DNA from: Streptomyces sp. P9-A4
GTDB taxonomy: Bacteria; Actinomycetota; Actinomycetes; Streptomycetales; Streptomycetaceae
Length of the DNA: 64,000 nt
NCBI RefSeq assembly: GCF_036634195.1
Contig: NZ_JAZIFY010000001.1
Span: 6,768,501 to 6,832,500 of the forward strand
Reading direction: 5' to 3'
Both the position numbers and the translations under genes were made by a program. Under the pieces are notes generated by a model. It was not told where the DNA came from and searched no databases. It saw nothing but the letters and a program-made list of their open reading frames with translations. Numbering within the stretch: the stretch's first letter is position 1; the number at the start of each line of letters is the position of its first letter. This document shows positions 1-64,000 of the stretch, in pieces.

Positions 1-738
1 GGCGCCGAGGTCACCGGCGTCGGGCGGCACGGGAAGTTCCTCGACCTCGTCACCACCGGACCCGCGGGCGAGCTTCACATCCTCGTCCACCTCGCCCGCG
101 CGGGCTGGCTCCGCTGGCAGGACCCGCTGCCCTCCGGACCGCCCAAGCCGGGCAAGGGCCCGCTCGCCCTGCGCACCGCGCTCACCGGTGGCGACGGCTT
201 CGACCTCACCGAGGCGGGCACCACGAAGCGCCTCGCCGTGTACGTGGTGCGCGATCCGCAGGAGGTGCCGGGCGTGGCCCGTCTCGGCCCCGACCCGCTC
301 GCCGAGGACTTCGGGCCCGAGGAGTTCGCCGCCCTGCTCGACGGGGAACGCCGCCAGATCAAGGGCGCCCTGCGCGACCAGAGCCTCATCGCCGGTATCG
401 GCAACGCGTACAGCGACGAGATCCTGCACGCCGCGAAGACCTCCCCCTTCAAACCGACCGCGCACCTCACCCCGGCGGAGACGGCCGCCCTCTACACCGC
501 GATGAGGACCACCCTCCATGACGCCGTCGAACGCTCCCACGGCCTCGCCGCGGGCAGGCTCAAGGCCGAGAAGAAGAGCGGCCTGCGCGTCCACGGCCGC
601 ACCGGCGAACCCTGCCCGGTCTGCGGGGACACCATCCGCGAGGTCTCCTTCAGTGACTCCTCCCTCCAGTACTGCCCCACCTGCCAGACCGGCGGGAAGA
701 TCCTCGCCGACAGAAGGCTTTCCCGCCTTCTCAAGTAG
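1..738 (+). CDS. Fpg/Nei-family DNA glycosylase, 3' part (5' end outside window)
   Basis: The reading frame is open from the first base, so the N-terminus with the catalytic Pro/Glu is outside the window. The visible 245 residues contain the end of the N-terminal beta-sandwich (GKFLDL, then HLARAGWLRW) and the helix-two-turn-helix segment around QSLIAGIGNAYSDEIL. The C-terminal zinc finger has CPVC followed 16 residues later by CPTC and ends QTGGK. This is the arrangement of formamidopyrimidine-DNA glycosylases and endonuclease VIII relatives, which excise oxidised bases and nick the strand. Without the N-terminus I cannot say whether it is Fpg or Nei-type. The gene ends with TAG eight bases before the convergent MarR gene. 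Confidence 0.9.
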   Translation, partial: GAEVTGVGRHGKFLDLVTTGPAGELHILVHLARAGWLRWQDPLPSGPPKPGKGPLALRTALTGGDGFDLTEAGTTKRLAVYVVRDPQEVPGVARLGPDPLAEDFGPEEFAALLDGERRQIKGALRDQSLIAGIGNAYSDEILHAAKTSPFKPTAHLTPAETAALYTAMRTTLHDAVERSHGLAAGRLKAEKKSGLRVHGRTGEPCPVCGDTIREVSFSDSSLQYCPTCQTGGKILADRRLSRLLK

Positions 739-745
739 CCGGGGC

Positions 746-1228
746 CTACACCTCGTGCGCCGCGGCGAGTTCGGTGTTGAGCGTGCGCAGGAAGGAGGCG
801 ATCGTCGCGAGCTCCGCGGGCGTGAACCGGCCGCGTGCGGTCTCGGTGGCTCGCGCCAGTGGGCTGAAGTACTCGCGGGCCAGTTCGCGGGCCTCGGAGT
901 TGTAGACGAGGTGAACGACTCTGCGGTCCGCGCTGTCGCGTACGCGGCTGATGTGCCCTGAGCGTTCCAGCCGGTCGAGGCATGCCGTGACGGCCCCGGA
1001 TGTCAGACGCAGCTCTTCCTTCAGGCGCGTGGGGGTGGCGGGCTCGTCCGAGTCGGCGGCGGAATCCATGATCACGGACAGTGCGTGGATGTCCGTCGCG
1101 TGGAGACCGCTCCTGTGGGCGAAGTCCAGCGTGCTCCGGTTCAGCTCACGGTTGAGCGTGCGGAGCAGGACGGCGTACGCGAACAGGTCGCTGGGCCCGC
1201 CGGCGGCGTCCGGTGAAGGTGACTGCAT
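746..1228 (-). CDS. MarR-family transcriptional regulator
   Basis: A 160-residue winged-helix regulator of normal MarR length. The core reads TPTRLKEELRLTSGAVTACLDRLERSGHISRVRDSADRRVVHLVYN, which is the recognition helix followed by the beta-wing with its DxRR motif. Flanking helices form the dimer interface. It is divergent from the MMPL exporter, with a 7-bp inverted repeat between the two starts. That layout fits a ligand-released repressor controlling itself and the exporter. The ligand cannot be read from the sequence. The start is the ATG at 1228, just downstream of the palindrome. Confidence 0.93.
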   Translation of the reverse strand: MQSPSPDAAGGPSDLFAYAVLLRTLNRELNRSTLDFAHRSGLHATDIHALSVIMDSAADSDEPATPTRLKEELRLTSGAVTACLDRLERSGHISRVRDSADRRVVHLVYNSEARELAREYFSPLARATETARGRFTPAELATIASFLRTLNTELAAAHEV

Positions 1229-1231
1229 ACG

Positions 1232-1251
1232 TCAAGCATAATATTGCTTGA
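1232..1251. promoter_or_regulatory. Probable MarR operator (TCAAGCA-N6-TGCTTGA)
   Basis: Perfect 7-bp inverted repeat, TCAAGCA and TGCTTGA, around the AT-rich centre TAATAT. It lies four bases upstream of the marR start and 57 bases upstream of the MMPL start. AT-rich dyads of about 20 bp between a MarR gene and a divergent target are typical MarR sites. A 9-bp direct repeat TTGAGATAC follows at 1255-1263 and 1271-1279. Confidence 0.75.
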
Positions 1252-1308
1252 TCATTGAGATACTCTCTCCTTGAGATACCTCTGCCGGCCCGCCCCGTTA
1301 GGGAGTCG

Positions 1309-3447
1309 ATGAATAGCGCGCGCCGACCGGTCCGATGGCTGGTCCCCCTCGTACTCTTGGTTGTCTGGCTCGGCCTGGGAGGCGCCTTCGGCTCCTACGC
1401 GGGCAAGCTCGGCGAGGTCTCCACGAACGACCAGGCGGCCTTCCTGCCCCAGAACGCCGAGTCCACCCGCGTCATCGCCCAGCAGAAGGCCTTCAACCAG
1501 CAGGAAACCCTCCCCGCCGTCGTCGTCTGGACAGCGGACGGGGGCGCCGACGTCTCGGAAGCCCAGCAGAAGGCGGCCACTGCCGCGCTGCGTTCGCTGG
1601 CGCGGGCCGAAGGTGTCGAAGGGGCGCCCTCTCCGGCCTTCCGCTCCGAGGACGGAAAGGCTCTGCAGGGCGTCGTGCCCCTCTCGCCCGACCTCGGGGA
1701 ACGGCTCGGTGAGGTTCTGGACGAGGTCGAGCGCGCGGCGGCCGGGGTGCCGGAGACGCGTGCCCAGCTCGCCGGGCCGGCGGCGACCCAGGGGGATCTG
1801 AAAGAAGCGTTCGCGGGAATCGACGGACTTCTGCTCGGGGTGGCGCTCGCCGCCGTCCTGCTCATCCTGCTGCTCGTCTACCGCAGTGTCCTGCTCCCCT
1901 TCCTGATCATCATCAGCGCCGTCTTCGCACTCGGGGTCGCCAGTGCGATCGTGTACGTCCTCGCCGACCACGGCATCGTCCGGGTCGACGGCCAGGTCCA
2001 GGGCATTCTGTCCATCCTGGTGATCGGCGCGGCCACCGACTACGCACTCCTCCTCACCGCCCGCTTCCGCGAAGAGACCGCCGCCGGAGGTGACCGCTTC
2101 ACCGCTGCCCGGGCCGCCACCAGGGGATCCTTCGGTGCCATCACCGCCAGCGCCGCGACCGTCGCCCTCGGCCTCCTGGCCCTGCTCCTCAGCGACCTGA
2201 CCAACAACAGGGCCCTCGGACCGGTCGGCGCGATCGGCGTCGTCTGCGCCGTACTGACGACTCTCACGTTCCTCCCCGCCGTCCTCGCCCTGACGGGCAA
2301 GGCCGCCTTCTGGCCGGCGCAGCCGAGATCGGCCGACGCCGAAACGGGCGGTCACGGCATCTGGCGGCGCGTCGCCCACTGGGTGGACACGCGCCCCCGA
2401 CCGCTGTGGATCATCACCACCGGGATCCTGCTGGCCGGCGCGGCGTTCTTCCCCGCCCTCCAGTCGAAGGGCGTCCCTCTCGACGAACTGTTCGTCAACG
2501 ACGCTCCGTCCGTCGCCGCTCAGCAGACGCTGGGCCGGCACTTCCCCGGCGGCTCAGGCCAGCCCGTGGTCATCATCGCCGAGGCCGAATCCCAGGCCGC
2601 GGTGCGCGAAGCGGCCATCGCGACACCCGGAGTGGCCGACGTGCGGGTGACCACCGGCACCCCCGGCGGGCAGCCCCTGGTCGTCGACGGCAGAGTCCGC
2701 CTCGACGCCACGCTGGCCGACGCCCCCGACAGCGACGCGGCCAAGCGGACCGTCCAGAACCTGCGCGAACGCGTGCACACCGCCGAAGCGAGCACCCTGG
2801 TGGGCGGCTACACGGCGCAGCAGTACGACACGCAGCGCACCGCGGAACACGACAAGAACCTGATCATTCCCGTCGTCCTGTCCATCATCCTCGTCATCCT
2901 GATCGTCCTCCTCCGATCCCTGCTCCTGCCCGTTCTCCTGGTCGCCACCGTCGGCCTGAACTACCTGGCGACGCTCGGCATCGCGGGACTGGTCTTCGAG
3001 TACGGCTTCGGCTTCTCCGGAACGGACGCCTCCGTACCTCTGTACGGATTCGTCTTCCTCGTGGCCCTCGGGGTCGACTACAACATCTTCCTCATGTCCC
3101 GCGTACGCGAGGAGACCCTGCGGCTGGGGACCCGGCAGGGCATGCTGCGCGGCCTCATCGCCACCGGCGGTGTGATCACGTCGGCGGGAGTCGTCCTCGC
3201 CGCGACCTTCGCGGCCCTCATCGTCATTCCGCTCGCCTTCCTGGCCCAGATCGCGTTCATCGTCGCCTTCGGCGTACTCCTCGACACGATCGTGGTGCGG
3301 TCGCTCCTGGTACCCGCTCTGGTACGCGACATCGGCCCTACGGTCTGGTGGCCCGGCCGACTCGCACACGAGGCCCCCCACGAGAACCCGGACTCGACCG
3401 CGACCGGTACGAAGACCGCGGACTCGGAAGAGAGCCGCACCGGCTAG
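1309..3447 (+). CDS. MMPL-family (RND superfamily) membrane exporter
   Basis: A 712-residue, roughly 12-TM protein with internal duplication. Each half has one TM, a large extracytoplasmic domain and a five-TM bundle. The proton-relay GxxxDY-type motifs are present in both halves (IGAATDYALLLTARFREE and VALGVDYNIFLMSRVREE). The family exports lipids, pigments or hydrophobic drugs using the proton gradient. I chose ATG 1309, preceded by AGGGAG at 1300-1305. An in-frame TTG at 1255 would add an un-family-like leader and run into the operator. Divergent MarR control is likely. The C-terminal tail is short and hydrophilic, not the long tail of mycobacterial MmpL proteins. Confidence 0.92.
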   Translation: MNSARRPVRWLVPLVLLVVWLGLGGAFGSYAGKLGEVSTNDQAAFLPQNAESTRVIAQQKAFNQQETLPAVVVWTADGGADVSEAQQKAATAALRSLARAEGVEGAPSPAFRSEDGKALQGVVPLSPDLGERLGEVLDEVERAAAGVPETRAQLAGPAATQGDLKEAFAGIDGLLLGVALAAVLLILLLVYRSVLLPFLIIISAVFALGVASAIVYVLADHGIVRVDGQVQGILSILVIGAATDYALLLTARFREETAAGGDRFTAARAATRGSFGAITASAATVALGLLALLLSDLTNNRALGPVGAIGVVCAVLTTLTFLPAVLALTGKAAFWPAQPRSADAETGGHGIWRRVAHWVDTRPRPLWIITTGILLAGAAFFPALQSKGVPLDELFVNDAPSVAAQQTLGRHFPGGSGQPVVIIAEAESQAAVREAAIATPGVADVRVTTGTPGGQPLVVDGRVRLDATLADAPDSDAAKRTVQNLRERVHTAEASTLVGGYTAQQYDTQRTAEHDKNLIIPVVLSIILVILIVLLRSLLLPVLLVATVGLNYLATLGIAGLVFEYGFGFSGTDASVPLYGFVFLVALGVDYNIFLMSRVREETLRLGTRQGMLRGLIATGGVITSAGVVLAATFAALIVIPLAFLAQIAFIVAFGVLLDTIVVRSLLVPALVRDIGPTVWWPGRLAHEAPHENPDSTATGTKTADSEESRTG

Positions 3448-3490
3448 GAACACCCGAAACCGCGACAACACTCGACCGATCCGGCTCAAA

Positions 3491-3496
3491 TAGACT
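3491..3496 (+). promoter_or_regulatory. -10 hexamer TAGACT, probable leaderless promoter
   Basis: TAGACT lies 7 nt before the ATG at 3504 and no Shine-Dalgarno is present. Transcription would start at or next to the start codon. The -35 region is weak. Confidence 0.5.
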
Positions 3497-3503
3497 GCGG
3501 CGC

Positions 3504-4262
3504 ATGCTGCGCGTACTGGCCGTCGACGACGAGGAACCCGCCCTCGGAGAGCTGCTCTACCTGCTGCGCGCCGACCCCCGCGTCCGTACCGCCGAAGGCG
3601 CGGGCGACGCCACCGCCGCCCTGCGAAGGATCGGACGCGCGCTGGAGACCGGACCCGAGGGCGACCAGGCGATCGACGTCGTCTTCCTCGACATCCACAT
3701 GCCCGGCCTCACCGGACTCGACGTGGCCCGGTTGCTCGCGGGCTTCGCCCGGCCGCCGCTCGTCGTCTTCGTCACCGCCCACGAGGGCTTCGCGCTCCAG
3801 GCCTTCGACCTGAAGGCGGTCGACTACGTCCTCAAGCCCGTCCGCCGCGAACGCCTCGCCGAAGCCGTCCGCCGTGTCCACGACCTCGTGCACGCCACCG
3901 CACTCCCCGCCCCGGCCGCGCCCGCCGCTTCCGAGCAGATCCCCGTCGAACTCGGCGGGATCACCCGCTTCGTGTCCGTCGACGACATCGCCTACGTAGA
4001 GGCCCACGGCGACTACGCCCGCCTCCACACCGACCACGGCAGCCATCTCGTCCGCATCCCGCTCTCCACCCTCGAAGAGCGCTGGGCCGCCCGCGGCTTC
4101 GTCCGCATCCACCGCAGCCACCTCGTGGCCCTCGGCCGGATCGACGAACTCCGGCTCGACGGCGGCGCCACCTCCGTACGGGTCGGCGACACCGATCTGG
4201 CGGTCAGCCGCCGGCACGCCCGCCCGCTGCGGGACCTCCTGATGCGCCGCGCCGGGGGCTGA
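3504..4262 (+). CDS. LytTR-type response regulator
   Basis: 252 residues. The N-terminal receiver domain (about 1-120) begins LRVLAVDDE, has the phospho-acceptor Asp in VVFLDIHMPG and the conserved Lys in DYVLKPV. The C-terminal LytTR DNA-binding domain (about 150-250) has the typical YVEAHGDYARLHT, the FVRIHRSHLV strand and the final RRHARPLRDLL. It is the partner of the LytS-type kinase at 6601, with the symporter genes between them. It probably activates that transporter in response to its substrate. Upstream in-frame codons lie inside the MMPL gene and were not used as a start. Confidence 0.92.
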   Translation: MLRVLAVDDEEPALGELLYLLRADPRVRTAEGAGDATAALRRIGRALETGPEGDQAIDVVFLDIHMPGLTGLDVARLLAGFARPPLVVFVTAHEGFALQAFDLKAVDYVLKPVRRERLAEAVRRVHDLVHATALPAPAAPAASEQIPVELGGITRFVSVDDIAYVEAHGDYARLHTDHGSHLVRIPLSTLEERWAARGFVRIHRSHLVALGRIDELRLDGGATSVRVGDTDLAVSRRHARPLRDLLMRRAGG

Positions 4263-4392
4263 GCACGGCTCCGGTCCGCCCCCTACCGCGGGTGCTCCCA
4301 CCTGCGTAGACTCCACGCGTCCCGGGCCCGAGGCCAGGAGGGACTTTCCGGAAACGGCCGAGGGCCGCCACCGCCGAGGGAAGCGGACGCCG

Positions 4393-4806
4393 ATGCCCGA
4401 GCAGCACCCTCACCCGGCCTTCGGCCGGGGGGACCCCCAGCGCAGGCCCCGCCGCGAGACCGTCACCTACGCCTCCGCCCACGGCACCGGCGCGGGGCCG
4501 AGCCCCGCGCGGCGACGCCCGGTCCACCCGCCCGCCCGCTCCGAGATCGACGAGCAGACCACCCTCGGCCACACCTATGTCCGCTCCCTGATGCGCAGCC
4601 AGCTGCGCGCCGCCCTCACCGCTCTCGGCGCTCTCGCCCTGCTCGTCGGCTCCCTGCCGCTGGTCCTCGCCGTCCCCGCCCCCGAGGCGATCGTCTGGAT
4701 CGTCCTCGGCGTCGGGGTGTACCCGGTCGTCTGGGCCATCGCCCACTGGTACGTGCGCCGGGCCGAACGCAACGAGCGCGACTTCACCCGCCTCGTCGAA
4801 CGCTGA
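4393..4806 (+). CDS. Small two-TM membrane protein upstream of a symporter
   Basis: 137 residues. The first 60 are disordered and Arg/Pro-rich. Two TM helices follow (about 73-95 and 99-118), then a charged cytoplasmic tail RRAERNERDFTRLVER. It sits 10 bases before the sodium:solute symporter, the place taken by the YjcH/DUF485 partner of acetate permease ActP in proteobacteria. Size, topology and position agree with such an accessory subunit, but I cannot confirm homology. The start is uncertain; a codon nearer the TM region is possible. Confidence 0.75.
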   Translation: MPEQHPHPAFGRGDPQRRPRRETVTYASAHGTGAGPSPARRRPVHPPARSEIDEQTTLGHTYVRSLMRSQLRAALTALGALALLVGSLPLVLAVPAPEAIVWIVLGVGVYPVVWAIAHWYVRRAERNERDFTRLVER

Positions 4807-4816
4807 AACCCCCTCC

Positions 4817-6604
4817 GTGAACCAGACCTACGCCGTCGCGGCCGTCACCGCCGTCGTCCTCGCCACCGTCCTCATCGGCGCCCTCGGCCTGCGCGTCTCC
4901 CGCACCACCTCCGACTTCTACGTGGCCTCCCGCACCGTCCGGCCCGCGCTCAACGCCGCCGCGATCAGCGGCGAGTACCTGTCCGCCGCCTCCTTCCTCG
5001 GCATCGCCGGACTCGTCCTCGTCCAGGGCCCCGCCATGCTCTGGTACCCGGTCGGCTACACCGCCGGATACCTCGTGCTCCTCGTCCTCGTCGCCGCCCC
5101 GCTGCGCCGCTCGGGGGCGTACACCCTCTCCGACTTCGCCGAGGCCCGCCTCGAATCCCCGCAGGCCCGCCGGCTCGCCAGCCTCTTCGTCGTCGGCATC
5201 GGCTGGCTGTACCTGCTGCCTCAGCTCCAGGGCGCCGGGCTCACCCTGGAGATCCTCACCGGAGCCCCCGACTGGGTCGGCGGGCTGCTCGTGGCGCTCG
5301 TCGTCACCGGCACGGTCGCCGCCGGAGGGATGCGGAGCATCACCTTCGTCCAGGCCTTCCAGTACTGGCTGAAGCTCACCGCCCTGCTCGTCCCCGCCCT
5401 CTTCCTGCTCGCCGCCTGGTACGGCGACGGGGCACCCAGGGCCCGCTTCGACGCCCCGGCCGTGCTGCGCGGCCACACCGTCGTCACGGTCGCCGACACC
5501 GTACGGATCGGGCTGGACGAGCCGCTCACCCTCACCGTCACCGGCAGCGTCGACTCCGTCCCGTACGAGCACCGGACCCTGACGCTCGCGCCCGGGACCC
5601 ACCACGTCCTCGCCGGCACCTCGCTCGCCTTCGCCCCGGGCACGGCGCTCCCCGAGCGGGCCGTGAGCGGCACCGATCCGCTCGGCTGGTCCCAGCCGCT
5701 GGCCGGCGGACGCGACGGCCACCAGCTGTACGCCACCTACGGGCTCATCCTGGCGACCTTCCTCGGCACCATGGGCCTGCCGCACGTCGCCGTCCGCTTC
5801 TACACCAGCCCGCACGGCCGCGCCGCCCGCCGCACCACCCTCGTCGTCCTCGGCCTCGTCGGCGCCTTCTACCTGCTGCCCCCGCTCTACGGCGCCCTCG
5901 GCCGGATCTACGCCCCCGAACTCGCCCTCACCGGCTCCGCCGACGCCGCCGTGCTCGTGCTCCCCGACCGCATCCTCGGCGGCCTCCCGGGGGACCTGCT
6001 CGGCGCGCTCCTCGCGGGCGGCGCCTTCGCCGCCTTCCTCTCCACCGCCTCCGGGCTCACCATGTCCGTCGCCGGAGTCCTCACCCAGGACGTGCTGCCC
6101 TCCCGGGGCGTACGGCACTTCCGCCTCGCGACCCTCCTCGCCACCGCCGTCCCGCTCGCCGTCGGCGTGGCCGCCTCGAAGGTGCCGGTCGCCGACGCCG
6201 TCGGCCTCGCCTTCGCCGTCTCCGCCTCCTCCTTCTGCCCGTTGCTCGTCCTCGGCATCTGGTGGCGGCGGCTGACCCCGCCCGGCGCCATGGCCGGACT
6301 TCTGCTCGGCGGCGGCTCCGCCCTCGCGGCGGTGATGGCGACCCGGGCAGGGCTCGCGCCCGAGGGGTGGCCGCACACGCTGATGGCCTGGCCGGCCGTC
6401 TGGTCGGTGCCGCTCGGCTTCCTCACCATGGTCCTCGTCTCGCTCGCCACCCCCCGCCGGATCCCGCCGGGCACACCGGCCCTCCTCGCACGCCTCCACC
6501 TGCCGGAGGAGATCACCGGGCTGACGGGCGAGGCCGCGGGCTTCCCGCCCGCCCAGAACCCACGCGCCCCCGCCACGGGCGGACCCCCGGAGGTGCACCG
6601 ATGA
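4817..6604 (+). CDS. Sodium:solute symporter (SSS family, ActP-like)
   Basis: 595 residues with about 13 TM helices. It has the N-terminal SDFYVASRTV and the ISGEYLSAASFLGIAGL segment common to cation/acetate symporters. An extracytoplasmic insertion of about 90 residues (roughly 205-300, rich in Thr and Val) interrupts the core, as in actinobacterial members. Likely substrates are small monocarboxylates such as acetate or pyruvate; this is inferred from family and context. It starts at GTG 4817, just after the two-TM protein, and its TGA overlaps the kinase ATG (ATGA). Confidence 0.88.
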   Translation: MNQTYAVAAVTAVVLATVLIGALGLRVSRTTSDFYVASRTVRPALNAAAISGEYLSAASFLGIAGLVLVQGPAMLWYPVGYTAGYLVLLVLVAAPLRRSGAYTLSDFAEARLESPQARRLASLFVVGIGWLYLLPQLQGAGLTLEILTGAPDWVGGLLVALVVTGTVAAGGMRSITFVQAFQYWLKLTALLVPALFLLAAWYGDGAPRARFDAPAVLRGHTVVTVADTVRIGLDEPLTLTVTGSVDSVPYEHRTLTLAPGTHHVLAGTSLAFAPGTALPERAVSGTDPLGWSQPLAGGRDGHQLYATYGLILATFLGTMGLPHVAVRFYTSPHGRAARRTTLVVLGLVGAFYLLPPLYGALGRIYAPELALTGSADAAVLVLPDRILGGLPGDLLGALLAGGAFAAFLSTASGLTMSVAGVLTQDVLPSRGVRHFRLATLLATAVPLAVGVAASKVPVADAVGLAFAVSASSFCPLLVLGIWWRRLTPPGAMAGLLLGGGSALAAVMATRAGLAPEGWPHTLMAWPAVWSVPLGFLTMVLVSLATPRRIPPGTPALLARLHLPEEITGLTGEAAGFPPAQNPRAPATGGPPEVHR

Positions 6605-7797
6605 GCGGCATCGCCCTCGCCGCCGCGGCCGTACTGCTCGCCGCCGGTTTCGTCCTCGGCCGGTACGCGGCCCGGCGCGGCGGGCCCGCCGCCGACCCCG
6701 ACCTCGGCACGCCCGTCGAGCGGGCCACCTTCCACACCCTGCACACCGCCTCGCTCGCGGCCCCGCCGCTCCGGGCCGGACTCACCGAGGAGACCGCCCG
6801 CAAGGCGGCGGGGACCCTCCGCTCGCTCCTCGGCACCGAGGCGCTCTGCCTCACCGACCGGGGTGCGGTCCTCGCCTGGGACGGACCGGGCGAGGAACAC
6901 CACCGGGCGCACGTCCCTCACCAGGCGGCCGACACCCTGGAGTCGGGCCGCAGCCGGTCCGCGCCCACCGGCTGCGCCGATCCGGCGTGCCCGCTGCGGT
7001 GGGCGGTGATCGCCCCGCTCACCGGGGAGGACGGGGTGCTCGGCGCGCTGGTCGCCTACGGCTCGCGGGAGTCCGCCGTCCTGGTGCGGGCCGCCACCGA
7101 AGTCGCCCGCTGGGCCTCCGTACAGCTGGAACTGGCCGAGCTCGACCGCTCGCGGACCCGGATCGTGGAGGCCGAGATCCGTGCGCTGCGCGCCCAGATC
7201 TCCCCGCACTTCATCTTCAACTCCCTCGCGGCCATAGCCTCGTTCGTCCGCACCGACCCGGAGCAGGCCCGGGAACTCCTGCTCGAATTCGCCGACTTCA
7301 CCCGCTACTCCTTCCGCAGGCACGGCGAGTTCGCCCAGCTGGCCGACGAACTGCGGTCCGTCGAGCAGTACTTGGCCCTGGCGGGGGCCCGCTTCGGAGA
7401 CCGGCTCAAGGTGACCCTCCAGATCGCCCCCGAGGTGCTGCCGGTGACCCTGCCCTTCCTCTGCCTCCAGCCCCTGGTGGAGAACGCGGTGAAGCACGGC
7501 CTCCAGGACCGGGAGCGGGGCTGCCGGGTCACCATCGCCGCCCGGGACGCGGGCGCGGAGGCCGTGGTGACCGTCGAGGACGACGGCATCGGCATGGACC
7601 CGGAACTACTGCGCGCGGTCCTGCGCGGCGAGCACCCGGCGGGCTCCGGCATCGGCCTCTCCAACGTGGACGAGAGGCTGCGCCAGGTGTACGGGGCGGA
7701 GTACGGGCTCGTCATCGAGACGGGCGTCCGGGCGGGCATGAAGGTGACCGTACGCGTTCCCAAGTACCGCCCAGGAGTGCATCGTTCGGCACCCTGA
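6601..7797 (+). CDS. LytS-type sensor histidine kinase
   Basis: 398 residues. One N-terminal TM anchor (about 2-22), then a GAF-like sensor region to about 185. The His_kinase domain has the phospho-acceptor His in RAQISPHFIFNSLAAI. The ATPase domain has the N-box LVENAVKHGL, the DDGIGM motif and GSGIGLSNVDERL. Unlike classical LytS it lacks the multi-TM sensor. The cotranscribed symporter may supply the membrane sensing, as proposed for transporter-coupled kinases. It overlaps the symporter stop by four bases. Partner regulator: the LytTR protein at 3504. Confidence 0.9.
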   Translation: MSGIALAAAAVLLAAGFVLGRYAARRGGPAADPDLGTPVERATFHTLHTASLAAPPLRAGLTEETARKAAGTLRSLLGTEALCLTDRGAVLAWDGPGEEHHRAHVPHQAADTLESGRSRSAPTGCADPACPLRWAVIAPLTGEDGVLGALVAYGSRESAVLVRAATEVARWASVQLELAELDRSRTRIVEAEIRALRAQISPHFIFNSLAAIASFVRTDPEQARELLLEFADFTRYSFRRHGEFAQLADELRSVEQYLALAGARFGDRLKVTLQIAPEVLPVTLPFLCLQPLVENAVKHGLQDRERGCRVTIAARDAGAEAVVTVEDDGIGMDPELLRAVLRGEHPAGSGIGLSNVDERLRQVYGAEYGLVIETGVRAGMKVTVRVPKYRPGVHRSAP

Positions 7798-7810
7798 ACG
7801 GGGCGGCGGC

Positions 7811-8317
7811 TCAGCGCAGGTGCAGCGAGAGGTGTGCGAGCGGCAGGCCGAGCTTCCAGGCCGGCAGCCAGATCTGGTCGTCCTCGTCGACGGGGGAGTC
7901 GGGACCGGCCCTGCCATCGAGGTCGGCGGCGCGCACCCAGGTGTCCCGCAGGCTGCGCCACGCGGTCTCGGCCAGCGCCAGGTCGGGGGCGCCGCCGCCG
8001 GCCGTACGCCGGGCGGTGAGCCGCTCCTCGACCCAGGGCGGCCAGGACCGGTCGTACGCCGTATGGCGCAGCCACTCGTCGATCCGGCCGTCGGCCCGGC
8101 CGCCCGTCGGCCCTCCCGGCTCCTCCGAGAGGAGGACGGTGAGGGAGAGCGCCTGGAGACCCGCCCGGTACTCCAGCGAGCCGGGCGCCACGAGTGCGGC
8201 GGCCCGCAGCACCTCGTCGGCCAGGTACTCGGCGCACAGCCAGGCCATCGGTACGGCGAGACCGCCGCCGCTCGTGCCGCCGGCGCCGTTCGTGCTCTCG
8301 GGCAGCAACGTTCCCAC
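7811..8317 (-). CDS. Protein of unknown function, Trp- and Leu-rich
   Basis: I do not recognise this family. The C-terminal 145 residues look genuinely coding, with a patterned mix of Leu, Ala, Glu and several Trp (MAWLCAEYLADEVLRAA, DEWLRHTAYDRSW, DDQIWLPAWKLGLPLAH) and strong G/C third positions. No signal peptide or TM segment. The start is uncertain: GTG 8317 has a purine-rich GGGAGA just upstream, and ATG 8248 is the first ATG in the convincing part. Upstream of 8317 the frame loses coding character. It is convergent with the LytS kinase, 13 bases apart. Confidence 0.6.
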   Translation of the reverse strand: MGTLLPESTNGAGGTSGGGLAVPMAWLCAEYLADEVLRAAALVAPGSLEYRAGLQALSLTVLLSEEPGGPTGGRADGRIDEWLRHTAYDRSWPPWVEERLTARRTAGGGAPDLALAETAWRSLRDTWVRAADLDGRAGPDSPVDEDDQIWLPAWKLGLPLAHLSLHLR

Positions 8318-8541
8318 CTTCTCCCGGAGATCGGGGACCCGGATGTGCGGGACCCGGGGAGAGCTTCCTCCGAGAAGGGCGCCCGTGTGTCCCGCTTTGC
8401 TCAACTCGCCCGTGTGGATTCGGATACGTTTCCCGGCCGGATCGGTACCGGTGATGCGGATGAGACGCAGGGGTACCGATGGCCTGAGGGGTGTGCTGCT
8501 CGATCCAGTCCGTGGCCCGTACCGCGTCGGGCGTCCGGTCG

Positions 8542-8721
8542 TCAGCCGAGCAGGGCGTACACGGCGGTGGCGTGGGCGGCCGTCTCCTCGGTGCCCTCGG
8601 CCGTCATGGTGATGTCGGCGAAGGCCATCCGCTTCCCCGCCTTGGTGAGCCGGGCCCGCACCAGGACGTCGGCGCCGACGACCGCCCGCTGGAAGCTGAT
8701 GGACTGCTGGACGGTGGTCAT
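8542..8721 (-). pseudogene. C-terminal half of a PaaI-type hotdog thioesterase, coupled to the sigma factor
   Basis: A 59-codon frame beginning MTTVQQSISFQRAVVGAD and ending ATAVYALLG. It matches the second half of the hotdog fold of PaaI-like acyl-CoA thioesterases: the central strand, the ARLTKAGKRMAFADITMT strand pair and the terminal YALL. The first half, with the catalytic Asp/Asn helix, is missing. Its ATG overlaps the TGA of the upstream sigma factor gene (ATGA), so it is likely translated. In related ECF operons this slot usually holds an anti-sigma factor. It is probably a remnant left when the sigma gene landed in a thioesterase gene; a functional mini-protein is possible but unproven. 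Confidence 0.6.
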
Positions 8722-9275
8722 CGTGCGGCCCCCGCGCGGGGCCGGGCAACGGGTGCGCGGTGCGGCCGGTAGCCGGGCAGCGACCGGCCGAGCTGGCGCA
8801 GCGCGTAGTGGGAGCGGGACTTCACCGTGCCCGCGGGGATGCCGAGTTCGACGGCGGCCTCGTTCACGGTGAGGCCGTGGAAGTAGAGCCGGACGAGGAC
8901 CGCGCGGTGCTCGGGGCTCAGCTCGCGGACCGCCGCCCGTACGTCGAGGGCGGCCTCGGCCGAGGCGGTGGCGTCGGCCGGGTCGGGGGTGACGGCGAGG
9001 ACGCCGTCGCCGATCTCGGCGGGCCGGGCGAGGCGTGAGCGCCGGGCGTCGATGGCGAGGCGACGGGCCACGGTGAAGAGCCAGGGGCGCATCGACCCGT
9101 AGGGGCCGTCGAAGGCCTCGGGGTGGAGCCAGGCCCGTACCAGGGTCTCCTGGGCGAGGTCCTCGGCCCGCTGGCGGTCCCCGTAGGTGAGCCCGAGCAG
9201 GAAGGAGAGCAGCGCGGGGCCGTGGTCCCGCTGGAGCTCCTCAAGGGTCCGTTCGTCGGTGGTCGCCGTCGTCAT
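8718..9275 (-). CDS. ECF-type RNA polymerase sigma factor
   Basis: 185 residues from ATG 9275. Sigma region 2 covers LLSFLLGLTYGDRQRAEDLAQETLVRAWLHP and the RPWLFTVARRLAIDARRS segment that contacts the -10 element. Region 4 has LSPEHRAVLVRLYFHGLTVNEAAVELGIPAGTVKSR, the helix-turn-helix for the -35 element. No extra C-terminal domain. The expected neighbouring zinc-binding anti-sigma gene is absent; instead the stop overlaps a thioesterase fragment. Further in-frame codons upstream to 9392 lack family similarity and were left out. Confidence 0.9.
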   Translation of the reverse strand: MTTATTDERTLEELQRDHGPALLSFLLGLTYGDRQRAEDLAQETLVRAWLHPEAFDGPYGSMRPWLFTVARRLAIDARRSRLARPAEIGDGVLAVTPDPADATASAEAALDVRAAVRELSPEHRAVLVRLYFHGLTVNEAAVELGIPAGTVKSRSHYALRQLGRSLPGYRPHRAPVARPRAGAAR

Positions 9276-9493
9276 GCTTCCCGCCTCTCCCGCGCTCGTC
9301 GTCCGGGGCGTATACGAGCGCATCCGGAAGGCGAGCGACAGGGAACGGACATCGGTCTGCGACGAACGGTCGCACCGAGCGACGAATGGCACGGCGAGCG
9401 GTCAGCCGGAGTCGCTGCGTCCGTTTCAGCGGGGTTCATGGCCCTCTGCGGCCTTGACCCTTGACTGAGGCTTTCCCGCGAGATCAATTCGTG

Positions 9494-9507
9494 TGAACAC
9501 ATGTTCA
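9494..9507. promoter_or_regulatory. SOS-box-like palindrome TGAACA-CA-TGTTCA
   Basis: Perfect 6-bp inverted repeat containing the actinobacterial LexA core GAAC-N4-GTTC (9495-9506). It lies 27 bases before the CapA-like ATG, in a promoter position. Confidence 0.5.
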
Positions 9508-9533
9508 TCCCACGAATCGGGGGAGTGCCGTCC

Positions 9534-10736
9534 ATGACCTCACGTTCAGGACCCGCGGGGGTGGCGGCCCTCGCCGCCGTCCTGCTCGCGGGGGCGACCG
9601 GCTGCGCCGGCGGGCTCGCTCCGGCCGGCGGAGCCCCCACCCCCAGGGTCACCAAGACGGGCCCTGCCGTCCCGTCCGCGGCGCCCGGCGGCGCCTCCGC
9701 GCCCACCGGGTTCACCCTCGTCGCCTCCGGCGACGTCCTCCCGCACGACTCGATCATCCGCCGGGCCGCGGCGGACTCCGAGGGCGACGGCTACGACTTC
9801 GCCCCGATGTTCGCCGGGGTGAAGTCCGTCGTCTCCGGGGCCGACCTGGCCATCTGCCACATGGAGACCGTCTACGGGAAGGGCGGCGGGCCCTACACCG
9901 GATACCCGGCGTTCAAGTCGCCCCCCGAGGTCGCCGCCGCGCTCAAGGCCACCGGGTACGACTCCTGCTCCACCGCCTCCAACCACACCCTCGACGACGG
10001 CGCCGACGGCCTCGGCCGCACCCTGGACGCACTCGACCGGGCCGGTGTCCGGCACGCCGGATCGGCCCGTACGGAGGCGGAGGCGGCGAAGCCCACCCTG
10101 CTCAAGGCGGGCGGCGCCACCGTGGCACAGCTCGCCTACACGTACGACACCAACGGCTATCCGATGCCCGAGGGGCAGCCCTGGGCGGTCCGGCTGCTCG
10201 ACGAGCGGCAGGTGATCGCCGACGCCCGCGCCGCCCGCGCGGCCGGCGCCGACGTGGTCGTGGTCAGCGTCCACTGGGGCACCGAGTGGCAGACCGAGCC
10301 CGACGAGCGGCAGCTCTCCCTCGGCCGCGCGCTCACCGCCTCGCAGAGCGGCGGACGCCCCGACATCGACCTGATCATCGGCACCCACGCCCATGTCCCG
10401 CAGGCGTACGAGAAGGTCAACGGCACCTGGATCATCTACGGGATGGGGGACCAGATCGCCGGGGACATGATCAACCACGAGGGCGCCTTCGACCCGCGCG
10501 GCAACCAGGGCAGCATCGGCCGTTTCACCTTCGCCCCGCCCCGGACCCCGGGCGCGCGCTGGGAGGTCACCAGGGCCGAGTTCGTGCCCCAGTGGTTCGA
10601 CACCGGGCGCGGCCGGGTGGTGAACCTCGGCGCCGACGACGGGACCTCGCAGAACCGGTCCGACATCCGCGACGCGATCCGGCAGGTGGTACTCGGCAGG
10701 GGCGCGGCGAAGGACGGGCTGGTGATGGGGAAGTAG
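9534..10736 (+). CDS. CapA-family (poly-gamma-glutamate synthesis type) lipoprotein
   Basis: 400 residues. Signal peptide with a cysteine at about residue 24 (LLAGATGC; an imperfect lipobox), then a Pro/Ala/Gly-rich spacer. The CapA metallophosphatase-like fold follows: FTLVASGDVLPH, the AICHMETVYG loop, SNHTLDDGADGL, VSVHWGTEW and IIGTHAHVPQ. These Asp, Asn and His residues are the metal ligands of the calcineurin-like fold. Streptomyces are not known for capsule made this way, so the real substrate at the envelope is unknown. Start ATG 9534 is preceded by GGGGGAG. The upstream palindrome suggests LexA control. Confidence 0.88.
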   Translation: MTSRSGPAGVAALAAVLLAGATGCAGGLAPAGGAPTPRVTKTGPAVPSAAPGGASAPTGFTLVASGDVLPHDSIIRRAAADSEGDGYDFAPMFAGVKSVVSGADLAICHMETVYGKGGGPYTGYPAFKSPPEVAAALKATGYDSCSTASNHTLDDGADGLGRTLDALDRAGVRHAGSARTEAEAAKPTLLKAGGATVAQLAYTYDTNGYPMPEGQPWAVRLLDERQVIADARAARAAGADVVVVSVHWGTEWQTEPDERQLSLGRALTASQSGGRPDIDLIIGTHAHVPQAYEKVNGTWIIYGMGDQIAGDMINHEGAFDPRGNQGSIGRFTFAPPRTPGARWEVTRAEFVPQWFDTGRGRVVNLGADDGTSQNRSDIRDAIRQVVLGRGAAKDGLVMGK

Positions 10737-10821
10737 CCCGGCCCTGCCCCGGGCCGCTGCGGCCGGCCGGGGAGGGGCGGTGCCGGACTCGGCACGGCCG
10801 CCCGGCGTCGCGCGCGGCCGG

Positions 10822-11283
10822 TCACGGTACGACGGTGACCGGCCAGCGGCCCGCCTTCACCAGCCGGACCGCCACCGAGCCCATGAGCCGGTGTCCCGCC
10901 GACTCGGAGGCGCCCACCACCACTGCGTCCGCCTTCAGTTCCCCGGCCGCCCGGACCAGGCCCGCGTAGGCGTCGCCCCGGAAGGTGCGGAACTCCCAGC
11001 GGATCCGCCAGAGGTCCTTCACCCGCTCGGCGGACGTACGGATCTCCTCGACGAGGCCCTCCGCGATCTCCTCCGTGGTCCCGCCCACGGCCACGCCCAT
11101 CGCCGCGCCCGCCGCGATCACCGGCTGGACGTACACGAGCGCGAGCAGCGCGTTCTGGCGCCGGGCGAGCCCCGCCGCGTACGCCGTCGCGCGGAGGGAG
11201 GAGGCGGAGCCGTCGACTCCCGCCATGATCACTTTCGGGCCGTCGGTGCCGCGTTCGAACCGGTCGGGCTGCTGTTCGGTCAC
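10822..11283 (-). CDS. Universal stress protein (UspA family)
   Basis: 153 residues, a single Usp domain. It begins the fold with KVIMAGVDGSASSLRATAYAAGLA and ends with the nucleotide-loop region ADAVVVGASESAGHRLMGSVAVRLVKAGRWPVTVV. The ATP-loop pattern GxxG-x9-GS is only partly kept: a Glu replaces the second Gly, so nucleotide binding is uncertain. Cytoplasmic. It lies between the CapA-like gene and the deacetylase. GTG 11283 is chosen because a -10 hexamer lies six bases before it and no Shine-Dalgarno is visible. Confidence 0.9.
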   Translation of the reverse strand: MTEQQPDRFERGTDGPKVIMAGVDGSASSLRATAYAAGLARRQNALLALVYVQPVIAAGAAMGVAVGGTTEEIAEGLVEEIRTSAERVKDLWRIRWEFRTFRGDAYAGLVRAAGELKADAVVVGASESAGHRLMGSVAVRLVKAGRWPVTVVP

Positions 11284-11289
11284 CTCGGG

Positions 11290-11295
11290 AGGCTA
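11290..11295 (-). promoter_or_regulatory. -10 hexamer TAGCCT, probable leaderless promoter
   Basis: On the minus strand TAGCCT is followed by exactly six bases and then the GTG at 11283. No ribosome binding site. Confidence 0.5.
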
Positions 11296-11373
11296 TCGGC
11301 TCATCGAGTGCTTTCGGACCGGTGGCCGGTGTCGGTGAGCTGCGCGGACCCTCATCCGTACGAACCATTGGTC

Positions 11374-12255
11374 ATGAAAAACGATCAGATGCCTCAGGGG
11401 CGCCGGGCGGTGCTACGGCTCGCAGCCGCCCTCGGCGCCACCGTCACCGTCGGAGCCCTCGCGGTGGACCGGCTCTCCGGCCACGAAGGCGCGGCCCCGG
11501 GCGCCGCGCCCCCGGTCCCGCCCCACCGAGGCGGCGCAGCGGGGCCCGCCGCCGGGCCGCGGGCACAGGCACAGGCCGCGCGGCTGCGCCCCAGCTCGTA
11601 CCGGCTCCAGCCGATGACCGCGTACGCGCCCCCGGCCTTCCGGCGCGCGGTGCCGCCGGTGCGGCAGCGGCCCTTCCTCAGCATGTCCGGCGTCGGCCGG
11701 TCCATGGTGCTGACCTTCGACGACGGGCCGGACCCGCGCTACACCCCGGCCGTCCTGGAGACCCTGCGCCGCCATGACTGCCGCGCGATGTTCTTCGTCT
11801 GCGGGGAGATGGCCGTCGACAACCAGGACTTGCTGCGGGAGATGGCCGCGGACGGGCACGTCGTCGGCAACCACTCCTGGTCCCACCCGCTGATCCCCAC
11901 ACTGCGGCCCTCCCGCATCCGCGACGAACTCGGTTCCACCAGCGAGGTCGTCGAACGGGCCCTCGGGGCGGCCCCGCTCTGGTACCGCGCCCCCTACGGG
12001 GCGTGGAACCGGCACTCCTTCGAGATCGGCGCCGAACTCGGCATGGAGCCGCTCGCCTGGACCGTCGACACCCTGGACTGGACGGAGCCAGGCACCGACA
12101 CCATCGTCCGCCGCGCCCTCGACGGAGCCGCCCCCGGCGCCGTCGTCCTCTCCCACGACGCCGGCGGCAACCGCTCGCAGAGCGTCGCGGCCCTCCGCCG
12201 CTATCTGCCCGAACTCCTCGACGCGGGCTACCACATCACCGTTCCGCGGCGCTGA
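11374..12255 (+). CDS. Secreted polysaccharide deacetylase (NodB domain)
   Basis: 293 residues. A twin-Arg-like N-terminus (QGRRAVLRLAAALGATVTVGALA) is followed by an Ala/Pro-rich linker and a NodB domain from about 110. All five carbohydrate-esterase family 4 motifs are visible: TFDDGPD (catalytic base and metal Asp), NHSWSHP (metal His pair), RAPYG, the DTLDW region and LSHDAGG. It probably removes acetyl groups from peptidoglycan or chitin-like GlcNAc polymers outside the cell. Start ATG 11374; the long upstream frame overlaps the divergent stress-protein gene and is not coding. Confidence 0.93.
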   Translation: MKNDQMPQGRRAVLRLAAALGATVTVGALAVDRLSGHEGAAPGAAPPVPPHRGGAAGPAAGPRAQAQAARLRPSSYRLQPMTAYAPPAFRRAVPPVRQRPFLSMSGVGRSMVLTFDDGPDPRYTPAVLETLRRHDCRAMFFVCGEMAVDNQDLLREMAADGHVVGNHSWSHPLIPTLRPSRIRDELGSTSEVVERALGAAPLWYRAPYGAWNRHSFEIGAELGMEPLAWTVDTLDWTEPGTDTIVRRALDGAAPGAVVLSHDAGGNRSQSVAALRRYLPELLDAGYHITVPRR

Positions 12256-12312
12256 GGATCCGGCGCGTACGGCGACGGCTCCGCGCCCGACGGAAGGCCC
12301 CGCGCGTACGGC

Positions 12313-12348
12313 AAGGGCCCCGGCACCCTGAGGTGGCGGGGCCCCTTC
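12313..12348. terminator. Terminator-like hairpin between convergent genes
   Basis: Imperfect GC-rich stem: AAGGGCCCCGGCACC pairs with GGTGGCGGGGCCCCTT around CTGA. It lies between the deacetylase and sortase stops and may serve both strands. Confidence 0.65.
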
Positions 12349-12361
12349 CGATGTGCCCCGA

Positions 12362-13024
12362 CTAGCGGGAGGCCACCATGCGGGCGTAGACGACCACGTT
12401 GCCGTCGTAGCCACGCGCGCGCGTGTAGCCGCCCCCGCAGGTGATGACCCGCAGCTCGGGCTGACCGTTGTCTGCATAGACCTGTACGCCGGGGAAGTCG
12501 TTCTTCGCGTACACCTCGACCCCGTAGATCTCGAAGACCGCGACCCGGCCGTCGTACCGGTCGACCTCGATGTGCTGGCCCTTCTCCACCGAGCCCAGGC
12601 CGTAGAAGACCGCTGGCCCCTTCGCGTTGTCGACATGGCCGACGATCACCGAAGTGCCGCGCTGGCCGGGGGAGATGCCGTTCTGGTACCAGCCGGCGAG
12701 GTTGGTGTCCTGGGGCGGCGGGGCCGCCACCCAGCCGTCCGCGTCCAGGCCCACGTCCATGATCGGCGCGGCGACCTGGATCGCCGGGATCCTGATCCGG
12801 GAGGCCGGGGCGAAGGTCAGCGGTTCCAGTCCGTTGCTCGCGCCGGGTGGCGGCGGGGTGACGGTCCGGGCCACCGGACGGGCGGCCGCGGCGGGCTGCG
12901 GGGGACCGAGCGCGACATCCACTCCGTTGCGCATCATCGCGAGCCCCGACAGCATGGCGAGGGCCAGGACGCCCCAGGGTCGGCGTCTCCTGCGCTCGAA
13001 GACGCGGAAGTCCTTCGCGGGCAT
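12362..13024 (-). CDS. Class F sortase
   Basis: 220 residues. One N-terminal TM segment (about 17-35), a Pro-rich spacer, then the sortase barrel: RIRIPAIQVAAPIMDVGLDADGW, the catalytic His in VIVGHVDN, the catalytic Cys in LRVITCGG and a C-terminal Arg in VVVYARMV. The spacing and PPPQDTNLAGWYQNG are typical of actinobacterial class F. Such enzymes cleave a C-terminal sorting signal and attach the protein to the cell wall. Two small surface proteins lie upstream, on opposite strands, and are the natural substrate candidates. Start ATG 13024 follows GAAGGGAGAACC. Confidence 0.93.
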   Translation of the reverse strand: MPAKDFRVFERRRRRPWGVLALAMLSGLAMMRNGVDVALGPPQPAAAARPVARTVTPPPPGASNGLEPLTFAPASRIRIPAIQVAAPIMDVGLDADGWVAAPPPQDTNLAGWYQNGISPGQRGTSVIVGHVDNAKGPAVFYGLGSVEKGQHIEVDRYDGRVAVFEIYGVEVYAKNDFPGVQVYADNGQPELRVITCGGGYTRARGYDGNVVVYARMVASR

Positions 13025-13403
13025 GGTTCTCCCTTCATGGCGTCGTCAGAACGGTAGATCCGGTCTGACGGACCGTCATTCCGGACGGTCCGAACGGGTG
13101 GGGGAGGCCGCCGGACGGAGGTCTTCGGGGCGCACGGCGGACCGGCCCGCCGGCTCACCGGCCGCGACAGGCGGGTGACAGGGCGCTGACCCATCCGAGT
13201 AATCGTCAGATAAGCGACCCGGAAGCCTCTGACCTGCTGTTCCGTCCGCTCCAGGGGGTCGATCCCGGGCGTGTCGCCTCACCGGGGTGGACCAGTGTCG
13301 ACATGCACAGCTCGCCCCGGCTTGTGATGGTTCGTCATGGAAGGCGTACTCGTCGAAACTCCCGGAGCACCGCTTTGGGGCGTCTTCCACTGGAGGTTCA
13401 ACC
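13025..13403. other. 379-bp divergent intergenic region, sortase / surface protein A
   Basis: No gene is supported here. It holds the promoters of the sortase and of the first surface protein. A perfect 8-bp inverted repeat, GGACCGTC (13070-13077) and GACGGTCC (13084-13091), lies 46-67 bases upstream of the sortase start and could be an operator. I could not assign a sigma-factor signature. Confidence 0.5.
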
Positions 13404-13886
13404 ATGCGTGCTGCACGCACTCTGGCGGTGACCGCCACCGCAATCGCGGCGGTCGGGCTCGCGGCCCCCCTCGCCGTCGCCACCAACGGTCCGAGCAACG
13501 TCACCGTCAACCCCTTCGACGTCCACGCGGGGTCGACGATCACGATCACCGCCAAGGGGTGCGGTCACGGTGGCACGGTGACGTCCAACGCCTTCCCCGA
13601 GACCAGCCTCTCGGTCAACTCCAACGGGCTCTCCAGCGCCATCGCCCGTGTCCACGACAATGCCACCCCGGGCAGCTACAACCTCGCCGTGAAGTGCAGT
13701 GACAACTCCGCGGTGGTCACGCACCCGTTCCGCGTCCTCCCGGGCCGCGGCGCACAGGGCGGTCTCGGCGGCTCGCTCGCTCCCAGCTCCACCGAGATGG
13801 CCGTCGGCGGCAGCCTGGTCGCCGCCGCCGCGCTCGGCGGGGGGCTCTTCATCGCCCGTCGCCGTCGTACGACCGGTGCGGTCTGA
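13404..13886 (+). CDS. Small surface protein A with RGxxGGLGGS-TM-polyArg tail
   Basis: 160 residues. Signal peptide with cleavage near 26 (LAVA). A compact extracytoplasmic domain of about 30-112 has an Ig-like pattern (VTVNPFDVHAGSTITITAKGC) and two cysteines, 53 and 98, probably a disulfide. Then the short motif RGAQGGLGGS (115-124), a hydrophobic helix (about 132-151) and the tail ARRRRTTGAV. This is the architecture of a cell-wall sorting signal but without LPxTG or LAxTG. It is homologous to the protein at 14024-14584. ATG 13404 is preceded by GGAGG at 13392-13396. Confidence 0.85.
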   Translation: MRAARTLAVTATAIAAVGLAAPLAVATNGPSNVTVNPFDVHAGSTITITAKGCGHGGTVTSNAFPETSLSVNSNGLSSAIARVHDNATPGSYNLAVKCSDNSAVVTHPFRVLPGRGAQGGLGGSLAPSSTEMAVGGSLVAAAALGGGLFIARRRRTTGAV

Positions 13887-13913
13887 CCGGCCGTATCTCC
13901 CGGTCGGCCCGCA

Positions 13914-13961
13914 ACGCCCGTCGCCCCCGAGTCCCCGCAGGGACCCGGGGGCGACGGGCGT
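13914..13961. terminator. Strong bidirectional terminator
   Basis: Two 22-base arms (13914-13935 and 13940-13961) with a single mismatch around the loop CGCA, between the convergent stops of the two surface-protein genes. Confidence 0.85.
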
Positions 13962-14023
13962 CCGGATCCCCTCGGGGACCCGGCGAGGGCGCCCGCCGCT
14001 CCGGTCCGGCACGCTCCGCCGCC

Positions 14024-14584
14024 TCAGTGGCGACGTGTACGGGCGGAACGGCGGCGCAGCACGTACGCGCCACCGGCCGCGGCGGCCAGGACGAGCGCGG
14101 CACCCGCGGCCAGTTCGACCGGATCGAGGCCGTCGCCCACCGAGCCGCCGAGGCCGCCCCGCACCCCGCGCGGGGGAGTGAGCACGGTGGAGCTGATCGT
14201 CGGCGTGGCCGTGGGGACGCCGCTGACCGTCAGGGCGACGGTGTCCTGCTCGCCGCCCGTGCAGTTGAAGGAGACCGTGTACACGGCCCCGCGCCGGGCG
14301 TCCTGGTCCACGGTGGCGGTCACCGCCGAGCCCGGTGCGATGGTGGCGGTGTCGAAGACGCCGGCCGAGGCCGTGGCCGTACTGGCGCAGCCGGGCGCGC
14401 TCAGCGTCACCCGGCCGCCAGGAGCGACCAGAGAGGGCGACACGACGAAATCGCCCGGTGCTTTGGCCCGTGCCACCCGCGGGTTCGGTGCGGGGGCGCC
14501 GTCCGCCGCGACGGCGGCGGGGGCGGCCAGGGCGAGGGCGGCCGCCCCCAGCAGGGCAGTGGACGCGGCACGTATCGCGCGCAT
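14024..14584 (-). CDS. Small surface protein B with RGxxGGLGGS-TM-polyArg tail
   Basis: 186 residues. Signal peptide to about residue 27, a short Ala/Pro spacer, then a domain beginning FVVSPSLVAPGGRVTLSAPGC with two cysteines (66 and 108) 42 residues apart, against 45 apart in surface protein A. A Thr/Pro stalk leads to RGVRGGLGGS (139-148), a hydrophobic helix (about 156-176) and the tail LRRRSARTRRH. It is the paralogue of surface protein A; together they bracket a shared terminator next to the class F sortase. ATG 14584 is preceded by a GGAGG ribosome site; the longer frame to 14650 is not needed. Confidence 0.85.
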   Translation of the reverse strand: MRAIRAASTALLGAAALALAAPAAVAADGAPAPNPRVARAKAPGDFVVSPSLVAPGGRVTLSAPGCASTATASAGVFDTATIAPGSAVTATVDQDARRGAVYTVSFNCTGGEQDTVALTVSGVPTATPTISSTVLTPPRGVRGGLGGSVGDGLDPVELAAGAALVLAAAAGGAYVLRRRSARTRRH

Positions 14585-14751
14585 GGTGAATCCTCCGGGT
14601 CCCGAGGGGCAGCCGCGGAAGGGGGTTTCCGCCGAATACCGTGCGTGCACCTCGATGCCCGAAACGCTAGGAGCGCACTACCACAGCCGCGATCCCAGAC
14701 GTGCGAATGGGGCACCGATGTCCCCCGTGCGGCCCACTCCCGGGGGTCGCG

Positions 14752-15516
14752 TCACCGGGTGACCTGCGGGAACAGGTCGACGAACGGCGCGGCGGTGGCC
14801 GAGATGCCCCGGCCGAACGGCGCGTCGAAGTCCCAGATGAGGAACAACAGGAACGCGATCAGCACGCTGAAGAGCCCGGCGAGCAGCAACTCCCGCCCGG
14901 TCCTGCGGATCTGCAGGGTGAAGATCAGGCCGACCGTCACCAGGGCGCCGATGATCAGACCGAACCACACCACCCCCGGCATGGTCTCCCCGGCGTTCTG
15001 CCCGCGGGCACCCCGGGCGTCGTCGGCCAGCGTGACCTGGTCCACCAGCGGCTGGTAGGCCTGCCCCTCGAAGTCGTTGGCCGGCTGGTAGTCGGTGACG
15101 CTGCGCCGCACCCGGTCGAGCAGCGCGGTGCCCTGCTCGCTCAGCTCGCCGTGCTCACTCATGTGGGTCCACTCGTCGTTGACCACGTAGGAGACGTACG
15201 CGTCGACATCGGCGCGGATGCGGGCGCGGACGTCCTGCGGGTACACCTCCACGCGGGCGGAGATCTCGTGCATCGCCTGCGCCTCCTGCCGCACGGTCTC
15301 CTGGGCGGCCCCACGGGCCTCCCAGACACCGGCGATGGCCAGACCGAGGACGATCGCGTAGATCACGCCGATCATCATCGTCATGTACTCGATGACGTCG
15401 GGGGTCTCGCTGGGGTCGTCGTCCTCGGGGATGCGGCGGTTGTTGATGACGACGATGGCGAGGACGACGGCGCACGCGGCGGCCATCGCAAGGGTGAGAA
15501 CGAGCCATTCAGACAT
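14752..15516 (-). CDS. DUF4239 (bestrophin-like) membrane protein
   Basis: 254 residues, four TM helices: 3-22, about 45-65, about 180-202 and 209-230. The soluble segment between helices 2 and 3 is acidic and helical (ETVRQEAQAMHEISARVEVYPQ, VRARIRADVDAYVSYVVNDEW). This layout and the motif around WEARGAAQETVRQEAQ fit DUF4239, a bestrophin-related group with suspected channel or transport roles; no function is proven. ATG 15516 is preceded by AAGGA. It follows surface protein B on the same strand but with a separate promoter region. Confidence 0.8.
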   Translation of the reverse strand: MSEWLVLTLAMAAACAVVLAIVVINNRRIPEDDDPSETPDVIEYMTMMIGVIYAIVLGLAIAGVWEARGAAQETVRQEAQAMHEISARVEVYPQDVRARIRADVDAYVSYVVNDEWTHMSEHGELSEQGTALLDRVRRSVTDYQPANDFEGQAYQPLVDQVTLADDARGARGQNAGETMPGVVWFGLIIGALVTVGLIFTLQIRRTGRELLLAGLFSVLIAFLLFLIWDFDAPFGRGISATAAPFVDLFPQVTR

Positions 15517-15704
15517 GGAGATCCTTCGGCGGGATACGGCGGGACGGCGAATCGGTGCGGCGACGAAGCGACGAAGCGGTGAAGCGGTGCCGCGACGAAG
15601 CGGTGGGGCGGCGGGACGGTGGGGCGGCCGGCCGGTGAGCGGGAGGGCCCGGAAGGGCGGCGGGACGGTGAGGGGGCGGTGCGGTGAGGTCTGGTGCGGC
15701 CGGG
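15517..15704. repeat. G-rich degenerate repeat region
   Basis: Between two minus-strand genes. The plus strand has three copies of GCGACGAAGCG or close variants between about 15558 and 15602. Closely spaced G-runs follow (GGTGGGGCGGCGGGACGGTGGGG-like, about 15600-15630) that could fold into a G-quadruplex. No open frame with coding character. Confidence 0.4.
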
Positions 15705-16475
15705 TCACTTGGACCGGGGGCGCAGGATCGCCGTCGCGAGCACGGCCGGGGCGGTGATCATCAGCGTCGCGGTGACGACGGATGTGCCGCCCTTGGGCTT
15801 GGTGTGCGTGGCGGGGCGGTAGTGCGGCAGGGCCACGGGCGTGGGGGCCGGGGGCCGGGGCCGTACGGTCGGCGGAGGCGTCGGGGAGGGCGGTGCCGGC
15901 GGCGCGGGAGCGGGCTCCGGCGGCCTCGGGGCCGGAGGCGCGGGGGACGGCGGCGCCGGACGGGGCGTGGGTTCGGCGGCCGGTGGCTTCGGGGCCGGAC
16001 GGGGTGGGCGCGGCGGGGGTGTGGGCGACGGCGGCTCCGGTTTCGGGGACGGCGACGGCGACGGGGACGGGGACGGCGTGGGCGTCGGCGTCGGGGAAGG
16101 CGTGGGTGTGGGTGTGGGCGTGGGTGTGGGGCACGGCGGGGGCGGCTCGGGGTGGCACGGGTTCGGGTGGTGGTGATGCCCGTGGCCCTTGCCCTTGCCG
16201 TTCCCGTGCCGGTCGTGGCCCTTGCCCTTCCCGTGGCCGTCGTTCCCCCGGCCCTGGTTCCCTTGGCCCTCGTTCCCTTGGCCGTTGTCGTTCCCCTGGC
16301 TGTGGTCGTCGCCGTCGTGGCGGTCGCCGGCGACCGCCACCGCGACGTGGGAACCGCCCTGGTCGGTCGAGGCGTAGGCGCAGGCGTCGGCGGCGACCGG
16401 CACGGGGGTGGCAATGAGCCACACCAATGCGAGGGCCGCCAGCGGCCGCGCGAGGAGTGATCCGTACTGAGACAC
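15705..16475 (-). CDS. Secreted proline-rich wall protein with Gly/His/Asn-rich segment
   Basis: 256 residues from GTG 16475. Signal peptide (about 6-30, ending PVAADA), then a segment of GN/GQ/GH repeats with a HHHH run (about 55-105). A cysteine-flanked PCHPEPPPPCP follows, then about 110 residues of Thr-Pro, Ser-Pro and Lys/Ala-Pro repeats, and a C-terminal hydrophobic helix (VTATLMITAPAVLATAIL) with RPRSK. The Pro-rich stretch should span peptidoglycan. The His/Asn-rich part could bind metal ions, but this is only suggested by composition. No enzymatic domain. Start uncertain: no good ribosome site precedes the GTG. Confidence 0.65.
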   Translation of the reverse strand: MSQYGSLLARPLAALALVWLIATPVPVAADACAYASTDQGGSHVAVAVAGDRHDGDDHSQGNDNGQGNEGQGNQGRGNDGHGKGKGHDRHGNGKGKGHGHHHHPNPCHPEPPPPCPTPTPTPTPTPSPTPTPTPSPSPSPSPSPKPEPPSPTPPPRPPRPAPKPPAAEPTPRPAPPSPAPPAPRPPEPAPAPPAPPSPTPPPTVRPRPPAPTPVALPHYRPATHTKPKGGTSVVTATLMITAPAVLATAILRPRSK

Positions 16476-17016
16476 GCCGACGAGCTTGATCAGTGCGGCG
16501 GCGCGCCGGGGTGGAAACGGCCGGGATTCGCCGGATGGAGGGGTTCTCCGGATGCGCTGGTTTGACGTTTCGCCTCCCCGGAGGCGGATTCGCCGCAATG
16601 CCCGGGTATCGACGGACGGCACGTTTACCGAAGTCTGTCGAGTCGGCCCGTTCCGGCCCCAGGGACGATATCTGTCCGGTTGTCGCCCTGTCGGACGGGG
16701 CGGTCAACGGGGCATCCTGCACCGGCGACCGGGCCCCGGCGGCGGCAACGGCCGAGGTGCGGGCGGGACCTGGGAGCGCACCAGGTGCACCGGAGGTCCG
16801 CCGAAGAGTCGACGCACGATCAGATGCACGTGAATGTGCACAGCCTGAAGGCGTGAACTCTTCGTTCCACGAGCACGTGCCAATGGCGTGTGACCAAGAA
16901 CGGACCGCGAATTTCCGTTTCCACTCGCTCTCTCGGCGGGCGATCAGTAGCCTCACCTCGAACACCGGCCACGAACACAGGGCCGCATCCCCCATGGCGA
17001 CTTGTTGGAGACATTG
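16476..17016. other. 541-bp divergent intergenic region
   Basis: No frame here shows coding bias on either strand. The region is less GC-rich than its neighbours near 16820-17000. It contains a perfect 7-bp dyad CGCCTCC/GGAGGCG (16571-16577 and 16580-16586). It must hold the promoters of the proline-rich protein and the methyltransferase/c-di-GMP operon. I could not identify a BldD or WhiG-type site with confidence. Confidence 0.5.
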
Positions 17017-17829
17017 ATGGAGCGTCCCGCCTGGGCTCCGCCTGGTATCGACATTTCGGTGCCGAGCGTGTCCCGTATGTACGACTTCTATCTGGGCGGC
17101 TCGCACAATTTCGAAGTGGACCGGGAAGCGGCCCGCAAGGCCATGGAGTTCATGCCTGGCCTGCCCAAGATCATGCAGGCCAACCGTGCCTTCATGCGGA
17201 GGGCCGTCCGGCACGCCGTTGACAACGACGTCACCCAGTTCCTGGACATCGGCTCCGGCATACCGACCTTCGGCAACGTGCACGAGGTCGCCCGGGCCGC
17301 CGACCCCGCGGCCCGCGTCGTCTACGTCGACCACGACCCGGTCGCCGTCGCCCACAGCCGCGCCGTCCTGGACGGCGACGAGGGTGCCGCCGTCGTCGCC
17401 GGCGACCTGCGCAAGCCGGCCGAGGTCCTGCGCAGTCCCGAGGTCACCCGACTCCTCGACCTGGACCGGCCGGTGGCGCTGCTCCTCGTCGCCGTCCTGC
17501 ACTTCCTGGAGGACGGCGACCGGCCGCACGAGGCCGTCGCCGAGCTGGTCGACGCGCTCGCGCCCGGCAGCCTGCTCGTCGTCACCCACGCCTCGTACGA
17601 GGGCATCCCGCTCACCGAGGAGCAGGCGGGCGGCACCGTCGGCGTCTACCGCAACATCCGCAACCCGCTGGTGATGCGGTCGGGCGAGGAGATCAGCCGC
17701 TTCTTCGCGGGCACCGAACTGGTCGAGCCCGGTCTCGTCCCGATGCCCGACTGGCGACCGGAGAGCCCGGTCGAGGAGGAGGACCCGTACGCCTTCTCCG
17801 GTTTCGCAGGGGTGGGGCGCAAGGCGTGA
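17017..17829 (+). CDS. DUF574 SAM-dependent methyltransferase (Methyltransf_19)
   Basis: 270 residues. It begins RPAWAPPGIDISVPSVSRMYDFYLGGSHNFEVDREAA, the hallmark N-terminus of the actinobacterial DUF574 family. The SAM-binding Rossmann motif is FLDIGSGIPT, and the acidic strand end is VVYVDHDPVAV. Many paralogues occur in Streptomyces genomes; substrates are unknown. It is translationally coupled to the GGDEF/EAL gene (GTGA overlap at 17826), which suggests joint function. ATG 17017 is preceded by TTGGAG six bases upstream. Confidence 0.93.
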   Translation: MERPAWAPPGIDISVPSVSRMYDFYLGGSHNFEVDREAARKAMEFMPGLPKIMQANRAFMRRAVRHAVDNDVTQFLDIGSGIPTFGNVHEVARAADPAARVVYVDHDPVAVAHSRAVLDGDEGAAVVAGDLRKPAEVLRSPEVTRLLDLDRPVALLLVAVLHFLEDGDRPHEAVAELVDALAPGSLLVVTHASYEGIPLTEEQAGGTVGVYRNIRNPLVMRSGEEISRFFAGTELVEPGLVPMPDWRPESPVEEEDPYAFSGFAGVGRKA

Positions 17830-19991
17830 AGGTCCCGTCGCAGCCGTCGGGCGCCGTCGCCGAAGCGGACGGCCCGGAGGACAGACTCAGGCGGTTCGTC
17901 ACCATCTGGAGCCGCGCGATCTTCCCGGTGACCGCCACCTCACTGACCCGCGCCGAGTTCGAGGGGCATCTGCTGCCGCTGGCCCGCACCTTGTGCGACG
18001 CCCTGCACGCGCGGCCCTTCGACACGGCACCGGCCCAGCGCACCGGCGCGGCGCTCATCGCCGCCCACTGCACCGACCCGGACGCCCTCGGGCGCAGCCT
18101 CGGCGTCGTCGACTCGTACCTGGTGCTGTACTGCGGTACGGATTCGGACCTGCCGGCCGAGGAGCTCAGGGCCCGCTGCTCCCGCCTCCAGCACGCCATG
18201 GCCACCGGCTACGCGCAGGCACTCCGCGAGCGGACCCGCGCCGAGCAGGAGGCCATCGCCCGCTCCGCGCTCAGCGCCCGCAGCGCCGCCGAGATCGCCC
18301 TGCACGCCACCGAGAGCCGCTTCCGCGCGGTCTTCGACGGGGCGGCCATAGGGATCGGCATCGCCGACCTCGACGGCAACGTCCTGGAGGTCAACGAGAC
18401 CCTCACCCGGATGTTCGGCGGCATGGAGAGCCCCCTGCGCAGCCGCAAGGTGAACGAGTGGGTCCACCCCGAGGACGGCCCGCACGTCTGGAAGCTGTAC
18501 GAGGAGCTGGTCCGCGGCGACCGCGAGCACTACCGGGTCGAGAAGCCCTACTACCGGGGTGACGGAACGGTTCTGTGGACCAACCTCACCGTCTCGCTGC
18601 TCCGCGACGCCGAGGGCACGCCCCAGTACCAGCTGGCGCTCATGGAGGACACCACCGAACGGCGTCTGCTCCATCTGCGCCTGCGGTACGAGGCCACCCA
18701 CGACGCGCTCACCGGACTGCCCAACCGGACCCTGTTCTTCGAGCGCCTGGAGAAGGCCCTCGCACCCGGCGACAACGCCCGGTTCGGCCTCTGCTACCTG
18801 GACCTCGACGGGTTCAAGGTCATCAACGACAGTCTCGGCCACTCCACCGGCGACCGGCTGCTCGTGGAGGTCGCCGACCGGCTGCAGAGCTGTGTCACCG
18901 GCTCCGGTGAGATGGTGGCCCGGCTCGGCGGTGACGAGTTCGTCGCCCTCACCACCGCCCCCGGAGGCGAGCGGGACGTCACGGAACTGGCCGACCGCAT
19001 CCTCGCCGCGCTCGCCACCCCCCTCCGCATCGACGGCCGCGAACTCACCGTGCGCGGCAGCCTCGGTGTGGTCGAGGGCCCGGCGGGGGAGCGGACCGCG
19101 GCCGAGGTGCTGCGGAGCGCCGACATCACCATGTACCGGGCCAAGTCCGCGGGCGGCAACCGCTTCGAGCTCGCCGACCCGGAGGCCGACGCCCGCGCCA
19201 TCACCCGGCACGGACTCACCACGGCCCTGCCGACCGCGCTCGAACGCGGCGAGTTCTTCATCGAGTACCAGCCGCTCGTCCACCTCGACGACGGCAGCGT
19301 GCACGGCGCGGAGGCGCTCGTCCGCTGGTGCCACCCGCAGCACGGGGTGCTCGGCCCCGACCGATTCATCCCGCTCGCCGAGGACACCGGGCTCATCGTG
19401 CCGCTCGGCCGCTGGGTGCTCCAGGAAGCCGTCCGCCAGGCCCGGTTCTGGCAGACCCGGCACTCCGACGGCGGCCCGCTGCGGATCAACGTGAACCTCT
19501 CCCCGACCCAGCTCCACCACCCGCGCCTGGTCGCCGACACCGTCGACGTCCTGGAAAGGTCGGGGCTCGAACCGGGCGCGCTCTGCCTCGAAGTCACCGA
19601 ATCGGCGCTCATCGGCGCCGACGAGGACCTGCTGAAGCCGCTGCGGCAGCTCGCCGAGATGGGCGTGGACATCGCGCTCGACGACTTCGGCACCGGCTAC
19701 TCGAACCTGGCCAATCTGCGCCGGCTCCCGGTCAGCGTCCTCAAGCTCGACCGCTCCTTCACCCGGGGGATGCAGCAGCACCCGGTGGACCCGGTCGACC
19801 TCAAGATCGTCGAGGGGATCGTCTCGCTGGCCCACAGCCTGGAACTCGCCGTCACCGTCGAGGGCGTGGAGACCGGAGCGCAGGCCCGGCAGCTGCGGGA
19901 CCTCGGCTGCGACACCGCTCAGGGCTGGTACTACGCCCGCCCCGGCGCCCCGGACCGGATCCACTCGCTGCTGCTGGCGGACGCGGTCTGA
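17826..19991 (+). CDS. PAS-GGDEF-EAL cyclic di-GMP enzyme
   Basis: 721 residues. An N-terminal helical domain (1-150) is followed by a coiled coil, a PAS domain (about 160-285), GGDEF (about 290-450) and EAL (about 460-715). The GGDEF motif is intact (RLGGDEF), but no RxxD inhibitory site precedes it. The EAL side keeps the EAL glutamate (GAEALVRW), NVNLS, EVTES, the DDFGTGYSNL loop, the LKLDRS lysine, VEGVETG and QGWYYARP, so phosphodiesterase activity is expected. Both activities are possible. No TM segment: cytosolic. In Streptomyces c-di-GMP loads BldD and controls development. It overlaps the DUF574 stop. Confidence 0.93.
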   Translation: MKVPSQPSGAVAEADGPEDRLRRFVTIWSRAIFPVTATSLTRAEFEGHLLPLARTLCDALHARPFDTAPAQRTGAALIAAHCTDPDALGRSLGVVDSYLVLYCGTDSDLPAEELRARCSRLQHAMATGYAQALRERTRAEQEAIARSALSARSAAEIALHATESRFRAVFDGAAIGIGIADLDGNVLEVNETLTRMFGGMESPLRSRKVNEWVHPEDGPHVWKLYEELVRGDREHYRVEKPYYRGDGTVLWTNLTVSLLRDAEGTPQYQLALMEDTTERRLLHLRLRYEATHDALTGLPNRTLFFERLEKALAPGDNARFGLCYLDLDGFKVINDSLGHSTGDRLLVEVADRLQSCVTGSGEMVARLGGDEFVALTTAPGGERDVTELADRILAALATPLRIDGRELTVRGSLGVVEGPAGERTAAEVLRSADITMYRAKSAGGNRFELADPEADARAITRHGLTTALPTALERGEFFIEYQPLVHLDDGSVHGAEALVRWCHPQHGVLGPDRFIPLAEDTGLIVPLGRWVLQEAVRQARFWQTRHSDGGPLRINVNLSPTQLHHPRLVADTVDVLERSGLEPGALCLEVTESALIGADEDLLKPLRQLAEMGVDIALDDFGTGYSNLANLRRLPVSVLKLDRSFTRGMQQHPVDPVDLKIVEGIVSLAHSLELAVTVEGVETGAQARQLRDLGCDTAQGWYYARPGAPDRIHSLLLADAV

Positions 19992-20047
19992 GACCCGGGC
20001 GTACGCGTACGGGACCGGCCTCCCCCCACGAAGCCGGGCCTACGACA

Positions 20048-20078
20048 CCGGCCTCCCCGCACGAAGCGGGGAGGCCGG
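20048..20078 (+). terminator. Terminator of the c-di-GMP operon
   Basis: Perfect 13-base stem (CCGGCCTCCCCGC / GCGGGGAGGCCGG) with loop ACGAA. A decayed copy of the same unit lies just upstream at about 20014-20035. Confidence 0.85.
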
Positions 20079-20101
20079 GAAGAGGTACGGGGGAGGAAAG
20101 C

Positions 20102-20144
20102 GGAGAGGCTAATTCATGGAGTGTGAGAAGGAAGCCTCTCCATG
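20102..20144 (-). terminator. Alternative-hairpin element at the 3' end of the TerD gene
   Basis: GGAGAGGCT (20102-20110) pairs with AGCCTCTCC (20133-20141). CATGGAG (20115-20121) pairs with CTCCATG (20138-20144). The right arms overlap, so the two stems exclude each other. It most likely ends transcription of the minus-strand gene. Confidence 0.5.
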
Positions 20145-20170
20145 GCCTCGCCCCGGAACGACCGTAGCAC

Positions 20171-22345
20171 TCAGGCGGGCAGCAGGTCGCGCAGATTTTC
20201 CGGGGTGAGCACGCGCGAGCCCGGAGCGAGGCCGTCCGGACGCTCCAGACCGATGTACGTGACCGGGGCGTCCGGCAGCGCACGACCGTCCCACAGGGTC
20301 ACCGGCGTCCCCGACTCCCGCATCAGCGCGACCAGATGACGAACCGTCAGCGGAGTCCGGCCGAGCAGACCGCGCAGCAGGACCGCGATCGACACCCGGT
20401 GCTCCTCGACCCGGTTCGCCGACGGTGTGCCCCGCAGGTACAGATGCAGCCAGTGGGCGTGCCAGCGGCCCTCGTCGTCCCGCCGGAACGCGAGCGGCAG
20501 CGCCACCCGGCCCGGCCCCCGCAGATCCGACTTCATCCGGACGGTCCGCGGCTCGAACGGCCGGCCCGCCTGCGCGGACTCACGCAGCATGAAGCCGAAG
20601 AAGCACTCGGCCGCCTCGTCGAAGCCCTCGCCCGAGAAGACGTGCACCTGCGGAACGATGAAGGTGCCGCGCACCGCGCCGAGCCGCAGATCGATGAACT
20701 CGGAAGCCCCGTCGGGCGCCGAGGTGATGTCACCGGAGTGCTTGCCCTCGACGTCGGTGAGCGCCGTGTACGAGAGCCAGGTGACCGTCGCGTGGTTCTC
20801 GTCCAGGACGAGCGCCGACAGATCGTGGTCGGTGGTGCGCCCGGCCTCCCTCCAGTACGTGAAGAAGCGCAGCAGCTCGCCCTCGACCGGTGAGACCGAG
20901 CCGCGCGGCAGGACACCGAACCCCGCCGTGGCGGCCCGGCCGCTCAACGGCAGCGCGACGCCAAGGACTTCGGGATCGATCAGGAGGTGTCCGGGGTCCG
21001 GCAGCCGGCGTCGGGTCTCCGCGTCGAGCATCTCGACGAGCCGCTCGCGGACGGCGTCCCCCAGCGGTGCGCGCGTGTCGGCGGTGACCCAGGCCTTGCC
21101 CTCCCGGTTCACGAACACACGGCGCTCGGGACTCCCGCCCGCGCGGTTCTGGACGTGCTCGCGCACCGACAGGACGACCCGGCCCGAGACCTCCGGCGCG
21201 GCCCGCTCGGCGGCGGCGAGTACAGCATCCTGCTCCTTGCCCTCCGCGGCGCCGCGAAGGAGCCGGTCGAGGGCGCGGAACAGGCGCCCCGGGGCCGCCG
21301 AGGCCAGCAACTCCGCCGCGCCCGTGACATCACCCCGTACGAGCAGCTCCTCCACCCGGCTGTCGACCGACGGAACCTTCCGCTCGCCCCTGGCGACGGC
21401 GAACACCTCGGCGGCGTGCGGCAGATGGGGGTACTCGTGGGGGTGCAGCCGCTCCCCGAGCCGCTTCCACGCCTCCGCGTGCGCGGACACGTCCGCGAGC
21501 TTGGCAGGGGACGCGGCCACCACCGCGTCGAGCCCCGTGAGCAGGGCGCGGCGGTACGGGCGGGACAGCGCGCGGAAACGGGTCGGCTCGCGCAGGGTGA
21601 CATCGCCCTCCGCGAGAGCGCAGGCCAGCCGCAGGACGTCGGTCACGGTGTCGAGCAGCGGCGCGGCGGCCACCCGCAGCCGGGCGCGGTTGACCACGGC
21701 GCGATTCTCCCGGACGGTGATCGTCTCGGGCTGGGGGCCGTCCGCGCAGTGCTCGGCGAGCACGGCCAGGTCCCGCAGGTGCTCCTCGCCGAGCGGGGTC
21801 GTACTGCCGGCCAGGGCCAGATAGAGCCCCGAAACCTCGGCCTCCGCGTCCCCGCCGAGATGCAGCACGGTCAGCCGGTCACCCGCCGCCGCGATCAGCT
21901 CGTCGTGGGCGGCGAGCATCTCCTCGTACGTGTGCCGGTAGCGTCCGTACGACGGGAGGGTCAGCAGATCGAGGACGCCAGCGCGCAGCCGGTCGAGCAC
22001 CCCGGTGCCGACGGCGCCGTCCTCGATGGCCTCGGCCACGCAGGCCATCCAGAAGTCGAGCGTGTCCGGCACGTTGGCCGGGAAGTCGACGAAGTGGACG
22101 TTGTGCCGCACCTGGTCGCCGAGGAGTCCGCGGACCGTGGCGAGGGTGCGGACGGCGGTCTCGACGACCGTGGGCCCGGCCAGGCCCGAGAGGCGCTCGA
22201 TCAGCTCGGCCGACAGCTTGAACCCGGCGGTCATCAGGGCCGCGTCGAACCGGCGCGCGGCGGCGGTCCCGTCCCCGGCGGGGCCGGTGGGGACGGGGAG
22301 ACGGAGGGAGTGCCGGACGACCAGATGTTCGAGAGCGTGGACCAT
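20171..22345 (-). CDS. Large protein with C-terminal TerD-like domain
   Basis: 724 residues from the first credible ATG at 22345 (MVHALEHLVVRHSLRL). The first 450 residues are alpha-helical and Leu/Ala/Glu-rich, without known motifs. A TerD-like region follows (about 520-680): DHDLSALVLDENHATVTWLSYTAL, HSGDITSAPDGASEFIDLRLG and FIVPQVHVFSGEGFDEAAECFFGFM. This echoes the TerD pattern DLD-x-SA-x-ll and the GDD-rich calcium loops, but the acidic residues are only partly kept. It may belong to the MXAN_6230/SCO0854-like group of stress proteins; I am not certain. Cytoplasmic. Confidence 0.75.
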   Translation of the reverse strand: MVHALEHLVVRHSLRLPVPTGPAGDGTAAARRFDAALMTAGFKLSAELIERLSGLAGPTVVETAVRTLATVRGLLGDQVRHNVHFVDFPANVPDTLDFWMACVAEAIEDGAVGTGVLDRLRAGVLDLLTLPSYGRYRHTYEEMLAAHDELIAAAGDRLTVLHLGGDAEAEVSGLYLALAGSTTPLGEEHLRDLAVLAEHCADGPQPETITVRENRAVVNRARLRVAAAPLLDTVTDVLRLACALAEGDVTLREPTRFRALSRPYRRALLTGLDAVVAASPAKLADVSAHAEAWKRLGERLHPHEYPHLPHAAEVFAVARGERKVPSVDSRVEELLVRGDVTGAAELLASAAPGRLFRALDRLLRGAAEGKEQDAVLAAAERAAPEVSGRVVLSVREHVQNRAGGSPERRVFVNREGKAWVTADTRAPLGDAVRERLVEMLDAETRRRLPDPGHLLIDPEVLGVALPLSGRAATAGFGVLPRGSVSPVEGELLRFFTYWREAGRTTDHDLSALVLDENHATVTWLSYTALTDVEGKHSGDITSAPDGASEFIDLRLGAVRGTFIVPQVHVFSGEGFDEAAECFFGFMLRESAQAGRPFEPRTVRMKSDLRGPGRVALPLAFRRDDEGRWHAHWLHLYLRGTPSANRVEEHRVSIAVLLRGLLGRTPLTVRHLVALMRESGTPVTLWDGRALPDAPVTYIGLERPDGLAPGSRVLTPENLRDLLPA

Positions 22346-22448
22346 GGGGGCATGCTCGCAGCCGCGCACTGCCGGCCGCACGCGGATTTCGCAGCCCGGG
22401 GGCGGGTGCGGCCGACGGGCGAACCGGCCGACCACCGGGCGATGTGCC

Positions 22449-23405
22449 TCAGCCGGCGACCGCTGGCCCGCCCGGCCCGCCCGGCCTCTCCGGCCCGCTC
22501 GGTCCCTCCGGTCCCTCCGGGCCGACGCGCCGCGAGGCCAGCAGGATCCGCTGGAGCTCCCGCGCCGCCCTCGGCGGAGCCACATCGCTCCGGTGCGCCA
22601 GCGCGATGGTCCGGCGCAGGCCCGGCCGGGCCAGGGCGGTCACCCGGAGGTCCCGGCCGCCGCGCGCCGCCACCATCGCGGGGACGACCGCGAGCCCGAG
22701 GCCGGCCCGTACGAAACCGAGGACGGCGTCCAGCTCGCCGCCCTCGACCGTGAAGGTGGGCTCGAAGCCCTCCGCCCGGCACGCCGCCACGGTCAGTTCC
22801 CGCAGGTCGTAGCCGTGCCGGAACATCACGAGCGGCTGGTCGCGCAGGTCCTTGATCCGCACGGGTCGGCGTGGCCCGGGCGCCGAGGCGGCGGAGACCA
22901 CCACCAGGTCCTCCCGCAGCAGCTCCACGGTCGTCAGCGCCGGTGACGGGGTCGGCAGCGGGAGCACCACCAGCGCCAGGTCGAGGGCGCCGCGCGCCAG
23001 CTCCCGTACGAGGTCGTGCGAGCCGCCCTCCTCGATGAGCAGCTCGATCCCCGGATGGAGGTCGTGGAAGACCCGCAGGACGTCCGGGAGGAGGCCCGTG
23101 CACAGGCTCGGGGTCGCGCCGAGCCGCACCCGGCCCCGCTTCAGCTGGGCCAGCTCCTGCACCTCGATCCGGGCCGTCTCGGTGTCCGCGAGGATCCGGC
23201 GCGCGAGCGGCAGCAGGGCCTCGCCCGCGTCGGTCAGCGTGATGTTGCCCCGGGCGCGGCTGAACAGCTCGGCGCCCAGCTCCTGTTCGAGCGCCTTGAT
23301 CTGCTGGGAGAGGGAGGGCTGAGAGACATGGACGCGCTCGGCGGCCCGAGTGAAGTGACGGGTCTCGGCCACGGCGACGAAGTAGAGGAGCTGCTGGAAC
23401 TGCAT
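22449..23405 (-). CDS. LysR-family transcriptional regulator
   Basis: 318 residues. N-terminal helix-turn-helix (QQLLYFVAVAETRHFTRAAERVHVSQPSLSQQIKALEQELGAELF). The effector-binding domain covers about 90-290 (VRLGATPSLCTGLLPDVL). The last 20 residues are a collagen-like Gly-Pro-rich run, not a known part of the family. It is divergent from the succinate dehydrogenase genes with a LysR-type dyad between them, so it probably controls that operon. The start is supported by a leaderless -10 hexamer at 23412-23417. Confidence 0.93.
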   Translation of the reverse strand: MQFQQLLYFVAVAETRHFTRAAERVHVSQPSLSQQIKALEQELGAELFSRARGNITLTDAGEALLPLARRILADTETARIEVQELAQLKRGRVRLGATPSLCTGLLPDVLRVFHDLHPGIELLIEEGGSHDLVRELARGALDLALVVLPLPTPSPALTTVELLREDLVVVSAASAPGPRRPVRIKDLRDQPLVMFRHGYDLRELTVAACRAEGFEPTFTVEGGELDAVLGFVRAGLGLAVVPAMVAARGGRDLRVTALARPGLRRTIALAHRSDVAPPRAARELQRILLASRRVGPEGPEGPSGPERPGGPGGPAVAG

Positions 23406-23411
23406 GGTCCC

Positions 23412-23417
23412 AGGGTA
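23412..23417 (-). promoter_or_regulatory. -10 hexamer TACCCT, probable leaderless promoter
   Basis: Minus-strand TACCCT, six bases, then the ATG at 23405 of the LysR gene. No Shine-Dalgarno. Confidence 0.45.
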
Positions 23418-23427
23418 GGGGACATGA

Positions 23428-23442
23428 ATAGGCGCCGCCTAT
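23428..23442. promoter_or_regulatory. LysR-type operator ATAGGC-GCC-GCCTAT
   Basis: Perfect 6-bp dyad with outer ATAG/CTAT, the usual LysR box (ATAG-N7-CTAT). It lies 23 bases upstream of the LysR start and about 50 upstream of the divergent sdhC -10 hexamer. A likely binding site for both autoregulation and sdh control. Confidence 0.65.
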
Positions 23443-23488
23443 CGAGATCAGCCGGACCATGTCTTGGACCTCTCGGGCCCTTCGGCCC

Positions 23489-23494
23489 TAGCGT
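23489..23494 (+). promoter_or_regulatory. -10 hexamer TAGCGT, probable leaderless sdhC promoter
   Basis: TAGCGT is followed by seven bases and then ATG 23502. A GGGCC/GGCCC hairpin overlaps its 5' side (about 23476-23488). Confidence 0.45.
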
Positions 23495-23501
23495 CATGAG
23501 C

Positions 23502-24227
23502 ATGGCTCTGGCACCCACGAGGGACCGGACGACGGGCCGCCCGCCGTCCCCCACACCGTCACGCGGATTCCTGTCATCGACCCTCGGCAAGAAGACGGTC
23601 ATGGCCGTCAGCGGGCTGATCATGCTCGGCTATCTCGTCGCCCATGTCGCAGGCAACCTGAAGGTCTTCTTCGGCCCCGAGGAGTTCAACGCCTACGCCC
23701 ACTGGCTGCGGGTCATGGGCGCCCCCGTCCTCCACCACGAGTGGGCCCTCTGGCTCGTCCGGATCGTGCTCCTCGCCGCCGTAGCCGGCCACGCCGTGTC
23801 CGCGTACCAGCTCAGCCGCCGCGACGTGAAGGCCCGCCCCACGGCGTACGTCCACCGCCGCAAGGGCTCGTCCTACGCGACCCGCACCATGCGCTGGGGC
23901 GGGATCATCCTCGCCCTCTTCATCGTCTGGCACGTCCTCGACCTCACCACCGGCACCGTCCACCCCGGCGGCTTCGAGGAGGGCAAGCCCTACCAGAACA
24001 TCGTCGACACCTTCTCGACCTGGTACGGCAACGTCATCTACATCGTCGCCATGCTCGCCGTCGGCCTCCACGTCCGCCACGGCTTCTGGAGCGCCGCCCA
24101 GACCCTCGGCGTCGGCAACGCCCGCCGCGAACGCCTCCTCAGGGCCACCGCCAACACCCTCGCGCTCGTCCTGACCGCGGGCTTCATCTCCGTACCCGTA
24201 GCCGTCATGACCGGAGTGGTGAGCTGA
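23502..24227 (+). CDS. sdhC: Succinate dehydrogenase/fumarate reductase cytochrome b subunit
   Basis: 241 residues with five TM helices, the single-subunit (B-type) membrane anchor that carries heme b. The start of the conserved part is [28 protein letters not shown]. Candidate heme-ligand histidines lie in HVAGN, HHEWALW, WHVLDL and HVRHGF. It passes electrons between menaquinone and the flavoprotein. ATG 23502 is favoured over ATG 23496 because of the -10 hexamer spacing. It is the first gene of the operon; sdhA starts two bases after its stop. Confidence 0.93.
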
Positions 24228-24228
24228 C

Positions 24229-26171
<1,943 letters not shown>

Positions 26172-26175
<4 letters not shown>

Positions 26176-26918
26176 GGCTCACCCTGCGCGTCTGGCGCCA
26201 GAAGAACGCCGACGCCCCCGGCGCCATGTCCACCTACGACGTGGACGGCGTCTCCGACGACATGTCCTTCCTGGAGATGCTCGACACCCTCAACGAGGAC
26301 CTCATCCTGCGCGGCGAGGACCCCGTGGCCTTCGACCACGACTGCCGCGAGGGCATCTGCGGCGCGTGCAGCCTCGTCATCAACGGTGACGCCCACGGTC
26401 CCGAGCGGACCACCACCTGCCAGCTCCACATGCGGTCCTTCCGCGACGGCGACACGATCGACGTCGAACCCTGGCGGGCGTCCGCCTTCCCCGTCGTCAA
26501 GGACCTCGTCGTCGACCGTTCCGCCTTCGACCGGGTCATCCAGGCCGGCGGCTACGTCTCCGCTCCCACCGGCTCGGCCCCCGAGGCGCACGCGACCCCG
26601 GTCCCCAAGGCCGACGCCGACTCCGCCTTCGAGCACGCCGAGTGCATCGGCTGCGGGGCCTGCGTCGCGGCCTGCCCCAACGGCTCCGCGATGCTCTTCA
26701 CCTCGGCCAAGGTCAACCACCTCAACGTGCTGCCCCAGGGCTCGCCGGAGCGCGAGACCCGGGTCCTCGACATGGTCGCCCAGATGGACGCGGAGGGCTT
26801 CGGAGGCTGCACCCTGACCGGCGAGTGCGCGACGGCCTGCCCGAAGGGCATCCCGCTGCCGTCGATCGCGGCGATGAACAAGGAGTGGCTGCGGGCGCGG
26901 CGGAAGGTGAAGGGGTAG
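26172..26918 (+). CDS. sdhB: Succinate dehydrogenase/fumarate reductase iron-sulfur subunit
   Basis: 248 residues. The N-terminal ferredoxin domain carries the [2Fe-2S] ligands in CREGICGAC and a later Cys in TTTCQLH. The C-terminal domain has [12 protein letters not shown] for the [4Fe-4S] cluster and [12 protein letters not shown] for the [3Fe-4S] cluster. It conducts electrons from SdhA to the heme subunit. Last gene of the sdhCAB operon; no separate sdhD, as expected for the B-type enzyme. A second sdh set elsewhere in the genome is likely but not visible here. Confidence 0.96.
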
Positions 26919-26973
26919 CAGCGGGGATGCGGACGGGGCGGTCGACCGCCGGGGGCCGTCCCGTCCAGGCCGG

Positions 26974-29325
26974 TCAGCCGCCCGCGAGCGCCCGCGCAAG
27001 GTACGGAGCCGTACGGCTCACGGGCGAGGCGGCCACCTCGGACGGCGGCCCGGCCGCCACCACCCGGCCGCCCTCGTCACCCCCGCCCGGACCGAGGTCG
27101 ACCACCCAGTCGGCGGTGGCGACCACGTCCATGTCGTGCTCGACGACGACCACGGAGTGGCCCGCGTCCACCAGACCGTGGAGCTGACGCATCAGCACCT
27201 CGACATCCGCCGGGTGCAGACCGGTCGTCGGCTCGTCGAGCACGTACAGGGTGGGGGAGCGGCGCGGACGCTGGAGCTCGGAGGCCAGCTTGATGCGCTG
27301 CGCCTCGCCGCCGGACAGTTCCGTCGCCGGCTGCCCGAGCCGCAGATAGCCGAGGCCCACGTCCAGCAGGGTCCCGAGGCTCCGGGCGGCGGCCGGGGTG
27401 TCCTCGAAGAACTCCGCCGCCGACTCGACGGTGAGGTCCAGGACTTCGGCGATCGTCAGCCCGTCCAGCCTCACCTGGAGCGTCTCGGGGTTGTACCGGG
27501 CGCCGTGGCAGTCGGGGCAGGGCGCGTAGGTGCTCGGGAGGAAGAGGAGCTCCACCGAGACGAAGCCCTCGCCCTGACAGGTCTCGCAGCGCCCGCCGGG
27601 CACGTTGAAGGAGAAGCGGCCCACCTTGTAGCCGCGCTCCCGTGCCTCCTCCGTCTCCGCGAACAGCTTTCGCACGACGTCGAAGAGACCGGTGTACGTG
27701 GCCAGGTTGGAGCGCGGAGTGCGGCCGATGGGCCGCTGGTCCACCGTCACCAGGCGCCCCGCACCCGGGAGTTCGGCGGTCAGCGCGCCCACGAGCGTCG
27801 ACTTCCCGGAGCCGGACACGCCCGTGACGGCGGTCAGGACGCCGACCGGGAAGGCCGCGTCGACCTCCCTCAGGTTGTGGCGGGTGACCGGCCCCGTCCG
27901 CAGCCACCCAGCCGGGGCCCGTACCTCCCGTGCGGGTGCGGGCACCCGGTCGAAGAGGAAGCGCCGGGTCGCGGACGCCGCCACGGCGGCCAGCCCGCCC
28001 GGCGGCCCGCTGTGGAGCACCCGGCCGCCGTGGACCCCGGCACCCGGGCCGACGTCCACGAGCCAGTCGGCATGCCGGACCACGTCGAGGTGGTGCTCGA
28101 CGACGAAGACCGAGTTCCCGGCCGCCTTCAGCCGGTCGAGGACCACCAGCAGCGCCTCGGTGTCCGCCGGGTGCAGACCGGCGGAAGGCTCGTCGAGCAC
28201 GTACACGACGCCGAAGAGCCCCGAGCGCAGCTGGGTGGCGAGCCGCAGCCGCTGGAGCTCGCCGTTGGAGAGGGTGGGCGTGGCCCGGTCCAGACTGAGA
28301 TAGCCGAGACCCAGTTCGGTGACCGTCCCGATCCGGGCGACGAGATCCTCGGTGAGGACACGCGCCGTCTCCGCGCCGTCCGTCGGCGTCGCCGACAGGA
28401 GCCCGGCCAGGACCGTCAGCGGAAGCGAGGCCAGCTCGGCGATCGTCCGGCCCCCGAAGGTCACCGCGAGCGCCTCGGGCCGCAGCCGGCTGCCGCCGCA
28501 CACCGGGCAGGGCGCACTCGTCAGGAACCGCTCCGCCTTCGCCCGCAACGTCGCGCTCTTCGAGTCCGCGAACGTCCGCATCACATACCGCCGGGCGCTC
28601 ATGTACGTTCCCTGGTAGGGGCGTTGGATGCGCCCCGCCTCCCGCACCGGATGCACGGTGACCACCGGCTGCTCCTCCGTGAAGAGGATCCACTCCCGGT
28701 CCTTCGCGGCCAGCTCGCGCCACGGCCGGTCGACGTCGTACCCGAGGGTGTCCAGTACGTCCCGCAGGTTCTTCCCCTGCCAGGCGCCGGGCCAGGCGGC
28801 GATGGCGCCCTGACGGATCGACAGCTCCGGGTCGGGTACGAGGAGTTCCTCACTCGTCTCGTGGATCCGTCCGATGCCGTGACACGAAGGACACGCGCCC
28901 GTCGTCGTGTTGGGGGAGAAGGCGTCGGAGTCGAGGCGCGGCGAGCCCTGCGGATAGCTGCCGGCGCGCGAGAAGAGCATGCGGAGCGAGTTGGAGAGCG
29001 TCGTCACCGTGCCGACGGAGGAGCGGGCGTTCGGCGAGGACCGTCGCTGCTCCAGGGAGACCGCCGGCGGCAGCCCGCTGATCTCTCCGACGGCGGGCGC
29101 ACCCACCTGGTGGATCAGCCGCCGCGCGTACGGCGCGACCGACTCGAAGTAGCGCCGCTGGGCCTCCGCGTAGATCGTGCCGAAGGCCAGCGACGACTTG
29201 CCGGAGCCGGACACGCCGGTGAAGGCGACGAGCGCGTCGCGGGGGATGTCGACGTCCACCCCGGCGAGGTTGTGCTCACGGGCACCGCGGACACGGACAT
29301 AGGGATCACGAGGGCTGTCGTACAC
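26974..29325 (-). CDS. UvrA-like excinuclease ATPase (short, class II type)
   Basis: 783 residues, against about 950-1000 for housekeeping UvrA; the UvrB-binding insertion is reduced. Two ABC modules: Walker A in [14 protein letters not shown] and in [14 protein letters not shown]. Zinc modules CPSCHG, CPVCGG and CETCQG with CPDCHG. The first signature motif is [12 protein letters not shown], with Asn in place of the usual Gly; the second is the standard [12 protein letters not shown]. Such proteins occur beside antibiotic clusters as self-protection factors. No cluster is visible here. GTG 29325 lies six bases after a TAAAAT hexamer. Confidence 0.92.
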
Positions 29326-29331
29326 AGGGTG

Positions 29332-29337
29332 ATTTTA
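29332..29337 (-). promoter_or_regulatory. -10 hexamer TAAAAT, probable leaderless promoter
   Basis: Minus-strand TAAAAT, six bases, then GTG 29325. A weak -35, AGGACA, lies 16 bases further upstream. No Shine-Dalgarno. Confidence 0.55.
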
Positions 29338-29421
29338 TCCATTGATCCCCTGGTGTCCTGTTCGGGGGCGGAGGACCTTCGGCGGCGCCGGGCCCACCGC
29401 GTGCCGACGTCGGCCGGCCGG

Positions 29422-30081
29422 TCACTCGTACCGGTACTTCAGCGAGTCCGCCTCCGCCTGCTCGATGTCGGCGATCGTCAGCTCCGGCATCCGCAGCTGC
29501 GCCAGCGTCACCTCCGCCGAGGTCGGCTGGGCGTCCGCCGGCAGCCACTGCTCCGGCTTCCAGGCCCCGCTGCGCAGGAGCGACTTCGGACAGTGCGGGT
29601 AGACCTCCTCGATCCCCACCACCAGCGCACTGGCCGGCGGCCTGCCCACGGCGGTCAGCTGCGACAGCAGCTCCGGGCGGGTGGAGACGCAGGCCCGGCC
29701 GTTCACCCTGAGCGTCGTGGTGCGCCCCGGAATGACGAACAGCAGCCCGGCCCGCCCGGTGGCGATCACGTTCCGCAGGGTGTCCAGACGCTTGTTGCCG
29801 GTCGCGTCCGGTATCGCCACCGTCCGCGCGTCCAGGACGGAGACGAACCCGGCGGGGCCGCCGCGCGGGGAGACGTCGCAGTTGCCCTCGGTGTCCGCGC
29901 TGGCGACCAGGACCAGCGAGGAACAGCCGATCAACCGCCTTGTCTGGTCGGTGAGTTCGGTCATCTGCTTACGTACGGCCGCGTCGCTGGGGAGATCGTA
30001 GACCCGACGCAGGGTCTCCTGGTCGGGCACGGCGTCGAGGCGGAGTGAGTCGAAGGCGCTGAGAGGAGGAGGTGTTGTCAT
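29422..30081 (-). CDS. Pyridoxamine 5'-phosphate oxidase-like flavoprotein (PPOX class)
   Basis: 219 residues. The split-barrel FMN/F420-binding fold is seen in RRLIGCSSLVLVASADTEGNCDVSPRGGPAGFV, then TVAIPDATGNKRLDTLRNVIATGRAGLLFVIPGR and TLRVNGRACVS. The C-terminal part carries YPHCPKSLLRS. It belongs with the MSMEG_1061-type PPOX group, whose substrates are mostly unknown; true PNPOx activity is not implied. Start ATG 30081; no strong ribosome site. It follows the nitroreductase on the same strand, 107 bases apart. Confidence 0.88.
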   Translation of the reverse strand: MTTPPPLSAFDSLRLDAVPDQETLRRVYDLPSDAAVRKQMTELTDQTRRLIGCSSLVLVASADTEGNCDVSPRGGPAGFVSVLDARTVAIPDATGNKRLDTLRNVIATGRAGLLFVIPGRTTTLRVNGRACVSTRPELLSQLTAVGRPPASALVVGIEEVYPHCPKSLLRSGAWKPEQWLPADAQPTSAEVTLAQLRMPELTIADIEQAEADSLKYRYE

Positions 30082-30188
30082 TGCTCCGAACCTTGAGAGG
30101 GCCGACGTGCTACTGATCCCGGTCGGCGAGTACGAGGACATGGAAGGGGTCGCGCTTGCTGATCCTGCGGGTCTTGACCGTCTGATCG

Positions 30189-30854
30189 TCACATTCCGAT
30201 GAAGCTCACTGTTTCCGCCATGGCCGCTCGCCCAGTGCGCAGCGGTGGCGCGCCCTCCTTCTCGAATCCCACCGAGACACCGCAGAGCAGCACGAGCCCG
30301 TCGTCGGCCCCGACCATCTGGCCGACGGTCTCGCGGTACACCGTCCACATCACCTGGGGGCAGCTGTGCAGCCCTTCCGCCCTCAGCAGGAGCATGACCG
30401 TCTGCACGTACATCCCCGCGTCCGCCCACTGCCCGGGTCCCATCGTCCGGTCGAGGTAGCAGAACAGCACGACCGGCGCCCCGAACGCCTCCGAGTTCAA
30501 CGCGGCGATCTTCCTGGGCCGGTCGGGGTCGTCGCGCTCGATGCCCAACGCTTCGTACCGCTGGGCGGCAGCGGCGGCGAAGCGGTCCAGATACGGCGAG
30601 ACCAGTTCGGCCGGGTACATCGGATACTCCCGCTCGTCGCCCGGGTCGCCCGCCAACGCCCTGGCCGTCGCGCGCCTCTTCAGTTCGGCCAGCGGCTCGC
30701 CGGCCACGACATAGGCACGCCACGGCTGGAGGTTCCCGCTCGACGGGGCCCGCGTCGCCGCGGTCAGCACGCGTTCGAGGACCTCTCGGGACACCGGTTC
30801 GTCGCTGAACGCCCGCACGGCCCGGCGGCCGTCCACGGCTTCGTACACATCCAC
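30189..30854 (-). CDS. Nitroreductase-family FMN oxidoreductase
   Basis: 221 residues from GTG 30854 (VDVYEAVDGRRAVRAF). FMN-binding motifs: RRAVRAFSDEPV near the N-terminus and TRAPSSGNLQPWRAYVV. Also present are the dimer segment FGAPVVLFCYLDRTMGPGQWADAGMYVQTVMLLL and the GLHSCPQVMW loop. Family members reduce nitro compounds, quinones or flavins with NAD(P)H. Purine-rich GAGGAAGAG precedes the GTG; the extra 16 residues to an upstream ATG are unlike the family and were dropped. No partner is evident. Confidence 0.9.
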   Translation of the reverse strand: MDVYEAVDGRRAVRAFSDEPVSREVLERVLTAATRAPSSGNLQPWRAYVVAGEPLAELKRRATARALAGDPGDEREYPMYPAELVSPYLDRFAAAAAQRYEALGIERDDPDRPRKIAALNSEAFGAPVVLFCYLDRTMGPGQWADAGMYVQTVMLLLRAEGLHSCPQVMWTVYRETVGQMVGADDGLVLLCGVSVGFEKEGAPPLRTGRAAMAETVSFIGM

Positions 30855-30932
30855 GTGGTTCTCTTCCTCTCGCTCGACGCAGCTCGACCTGCTGGTCGGC
30901 ATTGACCTCCACCGGTCCTGGATCGCCGCGGT

Positions 30933-32663
30933 TCAGCTCCTCCTCGACGGTCCGGAAGGCGGCCACGAGGCCGTCGGCCGGCTCGCGGGCACGGTGTCCT
31001 TCGTCGCCAGCGTGTTGTCCGACCAGCAGAGCCGGTAGAGGTCGACCTCGGTCAACAGGTCGCGGCCGGACCGGTAGAACTCGCAGCGGGTGCCGGGTGG
31101 TCGGGGTGCGGAACGGGCGTGGTCGGGCGGGTACGGGTAGGCGTGGTCCGGCAGCAGGGGAGCGAGTTCGGCGCGCGGGCGACCGATGGTCAGCTCGTCG
31201 AACCGCGACGGCGGCAGCACGCTGGTCGTCAACTGCCAGGCCAGGTAGACGGCTGCGGGTACGAAGAAGGCGGCTGCGACGACAGGAGCCGCGAAGGCGG
31301 CGACGGAGCGGCGGCGGGCGGCATTCCGTACGGAGGCGAGCCGTGTGACGGACTCCGGTGCGGCGGTGTCCGTACCGGGGGCCGGGTGAGCGGCCCCCGC
31401 GTGCGGCCTGCGGAGTGCGGGCGACGCCTCCGGTCGCGGCGTCGGCATCCCCGGGCAGGCCGCGACCTGGTGGGGGAGGACCGCGGTGACACGGAATCCG
31501 CCCTGGTACGGGCCGGTCCACAAGGAGCCGCCGAGTACCGCCACCCGCTCCCTGAGCCCCGTCAGACCCCTGCCACCGGCGCCGCCCGTCGGGCCTTCGG
31601 GCGCGAACTCCGATCGGCCGGCCGGCGGAGCGGCGTTCACGACGCTCACGCGGGTACGGTCGGCCCCGTGTGCGATCCGCACCCGGATCTCACCGTCGGG
31701 CGCGTGCTTCACCGCGTTGGTGAGTGCCTCCTGCACCGCCCGGTACAGGCCCCGCTGGACCAGGGAGGACAGCACAGGAATCGCCCCGTGCCGCTCCCAG
31801 CGCACCGGCACCCCGGAGGCGACCGCCCGCCCGAGGAGGTCCTCGACGGTGTCGGTGACGGGCAGACCCGCACCCGGTTCCGTTCCGGCCGGGTCGTGCA
31901 GAACCGCGACGGTCTCGCGCAGTTGCTCCACGGCATCCGCTATCGTCCCGCGCAGCTCGGCGAGATCGGTGCGGTCGCGGTCGGTGAGGTCGGGCGAGAG
32001 TTCCAGAGCACCGGCACGCAGCGCGACCAGGCTCAGCACGTGCCCGAGGGAGTCGTGCATGTCGGCCGCGATGTCCGCGCGCTCGGTCAGCCGCGCCCGC
32101 TCCGCGACCAGGTGCTGACGCTCCTCCAGGCTCCGGGCCAGCCGCCAGCCCTCCCGCACCAGCTCGCGTCGCCCGCGCCAGTGCCGTCCGGCCAGCCAGG
32201 GCAGCAGGAGAGCGGCGGGCAGCACGGTCAGTGCGTAGAACCACCACACGGCCGGCGTCCGCAGCACCGCGCACATCGCGAGATCGAGGGCGAGGCAGCC
32301 GGCCAGTACCAGGAGCGGGCGTCGTGCCTCGGCGACCCGGGCCCCCAGCAGACAGCTCAGGGCGGCCAGCGAGAGGACATGGGCGTTGGCGGGGGTCGCC
32401 GGATCGGCCATGCCCAGCGCGCACAGTGCGTTGACCAGGACGACCGCCGTCCCCGGCCGACGGCGGGACAGCGGCACGGCCACCGCCAGGACGGCCAGCG
32501 GGAGCCACAGGTCCTCGACCGGCGAGGCCGCCGCGCCCGCGTCCCTGAACCCGTAGCCGGTGGCAGCGGCGAGCACGCTCCACAGGGCCACATCACCGCA
32601 CACGACTCCGACCGGGGGCCTGTGTGTGTACGGCATGGTGTGTCGACCGTCCTTCTGGTGCAT
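30933..32663 (-). CDS. DesK/NarX-type sensor kinase with C-terminal membrane and extracytoplasmic extension
   Basis: 576 residues. Five or six N-terminal TM helices (about 20-160). The dimerisation/HisKA_3 domain has the phospho-acceptor His in DIAADMHDSLGHVLSL, and the ATPase domain has EALTNAVKHAPDG and GGRGLTGLRERV. After the kinase (about residue 400) comes a Pro/Ala linker, another TM helix (AAFAAPVVAAAFFVPAAVYLAW) and about 85 residues predicted outside the cell, ending in a Cys-containing CEFYRSGRDLLTEVDLYRLCW. The extension is unusual. Near 30985 the frame may be shifted (see findings). It lies downstream of the ABC-2 exporter; its regulator is the divergent NarL-type protein at 34835. 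Confidence 0.85.
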   Translation of the reverse strand: MHQKDGRHTMPYTHRPPVGVVCGDVALWSVLAAATGYGFRDAGAAASPVEDLWLPLAVLAVAVPLSRRRPGTAVVLVNALCALGMADPATPANAHVLSLAALSCLLGARVAEARRPLLVLAGCLALDLAMCAVLRTPAVWWFYALTVLPAALLLPWLAGRHWRGRRELVREGWRLARSLEERQHLVAERARLTERADIAADMHDSLGHVLSLVALRAGALELSPDLTDRDRTDLAELRGTIADAVEQLRETVAVLHDPAGTEPGAGLPVTDTVEDLLGRAVASGVPVRWERHGAIPVLSSLVQRGLYRAVQEALTNAVKHAPDGEIRVRIAHGADRTRVSVVNAAPPAGRSEFAPEGPTGGAGGRGLTGLRERVAVLGGSLWTGPYQGGFRVTAVLPHQVAACPGMPTPRPEASPALRRPHAGAAHPAPGTDTAAPESVTRLASVRNAARRRSVAAFAAPVVAAAFFVPAAVYLAWQLTTSVLPPSRFDELTIGRPRAELAPLLPDHAYPYPPDHARSAPRPPGTRCEFYRSGRDLLTEVDLYRLCWSDNTLATKDTVPASRPTASWPPSGPSRRS

Positions 32664-32759
32664 GTCCTCACCCTTCCAGGTCGATTCTGTGGGACGGGCC
32701 CGGACGCCCGGCAGGGGAGTGGGCCCGGCGAGGACCTCGGGCCGCCACCGGCGCCGGAG

Positions 32760-33578
32760 TCAGGCGTCCCGTCGACGCAGCACGTACAGGCCGGTCAGGT
32801 GCCCGGCCGCGGCCCACGCCGCCACGATCAGGACCCCCGTCACCGGCCCGTACGGTCCCTCGGCGGCGGGGTGCATGAAGCGGTCCCCCGCGCCGTGCGG
32901 CAGCAGGTCGTTGAGGTCCGCGAGCGCCGGGCCTCCTAGGCCCAGGAGGATGCTGGGCAGCGCCCACAGGAGCGTGACGAGGATCGAGAGCGCGCCGGCC
33001 GGATGACGCGTGGCGAACGCCACCCCGACGCTGAGCACAGCGACCAACGCCTCGTAGAGACCGACCGCGAGGACCTGTCCGAGGACCGGGCCGGCCGCGA
33101 AGGAGGCCCGCCCGTCGAACCCCACCCAGGCCACCGCCGTGCCCACGACGGCGAACGCTGTGCCGGCGACGAACGCCACCACGGCCGCCACCAGGGCCTT
33201 CGCGGCGTGGACCCGGTGCCGCCGAGGAACCGACAAGAGGGAAGCGCGCACGCTCCCCGTCGCGTACTCGGAGGTGACCGCGACCGTGGCCAGGACGACG
33301 ACGGCGAACTGGACGAGGACGGCGGAGGAGGCCGCCGCGTTCCCGACGGGCTGCACCGGATGCTCGTTGATACGGGCGATCGAAGCGTAGTAGTAGGTGA
33401 AGACACCGGTGATCGCGAGGCCCGTCAGAAGACAGAGCCAGGCGGCTCGGACGGACCACAGTTTGGTCCACTCGGCGGCGACGGCCCCGGTGAATCCACC
33501 GGGTGCGCCCCGCCCCGGAGTCCCAGGGCCGGTGTGCGGCAGGTCCGCGGGCCTGACGGGTGTCGTCGGGATGGTCAC
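32760..33578 (-). CDS. ABC-2 type transporter permease
   Basis: 272 residues with six TM helices. First TM at about 42-62 (AAWLCLLTGLAITGVFTYYYA). Typical ABC-2 central helices follow (SAVLVQFAVVVLATVAVTSEYATGSVRASLLSVPRRHRVHAAK, with the conserved SEYATGSVR turn). It pairs with the ATPase directly upstream; its ATG overlaps the ATPase stop by four bases. Exporters of this type often confer resistance to membrane-active compounds and are controlled by an adjacent two-component system, as here. Confidence 0.9.
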   Translation of the reverse strand: MTIPTTPVRPADLPHTGPGTPGRGAPGGFTGAVAAEWTKLWSVRAAWLCLLTGLAITGVFTYYYASIARINEHPVQPVGNAAASSAVLVQFAVVVLATVAVTSEYATGSVRASLLSVPRRHRVHAAKALVAAVVAFVAGTAFAVVGTAVAWVGFDGRASFAAGPVLGQVLAVGLYEALVAVLSVGVAFATRHPAGALSILVTLLWALPSILLGLGGPALADLNDLLPHGAGDRFMHPAAEGPYGPVTGVLIVAAWAAAGHLTGLYVLRRRDA

Positions 33579-34570
33579 GGTCGTCCCCCTTCATTCGACG
33601 CCGCGAGCGCGGCAGCCGTGTCCGCGGTGCTGCTGCCCCTCGAATCCGCTGCGCTGCCCCCCGTCGTGTACTCGACGCTGCGTGCGGTCAGGTCCATATA
33701 CGCCTGCTCCAGCGAGACGCGGACGTCGCTCAGCCGGTGCAACCGGACCCGGCAGTGGTGGGCCAGGTCTCCGATCTCGGCGGCGGTGCGGCCTTCGACG
33801 GTGAGCTCGCCGGACCCGGAGGTCTCGACGCTCACCCCGTCGGTCGCCATCAGACGCCGCACCAGCGTCGCTCTCTCCTCGGCGTCGGGCACCACGGCGC
33901 GAGCCGACGCGGGAGAGGCAGCTGCCAGGAACTCGGTCATGGAGGTGTCGCTCAGCAGGCGCCCGCGCCCGATGACGACGAGATGGTCGGCGGTCAGCTG
34001 CATCTCGCTCATCAGATGGCTGGAGAGGAACACGGTGCGTCCCTCCGCCGCCTGCTCCCGGACGAGCCCGCGGATCCATCGCACGCCGTCCGGGTCGAGG
34101 CCGTTGACCGGCTCGTCGAGGACGAGCACCGACGGATCGCCGAGCAGGGCGCCCGCCACCCCGAGCCGCCCGCTCATCCCGAGCGAGTACGTGCCCGCGG
34201 GCCGACGGGACGCCTTGGCCAGGCCCACCCGCTCCAGCACCTCGTCCACGCGGTGCAGCGGGATGCCGTTCGACCGGGCCTGGGCGACCAGATGCGTGCG
34301 GCCGGAACGCGCCGGGTGGACGGCCCGGGCATCCAGCATCGCGCCGACCGCACACAGCGGCCTGCGCAGGTCCGCGTAGGGGCGCCCGGCGATCAGGGCC
34401 CGCCCGCGGGTGGGATGGTCCAGGCCCAGGATCATGCGCATGGTGGTGGACTTCCCGGCCCCGTTGGGGCCGAGGAAGCCGGTCACACGGCCGGCCCGGA
34501 CATCGAACGTCAGCTCGTCCACGGCGAGGGTGTCGCCGTAGCGTTTGGTCAGTCCTCGGAGGGTGATCAC
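33575..34570 (-). CDS. ABC transporter ATP-binding protein (DrrA-like)
   Basis: 331 residues. Walker A GPNGAGKSTTMRM, Q-loop region, signature region YSLGMSGRLGVAGALLG (the degenerate form usual in this subfamily) and Walker B VLVLDEPVNGLD. The switch His lies in VFLSSHLMSEMQ. A C-terminal 100-residue extension ends in a Ser/Thr/Ala-rich tail. It drives the ABC-2 permease. First gene of the exporter-kinase operon, divergent from the response regulator. Confidence 0.93.
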   Translation of the reverse strand: MITLRGLTKRYGDTLAVDELTFDVRAGRVTGFLGPNGAGKSTTMRMILGLDHPTRGRALIAGRPYADLRRPLCAVGAMLDARAVHPARSGRTHLVAQARSNGIPLHRVDEVLERVGLAKASRRPAGTYSLGMSGRLGVAGALLGDPSVLVLDEPVNGLDPDGVRWIRGLVREQAAEGRTVFLSSHLMSEMQLTADHLVVIGRGRLLSDTSMTEFLAAASPASARAVVPDAEERATLVRRLMATDGVSVETSGSGELTVEGRTAAEIGDLAHHCRVRLHRLSDVRVSLEQAYMDLTARSVEYTTGGSAADSRGSSTADTAAALAASNEGGRP

Positions 34571-34822
34571 GGAATTCCTTCGTGTCGGTCACGGACCGCG
34601 GAGTGCAGCTCGCGACAGGCGACGGCGGCGGTGACGGGCGCACACCGACGTGCGGTCGGCCCGGGGCGGCTGCCCCGATTCCCGTACGGAAGCGACGCTA
34701 GGAGTCCGCGGCGCCCACTCCCATGGGTCGAACGGCAGCGGTGTCCTGCCTTTCGACAGGGGTGCCCTCCGCCGCCTGGCGGATCCGCGGCTTTCGACGT
34801 CCGGACGGCGGCGCACCGGCCG

Positions 34823-34828
34823 TAGGCT
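34823..34828 (+). promoter_or_regulatory. -10 hexamer TAGGCT, probable leaderless promoter
   Basis: TAGGCT, six bases, then GTG 34835 of the response regulator. No convincing -35 and no Shine-Dalgarno. Confidence 0.45.
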
Positions 34829-34834
34829 CGCCGC

Positions 34835-35515
34835 GTGGAAGAGACGACACCCGGCAGTCGGCCGGTCCGGGTCCTGGTGGCCGACGACGAGGCGATGGTC
34901 CGGGCCGGGGTCCTTGCCGTCCTGGCCAGGGACCCGCACGTCGAAGTGGTCGCCGAGGCGAGCAGCGGGCAGGAGGCCCTCGCGCTCACCCGCCGGCACC
35001 GGCCGGACGTGGTCCTGCTGGACATCCAGATGCCCGGCATGGACGGGCTGACGGCGGCCGGCCGGCTCCACCAGGAGCTGCCCACGGTCGGTGTGATCAT
35101 GCTGACCACCTTCGGCCAGGACGAGTACATCACCCGCGCCCTGGAGGAAGGCGCCGACGGCTTCCTGCTGAAGGCCGACGACCCGAGGGAACTCCTCAAC
35201 GGTGTAAGGGCGGTGGGCACCGGCGGCGCCTATCTTTCCCCCAGAGTCGCCGGCCGCGTCATCACCGGGATGCGCGCCCACCGGGCGGCACACCCCCACC
35301 GCTCACTGGAGCGGCTCACGGATCGGGAGCGCCAGGTACTGGCCGGACTCGGGGCCGGTCGGTCCAACGCGGAGATCGCGAAGAGTCTGCACCTGGTCGA
35401 AGGCACGGTGAAGGCCCATGTCAGCGCGGTGCTCTCGAAACTGGGCGCGCGCAACCGAGTGGAGGCGGCCATCGTCGCGTACGAAGCGGGCTTGGCGCCG
35501 CCCCACCGCGCCTGA
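34835..35515 (+). CDS. NarL/LuxR-type response regulator
   Basis: 226 residues. Receiver domain about 10-125 with VRVLVADDEAMVRAG, the phospho-acceptor Asp in VVLLDIQMPGMDG and Lys in FLLKADDP. The LuxR helix-turn-helix (about 160-220) reads LTDRERQVLAGLGAGRSNAEIAKSLHLVEGTVKAHVSAVLSKLGARNR. It is the obvious partner of the DesK-type kinase at 30933 and lies divergently from the exporter operon, which it probably activates. Confidence 0.94.
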   Translation: MEETTPGSRPVRVLVADDEAMVRAGVLAVLARDPHVEVVAEASSGQEALALTRRHRPDVVLLDIQMPGMDGLTAAGRLHQELPTVGVIMLTTFGQDEYITRALEEGADGFLLKADDPRELLNGVRAVGTGGAYLSPRVAGRVITGMRAHRAAHPHRSLERLTDRERQVLAGLGAGRSNAEIAKSLHLVEGTVKAHVSAVLSKLGARNRVEAAIVAYEAGLAPPHRA

Positions 35516-35544
35516 CGTTCGAGGGGACGCCATCACTCCCCTGG

Positions 35545-35902
35545 CCTGGCCACGAAGAACGTGCAGGCCCCCGGTGGCCTGGCGATCACCCGGATCACCG
35601 AGTTCGACGCCAGGAGACGGGCCGTCAAGTCCCTCATGCCGAAGTCGAACGGCACCGACCCCGGCACCCAGCTGACCACCCCCTGACCACCGACGAGTTC
35701 GGCAAGCGCACCGGCACGGACAAGGCCCGTTACGGCTTCTTCGGCGGAGAGCAGCGGTCCGCCGACACCCTCGGCAACCTCGTCCTGATGGGCGTACGCC
35801 TGTACGACCCGGCCTCTACTTCCGGTTCTCCGAGACGTCGTCCTGGTGGACCACGTACCGGCGAACGTACGTCGACTCGTCCAAGATCTACTGGGGATAC
35901 TG
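35545..35902 (+). pseudogene. Composite remnant of RHS-repeat proteins and a secreted tail
   Basis: Three fragments in different frames follow each other. First (about 35551-35685), a piece like the YD-repeat region, GLAITRITEFDARRRAVKS...KSNGTDPGTQLTTP, stops at TGA. Second (about 35687-35812), DEFGKRTGTDKARYGFFGGEQRSADTLGNLVLMGVRLYDPA, is the RHS core signature that precedes the toxin tip, cut off right after YDPA. Third (about 35814-35902), LYFRFSETSSWWTTYRRTYVDSSKIYWGY, ends in TGA and resembles the tail of an unrelated secreted protein. No start or ribosome site. A decayed, rearranged locus. Confidence 0.7.
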
Positions 35903-36021
35903 ATCACCGACACAGAGGGTGATATGCCCCTGGATGCCCGGGTCCGCCGTCGCGGCGGACCCGGGCATCCGCCCGGGTCTCCCGAACGCTTCCGACAGTG
36001 AACGACCAAGGAGGAACCAGC

Positions 36022-36195
36022 ATGTCCCAGCTTCGCGTCGGCGTCGTGGTGATGTCGATCGGTGCCGTCCTCACGGTGGCCGGAGCGGCCATGTACGTCC
36101 TTCCCGGCCCCGGCCTTCCCGTTCTGCTCCTGGGCCTCGCCGGTATCGCGGCAGGAGCGGTCGTACGGTTCGCCGGCCGCGGGTCCGCAAGCTGA
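36022..36195 (+). CDS. 57-residue two-TM membrane protein
   Basis: A short gene with a very good ribosome site, AAGGAGG (36008-36014), seven bases before ATG 36022. The product is two hydrophobic helices (about 6-28 and 32-50) joined by LPGPGLP, with a basic end RFAGRGSAS. The PGPGLPVLLLGLAGIAAG turn recalls small putative transmembrane proteins of the PGPGW type. No function can be given. A strong terminator follows at 36208-36235. Confidence 0.75.
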   Translation: MSQLRVGVVVMSIGAVLTVAGAAMYVLPGPGLPVLLLGLAGIAAGAVVRFAGRGSAS

Positions 36196-36207
36196 ACCCT
36201 CGTCGTC

Positions 36208-36235
36208 GACGAGGACGGGAGGCCCCGTCCTCGTC
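36208..36235. terminator. Terminator, perfect 11-bp stem
   Basis: GACGAGGACGG and CCGTCCTCGTC with loop GAGGCC, between the small membrane-protein gene and the convergent DUF1906 gene. Confidence 0.8.
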
Positions 36236-36295
36236 CACGCGGCAAGGTCCTGGCCCGCCCGAACCGGTGAAGCACCGGGCCGGAGCCGGTCATGG

Positions 36296-37126
36296 TCAGC
36301 CGATGAGGGCGACCGGGGCGTCCCAGGCGTTGCGGTCGACGGTGATGGTGTAGCCGCCGCGGGTCTCCTTGCTGTTGGCCTTGTACTGGTGGCCGCGGCT
36401 GTGGTCCGTGTACAGCTTCGGGTTCCAGGGCCAGTCCTTGGTGGTGGTCTCCTGGCCGTTCCACAGGGCGTACCAGAGGTTTCCCGGCAGGTCGGTGCGG
36501 TTCGTGGCGGTGGCGATCGCCTTGGCGCCGGAGCCGCTGAAGCCGTAGAGGCCGGCGCGGTAGGTCTTGGCGCGCAGGGTCTTGGTGAAGGACCGCACGT
36601 AGGTGAGGGTGGCGTCGTTGCACGCCTTGTCGGCGATGTCGTACGACTCCATGTTGAGGTAGACCGGGCTGCCGGCCTTCATGCCGAGGGCCGAGGCCTT
36701 GACGATCGCGTCGTTGGCGTTGGCGGCGCCCACCGAGGCGGCGGTGGCCGCGGTGAACCTCTCCTTGTTCCCGCTCTTCTGGCAGGGCGGCTGGGCGCCG
36801 ACGTAGAGCGGGATGACCCGCCAGCCGAGCGTGTCGACCGACTTCACCCAGGACCTGGTCAGGTTGGGCTGGGCGCAGCCGCGGTTCTTGCCGCCGACGT
36901 AGACCGCGACACCGCCGTAGTAGCCGTCCTTCTTCCACGCCGTCATCGCGGTGAGCGAGGGCGCCGTGCAGGCGTCGAACGCCCGGCCCGTGTAGGTCTT
37001 CTGCACCGGCCACGCCGGAGCCGCCATCGAGGTCTGCGCCGCGACTCCGGCACCGGCCACGACGAACACGCCCGTCGCCGCCCACGCGATGTAGCGACCT
37101 CTCTTGGACAACCGGTGCTTGGACAA
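36296..37126 (-). CDS. Secreted DUF1906 (Rv2525c-like glycoside hydrolase-like) protein
   Basis: 276 residues from TTG 37126 (SKHRLSKRGRYIAWAA), preceded by GGGGTGGGGA. Signal peptide to about residue 36 (TSMAA). The domain from 45 on follows the DUF1906 TIM-barrel: GRAFDACTAPSLTAMTAW, YGGVAVYVGGKN, WRVIPLYVGAQPP, VYLNMESYD, RAGLYGFS and LWYALWNG. The MESYD acid pair corresponds to the likely active site. The family is exported and suspected to act on cell-wall glycans; activity is unproven. Alternative starts at GTG 37162 and ATG 37150 would lengthen the signal peptide n-region. Confidence 0.85.
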   Translation of the reverse strand: MSKHRLSKRGRYIAWAATGVFVVAGAGVAAQTSMAAPAWPVQKTYTGRAFDACTAPSLTAMTAWKKDGYYGGVAVYVGGKNRGCAQPNLTRSWVKSVDTLGWRVIPLYVGAQPPCQKSGNKERFTAATAASVGAANANDAIVKASALGMKAGSPVYLNMESYDIADKACNDATLTYVRSFTKTLRAKTYRAGLYGFSGSGAKAIATATNRTDLPGNLWYALWNGQETTTKDWPWNPKLYTDHSRGHQYKANSKETRGGYTITVDRNAWDAPVALIG

Positions 37127-37351
37127 TTCCCCACCCCATACGTACGACATCTTCGAGTTCACGCTCCGTCCGGCCGGAGCGCGATCACCCTACCCAGCGG
37201 CACCGACACCTCGACGGCTGGGGCGACGCGCCGACAGCGCTCGCCCCGGGCCGGGCACCGCTCTCGGCCGCGTCGTCGGAAAGGCCGGGGCGGGTGGGGT
37301 CCCGCGTGGTACGAACACTGATGACCCACCTTGCGACGGAAGGGACCCGGG

Positions 37352-38002
37352 ATGGACCACGACGATGCGCACGTGCGGCCGGTGTCGGCGGCTGAGTTGT
37401 TCGACGGGCTGGGGATCGACTACGAGCACGCCTTCGTTCGTCTGCCGGCTCAGCTGGCGGCGATCGAGTGGCTCACCGCACGGCTGGGCGCGGGGGCGAG
37501 GGTGCTCGACGTGGGCAGCGGGACCGGGCGTCCGGTGGCCGACCTCCTCGTGCGGGCCGGCTGTGAGGTGACCGGCATCGACGTGTCCGGCGAGATGGTC
37601 GCCCTCGCGAGCGCGCAGGTGCCCGGGGCGGGCTTCGAGCAGTGCGACGTGCGGGCGTTCGGCGCGCCGGAGGGTCACTTCGACGCGGTGTGCGCGTTCT
37701 TCCCCCTTCTGATGATGAGCAGGGCGGAGGCGGCCGACGCCCTGAAGCGCATGGCCGGCTGGCTGGCGCCCGGCGGCTTCCTGGTGACGGCGACGGTGCC
37801 CGCGGACGTGGAGGACGCCGAGATCGTCTGGATGGAGCGCACGGTCAGGGTCTCCAGCTTCTCGGCGGAGGAGTACCTGCGCCTCCAGCGGGAGGACTGC
37901 GGCCTCGACGTCCTGCATCACGCGGTGTCGGTCTTCGCCCCGGACGACGACCGCGCGGCCCCAGAGGAGCACCTCTTCACCTACGCCCGCCGCCCGGCCT
38001 GA
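37352..38002 (+). CDS. Class I SAM-dependent methyltransferase
   Basis: 216 residues. Rossmann motif I VLDVGSGTGRPVADLL, acidic motif GIDVSGEMVALA, motif FEQCDVRAFGAPEGHFDAVCAFFPLLMM and the post-motif GWLAPGGFLVTATVP. It resembles UbiE/Methyltransf_25 enzymes; the acceptor substrate cannot be deduced. ATG 37352 follows GGAAGGGA six bases upstream. No operon partner: the ABC importer starts 113 bases later after its own promoter. Confidence 0.88.
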   Translation: MDHDDAHVRPVSAAELFDGLGIDYEHAFVRLPAQLAAIEWLTARLGAGARVLDVGSGTGRPVADLLVRAGCEVTGIDVSGEMVALASAQVPGAGFEQCDVRAFGAPEGHFDAVCAFFPLLMMSRAEAADALKRMAGWLAPGGFLVTATVPADVEDAEIVWMERTVRVSSFSAEEYLRLQREDCGLDVLHHAVSVFAPDDDRAAPEEHLFTYARRPA

Positions 38003-38028
38003 CGGAGGGCGCGGCGGCGGACCGTGCC

Positions 38029-38089
38029 TGACGTACCGTCAATTGACGCTGTATCAGTTATTGACGGTTCATCAGTTCGGTCACAGAAT
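38029..38089 (+). promoter_or_regulatory. Repeat-dense promoter of the ABC importer operon
   Basis: TGACG-TAC-CGTCA (38029-38041) overlaps the palindrome CGTCAATTGACG (38037-38048). Two tandem 18-bp units begin at 38042 and 38060, each ATTGACG-N4-ATCAGTT. The second unit provides a -35 TTGACG (38061-38066), 17 bases before a -10 CAGAAT (38084-38089). The repeats should bind an operon-specific regulator. Confidence 0.65.
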
Positions 38090-38115
38090 GCGGTCACCCG
38101 ACGGAGGGATCGCCC

Positions 38116-39363
38116 GTGCCTCGACCGTTGCGCGTCATCGCCGCCGCGTTCGCCCTGCTCCTCGTCACCGCCTGCAACTCCGCCTCCAGCGGCGGAAGCA
38201 CCGCCACCTCCGTACGCGGAGTCACCGTCGACACGATCAAGGTCGGCGGCATCGTCTCCATGACGACCGCCAGCGGATACTCCAAGAAGGACACCGATCT
38301 CGGCGCCCGGGCCCGCTACGACCGGGCCAACGCCGAGGGCGGGATCAACGGGCGGAAGATCGAGTACCTGGGCGCCGAGGACGACGGCCAGGACCCGGCC
38401 AGGAACCTGGCCGCGGCCCGCAAGCTCGTCCAGCAGGACAAGGTCTTCGCCGTCTCGCCCATGAGCTCGGTCACCTTCGCCGGGGCCGACTTCCTCGATG
38501 GCCAGAAGGTTCCGACGGTGGGCTGGGGCACGCTCCCCTCGTTCTGCGGGCCGGAGCACATCTACGGCTTCAACGGCTGCCTCGTCCCGACGCCGGGCGG
38601 CACGCTCAACCAGACCTGGCCCGAGAGCCTCGCGGCCGTCCTCGGCGGCTCCCGCGGCAAGTCGGTCGCGCTGATCGCCGGCGACAACGACGCCGGAAAG
38701 TTCGGCATCCGCACCTTCACCCAGGGCTTCAAGGCGGCCGGCTTCCAGGTCCCGTACGCCAAGGCCGTGGTGCCGGCGACCTCGATGCCCAGCGACTGGT
38801 CGGCGTACACCAAGGAGATCCTCCGCTCGGGCCCCGGCGGCGGCGCGCCCGACGCCGTGGTCTCCGTGATGCAGACGCCGTACAACATCGGCCTCTTCAC
38901 CGCCCTCAAGCGGTCCGGCTACAAGGGGATCATCTCCGACCCGACGGACTACGATCCCGGACTGCTCGCGAAGGACGCGACGAAGCAGGCCCTCGACGGG
39001 GTGCACGTACTGCTGCAGTTCCAGCCCTTCGAGGCGGACACCCCCGCGATGGAACAGTTCAAGGCCGACATCAGGAAGGCCGCCGGAGGCAAGGACGTCC
39101 CCCTCAACATGCACATGATGACGGGGTACATGAGCGCCGACCTCTTCCTCTCGATCGCCGGGAGGGCCGGCAAGGACCTCACCGTGGAGTCCTTCCAGAA
39201 AGCCGCCGCCGGCTTCTCCGACACCGGCACGCTCGTGGGCGACCGCGCCGAGCCGAAGGGGAAGAAGGAGAGCTTCGGCTGCGGGGCGCTCGTCCGCCTG
39301 AAGAACGGGCGGTACGAGGTGGCGGTGCCGTTCAAGTGCTATCCGCCGATCCCCTTCGGCTGA
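38116..39363 (+). CDS. Branched-chain amino-acid type ABC substrate-binding lipoprotein
   Basis: 415 residues. Signal peptide with lipobox LLVTAC (Cys about 20). A type I periplasmic-binding fold follows: VDTIKVGGIVSMTTASGYSKKDTDLGARARYDRANAEGGINGRKIEYLGAEDDGQDPARNLAAARKLV. The effector pocket cannot be assigned; related proteins bind branched-chain amino acids, urea or aromatic acids. GTG 38116 follows GGAGGGATC. It is the first gene of an operon with the fused permease-ATPase gene and a second ATPase. Confidence 0.92.
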   Translation: MPRPLRVIAAAFALLLVTACNSASSGGSTATSVRGVTVDTIKVGGIVSMTTASGYSKKDTDLGARARYDRANAEGGINGRKIEYLGAEDDGQDPARNLAAARKLVQQDKVFAVSPMSSVTFAGADFLDGQKVPTVGWGTLPSFCGPEHIYGFNGCLVPTPGGTLNQTWPESLAAVLGGSRGKSVALIAGDNDAGKFGIRTFTQGFKAAGFQVPYAKAVVPATSMPSDWSAYTKEILRSGPGGGAPDAVVSVMQTPYNIGLFTALKRSGYKGIISDPTDYDPGLLAKDATKQALDGVHVLLQFQPFEADTPAMEQFKADIRKAAGGKDVPLNMHMMTGYMSADLFLSIAGRAGKDLTVESFQKAAAGFSDTGTLVGDRAEPKGKKESFGCGALVRLKNGRYEVAVPFKCYPPIPFG

Positions 39364-39376
39364 GGGGGCGCGTCAC

Positions 39377-42268
39377 GTGGGTGACCTGCTGGGCTTCGTC
39401 CTGAGCGGGCTGGTCTCGGGTGCGCTGTACGCGCTGCTCGCGACCGGGCTCGTGCTCTCCTACTCCGCCTCCGGGCTCTTCAACTTCGCGCACGGCGCCA
39501 CCGCCTATCTGTGCGCGCTGGCGTTCTACGAGGTTCACTCCGGCTTCGGCTGGCCGGCCGTCCCCACCGCCCTGCTCCTGGTGTTCGTGGTGGCGCCCGG
39601 CCTCGGCTGGGGCCTGGACCGGCTGATGTTCAGAAAGCTGGCCAAGGTCGGCGAGACGGCTCAGATCGTGGCCACCATCGGTCTGCTCGTCGCGCTGCCC
39701 GCGGCCGGACGATGGGTGGTCGAACTCCTGGAGCGGGCGGGCGCCCCCGTCCAGCCCGCCGAGAACCAGTTCGGACTGCCCGGCGTCGGGCCGAGCCCCG
39801 CCGTGTCCTGGCAGCCGTTCGACGGCGTGGGCATCGACTCCGACCAGCTGATCACCTGGATCGCCACGGCCCTCGCGGCGGCCGGACTGTGGGTGCTGAT
39901 GCGGCACACCCGGCTCGGCCTGCGGCTGCGGGCCGCGGTCGACGACCGTACGCTGACCGAGCTGCGGGGCATCGGCGCGGACCGGCTGTCGTCGATCGCC
40001 TGGATGCTGTCGTCCGGACTCGCGGGCCTCGCCGGTGTCCTCGCGACCCCGCTCCTCGGGCTCTCCGCGCACGACTACACCCTGTTCCTGTTCGTCTCGG
40101 CCACCGCCGCCGTCCTCGGACGCTTCGTGTCCGTGCCCCTCGCCTTCGCGGGCGGCCTCGGGCTCGGCGTACTGCAGAACCTGGTGGCGGGGTACGCCTC
40201 GTTCACCGACGACATCACCGGCTTCCGTACGGCCGTGCCGTTCCTCATCCTCTTCGCCGGCCTCGTCGTCCTGGTGCGGCGGCAACGCGCGGCGGGCACG
40301 GCGGCCGCGGAGGACCCACCGCCCGTCGACTACCTCGCCGGGATGGGGTGGGGCCGCCGCTGGGGTGCGTGGGTGGTGGCCGGCGTGCTGCTCGGCACGG
40401 CGTTCTACACCGTCACCACACCCTTCTGGAGCGGGATCCTGGCCCAAGGGCTGGCGATCGGGCTCGTGTTCATGTCGTTCACGGTGGTCACCGGCCTCGG
40501 CGCGATGGTGTCACTGGCCCAGGCGACGTTCGTGACCGGCGCGGCCCTGGTCGCCGGGCTGCTGATGAGCCACGGCTGGCCCTTCGTCGCGGCGGCGGCG
40601 GTCGGCACCGCGGCTGCGGCCCTGCTCGGCGCGGTGGTCGCACTGCCCGCCCTGCGGCTCGGGGGCAGATCACTGGCCCTGGCCACCCTCGCGCTTGCCT
40701 TCCTGGCGGATCAGGTGCTGTTCCAGCTCGGCTGGCTGCGCAACGGCGACACCGGATGGGAGATTCCCCGCCCGGTGGCCGGCCCGGTGGACCTGGGCGA
40801 CGACCGGGCGATGGGCCTCGCGCTCGTGCTGCTCAGCGGGGTGCTCGTCGCGCTGCTGACCTGGCTGCGCGGCTCCCGCTGGGGCAGGGCCGTGCTGGCG
40901 GTCCGCTCGGCCCCCGAGGCCGCCGCGGCGTCGGGGGTGTCGGTGGTACGGACGAAACTCCTGCTGTTCACGGTGTCGGCGGGACTCGCGGGCTTCGGCG
41001 GGGTGCTCTACGCCTCGTACAACACCCGGATCACGGCCACGGACTTCACGGCGATGACGGGCCTGGTGTGGCTGGCGGTCGTGGTCGCGGCGGGGGTGCG
41101 CAGGCCGCAGTTCGCGGTGGTGGCGGGGCTGGTCTACGCGGTGGTCCCGCATCTGATGTCGGAGTACGTGACGGAGTCCGCCCATCTGCCGGTGATCCTG
41201 TTCGGTCTGGCGGGGCTCGCGCTGGCGAACGACCCGGACGGGTACTGCGCGGCGCTGCCGGCGAGACGAGCGGCCCGGCGCGCCGCGAGACGGGCGGCGG
41301 CGGCGCGGGCGCCGCTGCCGACGGCCGTTCCTCCACCCCGCTCCCCGGATCCGGCGGTGCCGGGTGAGACCCGCTCCCCGCGTTCGGCGGTGCCGGGGGG
41401 CACCCGCTCCCCGGATCCGGCGGTGTCGGAGGACACCCGCTCCCCGCGTCCGCCGGTCTCGGGAATCAGCCGCTCCCCGGATCCGGACGCGGGAGCAAGC
41501 CCCCGGGGCCCCGGGAAGGGGAATCCGAGCCCGGCTCCCACGGGGACGGGCAGCGGCTCCGGCGACGCGCCGGGCGCGCTCGAACTGAGCGGCGTGCACG
41601 CCGGGTACGGCGGCGCGCCCGTGCTGCACGGCGTGGATCTCGTGGTGCGCGGCGGCGAGGCGCTGGTGCTGCTCGGGCCCAACGGGGCCGGGAAGTCCAC
41701 CCTCTGCCGGGTGGCCGCGGGGCTGCTGCGGCCGGCCGACGGCCTCGTGCGCGTACGGGGCGAGGACGCCACCCGCGACGCGGCGGTCACCCGGGCGCGT
41801 CGCGGGGTGCGGCTGGCTCCCGAGGGGCGGGGGATCTTCGCCGGGCTCTCGATCGAGGAGAACCTGGCCCTCCAGCTGGCGCGGGCCGAGGACCGCGACG
41901 CCGTGTACGCGCGGTTCCCCGCGCTCGCCGCTCGCCGTACCGTCCTCGCCGGCTCCCTGTCGGGCGGCGAGCAGCAGATCCTCGCCCTCGCCCCGCTCCT
42001 CCAGCGTCCACCGGCCGTCCTCGTCGCCGACGAGCCGTCCCTGGGTCTCGCACCGCGCGTCGTGGACGAGGTCTTCCAGCTCCTGACCGAACTCCGCGGC
42101 CGGGGCACCGCCTTGGTCCTGGTCGAGGAGAAGGCGGCCGAGGTACTCGGCATCGCCGACACCGTCGCGTACCTCGCGCAGGGCGAGATCGTCTGGTCCG
42201 GGCCGCGGTCCGAGGTGGACCGGGCCCGGCTCGCCGAGGCCTACCTGGGGACGGGAGCCCGCCGATGA
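39377..42268 (+). CDS. Fused LivH-LivM-LivF: two permeases and an ATPase in one protein
   Basis: 963 residues carrying three normally separate proteins. Residues 1-300 are a LivH-type permease (LSYSASGLFNFAHGA motif). Residues 330-635 are a LivM-type permease (GAMVSLAQATFVTGAAL and the VLAVRSAPEAAAASGVSV loop). A disordered linker of about 100 residues (630-733) holds four 11-residue RSPxxxVxxxx repeats. Residues 735-963 are a LivF-type ATPase with Walker A LLGPNGAGKST, signature LSGGEQQILALAPLL and VLVADEPSLGLAP. GTG start 39377. It forms the importer with the binding protein upstream and the LivG ATPase that overlaps its stop. Confidence 0.92.
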   Translation: MGDLLGFVLSGLVSGALYALLATGLVLSYSASGLFNFAHGATAYLCALAFYEVHSGFGWPAVPTALLLVFVVAPGLGWGLDRLMFRKLAKVGETAQIVATIGLLVALPAAGRWVVELLERAGAPVQPAENQFGLPGVGPSPAVSWQPFDGVGIDSDQLITWIATALAAAGLWVLMRHTRLGLRLRAAVDDRTLTELRGIGADRLSSIAWMLSSGLAGLAGVLATPLLGLSAHDYTLFLFVSATAAVLGRFVSVPLAFAGGLGLGVLQNLVAGYASFTDDITGFRTAVPFLILFAGLVVLVRRQRAAGTAAAEDPPPVDYLAGMGWGRRWGAWVVAGVLLGTAFYTVTTPFWSGILAQGLAIGLVFMSFTVVTGLGAMVSLAQATFVTGAALVAGLLMSHGWPFVAAAAVGTAAAALLGAVVALPALRLGGRSLALATLALAFLADQVLFQLGWLRNGDTGWEIPRPVAGPVDLGDDRAMGLALVLLSGVLVALLTWLRGSRWGRAVLAVRSAPEAAAASGVSVVRTKLLLFTVSAGLAGFGGVLYASYNTRITATDFTAMTGLVWLAVVVAAGVRRPQFAVVAGLVYAVVPHLMSEYVTESAHLPVILFGLAGLALANDPDGYCAALPARRAARRAARRAAAARAPLPTAVPPPRSPDPAVPGETRSPRSAVPGGTRSPDPAVSEDTRSPRPPVSGISRSPDPDAGASPRGPGKGNPSPAPTGTGSGSGDAPGALELSGVHAGYGGAPVLHGVDLVVRGGEALVLLGPNGAGKSTLCRVAAGLLRPADGLVRVRGEDATRDAAVTRARRGVRLAPEGRGIFAGLSIEENLALQLARAEDRDAVYARFPALAARRTVLAGSLSGGEQQILALAPLLQRPPAVLVADEPSLGLAPRVVDEVFQLLTELRGRGTALVLVEEKAAEVLGIADTVAYLAQGEIVWSGPRSEVDRARLAEAYLGTGARR
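41339..41490 (+). repeat. Four 33-bp tandem repeats in the permease-ATPase linker
   Basis: In-frame units at 41339, 41372, 41405 and 41438, plus a partial fifth at 41471. Each encodes RSP(D/R)(P/S/x)xVxxxx. Sequence divergence alternates (RSPDP / RSPR), as if a 66-bp pair had been duplicated. Confidence 0.85.
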
Positions 42269-43032
42269 GTCACCCTCTGCTCCACGCGAGCGGGATCGGT
42301 GTCCGGTTCGGCGGCGTCCACGCCCTGACGGACGTGACCCTCTCCGTACGCCCGGGCGAGATCTGCGGCGTCATCGGTCCGAACGGGGCGGGCAAGACGA
42401 CGCTCTTCGACGTGTTGTCGGGCATGCGACGACCGGACGCGGGAGCGATCACCTACGACGGTACGGACATCACCCGCCGTTCCCCGGTCTGGCGGGCCCG
42501 GCACGGCATCCGCCGCACCTTCCAACGCCAGCAGCTCTTCGGTCAGTTGACCGTGGCGGACAATCTCGTCGTGGCGCAGGACTGGCGGGGCGGTGTGCGG
42601 CCCGCGGCACGCCGCCACCGGGAGCGGGCCGCCGCTGTGCTCCACGCGTGCGGGCTCGACGCGCTCGCCGGCGCGTACGCGGGAGGCCTGCCTGTCGGGC
42701 AGGCCCGCATGGTCGAGCTGGCCCGCGCGCTCGCCGATCCGCCCCGGGTCCTGCTCCTGGACGAGCCCGCGTCCGGGACGACCGCCGAGGAGCGTCACCG
42801 ACTCGCCTCCGTCATACGCCATATGGCCGATGAGGAGAACTGCGCGGTGCTGCTCGTCGAGCACAACGTGGCGTTCGTGATGGAGCTGTGTTCCCGCGTC
42901 GTGGTGCTCGACCTCGGCCGGGTCCTCACCGAGGGGACCGCGGCCGAGGTCCACGCGGACCCGGCGGTGCGGGAGGCGTACCTCGGCGCCGGTTCGGGCG
43001 GGGCGGAGGGTGATCACACCCCGGATCACTGA
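42265..43032 (+). CDS. LivG-type ABC ATP-binding protein
   Basis: 255 residues. Walker A GPNGAGKTTLFDVLSG and the LivG-specific long insert around IRRTFQRQQLFGQLTVADNLVVAQDW. The signature loop GLPVGQARMVELARAL is atypical, VGQAR for SGGQ-R. Walker B is VLLLDEPASGTT and the switch is VLLVEHNVAFVMELCSRVVVLDLG. It overlaps the fused LivHMF gene by four bases and supplies the second ATPase of the heterodimeric importer. Normal length. Confidence 0.93.
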   Translation: MSHPLLHASGIGVRFGGVHALTDVTLSVRPGEICGVIGPNGAGKTTLFDVLSGMRRPDAGAITYDGTDITRRSPVWRARHGIRRTFQRQQLFGQLTVADNLVVAQDWRGGVRPAARRHRERAAAVLHACGLDALAGAYAGGLPVGQARMVELARALADPPRVLLLDEPASGTTAEERHRLASVIRHMADEENCAVLLVEHNVAFVMELCSRVVVLDLGRVLTEGTAAEVHADPAVREAYLGAGSGGAEGDHTPDH

Positions 43033-43066
43033 TGTCGGCGTGGGGATCGGCCTCGTCGCACGCCGC

Positions 43067-43093
43067 CAACTCACCTGGCATCATGGTGAGTTG
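43067..43093. terminator. 9-bp perfect hairpin after the importer operon
   Basis: CAACTCACC and GGTGAGTTG around a 9-base loop, between the LivG stop and the next gene. It could end the operon or act as an operator of the gene at 43107. Confidence 0.55.
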
Positions 43094-43106
43094 AAGGCAG
43101 TCTCGG

Positions 43107-43730
43107 ATGGTGGGGGAGGCGTCTGATCGCATGCGCGGATACGAATACCAGGGCGGGAACGGCGGCGTCGGACAGTACGACAGCGGGACGGCGACCCGGC
43201 TGGCCCGCCGCGCGGTGGGCGCGGTGGCACCGCACGAGCTGCCCCAGTTCCCGATGACGGCCCAGGCCTTCCACAGCTCGTCCGCGAAGGACCGGTCGTG
43301 GCCGGTCCACCGTGACGAGCCACTGGGGATAGGCCTCGACGTGGTCGCCGCGCTCATCAGCACCGCGGCGCTCTCCGCCGCGGTCCAGGTACTCGACCAC
43401 CTCGTGCAGCAGTCCACCGCGCACGCCGTGGACACCACCCGGAGCCGGCTGCTGCCTCGGCTGTTGCGCCGCCGCACGCGACAGGCCCTCGAACAGGCCG
43501 CGGAGCCGGCCACGGCGCCCGCCGAGGCGGAACGGCTGACCGCCGAGCAGCTGACCCGGCTGCGCGAGGTGGCCACGCGGGCGGCACTGCGATGGCGCGT
43601 ACCCGAGGCGCAGGCGCGGGCGATCGCGGACGGGATCGTCGCGGAACTCGCCACCCTGTCCCAGGAGCAGCAGGAGCAGCAGGAGCAGCAGGAGCCGGGC
43701 GGGGAAGGGCCGGCCGAGGCCGCCGGATGA
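43107..43730 (+). CDS. Hypothetical helical protein partnered with an M48 protease
   Basis: 207 residues, no family recognised. An N-terminal segment without structure, one moderately hydrophobic stretch (LDVVAALISTAALSAAVQVL, about 78-97) and a long amphipathic charged helix region (LLPRLLRRRTRQALEQAAEPATAPAEAERLTAEQLTRLREVATRAALRWRV). It ends in a QEQQEQQEQQEPGGEG tail. Its TGA overlaps the protease ATG (ATGA), so the two products are made together. ATG 43107 has GAAGG nine bases upstream; ATG 43131 is an alternative. Confidence 0.75.
   Translation: MVGEASDRMRGYEYQGGNGGVGQYDSGTATRLARRAVGAVAPHELPQFPMTAQAFHSSSAKDRSWPVHRDEPLGIGLDVVAALISTAALSAAVQVLDHLVQQSTAHAVDTTRSRLLPRLLRRRTRQALEQAAEPATAPAEAERLTAEQLTRLREVATRAALRWRVPEAQARAIADGIVAELATLSQEQQEQQEQQEPGGEGPAEAAG
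43662..43697 (+). repeat. Nine-base tandem repeat (CAGGAGCAG) at a gene end
   Basis: Three perfect copies and one variant, coding Gln-Glu-Gln units at the C-terminus of the hypothetical protein. Prone to copy-number change. Confidence 0.85.
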
Positions 43731-45865
43731 GGCGGCGGACACCGGGACCGGCCGCACACAGCCCTCCGGGCCCGTTCACACTTCCCTCCGGCACGGCGGT
43801 GCGCTTCGCGCTGCTGATCGCCGCGATGACCGCCGTCTCGGCCCTGCTGGTGAACGGCACCTCGTCCGTCATCCTGTCCTCGGTACGGTGGGAGGAGCTG
43901 AAGGAGTACCACGACTGCTACGCCCTGGCGACGGGGCGGGCGGTCCGTGAACGCGGCGCCGACACGGACATCCGCATCCCGACCGAGCTCGACATGGGCG
44001 ACTGCGAGGACCCGCGCGCCGATGCGAGCCCCCTGGTCACCGCAGGTGCGTCGGCCGCCCTGCTGCTGACACTGCTCGCCGCCTACGTGGGCCTCCCGCG
44101 CCGCAGGATCGGGCGGCGCGGCTACGGCCCGCTCACCGACATGCCCGAGCTGTCGGCGTATCTGGCGGGCCTGTTGGGCGAGTCGGGTGTGCGGGCGCGG
44201 GTCGGCTTCCTCGCCGAACCACTGAACCCGACGGTCCACGCCCTGGCCTTCGGGCGGCTGGGGCGGCGCCGGGTGGTCCTGAGCGGTGGGCTGCTCACCC
44301 TGTACTCCCTCGACCGGCGGGCCTTCCGGAGCATCGTCCTCCATGAACTGGCGCACATCCGCAACCGGGATCTGGACATCGCCTTCCTGACACTGATCCT
44401 GTGGCGGGCGAGCGTGCCGACCCTGGTGGTCATGATCGCCGTCGCGGCCCCGGCCGCCCTGCTCCTCGGCTCCGCGCTCGCGGGCTCCGTCCTCGCCTTC
44501 GCCGTCCAGGTGCCGTTGCTCGCCGTACTGGTGACCCTGCTCAAGAACGCGGTGCTGCGCAGCCGGGAGCTGTACGCCGACGCGAGGGTGACGGAGTGGG
44601 AGGGCTCGGCCGACGGCCTGCGCAGGCTGTTCGTCGAGCCGCCCGCGCAGCAGGGCGGAAAGGCGGACCGCGGTCTGTTGCGTGTCCACCCGCCGCTCGC
44701 CAGGCGGGCGCGGGCACTGACCGACCGAGGGGTCCTGTACGAGGTCGGCTTCTGGGACATGTGCGCGGTCGGGGCGGCGGGCGCCTTCCTCCACGAGATG
44801 GTGCGGCTGGGGCCGATCGGCGGCGGGAGCCAGGCCGGACCGACGGCGGCGCTCGCTGCCACGGTCCTGTCCGGGAGCCTGGTGGTGGGCGCGGCGGGCA
44901 CGGTGCTGTGGCAAGCGGTGGCGCACGCACCGGGCTCCCCCACCCCGGCACGGATCCGGCAGGCCGGGCTCGGTCTGGGCCTCGGCCTCGGCGTGTTCCG
45001 GCTGCTGGCCCCGTCGGGTGCGTTCAGCCTGGTGAGCGTGGGCGGACAAGGGGCGTCGCTGGCCCTCCCGTACCTCGCGCTGACAAGCCTGTGCGGCTGG
45101 GCCCTCGTGCGGTGGCTGGTGCTGGTCGCGGGGGCGTGGGGGCCGGTCCTGGCCCGCAGCCGCCGTCCGCGCCGGGTGCTGTGGACGGTTCTCGCGTCGG
45201 CCACGGCCGGCGTGCTGCCGATGGTCGGCTTCCTCTTCACCCTTCCCACGATGACGCTGTACGCGGCGGCGTTCATCGCGCCGTCGCTGCCCGGAGCGGT
45301 GGTCTTCGTCGGCAGTGCGGCCGTTCTGGCGCTCGCCCGGATCACGACGGTGGTCGCGCCGGCGGTGCTGACGGCCGCGGTGGTGCCGCTGGTCGGGCAG
45401 TACGTGTCGTGGCGCCCCGGCGCCCGGCACACCTTCACCGGATTCGGGCCGCCGGGGCCGCCGCCGGGCTTCCTCGTCGGCTTCGGCGTCCCGGTGGCGC
45501 TGGCGTCCGCCGTGACGGCGTTGCTGGTCGTGTGGATCGGCGTCCCCGCCCCCGCGCTGATGGCGATGGGGGTGGTGATCGTCGGTCAGGTGGCGGCGGC
45601 CTTCTGGGCGGGCGGAGGTCACGCACCCCTCCCGCTCGCCAGAGGCGCCCTGGCCGCGTTCGGTGCGGGCCTGCTCGGCATGTCGGCCTGGGGTGTGCTG
45701 GTGAGGCTCGTGGGCTGCCTCGTCTCGGGCCTGGACGCCTGCACCCCGTTCCCCGGCGCGGCCTCCTTCAGGCTGGCCCTCATCGTGGCCCCGCTGGGCA
45801 CGCTGCCGGCCTGGGCCGTTCAGGCGCTCACCGTCCGAGCCCGGCGGGCTCCGAGGTGGCGGTAG
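43727..45865 (+). CDS. M48-family integral membrane metalloprotease
   Basis: 712 residues. One TM near the N-terminus, an extracytoplasmic loop with two Cys, a second TM (about 105-123), then the catalytic domain. The zinc site is HELAH in SIVLHELAHIRNRDLD, with the third ligand Glu in SRELYADARV. The C-terminal half holds about 10 further TM helices, more than in HtpX or Ste24 proteases. It may cleave misfolded membrane proteins or a signalling substrate; the coupled upstream protein could be a substrate or regulator. The start overlaps that gene by four bases. Confidence 0.87.
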   Translation: MRRRTPGPAAHSPPGPFTLPSGTAVRFALLIAAMTAVSALLVNGTSSVILSSVRWEELKEYHDCYALATGRAVRERGADTDIRIPTELDMGDCEDPRADASPLVTAGASAALLLTLLAAYVGLPRRRIGRRGYGPLTDMPELSAYLAGLLGESGVRARVGFLAEPLNPTVHALAFGRLGRRRVVLSGGLLTLYSLDRRAFRSIVLHELAHIRNRDLDIAFLTLILWRASVPTLVVMIAVAAPAALLLGSALAGSVLAFAVQVPLLAVLVTLLKNAVLRSRELYADARVTEWEGSADGLRRLFVEPPAQQGGKADRGLLRVHPPLARRARALTDRGVLYEVGFWDMCAVGAAGAFLHEMVRLGPIGGGSQAGPTAALAATVLSGSLVVGAAGTVLWQAVAHAPGSPTPARIRQAGLGLGLGLGVFRLLAPSGAFSLVSVGGQGASLALPYLALTSLCGWALVRWLVLVAGAWGPVLARSRRPRRVLWTVLASATAGVLPMVGFLFTLPTMTLYAAAFIAPSLPGAVVFVGSAAVLALARITTVVAPAVLTAAVVPLVGQYVSWRPGARHTFTGFGPPGPPPGFLVGFGVPVALASAVTALLVVWIGVPAPALMAMGVVIVGQVAAAFWAGGGHAPLPLARGALAAFGAGLLGMSAWGVLVRLVGCLVSGLDACTPFPGAASFRLALIVAPLGTLPAWAVQALTVRARRAPRWR

Positions 45866-45996
45866 CGCTCCTGCCGGGTGGCGGCGGCGCCGTCGTCTGG
45901 GTCGCCCGTTCCGCCGGCCCGCCGGGTGGCGTGGCCGCCGCGCTCTGCCCGCCCGGACCTCCCCGTATATCCGCCCCGCGCCGCCGCGCCGCCTCC

Positions 45997-46002
45997 TAGG
46001 CT
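45997..46002 (+). promoter_or_regulatory. -10 hexamer TAGGCT, probable leaderless promoter
   Basis: TAGGCT, six bases, then GTG 46009 of the HAD phosphatase. No Shine-Dalgarno. Confidence 0.5.
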
Positions 46003-46008
46003 GGGCCC

Positions 46009-46497
46009 GTGACCGCCGACATCCGGCCCCTGGCCGTCTTCGACATCGACAACACGCTCGCCTCGACCGCTCACCGCCAGCACTTCCTGGAGAGCCGGCC
46101 CAAGGACTGGGACGGCTTCTTCGCGGCGGCGCCCGACGATCCGCCGCTGGCGGAGGGCGTCGCGCTGTGCCGCGAGGCGGCCGAGGAGTGCGACATCGTC
46201 TACCTCACCGGCCGCCCGGAGCGGTGCCGCCGCGACACCCTCGCCTGGCTGGCCGCCCAGGGGCTGCCGGACGGCCCGGTCCACATGCGGCGCGACCGGG
46301 ACTTCCGGCCGGCCCGGGTGACCAAGGTGGAGATCCTGCGCCGGCTCGGCGCCGACCGTCCGGTGCGGATGCTCGTCGACGACGACCTGCTCGTCTGCGA
46401 CGCGGCGGAGGAGGCCGGCTTCACCGTCGTACGGGCCGGGTGGGCCACCCCCTCGCAGGAACTGAGGGACGCCCAGGAGAAGGAGGGCCGGACCTGA
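46009..46497 (+). CDS. HAD-superfamily phosphatase (PNK-phosphatase-like)
   Basis: 162 residues. The HAD nucleophile motif is VFDIDNTLA (DxDxT), motif II Thr lies in IVYLTGRPE, Lys in RVTKVEILRRL, and the acidic motif IV in RMLVDDDLLVCD. The small cap and TGRPERCR resemble the phosphatase domain of T4 polynucleotide kinase and related acid phosphatases. The substrate is unknown; nucleotide or nucleic-acid 3'-phosphate is possible. Stand-alone gene with its own leaderless promoter and a hairpin terminator at 46553. Confidence 0.85.
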   Translation: MTADIRPLAVFDIDNTLASTAHRQHFLESRPKDWDGFFAAAPDDPPLAEGVALCREAAEECDIVYLTGRPERCRRDTLAWLAAQGLPDGPVHMRRDRDFRPARVTKVEILRRLGADRPVRMLVDDDLLVCDAAEEAGFTVVRAGWATPSQELRDAQEKEGRT

Positions 46498-46552
46498 CGG
46501 CTTTCGCCGACCGACGGGCGTGGTCGGCCCGGCCGGGCGGAAGGCGCCCGTC

Positions 46553-46573
46553 CGGCTCGGGTCCTCCGAGCCG
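46553..46573 (+). terminator. Terminator of the HAD gene
   Basis: Perfect 8-bp stem CGGCTCGG / CCGAGCCG with loop GTCCT, followed immediately by the 25-bp repeat array. Confidence 0.75.
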
Positions 46574-46586
46574 AAGCCCTCCCTCT

Positions 46587-46686
46587 GGCTCGGTTCCTCC
46601 AGCCGGAACCTGGCTTGGCTCTTCCAACCAGAACCCGGCTCGGCTCTTCCAGCCGGAACCTAGCTCGGTTCCTCCAGCCGGAATCC
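46587..46686. repeat. Four 25-bp tandem repeats, each a hairpin, running into the dodecin gene
   Basis: Units at 46587, 46612, 46637 and 46662, 25 bases each. Copies 1, 3 and 4 differ by at most three or four bases; copy 2 is more diverged. Each has a GGTTCC..GGAACC-type dyad (exact in copy 1). The fourth unit contains the dodecin stop codon and the last codons (FRLEEPS), so the array looks like tandem duplication of that gene end. Confidence 0.85.
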
Positions 46687-46875
46687 GACCTTCATGCCCA
46701 CCTGGTAGTGCGCGACCTGGCCGTTCTCGACGTGGCCGCGGATCTCCGTGACCTCGAACCAGTCCACGGCCCGGAGCGTGTCGCAGGCGCGCGTGATCCC
46801 GTTGCGGATGGCGGTGTCCACGCCGTCCGAGGACGATCCGACGATCTCCGTGACGCGGTAAACGTGGTCTCCCAT
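46660..46875 (-). CDS. Dodecin-family flavin-storage protein
   Basis: 71 residues, the usual dodecin size: MGDHVYRVTEIVGSSSDGVDTAIRNGITRACDTLRAVDWFEVTEIRGHVENGQVAHYQVGMKVGFRLEEPS in outline; key features are YRVTEIVGSS, the Trp in LRAVDWFEV that stacks on flavin, and GHVENGQVAHYQVGMKVGF. Dodecins form hollow 12-mers that bind FMN/FAD or CoA and buffer free flavin. ATG 46875 is preceded by AAGGAGAGG. The 3' end lies inside a tandem repeat array. Confidence 0.93.
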   Translation of the reverse strand: MGDHVYRVTEIVGSSSDGVDTAIRNGITRACDTLRAVDWFEVTEIRGHVENGQVAHYQVGMKVGFRLEEPS

Positions 46876-46993
46876 GGCGGGCCTCTCCTTCGTTCCGACT
46901 CCGTCCCCCACCCTGCCCGGAAGCGGGTGCCGCCGCGAGTCGGGACGGGGCGCGCGGGCGCCGGTCGGCCGATTCCCCCTGGTCGACGAGAAA

Positions 46994-47006
46994 TTACCGC
47001 AGGTAA
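46994..47006. promoter_or_regulatory. Dyad TTACC-GCA-GGTAA
   Basis: Perfect 5-bp inverted repeat in the 306-bp gap between dodecin and the sugar-binding gene. It stands out as AT-rich in GC-rich surroundings. Possible operator; regulator unknown. Confidence 0.35.
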
Positions 47007-47037
47007 GGAAACAGGGGACGTATCCGGCGCGCGGGAC

Positions 47038-47063
47038 GGGATGGTCAAGGACTTGACCATCCC
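47038..47063. promoter_or_regulatory. 11-bp perfect dyad GGGATGGTCAA / TTGACCATCCC
   Basis: Loop GGAC. It lies two bases upstream of the dre-like site and contains GGTC/GACC halves and TTGACC. It could be an operator or a transcript hairpin. Confidence 0.5.
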
Positions 47064-47065
47064 GT

Positions 47066-47077
47066 TGGTCCAGACCA
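47066..47077. promoter_or_regulatory. DasR-responsive element (dre)-like site TGGTCCAGACCA
   Basis: Matches the GntR/DasR consensus TGGTCTAGACCA at 11 of 12 positions. It lies about 105 bases before the GTG of the sugar-binding lipoprotein. DasR senses glucosamine-6-phosphate in Streptomyces. Confidence 0.65.
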
Positions 47078-47181
47078 GAATCCAGGCCACATACCCGCGC
47101 GAACACCCCGTTCGGTCCCCCCATGTCGGGTCAGCCCCCCATGCCGCACGACCCTGTGCTGAACCGCAGAAGGTGACCTAC

Positions 47182-48432
47182 GTGAAGAATCGCCATCTCG
47201 CCTGCCCCCTGGCAGCCGCCACCGCGCTCGCCCTCGCCGGCTGCGGGATGCTGCCGGGCGGGGGAAGCCAGACGAAGACCGTCAACATCTGGCTCATGCG
47301 GGACAGCGTCAGCGAGGACTTCCTCAACCGCTTCACCGAGGCGTACGAGGAGGAGCACGACGGCATCGAGCTCAAGGTCACCGTCCAGGAGTGGACGGGC
47401 ATCGGGAAGAAGGTCACCGAGGCCATCCAGGGCTCCGGCGGACCCGACGTCATCGAGGTCGGCAACACCCAGGTCGCCCAGTACGCCGACACCGAGAAGC
47501 TCTTCGACCTCACCCTGGAGTCGGTCCGCGACCTCGGCAGCGAGGACTGGCTGCCCGGTCTCGCCGAACCCGGCAGCATCGGCGGATCGCAGTACGGCGT
47601 CCCCTGGTACGCGGCCAACCGCATCGTCATCTACAACAAGGACCTCTTCGAGGACGCCGGCATCGACAAGCCCCCGGCCACCCGCGCCGAATGGCTCACC
47701 GACACCGAGAAGCTCAACAGCAAGGGCTCCCAGGGCATCTACCTCGCCGGACAGGACTGGTACACCCTGGCCGGGTTCATCTGGGACGAGGGCGGCGAAC
47801 TCGCCGTCGACAAGGGCGGGGAGTGGACCGGCGCGCTCGACAGCGAGGCGGCCCGGCGCGGCATGACCTACTACAAGGACCTCCAGTCCCTCGGCTCCGG
47901 GCCCAAGGACGCCGACGAGCAGAACCCGCCGCAGGCCGATGTCTTCGCCAAGGGCGACGTGGCCCAGCTCATCGCCGCCCCCAGCGCCGTCGCCGCGATC
48001 CTCAAGGCCAACCCGGCCCTCAAGGACAAGCTGGGCTACTTCCCGATACCCGGCACCAAGGCGGGCCAGCCCTGCGCCGTCTTCACCGGCGGCTCCGACC
48101 TGATCATCCCGGAGAACGCACCCCAGCGCGGCGCCGCCCTCGACGTCGTCAAGGCCCTCGCCGGCGAGAAGTGGCAGTCCGAACTCGCCCGCTCCATGGG
48201 CTACGTGCCCAACAAGAAGGGCCTCGCCTCCGTCGTCGCCGGCCAGGAGGCCACCGCCGTCATGGCCAAGGGCGCCGCGCGCGGTCGTGCCACCCCGAAC
48301 TCCCCGCAGTGGGCCGATGTGGAGGCCGACAACCCCATCAAGCCCTACATGACGGCCGTCCTCCAGGGCGAGGACCCGCTGAGGGCCGCGAAGCTGGCCT
48401 CGGCCGCGATCACGGAGACCCTCGCCGAATAG
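47182..48432 (+). CDS. Orphan carbohydrate ABC-transporter binding lipoprotein
   Basis: 416 residues. Signal peptide and lipobox LALAGC (Cys about 19). A family 1 solute-binding fold begins TKTVNIWLMRDSVSEDFLNRFTEAYEEEH and contains GGPDVIEVGNTQVAQYADTEKL and YGVPWYAANRIVIYNKDLFE. Aromatic residues such as W in PWYAANR and in AGFIWDEGG are typical of sugar pockets. No permease genes adjoin it, so it must use a transporter and ATPase (such as MsiK) encoded elsewhere. The dre-like site suggests amino-sugar regulation. GTG 47182 follows AAGGTGA. Confidence 0.9.
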   Translation: MKNRHLACPLAAATALALAGCGMLPGGGSQTKTVNIWLMRDSVSEDFLNRFTEAYEEEHDGIELKVTVQEWTGIGKKVTEAIQGSGGPDVIEVGNTQVAQYADTEKLFDLTLESVRDLGSEDWLPGLAEPGSIGGSQYGVPWYAANRIVIYNKDLFEDAGIDKPPATRAEWLTDTEKLNSKGSQGIYLAGQDWYTLAGFIWDEGGELAVDKGGEWTGALDSEAARRGMTYYKDLQSLGSGPKDADEQNPPQADVFAKGDVAQLIAAPSAVAAILKANPALKDKLGYFPIPGTKAGQPCAVFTGGSDLIIPENAPQRGAALDVVKALAGEKWQSELARSMGYVPNKKGLASVVAGQEATAVMAKGAARGRATPNSPQWADVEADNPIKPYMTAVLQGEDPLRAAKLASAAITETLAE

Positions 48433-48502
48433 CATTCAGCGCCTCCACACCCGCGAGCCCCCGGACGGTCACGTCGAATCCAGCCGGTCACGGAAGAAGT
48501 AA

Positions 48503-48535
48503 GGAGCCGGGCCACCGCTCACACGGCCCGGCTCC
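48503..48535 (+). terminator. Terminator, perfect 11-bp stem
   Basis: GGAGCCGGGCC and GGCCCGGCTCC with an 11-base loop, between the binding protein and the acyltransferase genes. Confidence 0.75.
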
Positions 48536-48569
48536 GCCCCTTCCCTTCCGTACGCCGGAGGAGTCCGAC

Positions 48570-49481
48570 ATGGCCGCACCGACCCCCACGCTCACCGTCC
48601 CCACGCTCACCGTCCCCGCGCAGCCGCTCGCCGGCCCCGCGCAGCCCCAGGCCCCCGCCGTCCCCGCCCTCGCCTCGGCCCCCGCCGTCCCCGCCCAGCC
48701 CCAGGCACCCGCCCGGCAGCCCGCGCCGCAGGCCCCCGACGAGCCGCCCGCGCCCCGGTACGTCGTCGGCCTCGCCCGCGACCGGGAGGAGGTACGGGCC
48801 GCGCAGCGACTGCGCCACCAGGTCTTCGCCGGAGAACTCGGCGCCCGGCTCGACGGCCCCGAGCCCGGCCTCGACTCGGACGCCTTCGACGCGTACTGCG
48901 ACCACCTCCTCGTACGCGAGGAGACCACCGGCGAAGTCGTCGGCACCTACCGCATCCTGCCGCCCGACCGCGCCGCCGTCGCCGGACGCCTCTACTCCGA
49001 GAGCGAGTTCGACCTCACCCGGCTCGCGCCCATCCGCCACGACCTGGTCGAGGTCGGCCGCTCCTGCGTCCACCCCGCCCACCGCAACGGCGCCGTCATC
49101 GCCCTCATCTGGGCAGGGCTCGCCCGCTACATGACGACCACCGGCCACAACTGGCTCGCCGGCTGCTGCTCCCTCCCGCTCGCCGACGGCGGCACCCTCG
49201 CCGCCGCCACCTGGGACACCGTCAAGGCCAAGCACCTCGCCCCCGAGGAGTACTGGGTCACCCCGCACAAGCTCTGGAGCCCCGACGGCATCACCCGCCC
49301 CGAGGGCCGCACCGAGCTCCCGCCGCTGCTGCGCGGCTACCTCCGGCTCGGGGCCTGGGTCTGTGGCGCCCCCGCGCACGACCCCGACTTCGGCGTCGCC
49401 GACCTCTACGTCCTGCTCTCGCTGCGCCGCACCAACCCGCGCTACCTCAACCACTTCCTGTCGCTCGCCCCGGCACGGTGA
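48570..49481 (+). CDS. olsB: OlsB-like ornithine-acyl-ACP N-acyltransferase (GNAT, Acetyltransf_5)
   Basis: 303 residues. The first 60 are a Pro/Ala/Gln-rich disordered leader. The acyltransferase fold follows: RYVVGLARDREEVRAAQRLRHQVFAGELGARL, the CDHLLVREETTGEVVGTYRIL strand pair and LVEVGRSCVHPAHRNGAVIALIWAGLARYM. This is the OlsB family, which attaches a 3-hydroxy-acyl chain to ornithine in ornithine-lipid synthesis. The coupled PlsC-type gene behind it completes the pathway. Start ATG 48570 after GGAGGAG. Related haemolysin-like acyltransferases cannot be fully excluded. Confidence 0.82.
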   Translation: MAAPTPTLTVPTLTVPAQPLAGPAQPQAPAVPALASAPAVPAQPQAPARQPAPQAPDEPPAPRYVVGLARDREEVRAAQRLRHQVFAGELGARLDGPEPGLDSDAFDAYCDHLLVREETTGEVVGTYRILPPDRAAVAGRLYSESEFDLTRLAPIRHDLVEVGRSCVHPAHRNGAVIALIWAGLARYMTTTGHNWLAGCCSLPLADGGTLAAATWDTVKAKHLAPEEYWVTPHKLWSPDGITRPEGRTELPPLLRGYLRLGAWVCGAPAHDPDFGVADLYVLLSLRRTNPRYLNHFLSLAPAR

Positions 49482-50455
49482 ACCGGACCACGGCCCTCTC
49501 GCCGTGGCTCCCCACGGCGCCCTGCACCCCGGGCCACTGCGCAGCCCACCCCGCCCACTCCGACCACGGCCGGTACCCCGACCACGGCCGGTACCCCGAC
49601 CACGGCCGGTACCCCGACCACGGCCGGTACCCCGACCTCGGCCGGCTTCCCGCCGAGGACCCGGCGGGGGCCGTCCGGGCCGTGGCCCGGCTGACCGCCG
49701 GGCTCGGCACCGTCCTCCTCGGCCTCCTGCTCGCCCCGGCGACCGGTCTCCTCCCCGCCGCCACCCGGCTCGCCCTCGTCCGCCACTGGTCGCGCGCCGT
49801 GGTCCGCGCCTTCGGCATACGCGTCCGGTACGAGGGAACGGGTGTCGCCACCGGCCCGCTCCTCGTCGTCGCCAACCATGTCTCCTGGCTCGACATACCG
49901 CTGCTCGCGGCCGTGCTGCCGGGCCGGATGGTCGCCAAGGCCGAGGTGCGCCGCTGGCCCGTCCTCGGCACCCTCGCCGCCATGGGCGGCACCCTCTTCA
50001 TCGACCGCGACCGGCTCAGGGCCCTGCCCGGCACCGTGCGGACGATGGCGGAGGTGCTCTCCGGCGGCGGCCGGGTGATCGTCTTCCCCGAGGGCTCGAC
50101 CTGGTGCGGCCGGGCCCAGGGGCGCTTCCGGCCCGCCGCCTTCCAGGCCGCCCTGGACGCCGGCTGCGCCGTACAGCCGGTACGCGTCGACTACCGGCCC
50201 ACCGACGGCGCCGCCTACGTCGCGGACGACCCCCTCGGGGCCTCGCTGTGGCGGGTCGTCTCGACCCGCCGGCTCACCGCGGTCGTACGGCCGGGGGAGC
50301 CGCTGCCCGCCCTTCGCCACCCGGACCGCCGCACGCTGGCGGCGGCAGCTCAGCGGGCCATCGCCAGCGACAGGGCGAACCTGCCCCCGCTCTCCGTCCA
50401 CCAGCGGTCCAGATCGAGGCCCGCCTCGGCCAGCTCCGCCCGCACACCCGCCTGA
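49478..50455 (+). CDS. olsA: OlsA-like 1-acyl-glycerol-phosphate acyltransferase (PlsC family)
   Basis: 325 residues from GTG 49478, which overlaps the olsB stop. It opens with an odd leader holding four DHGRYP repeats and a fifth variant, then a TM helix (about 75-95). PlsC motifs: NHVSWLDI (HxxxxD), VAKAEVRRWP, GTLFIDRDR and VFPEGSTWCG. It would acylate lyso-ornithine lipid. The C-terminus runs 106 bases into the 3' end of the convergent egtD gene, and its last 35 residues look non-native (SVHQRSRSRPASASSARTPA). Confidence 0.85.
   Translation: MNRTTALSPWLPTAPCTPGHCAAHPAHSDHGRYPDHGRYPDHGRYPDHGRYPDLGRLPAEDPAGAVRAVARLTAGLGTVLLGLLLAPATGLLPAATRLALVRHWSRAVVRAFGIRVRYEGTGVATGPLLVVANHVSWLDIPLLAAVLPGRMVAKAEVRRWPVLGTLAAMGGTLFIDRDRLRALPGTVRTMAEVLSGGGRVIVFPEGSTWCGRAQGRFRPAAFQAALDAGCAVQPVRVDYRPTDGAAYVADDPLGASLWRVVSTRRLTAVVRPGEPLPALRHPDRRTLAAAAQRAIASDRANLPPLSVHQRSRSRPASASSARTPA
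49562..49651 (+). repeat. 18-bp tandem repeats coding DHGRYP
   Basis: Four perfect copies (49562, 49580, 49598, 49616) and one diverged copy (49634, DLGRLP) near the 5' end of the olsA-like gene. Perfect identity points to recent expansion. Confidence 0.92.
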
Positions 50456-51315
50456 CGGAACTTCGCGGACACCTCCGTCCGCATCTCCTCGCCCGCCGCG
50501 AACGGCACCACGAGATCCAGCTCCGGGATCTTCACGGTCAGCGCGCGGCGGGCCCGCAGCCGCATCTCGATCCACTCCCGCTCGCGGTCCCACACCGCCA
50601 CATGGTCGAAGTCGGCGGGATCGAAGTCAGCGTCCAGCTCCCGGTCGATCACGGACAGCACGTTCTTGTTGAAGGCGGCCGTCACACCGGCCGAGTCGTC
50701 GTACGCGGCGACGAGGGTCTCCTCGTCCTTCACCAGGTCCGTGCCGAGCAGCAGCGCGTCACCCGGCGTGAGCATGGCCCGGACCGAGCGCAGGAAGGTC
50801 CGCCGCTCCTCAGGCAGCAGATTGCCGATGGTGCCGCCGAGGAAGGCCACCAGACGCGGGCCCGGTGTCCCCGGCAGCCCGAGCCCCCGCGTGAAGTCCG
50901 CGACGAGGGCGTGCACCCGCAGCTCCGGCCGCTCGGCGAGCAGCGACTCCGCCGCCCCCGTCAGCGCCGTCTCGCTCACGTCCACGGGCACATAGCTGTC
51001 GAGACCCGGCAGCAGCGCGTCGATCAGGAACCGGGTCTTCTCCGAAGAGCCGGAGCCGAGCTCCACCAGGGTCCTCGCCCCGGTGGCGGCGGCGATCTCC
51101 GCTGCCCGCTCCTTCAGGATCTCCCGCTCCGACCGCGTCGGGTAGTACTCGGGCAGCCGGGTGATCTCCTCGAACAGCTCGCTGCCCCGGGCGTCGTAGA
51201 ACCACTTCGGCGGCAGCTCCTTGGGGGAGCGGGACAGGCCGTGCAGGACATCGGCGCGCAGATCGGCGCCCGCGGCGTCCGGGGCGAGGGTACGGGTCAG
51301 CTGGAACGGGCTCAC
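50350..51315 (-). CDS. egtD: L-histidine N-alpha-methyltransferase EgtD
   Basis: 321 residues. It has LSRSPKELPPKWFYDARGSELFEEITRLPEYYPTRSE (the EgtD N-terminal signature), the SAM motif LVELGSGSSEKTRFLIDAL, then VPVDVSE and LVAFLGGTIGNLLPEER. Three methyl groups are transferred to histidine to give hercynine, the first step of ergothioneine synthesis. GTG 51315 overlaps the egtC stop. Last gene of egtABCD; its 3' end overlaps the convergent olsA-like gene. Confidence 0.95.
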   Translation of the reverse strand: MSPFQLTRTLAPDAAGADLRADVLHGLSRSPKELPPKWFYDARGSELFEEITRLPEYYPTRSEREILKERAAEIAAATGARTLVELGSGSSEKTRFLIDALLPGLDSYVPVDVSETALTGAAESLLAERPELRVHALVADFTRGLGLPGTPGPRLVAFLGGTIGNLLPEERRTFLRSVRAMLTPGDALLLGTDLVKDEETLVAAYDDSAGVTAAFNKNVLSVIDRELDADFDPADFDHVAVWDREREWIEMRLRARRALTVKIPELDLVVPFAAGEEMRTEVSAKFRQAGVRAELAEAGLDLDRWWTESGGRFALSLAMAR

Positions 51316-52064
51316 GCGGACGGCTCCTTGAGCGGGGTGAGGGTGACATCGGCGCGGTCGGTGGTCACGAGCGTGTGCTCGGGGACCTCCCGCCACCGGG
51401 GATCGTCGTCGTACGGTTCGGAGGCCACGACCACCCGGCCGGGACCCCGCAGGTACCAGAGGCTGTTCCCCCAGGCGGTCGCGGCGATCCGCGCACCGTC
51501 GGTGAGCAGCAGGTTCAGACCGGAACCGGGAGCCGCCTCGGCGGCCTCCCGCACCGTGTCGGCCAGCGCGGGACCCGGCGCGTCCCCGGCGCGCAGCCGG
51601 TGCAGCACCAGCGCCCAGAGCAGCGCCGAGTCGGTCCGGGCCTCGACCCGGAGCAGTTCACCGGCCGGCAGCGTCGCGGCGAGCGGCACCAGCGATTCGG
51701 GCCACCCCGGGACGGCGCCGTTGTGGCTGAACAGCCACGGTCCGGCCGTGAACGGCGCCGCCGCGGCCTCCCCGTCGGCGCCCGGCAGGGTGGCGCCGCG
51801 GACCGCCGCGAGCAGCGCCCCGGAGCGCACCACCCGGGCCAGGTCCGCGAAGGACAGGTCGCCCCAGATCGGAGCAGCCCGCCGGTACCGCGCGGGCACC
51901 GGATCGCCCTCCGCGTACCAGCCCACGCCGAAACCGTCGGCGTTCACCACACCGCTGGTCTGCGTACGGGGTTCCCAGGACTGGCGCAGCAGGGCGTGCG
52001 GCGGCCGGACCAGCAGCTCGCCGAGCGCCACCGGCTCGCCCACGAAGGCGATATGACGGCACAT
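51312..52064 (-). CDS. egtC: Gamma-glutamyl-hercynylcysteine sulfoxide hydrolase EgtC
   Basis: 250 residues, class II glutamine-amidotransferase fold. The catalytic Cys is residue 2 (MCRHIAF). Substrate-loop residues are seen in NADGFGVGWYAEG and LFSHNGAVPGW. It removes glutamate from the EgtB product. Its ATG shares one base with the egtB stop (TGATG). Length normal. Confidence 0.95.
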   Translation of the reverse strand: MCRHIAFVGEPVALGELLVRPPHALLRQSWEPRTQTSGVVNADGFGVGWYAEGDPVPARYRRAAPIWGDLSFADLARVVRSGALLAAVRGATLPGADGEAAAAPFTAGPWLFSHNGAVPGWPESLVPLAATLPAGELLRVEARTDSALLWALVLHRLRAGDAPGPALADTVREAAEAAPGSGLNLLLTDGARIAATAWGNSLWYLRGPGRVVVASEPYDDDPRWREVPEHTLVTTDRADVTLTPLKEPSA

Positions 52065-53389
52065 CAGCCCAGCTCCGCGTTCCTGGCCGTACGGAATCCG
52101 GAGAAGATCTGCCGCCGGACCGGCAGGTCCCAGTTCCGGAACGTCCCCCGGCAGGCCACCCGGTCCACCGCGAACGAACCGCCGCGCAGCACCTTGTGCT
52201 CAGGCCCGAAGAACACCTCCGAGTACTCCTTGTACGGGAAGGCCCGGAACCCCGGATACGGCATGAAGTCGCTCGCCGTCCACTCCCACACATCACCGAT
52301 CAACTGCCGTACGCCGAGCGGCGACGCGCCCTCCGGGTAGCTGCCGGCCGCGGCGGGCCGCAGATGCCGCTGCCCCAGGTTGGCGTGTTCGGGCCCCGGG
52401 TCGGCGTCGCCCCACGGGAAACGGCGCGACCGCCCGGACACCGGGTCGTAGCGGGCGGCCTTCTCCCACTCGGCCTCCGTCGGCAGCCTCCGCCCCGCCC
52501 AGCGCGCGTAGGCGTCCGCCTCGTACCAGCTCACGTGCAGGACCGGCTCCTCCTCGGGCACCGGCTCCGTCAATCCGAAGCGGCGGCGCAGCCACTGCCC
52601 GCCGTCCCGCCGCCAGAACAGCGGCGCCGCGATGCCGTGCTCCCTGATCTGCGCCCAGCCCGCCGGCCGCCACCAGCGCGGATCCGTGTAGCCGCCGTCC
52701 GCCATGAAGGCCAGATAGGCGCCGTTCGTGACCGGCGTGGTGTCGAGATGGAAGGCGGGCACGATCCGGGCGTGCGCCGGACGCTCGTTGTCCAGCGCCC
52801 ACGCCTCGTCCGAGGTCCCCATGGTGAACGGGCCGCCGGGGACCAGGACTTCGGTGGGCAGCGGCCCACCCCGGAACGAAGGCGGCGGGGGAGCGGTCAG
52901 CGCCGCCGGACCCTTCCGCAGCTGATGGGTGATCAGCATCGTCTCGTCGTGCTGCTGTTCGTGCTGGGCGATCATCCCGAAGGCGAAAGCCGCGTCGAGC
53001 AGCGGACGCCCCTCGAAGCGGGCCGTCTCCAGCACGTCGAGGACCCGGAGCCGGACGTCCGCCGCGTAGGCGCGGGCCTCGCCGGGGGCGAGCAGCGGCA
53101 GCGAAGGACGGCTGGCACGCGGATGCTCGAAGGCGTCGTACAGCGAGTCGATCTCGGGCCGCAGGGCCTCCTGCCCGGCCACCGCCCGCCACAGCCACTG
53201 CTCCTCCTGGTTGCCGATGTGCGCCAGGTCCCAGACCAGCGGCGACATCAAGGGGGAGTGCTGGGCGGTGAGTTCACCGTCCTCGACACAGGAGGTGAGC
53301 AGCGCCGTACGCGCCCGCGCCAAGGTCAGGGCATCCAGAGCACGCCGCCGCAGGGCACCCGCGTCCGGCTCCGCCTCGGTCGCCGTCAT
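52064..53389 (-). CDS. egtB: Ergothioneine sulfoxide synthase EgtB
   Basis: 441 residues. The N-terminal DinB_2 domain carries the iron-binding histidines: SPLVWDLAHIGNQEEQW and the HEQQHDE pair in GMIAQHEQQHDETML. The C-terminal formylglycine-generating-enzyme-like domain (about 180-440) has VPGGPFTMGTSDEAWALDNERPAH, WEKAARYDP and GDVWEWTASDF. It joins gamma-glutamylcysteine to hercynine with O2. ATG 53389 overlaps the egtA stop by four bases. Confidence 0.96.
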   Translation of the reverse strand: MTATEAEPDAGALRRRALDALTLARARTALLTSCVEDGELTAQHSPLMSPLVWDLAHIGNQEEQWLWRAVAGQEALRPEIDSLYDAFEHPRASRPSLPLLAPGEARAYAADVRLRVLDVLETARFEGRPLLDAAFAFGMIAQHEQQHDETMLITHQLRKGPAALTAPPPPSFRGGPLPTEVLVPGGPFTMGTSDEAWALDNERPAHARIVPAFHLDTTPVTNGAYLAFMADGGYTDPRWWRPAGWAQIREHGIAAPLFWRRDGGQWLRRRFGLTEPVPEEEPVLHVSWYEADAYARWAGRRLPTEAEWEKAARYDPVSGRSRRFPWGDADPGPEHANLGQRHLRPAAAGSYPEGASPLGVRQLIGDVWEWTASDFMPYPGFRAFPYKEYSEVFFGPEHKVLRGGSFAVDRVACRGTFRNWDLPVRRQIFSGFRTARNAELG

Positions 53390-54645
53390 GACGTCACCAC
53401 CTCCAGATCGTCGGCCGGGCAGCTCCCGGGAATCACGTACCGCTCGTGGAAGGCCGCGACCGCCCGACGCACCTCCGGGCCCGCCCCGATCCGGGGCAGC
53501 GCCTCCAGAGCGGCGGCGAACACCGTGCGGGCCGCCGCGTGCAGCTCCGGATCGGCGAGACCGTCGCGGGCCGCCGCCAGCCAGAGCGGATTGCGCGGCG
53601 CGCGGCCGGGACCGGACCGCTCCGCGAGCGGCTTCACCGCCCGGTACACCGTCTCCGCCGCCTCGGGGTCCTCGAACACCGCCGTCGTCACCGCCACCGG
53701 CACCATCCAGCCGTCCGGGCCGGGCTGCGCGTCGACCATCCGCAGTTCCAGATGGCCGCGCGGCCGAACCGGCGGGAACAGCGTCGTCATGTGGTAGCGC
53801 AGGTCGTCCACATCGGCCGGCCGGGGCAGACCCGAACGCAGCCAGTCGCGGAAGGTCAGCCCCTCCGGCACCGCCCACGGCCCCTCGTCGGCCCGCACGC
53901 ACATCACCGGGGTGTCCAGGACGTGTGCCGCCCACTCCGCGCGCGGCTCCCCGTCGGGAGACGGCGCGAGTGCCCGCAGCGGGTCCAGGTCCGTCCACAG
54001 CGACTGCCGCGTCGAGCGCCAGCCCGTACGACGGCCGCCGTTCACCGGGGAGTTGGCGAAGGCGGCCACCAGAACCGCGCCCAGCAGATGCGCGAGCCGC
54101 CACCGACGGTGGTAGCCCAGCGGGCCCGGCTCCTCCAGACCGGCGTCGAGACAGATCTGCACCGAGGCCGAGTCGCACATCATCGCCCGGCCCGCCGGAC
54201 CCGTACGGTCGAGCGCCGTCTCCATCGCGTCGTAACGAGGTTCGTGCAGCACCCGGCCGCGCGGCGCGTGCCACGGGTCCACCCCGTAACCGCTGAGGGT
54301 CAGGCCGAGCGGCCCGAGCGCCGCCCGCACCGCGCCGAGGTCGGCGGCGAGCGAGTCGAGACACTCCATGAGCGATCCGGCCGGGCGCGAGCTGAGCTCC
54401 AGCTGCCCACCGGGTTCGAAGGTCAGGGACGACACCAGCGGCAGCGACCGCACGGTGTCGAGGGCCGCCGCGAGCCTCGGCGGACGGACCGGCAGCCGGG
54501 GGTCGCGCAGCTCGTGCACGAACCACTCCAGCTCCACCCCGACGGTGCGGGGCGGTCCGGTCTTGAAGCAGATACATCGCAGCAGATCCTCCGCCTCACC
54601 CTCGGTGAGAGGGGGGCCGCCGCGCGGTATGCCGCTGGACGACAT
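53386..54645 (-). CDS. egtA: Glutamate-cysteine ligase EgtA
   Basis: 419 residues, GCS2-type fold. N-terminal GVELEWFVHELRDP, then LTFEPGGQLELSSRPAGSLMECL and the metal-site region MMCDSASVQICLD. It makes gamma-glutamylcysteine from glutamate and cysteine with ATP. First gene of the egtABCD operon, with an AGGAGGTG ribosome site and a recognisable vegetative promoter upstream. The C-S lyase EgtE is not in the cluster. Confidence 0.95.
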   Translation of the reverse strand: MSSSGIPRGGPPLTEGEAEDLLRCICFKTGPPRTVGVELEWFVHELRDPRLPVRPPRLAAALDTVRSLPLVSSLTFEPGGQLELSSRPAGSLMECLDSLAADLGAVRAALGPLGLTLSGYGVDPWHAPRGRVLHEPRYDAMETALDRTGPAGRAMMCDSASVQICLDAGLEEPGPLGYHRRWRLAHLLGAVLVAAFANSPVNGGRRTGWRSTRQSLWTDLDPLRALAPSPDGEPRAEWAAHVLDTPVMCVRADEGPWAVPEGLTFRDWLRSGLPRPADVDDLRYHMTTLFPPVRPRGHLELRMVDAQPGPDGWMVPVAVTTAVFEDPEAAETVYRAVKPLAERSGPGRAPRNPLWLAAARDGLADPELHAAARTVFAAALEALPRIGAGPEVRRAVAAFHERYVIPGSCPADDLEVVTS

Positions 54646-54693
54646 CCGTACACCTCCTGGTCATCGGGACGGGTCCCGGGGAGTTGCTGCTTC

Positions 54694-54723
54694 CACCTAA
54701 AGCCACCACCGACCGGCGTGCAA
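54694..54723 (-). promoter_or_regulatory. Probable egt operon promoter
   Basis: Minus strand: -35 TTGCAC (54723-54718), 18-base spacer, -10 TAGGTG (54699-54694), about 50 bases ahead of the egtA ATG. Confidence 0.5.
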
Positions 54724-54861
54724 GAGCGCCCCGAGCCCCCCGGACGCGCCCCCCGTGCCCCCGCCCGACCGAAACCCCACGCCCCGCTCCCGGCGGGACG
54801 CGGCACCGCACCCGGTGAAAATCCGTTGTCCCCGCCGGGCACGGAAGACGAAGCTGGGGCC

Positions 54862-55692
54862 ATGAGTGCACGACTGCGCGCCCTCGCGCGTCAGACCGAG
54901 GAGATCGTCGCCGCGGGCCACTACCGCGCCCCGGACGGCCGGACCGTCTCCCTCGCCGAGGACCTGGCCGCCGCGCTGGCCGGAACCCGTCTCCACGGCC
55001 CCGGGCCCGTCCCCGTCACCCCGGACACCGACCGCGTGCCCACCCTCCACGTCACCCCCGAGAGCAGCCTCCGGGCCGCCCGCCGGATGACCGGCGCCGA
55101 CGCCGACCGCCCGGTCGCCGTCCTGAACTTCGCCTCCGCCCGCAACCCCGGCGGCGGCTACCTCAACGGCGCCCAGGCCCAGGAAGAGGCCCTCTGCCGC
55201 TCCTCCGCCCTCCACGCCACCCTGCTCCGCGCCCCCGCCTACTACGCCCACCACCGCGAGGAAAGGGACGCCTTCTACACCGACCGGGTCATCCACTCGC
55301 CCAGGGTCCCCGTCTTCCGCGACGACCGGGGCACCCTCCTCGACGCCCCCTTCACCGTCGGCTTCCTCACCTCACCCGCGCCCAACGCCGGCGTCGTCCG
55401 CCGCAGCACCCCCGAACGCGCCGGGCTGCTGCCCGCCGCGCTGGCCGCCCGCGCCGAACGCGTCCTGGAGACGGCCGCCGCCTCCGGATACCGGCGGCTC
55501 GTCCTCGGCGCCTGGGGCTGCGGGGTCTTCCAGAACGCCCCGGAGGACGTCGCCGGCGCCTTCAAGGCCCTGCTCACCGGTGACGGCCGCTTCGCCGGCC
55601 ACTTCGAGGAGATCGTCTTCGCCGTCCTGGACCGCGCCCAGGGCGCCCCCACCCTGGCCGCCTTCGCCCGGGTCGTCGCCCCAGCCTCCTGA
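54862..55692 (+). CDS. PARG-like macrodomain protein (TIGR02452 type)
   Basis: 276 residues. It contains PVAVLNFASARNPGGGYLNGAQAQEEALCRSSALH, in which GGG-x7-QEE is the catalytic signature of poly(ADP-ribose) glycohydrolases. Other supports are FTVGFLTSPAPNAG, the ERVLETAAASGYRRLVLGAWGCGVFQNAPEDVAGAF macrodomain helix and the final EEIVFAVLD. Bacterial PARGs hydrolyse ADP-ribose chains; bacterial PARG-like proteins may also act in DNA repair or phage defence. ATG 54862; no clear promoter. Divergent from the egt operon. Confidence 0.88.
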   Translation: MSARLRALARQTEEIVAAGHYRAPDGRTVSLAEDLAAALAGTRLHGPGPVPVTPDTDRVPTLHVTPESSLRAARRMTGADADRPVAVLNFASARNPGGGYLNGAQAQEEALCRSSALHATLLRAPAYYAHHREERDAFYTDRVIHSPRVPVFRDDRGTLLDAPFTVGFLTSPAPNAGVVRRSTPERAGLLPAALAARAERVLETAAASGYRRLVLGAWGCGVFQNAPEDVAGAFKALLTGDGRFAGHFEEIVFAVLDRAQGAPTLAAFARVVAPAS

Positions 55693-55769
55693 CATGCGGC
55701 GCCAGGGGCTCCGTGCCAGGCTGAAGGGATACGGACCATCGTCCGACACCCGTCACGGGAGGCACGATC

Positions 55770-55940
55770 GTGGGCAAGAAACAGACCCGCACGAACCGGG
55801 GAGCCCGTACCGGCGGCCATGAGCACCGCACCGAGGCCACCGCGAAGGAACAGACCTCGACGGCTCCCAAGAGCGAGACCTCGATGCCACTCGTCGAGCA
55901 CGCGTCCCACCGCAAGGAACGGAAGTTCGGCCACAACTGA
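55770..55940 (+). CDS. 56-residue hydrophilic, basic protein
   Basis: GTG 55770 with GGGAGG (55757-55762) seven bases upstream, ending TGA at 55938-55940. The product is all polar: VGKKQTRTNRGARTGGHEH at the start, a Glu/Thr/Ser/Lys middle and HASHRKERKFGHN at the end. It has no hydrophobic core, so it is probably disordered and may bind nucleic acid. No family recognised. Good ribosome site and G/C third positions argue that it is real. A hairpin terminator follows. Confidence 0.7.
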   Translation: MGKKQTRTNRGARTGGHEHRTEATAKEQTSTAPKSETSMPLVEHASHRKERKFGHN

Positions 55941-55974
55941 GCCGGAACGAGAAGCCCTACGGGGGTACGCGAGA

Positions 55975-56003
55975 GGGCCCGGCGCCATGACGGCACCGGG
56001 CCC
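55975..56003 (+). terminator. Terminator after the 56-residue protein gene
   Basis: GGGCCCGGCGCC and GGCACCGGGCCC (one mismatch) around ATGAC. Confidence 0.7.
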
Positions 56004-56047
56004 CCGCGTGTTCACCGGCTCCGGTCTCCGGAACCGACGTCACGGCT

Positions 56048-56069
56048 TCCGGAACCTCGCGGTTCCGGA
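56048..56069 (-). terminator. Terminator of the flotillin operon
   Basis: Perfect 9-bp stem TCCGGAACC / GGTTCCGGA with loop TCGC, 20 bases after the flotillin stop. Confidence 0.75.
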
Positions 56070-56088
56070 GAGCCGCCTCCGGCGCCGG

Positions 56089-57504
56089 CTACTCCCCGTC
56101 GCCGACCGTGATCTCCACGCTCTCCCCCGACGCCCGGGGCGCCGGCGGCACCGCGCCGCCCAGCCGCTCCGGGGCGCCCGGGTTCATCGTGGCGAGCAGC
56201 TGCCGGGCCAGACCGAGACCGGTCCCGCCCATGGTCAGCGCCTTGGCGAACACGTCCGCCATCCCGTCGGCGCCGTTCAGCAGCACCATCTGGTCCACGT
56301 TCCCGAACGCGGAAGCGCCCGCCTGGACGATCTCGGGCCACTTCTCCGCCAACTGCTGCGCGACCACGGCCTCCTGGTTCTCCGCGAGCGCCGCCGCACG
56401 CGCCTTGATCGCCTCGGCCTCCGCCAGACCCTTCGCCCGGGTCGCCTCGGCGACCGCGAGCCCCTTGGCGTGCTGCGCCGCGGCCTCGGCCTCACCTGTG
56501 AGCCGGGTGGCCGTCGCCGCGGCGGCGCTCGCCAGCTCGGTCTCCTTCGCCTCGGCCTCGGCCGCCGAGATCCGGGCGTCACGCTCGGCCGCGGCCAGCG
56601 TCCGGGTCTCGTACGCCATCGCGTCGGCCGGTTTGCGGACCTCCGCCTGGAGCTGCTGCTCCTTGCGGTGTCCCTCCAGCTCGGCGACCCGGGTCTCCTG
56701 GACGACGACCTCCTGGCGGGAGGCCGCGTCGGCCAGCGGACCGGCCTGCCGGGCCCGCGCGGACGCCTGGTCCCGCTCGGCCTGGTAGCCCGCCTGGAGG
56801 ATCTCGCTGTCGCGGGTCGCCTCCGACATCCGGGCCGCGGCCTGCTGCTCGGCCTCGGTCGCCCGCCGGTTCGCCTCGGCCTGCGCGATCCGGGCGTCGC
56901 GCGTGACGGCCGCCGCGTGCGGGGCGGCGAGGTTCTTGATGTACCCGGTCGGGTCCTCGATCTCGTGGATCTGGAGCGAGTCGACGATCAGACCGAGCTT
57001 CTCCATCTCCGTGCCACAGGCCGAACGCGCCTGCCCGGTCAGCTTCTCCCGGTCACGGATCATGTCCTCCACGGTCAACCCGCCGACGATGGCGCGGAGA
57101 TGACCGGCGAAGACGATGTGCACCCGCTCCGACATCAGCTTCTGCTGGTCGAGGAAACGGCGGGCGGCGTTGGCGATCGACACGAAGTCGTCACCGACCT
57201 TGAAGATCACCACACCGCGGACCTTGAGCGGGATGCCCTGGTGGGTGACGCACTCCACCGACAGCTGGGTCTCGTTGAGGTCGAGCGAGAGCTTGCGCAC
57301 CGCCTGCACCCCGGGCAGCACCAGCGTGCCGCGCCCGGTGACGATGCGGAATCCCATCCCCGCGCCGAGGCCTTCGTTCTTGTGGTTGGAACCGGAGATG
57401 ATCAGCGCCTCGTTGGGTTCCGCGACGCGCCACATCATTTTGAACACGATGATGAGAACGGCGAGGGCGCCGACGACGACGCCCGCCAGAATGCCGAAGC
57501 TCAT
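56089..57504 (-). CDS. Flotillin-like SPFH-domain protein
   Basis: 471 residues from ATG 57504. N-terminal TM (about 3-25), then the SPFH/band-7 domain (about 27-200: RVAEPNEALIISGSNH, LPGVQAVRKLSLDLNETQLSVECVTHQGIPLKVRGVVIFKVG). A long Ala/Glu-rich coiled coil (about 200-390, EAxA repeats) and a C-terminal oligomerisation end follow. Flotillins scaffold membrane microdomains. The gene upstream (57588-57818) encodes an NfeD-like OB protein, the usual flotillin partner. GGGGGA precedes the ATG by nine bases. Confidence 0.93.
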   Translation of the reverse strand: MSFGILAGVVVGALAVLIIVFKMMWRVAEPNEALIISGSNHKNEGLGAGMGFRIVTGRGTLVLPGVQAVRKLSLDLNETQLSVECVTHQGIPLKVRGVVIFKVGDDFVSIANAARRFLDQQKLMSERVHIVFAGHLRAIVGGLTVEDMIRDREKLTGQARSACGTEMEKLGLIVDSLQIHEIEDPTGYIKNLAAPHAAAVTRDARIAQAEANRRATEAEQQAAARMSEATRDSEILQAGYQAERDQASARARQAGPLADAASRQEVVVQETRVAELEGHRKEQQLQAEVRKPADAMAYETRTLAAAERDARISAAEAEAKETELASAAAATATRLTGEAEAAAQHAKGLAVAEATRAKGLAEAEAIKARAAALAENQEAVVAQQLAEKWPEIVQAGASAFGNVDQMVLLNGADGMADVFAKALTMGGTGLGLARQLLATMNPGAPERLGGAVPPAPRASGESVEITVGDGE

Positions 57505-57587
57505 GGGCAAGGTCCCCCTTCACCGGAGCCGACGTGGATCCGGTGAAGGGAGTGTGCGCCCGCGACCGCCGCGGCTCAACGGTTCGG

Positions 57588-57818
57588 TCAACTGTCGTAC
57601 GCGGCTGTGACATAGACGGTGCGAGGAGGGAGATGTTCCATGACCATCACCACCGTCCCGACCTCGATCCGCTCCTTGGCCGAGGCCGGATGGGCGAGGA
57701 AGTGCTCGGCGCCGCCCCGGATCCGGACGATCACCTCACCCACGAGGCCGGGCCCCACGGTGCCGGTCACCCGGCCGAGCAGTCCCACCATCGCGGAGTC
57801 CATCGAAGCGTCGTCCAT
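57588..57818 (-). CDS. Short NfeD-like OB-fold protein
   Basis: 76 residues: a beta-rich domain, VGLLGRVTGTVGPGLVGEVIVRIRGGAEHFLAH, then ERIEVGTVVMVMEHLPPRTVYVTAAY. This is the soluble OB-fold end of NfeD proteins without TM helices. NfeD and flotillin genes go together across bacteria, and here the flotillin starts 84 bases downstream on the same strand. ATG 57818 fits a leaderless -10 hexamer. Confidence 0.75.
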   Translation of the reverse strand: MDDASMDSAMVGLLGRVTGTVGPGLVGEVIVRIRGGAEHFLAHPASAKERIEVGTVVMVMEHLPPRTVYVTAAYDS

Positions 57819-57824
57819 GACTGA

Positions 57825-57830
57825 ACGGTA
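57825..57830 (-). promoter_or_regulatory. -10 hexamer TACCGT, probable leaderless promoter
   Basis: Minus-strand TACCGT, six bases, then ATG 57818 of the NfeD-like gene. Confidence 0.45.
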
Positions 57831-57832
57831 CG

Positions 57833-58540
57833 TCAGATCCAGTCGTCCAGAGCGGACATGAATCCGCCGAAGTCGTCCCGGTGGATCGTGTGGCCCGTCC
57901 CCGCCACCGTACGGACGGTGAAGCCGCGGCCTTCCAGCATCCGGGCGGCCCCGGGGGAGACCAGCAGGCTCGGATCGGCGAGGGTGACCAGGGAGGGGAC
58001 ACTCGCGCTCGCCGGCCACAGGTCGGCCCCCACGGACCCCATCAGACCGTGGGCCGTCCGCTCGTCCCAGTCGCGTACCGACGCCATCTCGGTGTCGACG
58101 TCCTCGTCGGACCAGTGCGGGTTGAACCCCTTGATCTGCCCCCGGGTCATCGACTTGCCCCGGACGAAGAGGTCGGCCCGGTAGCCGCCGGGGCCCGCGC
58201 CCAGGTGCCAGGCCGGGTCGGAGAAGACCGCGCGGGCCGGCGCCAGCCGGTCGAGGGCGCCGGCGAGCACGAGCCCGCCGAGCGAATGCCCCAGGGCCAA
58301 TTCCGCACCGGCCGGAAGGGTTTCGACGAGGTCCTCGACGTGGTCCTCCGGCCGGTACGCCTCCGGGCCCGCGGCCCGCCCGCTGGCCCCGTGCCCCCGC
58401 AGGTCCACCGCGACCACCCGGTAGCCGCGCTCCGCGAGCGCCGGTCCTACCCGCCGCCAGGTGCGGTGGTCGGCCATGAGTCCGTGGACGAGCAGGGCGA
58501 TCCGGTCCCCGGATCCCCAGGTGGTGGTGTGCAGGCGCAC
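57833..58540 (-). CDS. Alpha/beta hydrolase
   Basis: 235 residues. IALLVHGLMADHRTW is the oxyanion-hole HG motif, VVAVDLRGHGAS follows, and the nucleophile elbow LALGHSLGGLVLAG has Ser. The catalytic His is in AGTGHTIHRDD, and an Asp in LADPSLLVSP is the likely third residue. The cap is short. Esterase- or epoxide hydrolase-like; substrate unknown. The GTG start at 58540 lies 41 bases after the MFS stop on the same strand, so cotranscription is possible. Confidence 0.9.
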   Translation of the reverse strand: MRLHTTTWGSGDRIALLVHGLMADHRTWRRVGPALAERGYRVVAVDLRGHGASGRAAGPEAYRPEDHVEDLVETLPAGAELALGHSLGGLVLAGALDRLAPARAVFSDPAWHLGAGPGGYRADLFVRGKSMTRGQIKGFNPHWSDEDVDTEMASVRDWDERTAHGLMGSVGADLWPASASVPSLVTLADPSLLVSPGAARMLEGRGFTVRTVAGTGHTIHRDDFGGFMSALDDWI

Positions 58541-58580
58541 GGTGCCGCCTCTCTGACGGTGCTGCGGGCGCCGACGCGGA

Positions 58581-59819
58581 TCAGCGCACGCTGCGGATGG
58601 GGCGCACGGCGAGCGCGCCGAGCACCGACAGTACGGCGGCGATCAGGAACAGCACCGTGTATCCGCCACTGAGCGAGACGATGAGCGAGGCCACGAACGG
58701 GGCGACGATCTGCGGGCCGGCGTTGGCGACGTTGAGGACGCCCATGTCCCGCGCGGCGTCCTCGGCCTTGGGCAGCACCATGGTCACCAGGGCGGTGTCG
58801 ACGGCCATGTAGCAGCCGAAGCCCAGCCCGTTGACGGCGGAGAAGGCGAGCATCGCGGTCCAGCTCGCCGACAGGGCGGGGATGAGCAGGGCGACGGCGG
58901 CGAGCGCGGCGGAGGCGCCGACGAAGAGCTTGCGCCGGTCGAACCGGTCCGAGAGCCAGCCGCCGAGCACGGTGGAGACCATCATGGCGACCGCGTTGAG
59001 CGGCATGAGGATCGCCACCGCCTCCTCGGCGCTCAGCCCGGCGGGCAGCTCGGTGTGGTCCTTGAGGATGTACAGCTGGAACCCGGCGACCGAGAAGTAG
59101 CCCAGGATGAGCAGGGCGCGGCCGATGAAGGCCCAGCGGAAGTCGTGGTTCTTCAGGGCGCTGCCGAAGGCCGCGAGCTGCTCCTTGACGGGCATCGGTG
59201 CCTTGGCGGGCATCCGCTCCTCGCGGGCGCAGGTGGTGAAGAGCACGGCGGTGGCCGCGATGATCGCGCCGAAGACGAGGTAGCCGGTGCGGTAGTGCTC
59301 GGAGAAGGCCGCGCCGACGAGGGCGCCGATCGTCGAGCCGATGGGGAGGCCGAGACCGACGGCCGCGGAGGCCTTGCCCCGGGCGGCGAGCGGGACCCGG
59401 TCGGGCACCACGGAGGTCAGGGCCGCCTGGTAGATGTTCATGACCGCCTGGCCGAGACACCAGACGATGGTCACGAGCAGGATCGTGTGGACGCTGCCGA
59501 GGAGGAACATCACCGGGAGGGCGAGCAGACCGCCGGCGAGGATCCACGGGTTGCGGCGGCCGGTGCGGTCCGAGAGGGCGCCCGCCACCGGGTTGAACAC
59601 GGTGGCGAAGATCGCGGAGATGCCGGAGACGAGGCCGAAGTTCGCCACCTTGTCGACGGGGTCGATCTCCTCGATCTGGAGGGCGAGGAGCATGCCGGGG
59701 ACGCCGATGTACAGGGCGTACATGGCCGTGTTCCCGGCGAGGAGCAGAGGCAGCAGGCCCCGCGTCGGCCGTGCGGTGGCCGAGGGGGAGTCGGGGCCTT
59801 GGGTCGTAGAAAGGGCCAC
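58581..59819 (-). CDS. MFS transporter, sugar-type candidate
   Basis: 412 residues, 12 TM helices. MFS motifs: GALSDRTGRRNPWI after TM2 (the GxxxDRxGRR/K loop) and GWLSDRFDRRKLF in the second half, confirming the duplicated fold. It resembles the GPH/sugar-MFS group (SLC45-like). GTG 59819 follows AGGAGGGCAAC. Divergent from a LacI-type regulator across a 15-bp operator, which suggests sugar-induced expression. Confidence 0.9.
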   Translation of the reverse strand: MALSTTQGPDSPSATARPTRGLLPLLLAGNTAMYALYIGVPGMLLALQIEEIDPVDKVANFGLVSGISAIFATVFNPVAGALSDRTGRRNPWILAGGLLALPVMFLLGSVHTILLVTIVWCLGQAVMNIYQAALTSVVPDRVPLAARGKASAAVGLGLPIGSTIGALVGAAFSEHYRTGYLVFGAIIAATAVLFTTCAREERMPAKAPMPVKEQLAAFGSALKNHDFRWAFIGRALLILGYFSVAGFQLYILKDHTELPAGLSAEEAVAILMPLNAVAMMVSTVLGGWLSDRFDRRKLFVGASAALAAVALLIPALSASWTAMLAFSAVNGLGFGCYMAVDTALVTMVLPKAEDAARDMGVLNVANAGPQIVAPFVASLIVSLSGGYTVLFLIAAVLSVLGALAVRPIRSVR

Positions 59820-59883
59820 GTTGCCCTCCTGAGGAGATCGCCCGGGGGGCGGGCGAGAAGCGGAATCGAATGAGAGAATTACT

Positions 59884-59898
59884 CGTGTCACTGACACG
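59884..59898. promoter_or_regulatory. LacI-type operator CGTGTCA-C-TGACACG
   Basis: Perfect 7-bp dyad around one base, between the MFS and lacI-type starts. A second palindrome, ACACGTGT (59894-59901), overlaps its right arm. Confidence 0.65.
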
Positions 59899-59975
59899 TG
59901 TAAACACTGTGTAGCACTCATTTCAGGCCATCCGCCAGCCCCTGAGCCGGATCGTTCTGGAAAGATGCCGGAGCG

Positions 59976-61010
59976 ATGAGCAAGCCAAGCGAACACTCCC
60001 CCGAACGTCCCGCCGGACGGCCGGTCCCGACCAGCGCCGATGTCGCCCGCCTCGCGGGCGTGTCCCGGGCCACCGTCTCGTACGTCCTGAACAACACCTC
60101 GGCCGTCCGCATCAGCGAGCCCACCCGGCAACGGGTGCGCGAGGCGGCCGAGGAGCTGGGGTACGTGCCGCACGCCGCCGCCCGCAGCCTGCGCGCCGGC
60201 CACAGCCGCATGGTGCTGATGCCCAGCTCCCACGTCCCGGTCGGACCGCTGTACAGCCAGCTCTTCAACGAGTTCCAATGGGCTCTGCGGCGCCTCGACT
60301 ACACCGTGGTCCAGTACGGCAGCGTCGGCCTCGAAGCCGACGAGGCCGCTCGTGCCTGGGCCGAGCTGCGGCCGGTGGCCGTGGTCTCGCTCGGCGAGAT
60401 CCAGCTGACCCCGCAAGGCGTCGAGATCCTCAAGCGGTCCGGGGCGAGGGCCGTGATCACCCTCGGCGCCGGCGGCGTCGAGGGCGCCCACACCCTGGTG
60501 TCGGACCAGACACGCGTCGGCGAGGTGGCCGCCGCCCACCTGATCGAGAGCGGCCGGCGCCGCATCGGGGTCGTCGTGCCGGAGGAGCCGGGGCTCGCGA
60601 TGTTCTCCGGCCCCCGCCTCGAAGGCGCCCGGCGCGCCGCCGAGGGCACCGACGCCACCGTCGTACCCCTGACGCTGCGGTACGACGAGGAGTCGGCCGA
60701 CGCGCTCGCCGGGCGCTGGCGCGAGCTCGGCCTCGACGCCGTCTTCGCCTACAACGACGAGTACGCGATGCTCCTGATGAGGTCGCTCCAGGACGCGGGC
60801 GTCGCCGTGCCCGAGGACACCGCCGTCATCGGCGCCGACGACCTCCTCCTCGGCCGTCTCCTGCGGCCCCGGCTGAGCACCGTACGGTTCGACATGGTGC
60901 GCGGCCGTGAGCTGGCGGAGCTGGTCGACCGGGCCGTACGGGAGCCGGAGGTGCCGCCGCGCACCCGCGCCATGCCGGACTCGCGGGTCATCCGGCGGGA
61001 GTCCAGCTGA
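59976..61010 (+). CDS. LacI-family transcriptional regulator
   Basis: 344 residues. The N-terminal DNA-binding domain is SADVARLAGVSRATVSYVLNNTSAVRISEPTRQRVREAAEELGYVPHAAARSLR with the hinge helix. The ligand domain is a periplasmic-binding fold (to about 340) including VISLG-type strands, GAGGVEGAHTLVSDQTRVGEVAAAHLIESGRRRIGVV and VFAYNDEYAMLLMRSLQDAGVAVPEDTAVIGADD. Probably represses the divergent MFS gene and itself. ATG 59976 follows GGAG. Confidence 0.95.
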   Translation: MSKPSEHSPERPAGRPVPTSADVARLAGVSRATVSYVLNNTSAVRISEPTRQRVREAAEELGYVPHAAARSLRAGHSRMVLMPSSHVPVGPLYSQLFNEFQWALRRLDYTVVQYGSVGLEADEAARAWAELRPVAVVSLGEIQLTPQGVEILKRSGARAVITLGAGGVEGAHTLVSDQTRVGEVAAAHLIESGRRRIGVVVPEEPGLAMFSGPRLEGARRAAEGTDATVVPLTLRYDEESADALAGRWRELGLDAVFAYNDEYAMLLMRSLQDAGVAVPEDTAVIGADDLLLGRLLRPRLSTVRFDMVRGRELAELVDRAVREPEVPPRTRAMPDSRVIRRESS

Positions 61011-61015
61011 GCGCT

Positions 61016-61021
61016 TAGCGT
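61016..61021 (+). promoter_or_regulatory. -10 hexamer TAGCGT, probable leaderless promoter
   Basis: TAGCGT, six bases, then ATG 61028. Confidence 0.45.
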
Positions 61022-61027
61022 CGGTGC

Positions 61028-61297
61028 ATGAGCACTGTTCCGAAGCGTTTCGAGATCCTGCTGGTGCCCGCGCACGTCGAGGACCGGGGCGACGCGTCCG
61101 TGACGGACAGCGCCGTACGATCCGCCGTCGTCGAGGCCACCGGGCGGCACGGTGAGACGGGCTACCCGATCTACGAGGGACATGGCATCAGGGCCGACAT
61201 CGACCCCGAGACGCGGACGGTGGAGGCCCTGCTCGTCGACGGACGCGAGCTCGACTACGGCCTGACGGCCCTGGTGCGGCCGGCCGCACGCGTCTGA
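61028..61297 (+). CDS. Small hypothetical protein (89 residues)
   Basis: 89 residues, no family recognised. It reads like a small soluble alpha/beta protein: PKRFEILLVPAHVED, SAVRSAVVEATGRHGETGYPIYEG, IRADIDPETRTVEALLVDGRELDYGLTALV. No signal or TM. Leaderless start is supported by promoter spacing. It follows the LacI regulator by 17 bases but probably has its own promoter. Confidence 0.7.
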   Translation: MSTVPKRFEILLVPAHVEDRGDASVTDSAVRSAVVEATGRHGETGYPIYEGHGIRADIDPETRTVEALLVDGRELDYGLTALVRPAARV

Positions 61298-61472
61298 CCT
61301 GGGGGCTTCTCCGCGCCTCGGCCCGCGGTGCCGCCCGGCGCGGCGCGTCGCCGTGTCGGGAAAGGGCCCGTTGACACGGCGGGCCTCCGGGCAGAGACTC
61401 TGCGCGCGCCGGGGCGAAAATCCTTTCACCAGGCGAGCAGAGTCGTTCCGAAGGCCACGTGGGAGAGAACCG

Positions 61473-62660
61473 ATGAGCATCCGCGACGTCTACATCGTCG
61501 ACGCCGTCCGCACCCCGATCGGGAAGTTCGGCGGCGCCCTCGCCTCCGTCCGTCCCGACGACCTCGCGGCACACGTCGTGCGGGCGCTCGTCGACCGCTC
61601 GCCGGCGCTCGACCCCGCGCTCGTCGACGACGTCTACTTCGGTGACGCCAACGGCGCGGGCGAGGACAACCGCGACGTGGCGCGGATGGCCGTCCTCCTC
61701 GCCGGACTGCCGGTCTCCGTCCCCGGCGTCACCGTCAACCGGCTCTGCGGCTCCGGCCTCGAAGCCGTCGTCCAGGCGGCCCGCGCCATCGCCCTCGGAG
61801 ACGCCTCCGTGGCCATCGCCGGCGGCGTCGAGTCGATGTCCCGCGCCCCCTGGGTCCTGCAGAAGCCCGAGCGGGCCTTCCCCGCGGGCCACCAGCAGCT
61901 CCACTCGACCACCCTCGGCTGGCGCATGACCAACCCGCGCATGCCCGCCGAGTGGACGGTGGCGCTCGGCGAGGGCGCCGAGCAGATCGCCGACCGGCAC
62001 GGCCTCACCCGCGAGCGGCAGGACGCCTTCGCCCTCGACAGCCACCGCAAGGCCGCCGAGGCCTGGGCGAAGGGCCTCTACGACGACGAGGTCGTGCCCT
62101 ACCCGGGCGTGGACCTCGCCCGCGACGAGTGCATCCGCGAGGGCTCCACCATGGAGACCCTCGCCAGGCTGAAGCCCGCCTTCCGCCCCGAGGGCGGCAC
62201 CGTCACCGCGGGCAACTCCTCGCCGCTCAACGACGGTGCGGCGGCCCTGCTGCTGGTCGACGAGGACGGACTGCGCGAGACCGGACGGGAGCCGCTGGCC
62301 CGCATCCGCGCCTCCGCGGTCACCGGCATCGAGCCCCAGCTCTTCGGACTCGGCCCGGTAGCGGCGGTCCGCCGGGCCCTGGAGAAGTCCGGCCGCTCCT
62401 TCGCCGACCTGCGGACCTTCGAGCTCAACGAGGCCTTCGCCGCCCAGGCGCTCGGCTGCCTCGCCGAATGGCCGGAACTGGACCCCGAGATCGTGAATCC
62501 TCGCGGTGGGGCCGTCGCCCTCGGCCATCCGCTCGGCGCCTCGGGTGCCCGGCTCGCCGGATCGGTGGCCCACCAGCTGGCGGCGGCCGGCTCGGGCACC
62601 GGCCTCGCCGCCCTCTGCATCGGCGTCGGCCAGGGCCTCGCCCTGGTCCTGGAGCGCTGA
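61473..62660 (+). CDS. Acetyl-CoA acyltransferase (PcaF-like thiolase)
   Basis: 395 residues. Nucleophile Cys in VNRLCGSGLEAVVQA (about 92), base His in the GHPLGASGAR region, NEAFAAQAL, and the second Cys in ALCIGVGQG. The GGAVALGHPLGASGAR and CIGVGQG endings fit the beta-ketoadipyl-CoA thiolase (PcaF/PaaE) branch, which cleaves beta-ketoadipyl-CoA to succinyl-CoA and acetyl-CoA. No other aromatic-catabolism genes are beside it, so the role is tentative. ATG 61473 follows GGGAGAG. Confidence 0.92.
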   Translation: MSIRDVYIVDAVRTPIGKFGGALASVRPDDLAAHVVRALVDRSPALDPALVDDVYFGDANGAGEDNRDVARMAVLLAGLPVSVPGVTVNRLCGSGLEAVVQAARAIALGDASVAIAGGVESMSRAPWVLQKPERAFPAGHQQLHSTTLGWRMTNPRMPAEWTVALGEGAEQIADRHGLTRERQDAFALDSHRKAAEAWAKGLYDDEVVPYPGVDLARDECIREGSTMETLARLKPAFRPEGGTVTAGNSSPLNDGAAALLLVDEDGLRETGREPLARIRASAVTGIEPQLFGLGPVAAVRRALEKSGRSFADLRTFELNEAFAAQALGCLAEWPELDPEIVNPRGGAVALGHPLGASGARLAGSVAHQLAAAGSGTGLAALCIGVGQGLALVLER

Positions 62661-62683
62661 GCCGGCAGGGCCTCACACACGGC

Positions 62684-62722
62684 GCGAGGGGGGTACGGGA
62701 GCCTCTCCCGTACCCCCCTCGC
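62684..62722. terminator. Very strong bidirectional terminator
   Basis: Perfect 18-bp stem (62684-62701 and 62705-62722) with loop CCT, between the convergent thiolase and thioredoxin genes. Confidence 0.9.
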
Positions 62723-62728
62723 CGTGGG

Positions 62729-63100
62729 TCACTTCTGCTCGGCCGCCGCTGCCGCCACGGACTTGCGGACCTCGTCCATGTCCAGCTTCCGCGCCTGGCC
62801 GATCACGTCCTCCAGCGCCGCCTCGGGCAGCGCGCCCGGCTGCGCGAAGACCGCCACGTTGTCCCGCACGATCATCAGCGTCGGGATCGAGCGGATCTCG
62901 AACGCCGCCGCGAGCTCCTGCTGCGCCTCGGTGTCGACCTTCGCGAAGACGAGATCCTGGTGACGCTCCGACGCGGCCTCGAAGACCGGCGCGAACTGAC
63001 GGCAGGGACCGCACCAGGAAGCCCAGAAGTCGATCAGGACGAACCCGTTTCCGCTGACGATCTCGTCGAAGTTGTCCTTGGTGAGCGTTACGGTGCTCAT
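62729..63100 (-). CDS. trxA: Thioredoxin
   Basis: 123 residues. Active site WCGPC in FVLIDFWASWCGPCRQFAPVFE, the cis-Pro in IRSIPTLMIVRDN, and the C-terminal extension KSVAAAAAEQK. Reduces protein disulfides with thioredoxin reductase. ATG 63100 follows AAAGGTAGG. A sigma-R promoter lies upstream, so it belongs to the disulfide-stress regulon. Confidence 0.95.
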   Translation of the reverse strand: MSTVTLTKDNFDEIVSGNGFVLIDFWASWCGPCRQFAPVFEAASERHQDLVFAKVDTEAQQELAAAFEIRSIPTLMIVRDNVAVFAQPGALPEAALEDVIGQARKLDMDEVRKSVAAAAAEQK

Positions 63101-63164
63101 GCTGCCTACCTTTCGGGGGTCTCCTGGCGGTGTCCTCACGGTCCCCTGGGGACTCGACCGGCAC

Positions 63165-63190
63165 AACGGCGTATCGAGCCGTGCTATTCC
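63165..63190 (-). promoter_or_regulatory. Sigma-R (SigR) promoter GGAAT-N18-GTT
   Basis: Minus strand: GGAAT (63190-63186), 18 bases, GTT (63167-63165), 65 bases before the trxA ATG. Exact fit to the sigma-R consensus of Streptomyces. Confidence 0.85.
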
Positions 63191-63215
63191 GGCTGCCTGG
63201 AGCAGACTGGGGCCC

Positions 63216-64000
63216 ATGACACGAACGGTCGAAGTAGAACACGAGTACGCGTACGACGTGGTGGTCCTGGGCGGCGGCCCGGTGGGGGAGAACGTCGTCG
63301 ACCGTGTGCGGGCCGCCGGCCTCACCGCGGCGATCGTCGAGAGCGAACTGCTCGGCGGCGAGTGCTCGTACTGGGCCTGCATGCCCAGCAAGGCGCTCCT
63401 CCGGCCGGTACTCGCCCGCTCCGACGCCCGAAAGGTCGCAGGGCTGCGCGAGTCGGTCTACGGACCCCTGGACGCCCTGGAGGTCTTCGCCCACCGGGAC
63501 GAGGTGGTCGGCCACTGGAAGGACGACGGCCAGGTGGACTGGCTGGACTCGATCGGCGTACGGGTCTTCCGGGGGCACGGCCGTCTCCACGGCCCCCGCC
63601 GGGTCGAGGTCACAGGTCCCGAGGGCGAGCGCCATGTCCTCACCGCCCGGCACGCGGTCGCCGTCTGTACCGGCACCCGCGCCGTCCTCCCCGACCTGCC
63701 CGGACTGGCCGGGGCGCGGCCCTGGACGAGCCGTGAGGCCACCAGCTCCGGCGAGGTGCCCCGGCGGCTGGCCGTGGTCGGCGGGGGAGTGGTCGGCGTG
63801 GAGATGGCCACCGCCTGGCAGGCCCTCGGCGCGCAGGTGACGATGCTCGTACGGGGCGGGGGCCTGCTCCCCCGGATGGAACCCTTCGTCGGCGATCACG
63901 TGGCCGAGGCGCTCACCGCCCGCGGCGCCGACATCCGTACCGGCGTCTCCGTCAGCGCGGTCGTGCGCGACGGCGGTACGGGACCGGTCACCGTCGTCCT
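63216..64000 (+). CDS. Flavoprotein disulfide reductase, 5' part (runs off the window)
   Basis: The first 261 residues are visible. FAD motif YDVVVLGGGPVGENVVDRVRAAGL, redox-active disulfide in GGECSYWACMPSKALL (C-x4-C, spacing as in dihydrolipoamide dehydrogenase and mercuric reductase), and the second dinucleotide fold RLAVVGGGVVGVEMATAWQALGAQVTMLVRG. Probably reduces an unknown disulfide with NAD(P)H. It is divergent from trxA. The 3' end, with the catalytic His-Glu pair, is outside the window. Confidence 0.88.
   Translation, partial: MTRTVEVEHEYAYDVVVLGGGPVGENVVDRVRAAGLTAAIVESELLGGECSYWACMPSKALLRPVLARSDARKVAGLRESVYGPLDALEVFAHRDEVVGHWKDDGQVDWLDSIGVRVFRGHGRLHGPRRVEVTGPEGERHVLTARHAVAVCTGTRAVLPDLPGLAGARPWTSREATSSGEVPRRLAVVGGGVVGVEMATAWQALGAQVTMLVRGGGLLPRMEPFVGDHVAEALTARGADIRTGVSVSAVVRDGGTGPVTVV

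Follow-up and report, generated by a model that had tools for sequence, protein, structure and literature searches.

Next to a class F sortase gene in Streptomyces sp. P9-A4 lie two genes for small proteins, F1 and F2, that end in the manner of sortase substrates. The locus raises the question whether this enzyme and its neighbours belong together as enzyme and substrates, and which residues would form the signal. The window, a 64,000-nucleotide stretch of the 7.5 Mb genome, was analysed together with related loci; the closest relatives of the locus are from Streptomyces. According to two excerpted papers, class F sortases have no designated function (PMC6998099) and unknown physiological roles (PMC13251363). 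The favoured reading, with a probability of about 80%, is that the sortase, F1 and F2 form a private surface-anchoring cassette with a class F signal that would be cut between a P1 glycine and a P1' glycine.

The sortase gene (12362-13024, minus strand) encodes 220 amino acids, with an N-terminal hydrophobic segment read by eye. The enzyme scores 206.8 bits against NF033748, above the curated cut-off of 166, and 84.4 against PF04203 (cut-off 26.6). The sequence-only reading had called it a class F sortase adjoining two small proteins, and this is borne out. Candidate catalytic residues are Cys196, His130 and Asn209. In an alignment of 64 class F domains, the corresponding columns are conserved (Cys 64/64, His 63/64, Asn 62/64). 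Asn209 aligns with the arginine that four class E enzymes from this genome have at the corresponding place. The window enzyme thus has Asn for the catalytic Arg, as the excerpted PMC6998099 reports for actinobacterial class F sortases. A PDB search with the sortase sequence at E 1e-3 gave no match. The source genome encodes six class F sortases and at least four class E sortases (cut-off 160), the latter represented by a whole enzyme in L042 (224.6 bits) and by three domain pieces in L041 (173 to 186 bits).

F2 (13404-13886, plus strand, 160 amino acids) is divergent from the sortase gene and convergent with F1 (14024-14584, minus strand, 186 amino acids). F1 and F2 thus face each other, as had been described. 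Each ATG is closely preceded by GGAGG (F1 and F2) or AAGGGAG (sortase). Between the convergent genes, a strong hairpin at about 13914-13961 has 16+5 pairs, and the fold z-score is -4.36 for 13887-14026. It is perhaps a bidirectional terminator. The 'one terminator' proposed earlier corresponds to this hairpin, which has no T run, and a terminator pattern scan of the F2-F1 gap was negative.

Both proteins have a signal-like N-terminus, a hydrophobic helix and an Arg-rich end, the signal peptide and the helix being assigned by eye. F2, predicted to be secreted, ends in RGAQGGLGGS followed by helix and Arg, and F1 likewise in RGVRGGLGGS. The nine-residue motifs are GAQGGLGGS (F2 residues 116-124) and GVRGGLGGS (F1 residues 140-148). 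L[PA]xTG is absent from both proteins. The shared motif RG(A/V)(Q/R)GGLGGS, the helix, the Arg end and the lack of LPxTG or LAxTG therefore agree with the sequence-only reading, as does the single Cys pair, with two Cys in each protein (F2 53/98, F1 66/108). An Ig-like domain had been assigned to both; it is supported for F2, which is probably Ig-like, with a predicted beta sandwich of this kind and moderate structural matches. By profile comparison, F1 and F2 are paralogues, as had been claimed (probability 99.4%, E 8.8e-22); plain BLAST finds a weak similarity of 25% identity at E 6e-4. The motif is among the best conserved parts of both proteins. Among nine-residue windows, the one that holds the motif comes 2nd of 178 for F1 and 3rd of 152 for F2, each in an alignment of 26 sequences, and xxGG[LIFV]GG occurs in 118 of the best 120 of 237 F2 homologues.

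A Pfam scan of F1 and F2 gave no match. Neither protein has an LPXTG-type pentapeptide or reaches the cut-off of the LPXTG anchor model TIGR01167; F2 scores 11.4, below 15.9, and F1 is not listed. The closest description is the NCBIfam 'GVDTG sorting domain' (NF058571, GVDTG_CTERM), for which F2 scores 16.2 and F1 24.4 bits. The window tails match model positions 5-44, including the helix and basic end. A helix and basic end after the motif, in a protein beside a class F sortase, characterise the window pair as well, and matches of the model elsewhere also adjoin class F sortases. The window pair differs by scores below the cut-off of 29 and by Gly instead of Thr at P1. The window box looks like the Streptomyces, Gly-at-P1 form of the wider signal that NCBIfam models as GVDTG. 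The earlier suggestion of an unrecognised class F sorting motif holds for the sorting-signal position and the association with class F sortases; 'unrecognised' holds only in part, since NF058571 appears to model the same signal. Among the mainly open-access papers examined, none was found that names the motif.

The register of the signal was derived from tails beside class F sortases. The alignment has 62 rows with two proteins doubled by the overlap of L053 and L067, leaving 60 distinct tails. The columns before P4 are P (52), a variable residue and G (46). P4 is G in 42, A in 8, P in 5, H in 3 and S in 2 tails; P3 is V in 37, A in 10, P in 9, M in 3 and I in 1; P2 is variable. P1 is T in 34, A in 20 and G in 6, and P1' is G in all 60. 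A variable position, G (55) and G (42) follow. The consensus is mostly G-(V/A/P)-x-(T/A/G)-G. The tails APATG, HPETG and APQTG differ from LPxTG at the first residue only, so the pentapeptide occupies the place of LPxTG; the register is fixed because some tails retain Pro and Thr at the LPxTG places. Class F tails share the Gly-ended pentapeptide, helix and basic tail with the LPxTG and LAxTG signals of class A and class E sortases. Pro at P3 (9/60) and Thr at P1 (34/60) recur, whereas Leu at P4 is found in none of the 60, and the window pair has neither L nor P nor T. On this alignment, the core is the pentapeptide at the LPxTG position, G-A-Q-G-G in F2 (13749-13763, plus strand) and G-V-R-G-G in F1 (14153-14167, minus strand), and the following LGGS is a downstream extension. 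The 'GGLGGS box' of the sequence-only reading is thus part of a sorting-type signal, with its core better drawn as GVRGG/GAQGG. Following the naming in the excerpted PMC5148588, the cut is expected between P1 and P1'. The sortases characterised by then all recognised a PxT core according to this source, although class E uses LAxTG. The altered catalytic residue, Asn, beside an altered substrate core is at least consistent with this assignment.

NF058571, a model made independently of this work, was searched over 60 genomes of the same class and gave 90 matches at E 0.01. Matches beginning at model position 5 or before were counted as motif-bearing, those beginning at position 10 or later as helix-only. 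A class F sortase of at least 100 bits was no more than 3 kb away for 41 of 47 motif-bearing and for none of 36 helix-only matches, counts that are uncorrected for genome kinship. Of the intermediate matches starting at positions 6-9, one of seven was that close, and all 15 matches at the model cut-off were. From the side of the enzymes, a neighbouring match was present for 38 of 65 sortases with at least 165 bits and for 3 of 20 with 100-165 bits. No match to motif plus helix was obtained in the 26 genomes without a class F sortase of at least 100 bits; G029, which is among these, had one short match to the motif part. Of the 26 genomes that encode a strong class F sortase, 20 had such full matches; of the other 34, one did, and this single exception carries a 145-bit sortase. 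In the source genome, 5 of 6 class F sortases have an adjoining NF058571 match at E up to 10.

A profile of our own, seeded with seven source-genome tails and trained in three search rounds over 64 class F loci, found a tail no farther than 2.5 kb from the sortase in 56 of the 64, a count that is partly circular because the profile was built from the neighbours; the remaining matches are the more informative ones. It places a tail beside all six class F sortases of the source genome. At E up to 1, two matches were located farther away, both beside another class F sortase. The one control match was not at a C-terminus, and the near match in L048 (7348-8163) was to an internal helix instead of a tail. 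Among the eight missed loci, L049 and L099 show GGAQTGGG and GGPDTGGGG by eye. In a held-out set of 17 genomes of the same order, limited to 150 candidates per genome and with motif-bearing matches defined by a model start up to 6, 51 of 70 motif-bearing matches had a class F sortase no more than 3 kb away, versus 0 of 30 others. Under the same limit, at least 45 of 75 class F sortases had a motif-bearing match to the profile.

An earlier detector for tail-type ORFs, based on hydropathy and a loose regular expression, was too noisy and was replaced by the profiles. It counted antisense frames as genes and assigned no neighbour to 24 of 64 loci; its motif rate had a small drop from 29/35 near to 5/12 far from the sortases. 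In L053/L067 and in L064/L066, from genomes of the same class, a pair of class F sortases is separated by about 4-6 kb, and two to three tail proteins lie between and beside the two enzymes. These look like a multi-substrate cluster rather than one enzyme with one substrate.

The cassette is conserved as a unit. Orthologous loci were taken as the best 80 of 133, with 79 titled Streptomyces and one Microtetraspora glauca. F1 and F2 are both kept in the same layout in 76 of these 80. The sortase of L103 is 753 bases from a contig end, and no motif was found there. L120 stops short of F1, and L178 has both motifs with frames shifted after them. L169 departs from its sister contig L174 at a point about 210 bases ahead of the sortase; only L174 has F1 and F2. 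Both are contigs of Streptomyces griseus NCTC13033, with the sortase in common and different upstream regions. In the sample of the order, the F1/F2 pair is beside a class F sortase in 10 of 11 Streptomyces genomes; the eleventh is without class F sortase. The sequence-only reading had put forward the substrate relation of sortase and F1/F2 and had proposed genomic association with class F sortases as its test. The association was found in all three counts (41/47, 51/70 and 76/80), and the relation is very probable.

The P1 residue is clustered on the sortase tree, with 17 changes versus 26.6 after shuffling; such clustering of Thr, Ala and Gly would also arise from a simple joint inheritance of neighbours. 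All six Gly-at-P1 tails belong to the group of the window (window, L056, L048 and L060). In the sortase tree, the group has a support of 98/94 and comprises the window and L056, both with Gly, L048 and L060, with Ala as well as Gly, and L038, a paralogue from the source genome, with Ala; the Gly-at-P1 sortases are few (n=4). This topology fits a path from Ala to Gly. The F1 proteins of L048 and L060, kin of the window F1 by their ectodomains, have GVHAG and GAHAG; a single site thus alternates between Ala and Gly. BLAST groups the ectodomains of the tail proteins into 23 clusters at E 1e-5 and 20 at 1e-3; there may be a remoter kinship among the clusters.

The cassette would operate as follows. 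F1 and F2 would be exported and held in the membrane by the C-terminal helix. Both would present the class F sorting signal G-(V/A)-x-G-G-L-G-G-S with its first five residues at the LPxTG place. The sortase, with Cys196, His130 and Asn209, would attack the bond that joins the P1 and P1' glycines and form a thioester. The protein would then be handed from the sortase to an amino group of a cell wall precursor, a wall attachment suggested by analogy. Cleavage of G-V-R-G|G by the sortase, with anchoring of F1 and F2 to the wall, is the most likely course; we infer the cleavage and its exact bond from the position of the signal.

Copies of the motif at a distance from class F sortases bear on how exclusive this pairing is. 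Twenty distant matches were read, 19 from the held-out set and one from G057. Sixteen had a GVxxG motif, one of these (L182) at a contig end, and four were LAxTG proteins with weak profile matches. Two orphan families recur in other Streptomyces, with RGVMGGLGGA and close forms in L202-L206 and HGVQAGEGGAF tails in L207-L211, about 5-6.6 kb into each stretch. No class F sortase was found near orphans in 12 stretches of about 12 kb. The orphan tails are either substrates served from a distance, or the motif is not exclusive to class F.

The orphan copies would suit F1 and F2 as plain type I membrane proteins, with the glycine box as a flexible or packing juxtamembrane element, and no processing data were found. 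Motif-bearing tails are beside class F sortases in 41 of 47 cases versus 0 of 36 for helix-only matches. The P1' Gly is invariant (60/60), and Pro and Thr occur at the LPxTG places. Plain anchoring is therefore considered unlikely.

Less probable still is that a class E sortase serves F1 and F2 and that the neighbouring class F enzyme has other targets. In the excerpted Streptomyces and Actinoplanes papers (PMC5148588, PMC13251363), the demonstrated substrates are those of class E, and the orphan tails would need some enzyme in trans. Class E signals are LAxTG in the excerpted PMC5148588, and in a noisy scan L[PA]xTG was absent from all 47 tail-type ORFs lying up to 1.5 kb from class F sortases and present in one of six at 1.5-3 kb. 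G066, a Streptomyces without class F sortases, has two profile matches (L198, L212), both LAETG proteins. The two distant profile matches of the source genome (L213, L216) are LAETG proteins as well. With these, the LAxTG proteins of L043 and the class E sortases of the source genome, two codes seem to exist side by side. L043 had been considered as a control, with LADTG and LAATG tails as class E neighbours. It was dropped because its sortase-like gene reaches 69.7 where the class E model requires 160, and because the alignment shows neither the conserved His nor the conserved Cys in their columns. This gene (L043 3955-5187, C1 at about 4.724 Mb of the source genome) is closest to class E, lies beside the two LAxTG proteins and is perhaps a sortase with lost catalytic residues.

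Processing by a different protease, as by rhombosortase on GlyGly-CTERM proteins, is very improbable: the layout of glycines, helix and basic end resembles the F1/F2 tails, but no GlyGly-CTERM model is among the NCBIfam matches (weak ones above E of about 0.1 were mostly filtered), the rhombosortase (TIGR03902) matches of the genome reach 59.7 and 36.7 versus a cut-off of 84 with neither protein near the locus, and the genomic association is with class F sortases. The 59.7-bit protein is a rhomboid-like membrane protein (L041 10291-11682, C1 at about 3.725 Mb of the source genome) a few kb from three class E sortases.

The anchoring cassette of sortase, F1 and F2 can be compared with the few described class F systems. 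No biochemistry was found in the literature examined for a class F enzyme-substrate relation of this kind. In Actinoplanes missouriensis, deletion of all four class F genes gave no phenotype according to the excerpted PMC13251363. The same source suggests AMIS_11010 and AMIS_36440, beside srtF1 and srtF4, as possible substrates. Like F1 and F2, these proteins have a signal peptide, a helix, a basic end and a class F neighbour; in the excerpts, which allow a comparison by description only, they have no recognised pentapeptide and the authors found no motif. The one class F enzyme with a named substrate in the literature examined, the sortase of P. acnes, is reported to use LPQTGE (excerpted PMC7451113), unlike the candidate GVRGG/GAQGG at the window locus; class F enzymes therefore do not all follow GVxTG. 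With less confidence than for the window cassette, we still favour a third anchoring code besides LPxTG and LAxTG for actinobacterial class F sortases (Cys-His-Asn), G-(V/A/P)-x-(T/A/G)-G-x-G-G, mostly in one-enzyme cassettes that include the substrates. P1 would have drifted to Gly in one Streptomyces clade, probably via Ala, with the cut between two glycines.

A search for Streptomyces sortase substrates by the Gram-positive anchor domain yielded 126 candidates, five of them with described motifs, of the class E type (excerpted PMC6998099). F1 and F2 are without Pfam match, so a search of this kind would miss both. With the motif, concrete candidate substrates can be named for most of the class F enzymes examined, which makes the function of these sortases in streptomycetes directly testable. 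If true, a sorting signal with Gly at P1 extends what sortases are known to cut and could serve protein ligation orthogonal to LPxTG.

Two further genes follow beyond F1. A bestrophin-like protein (PF14023) is encoded at 14752-15507 (minus strand), and a proline-rich protein with a C-terminal helix followed by RPRSK at 15705-16622 (minus strand). By eye, L048 and L060 show a similar proline-rich protein close to this sortase locus, and L048 has a further reading frame of bestrophin-like appearance.
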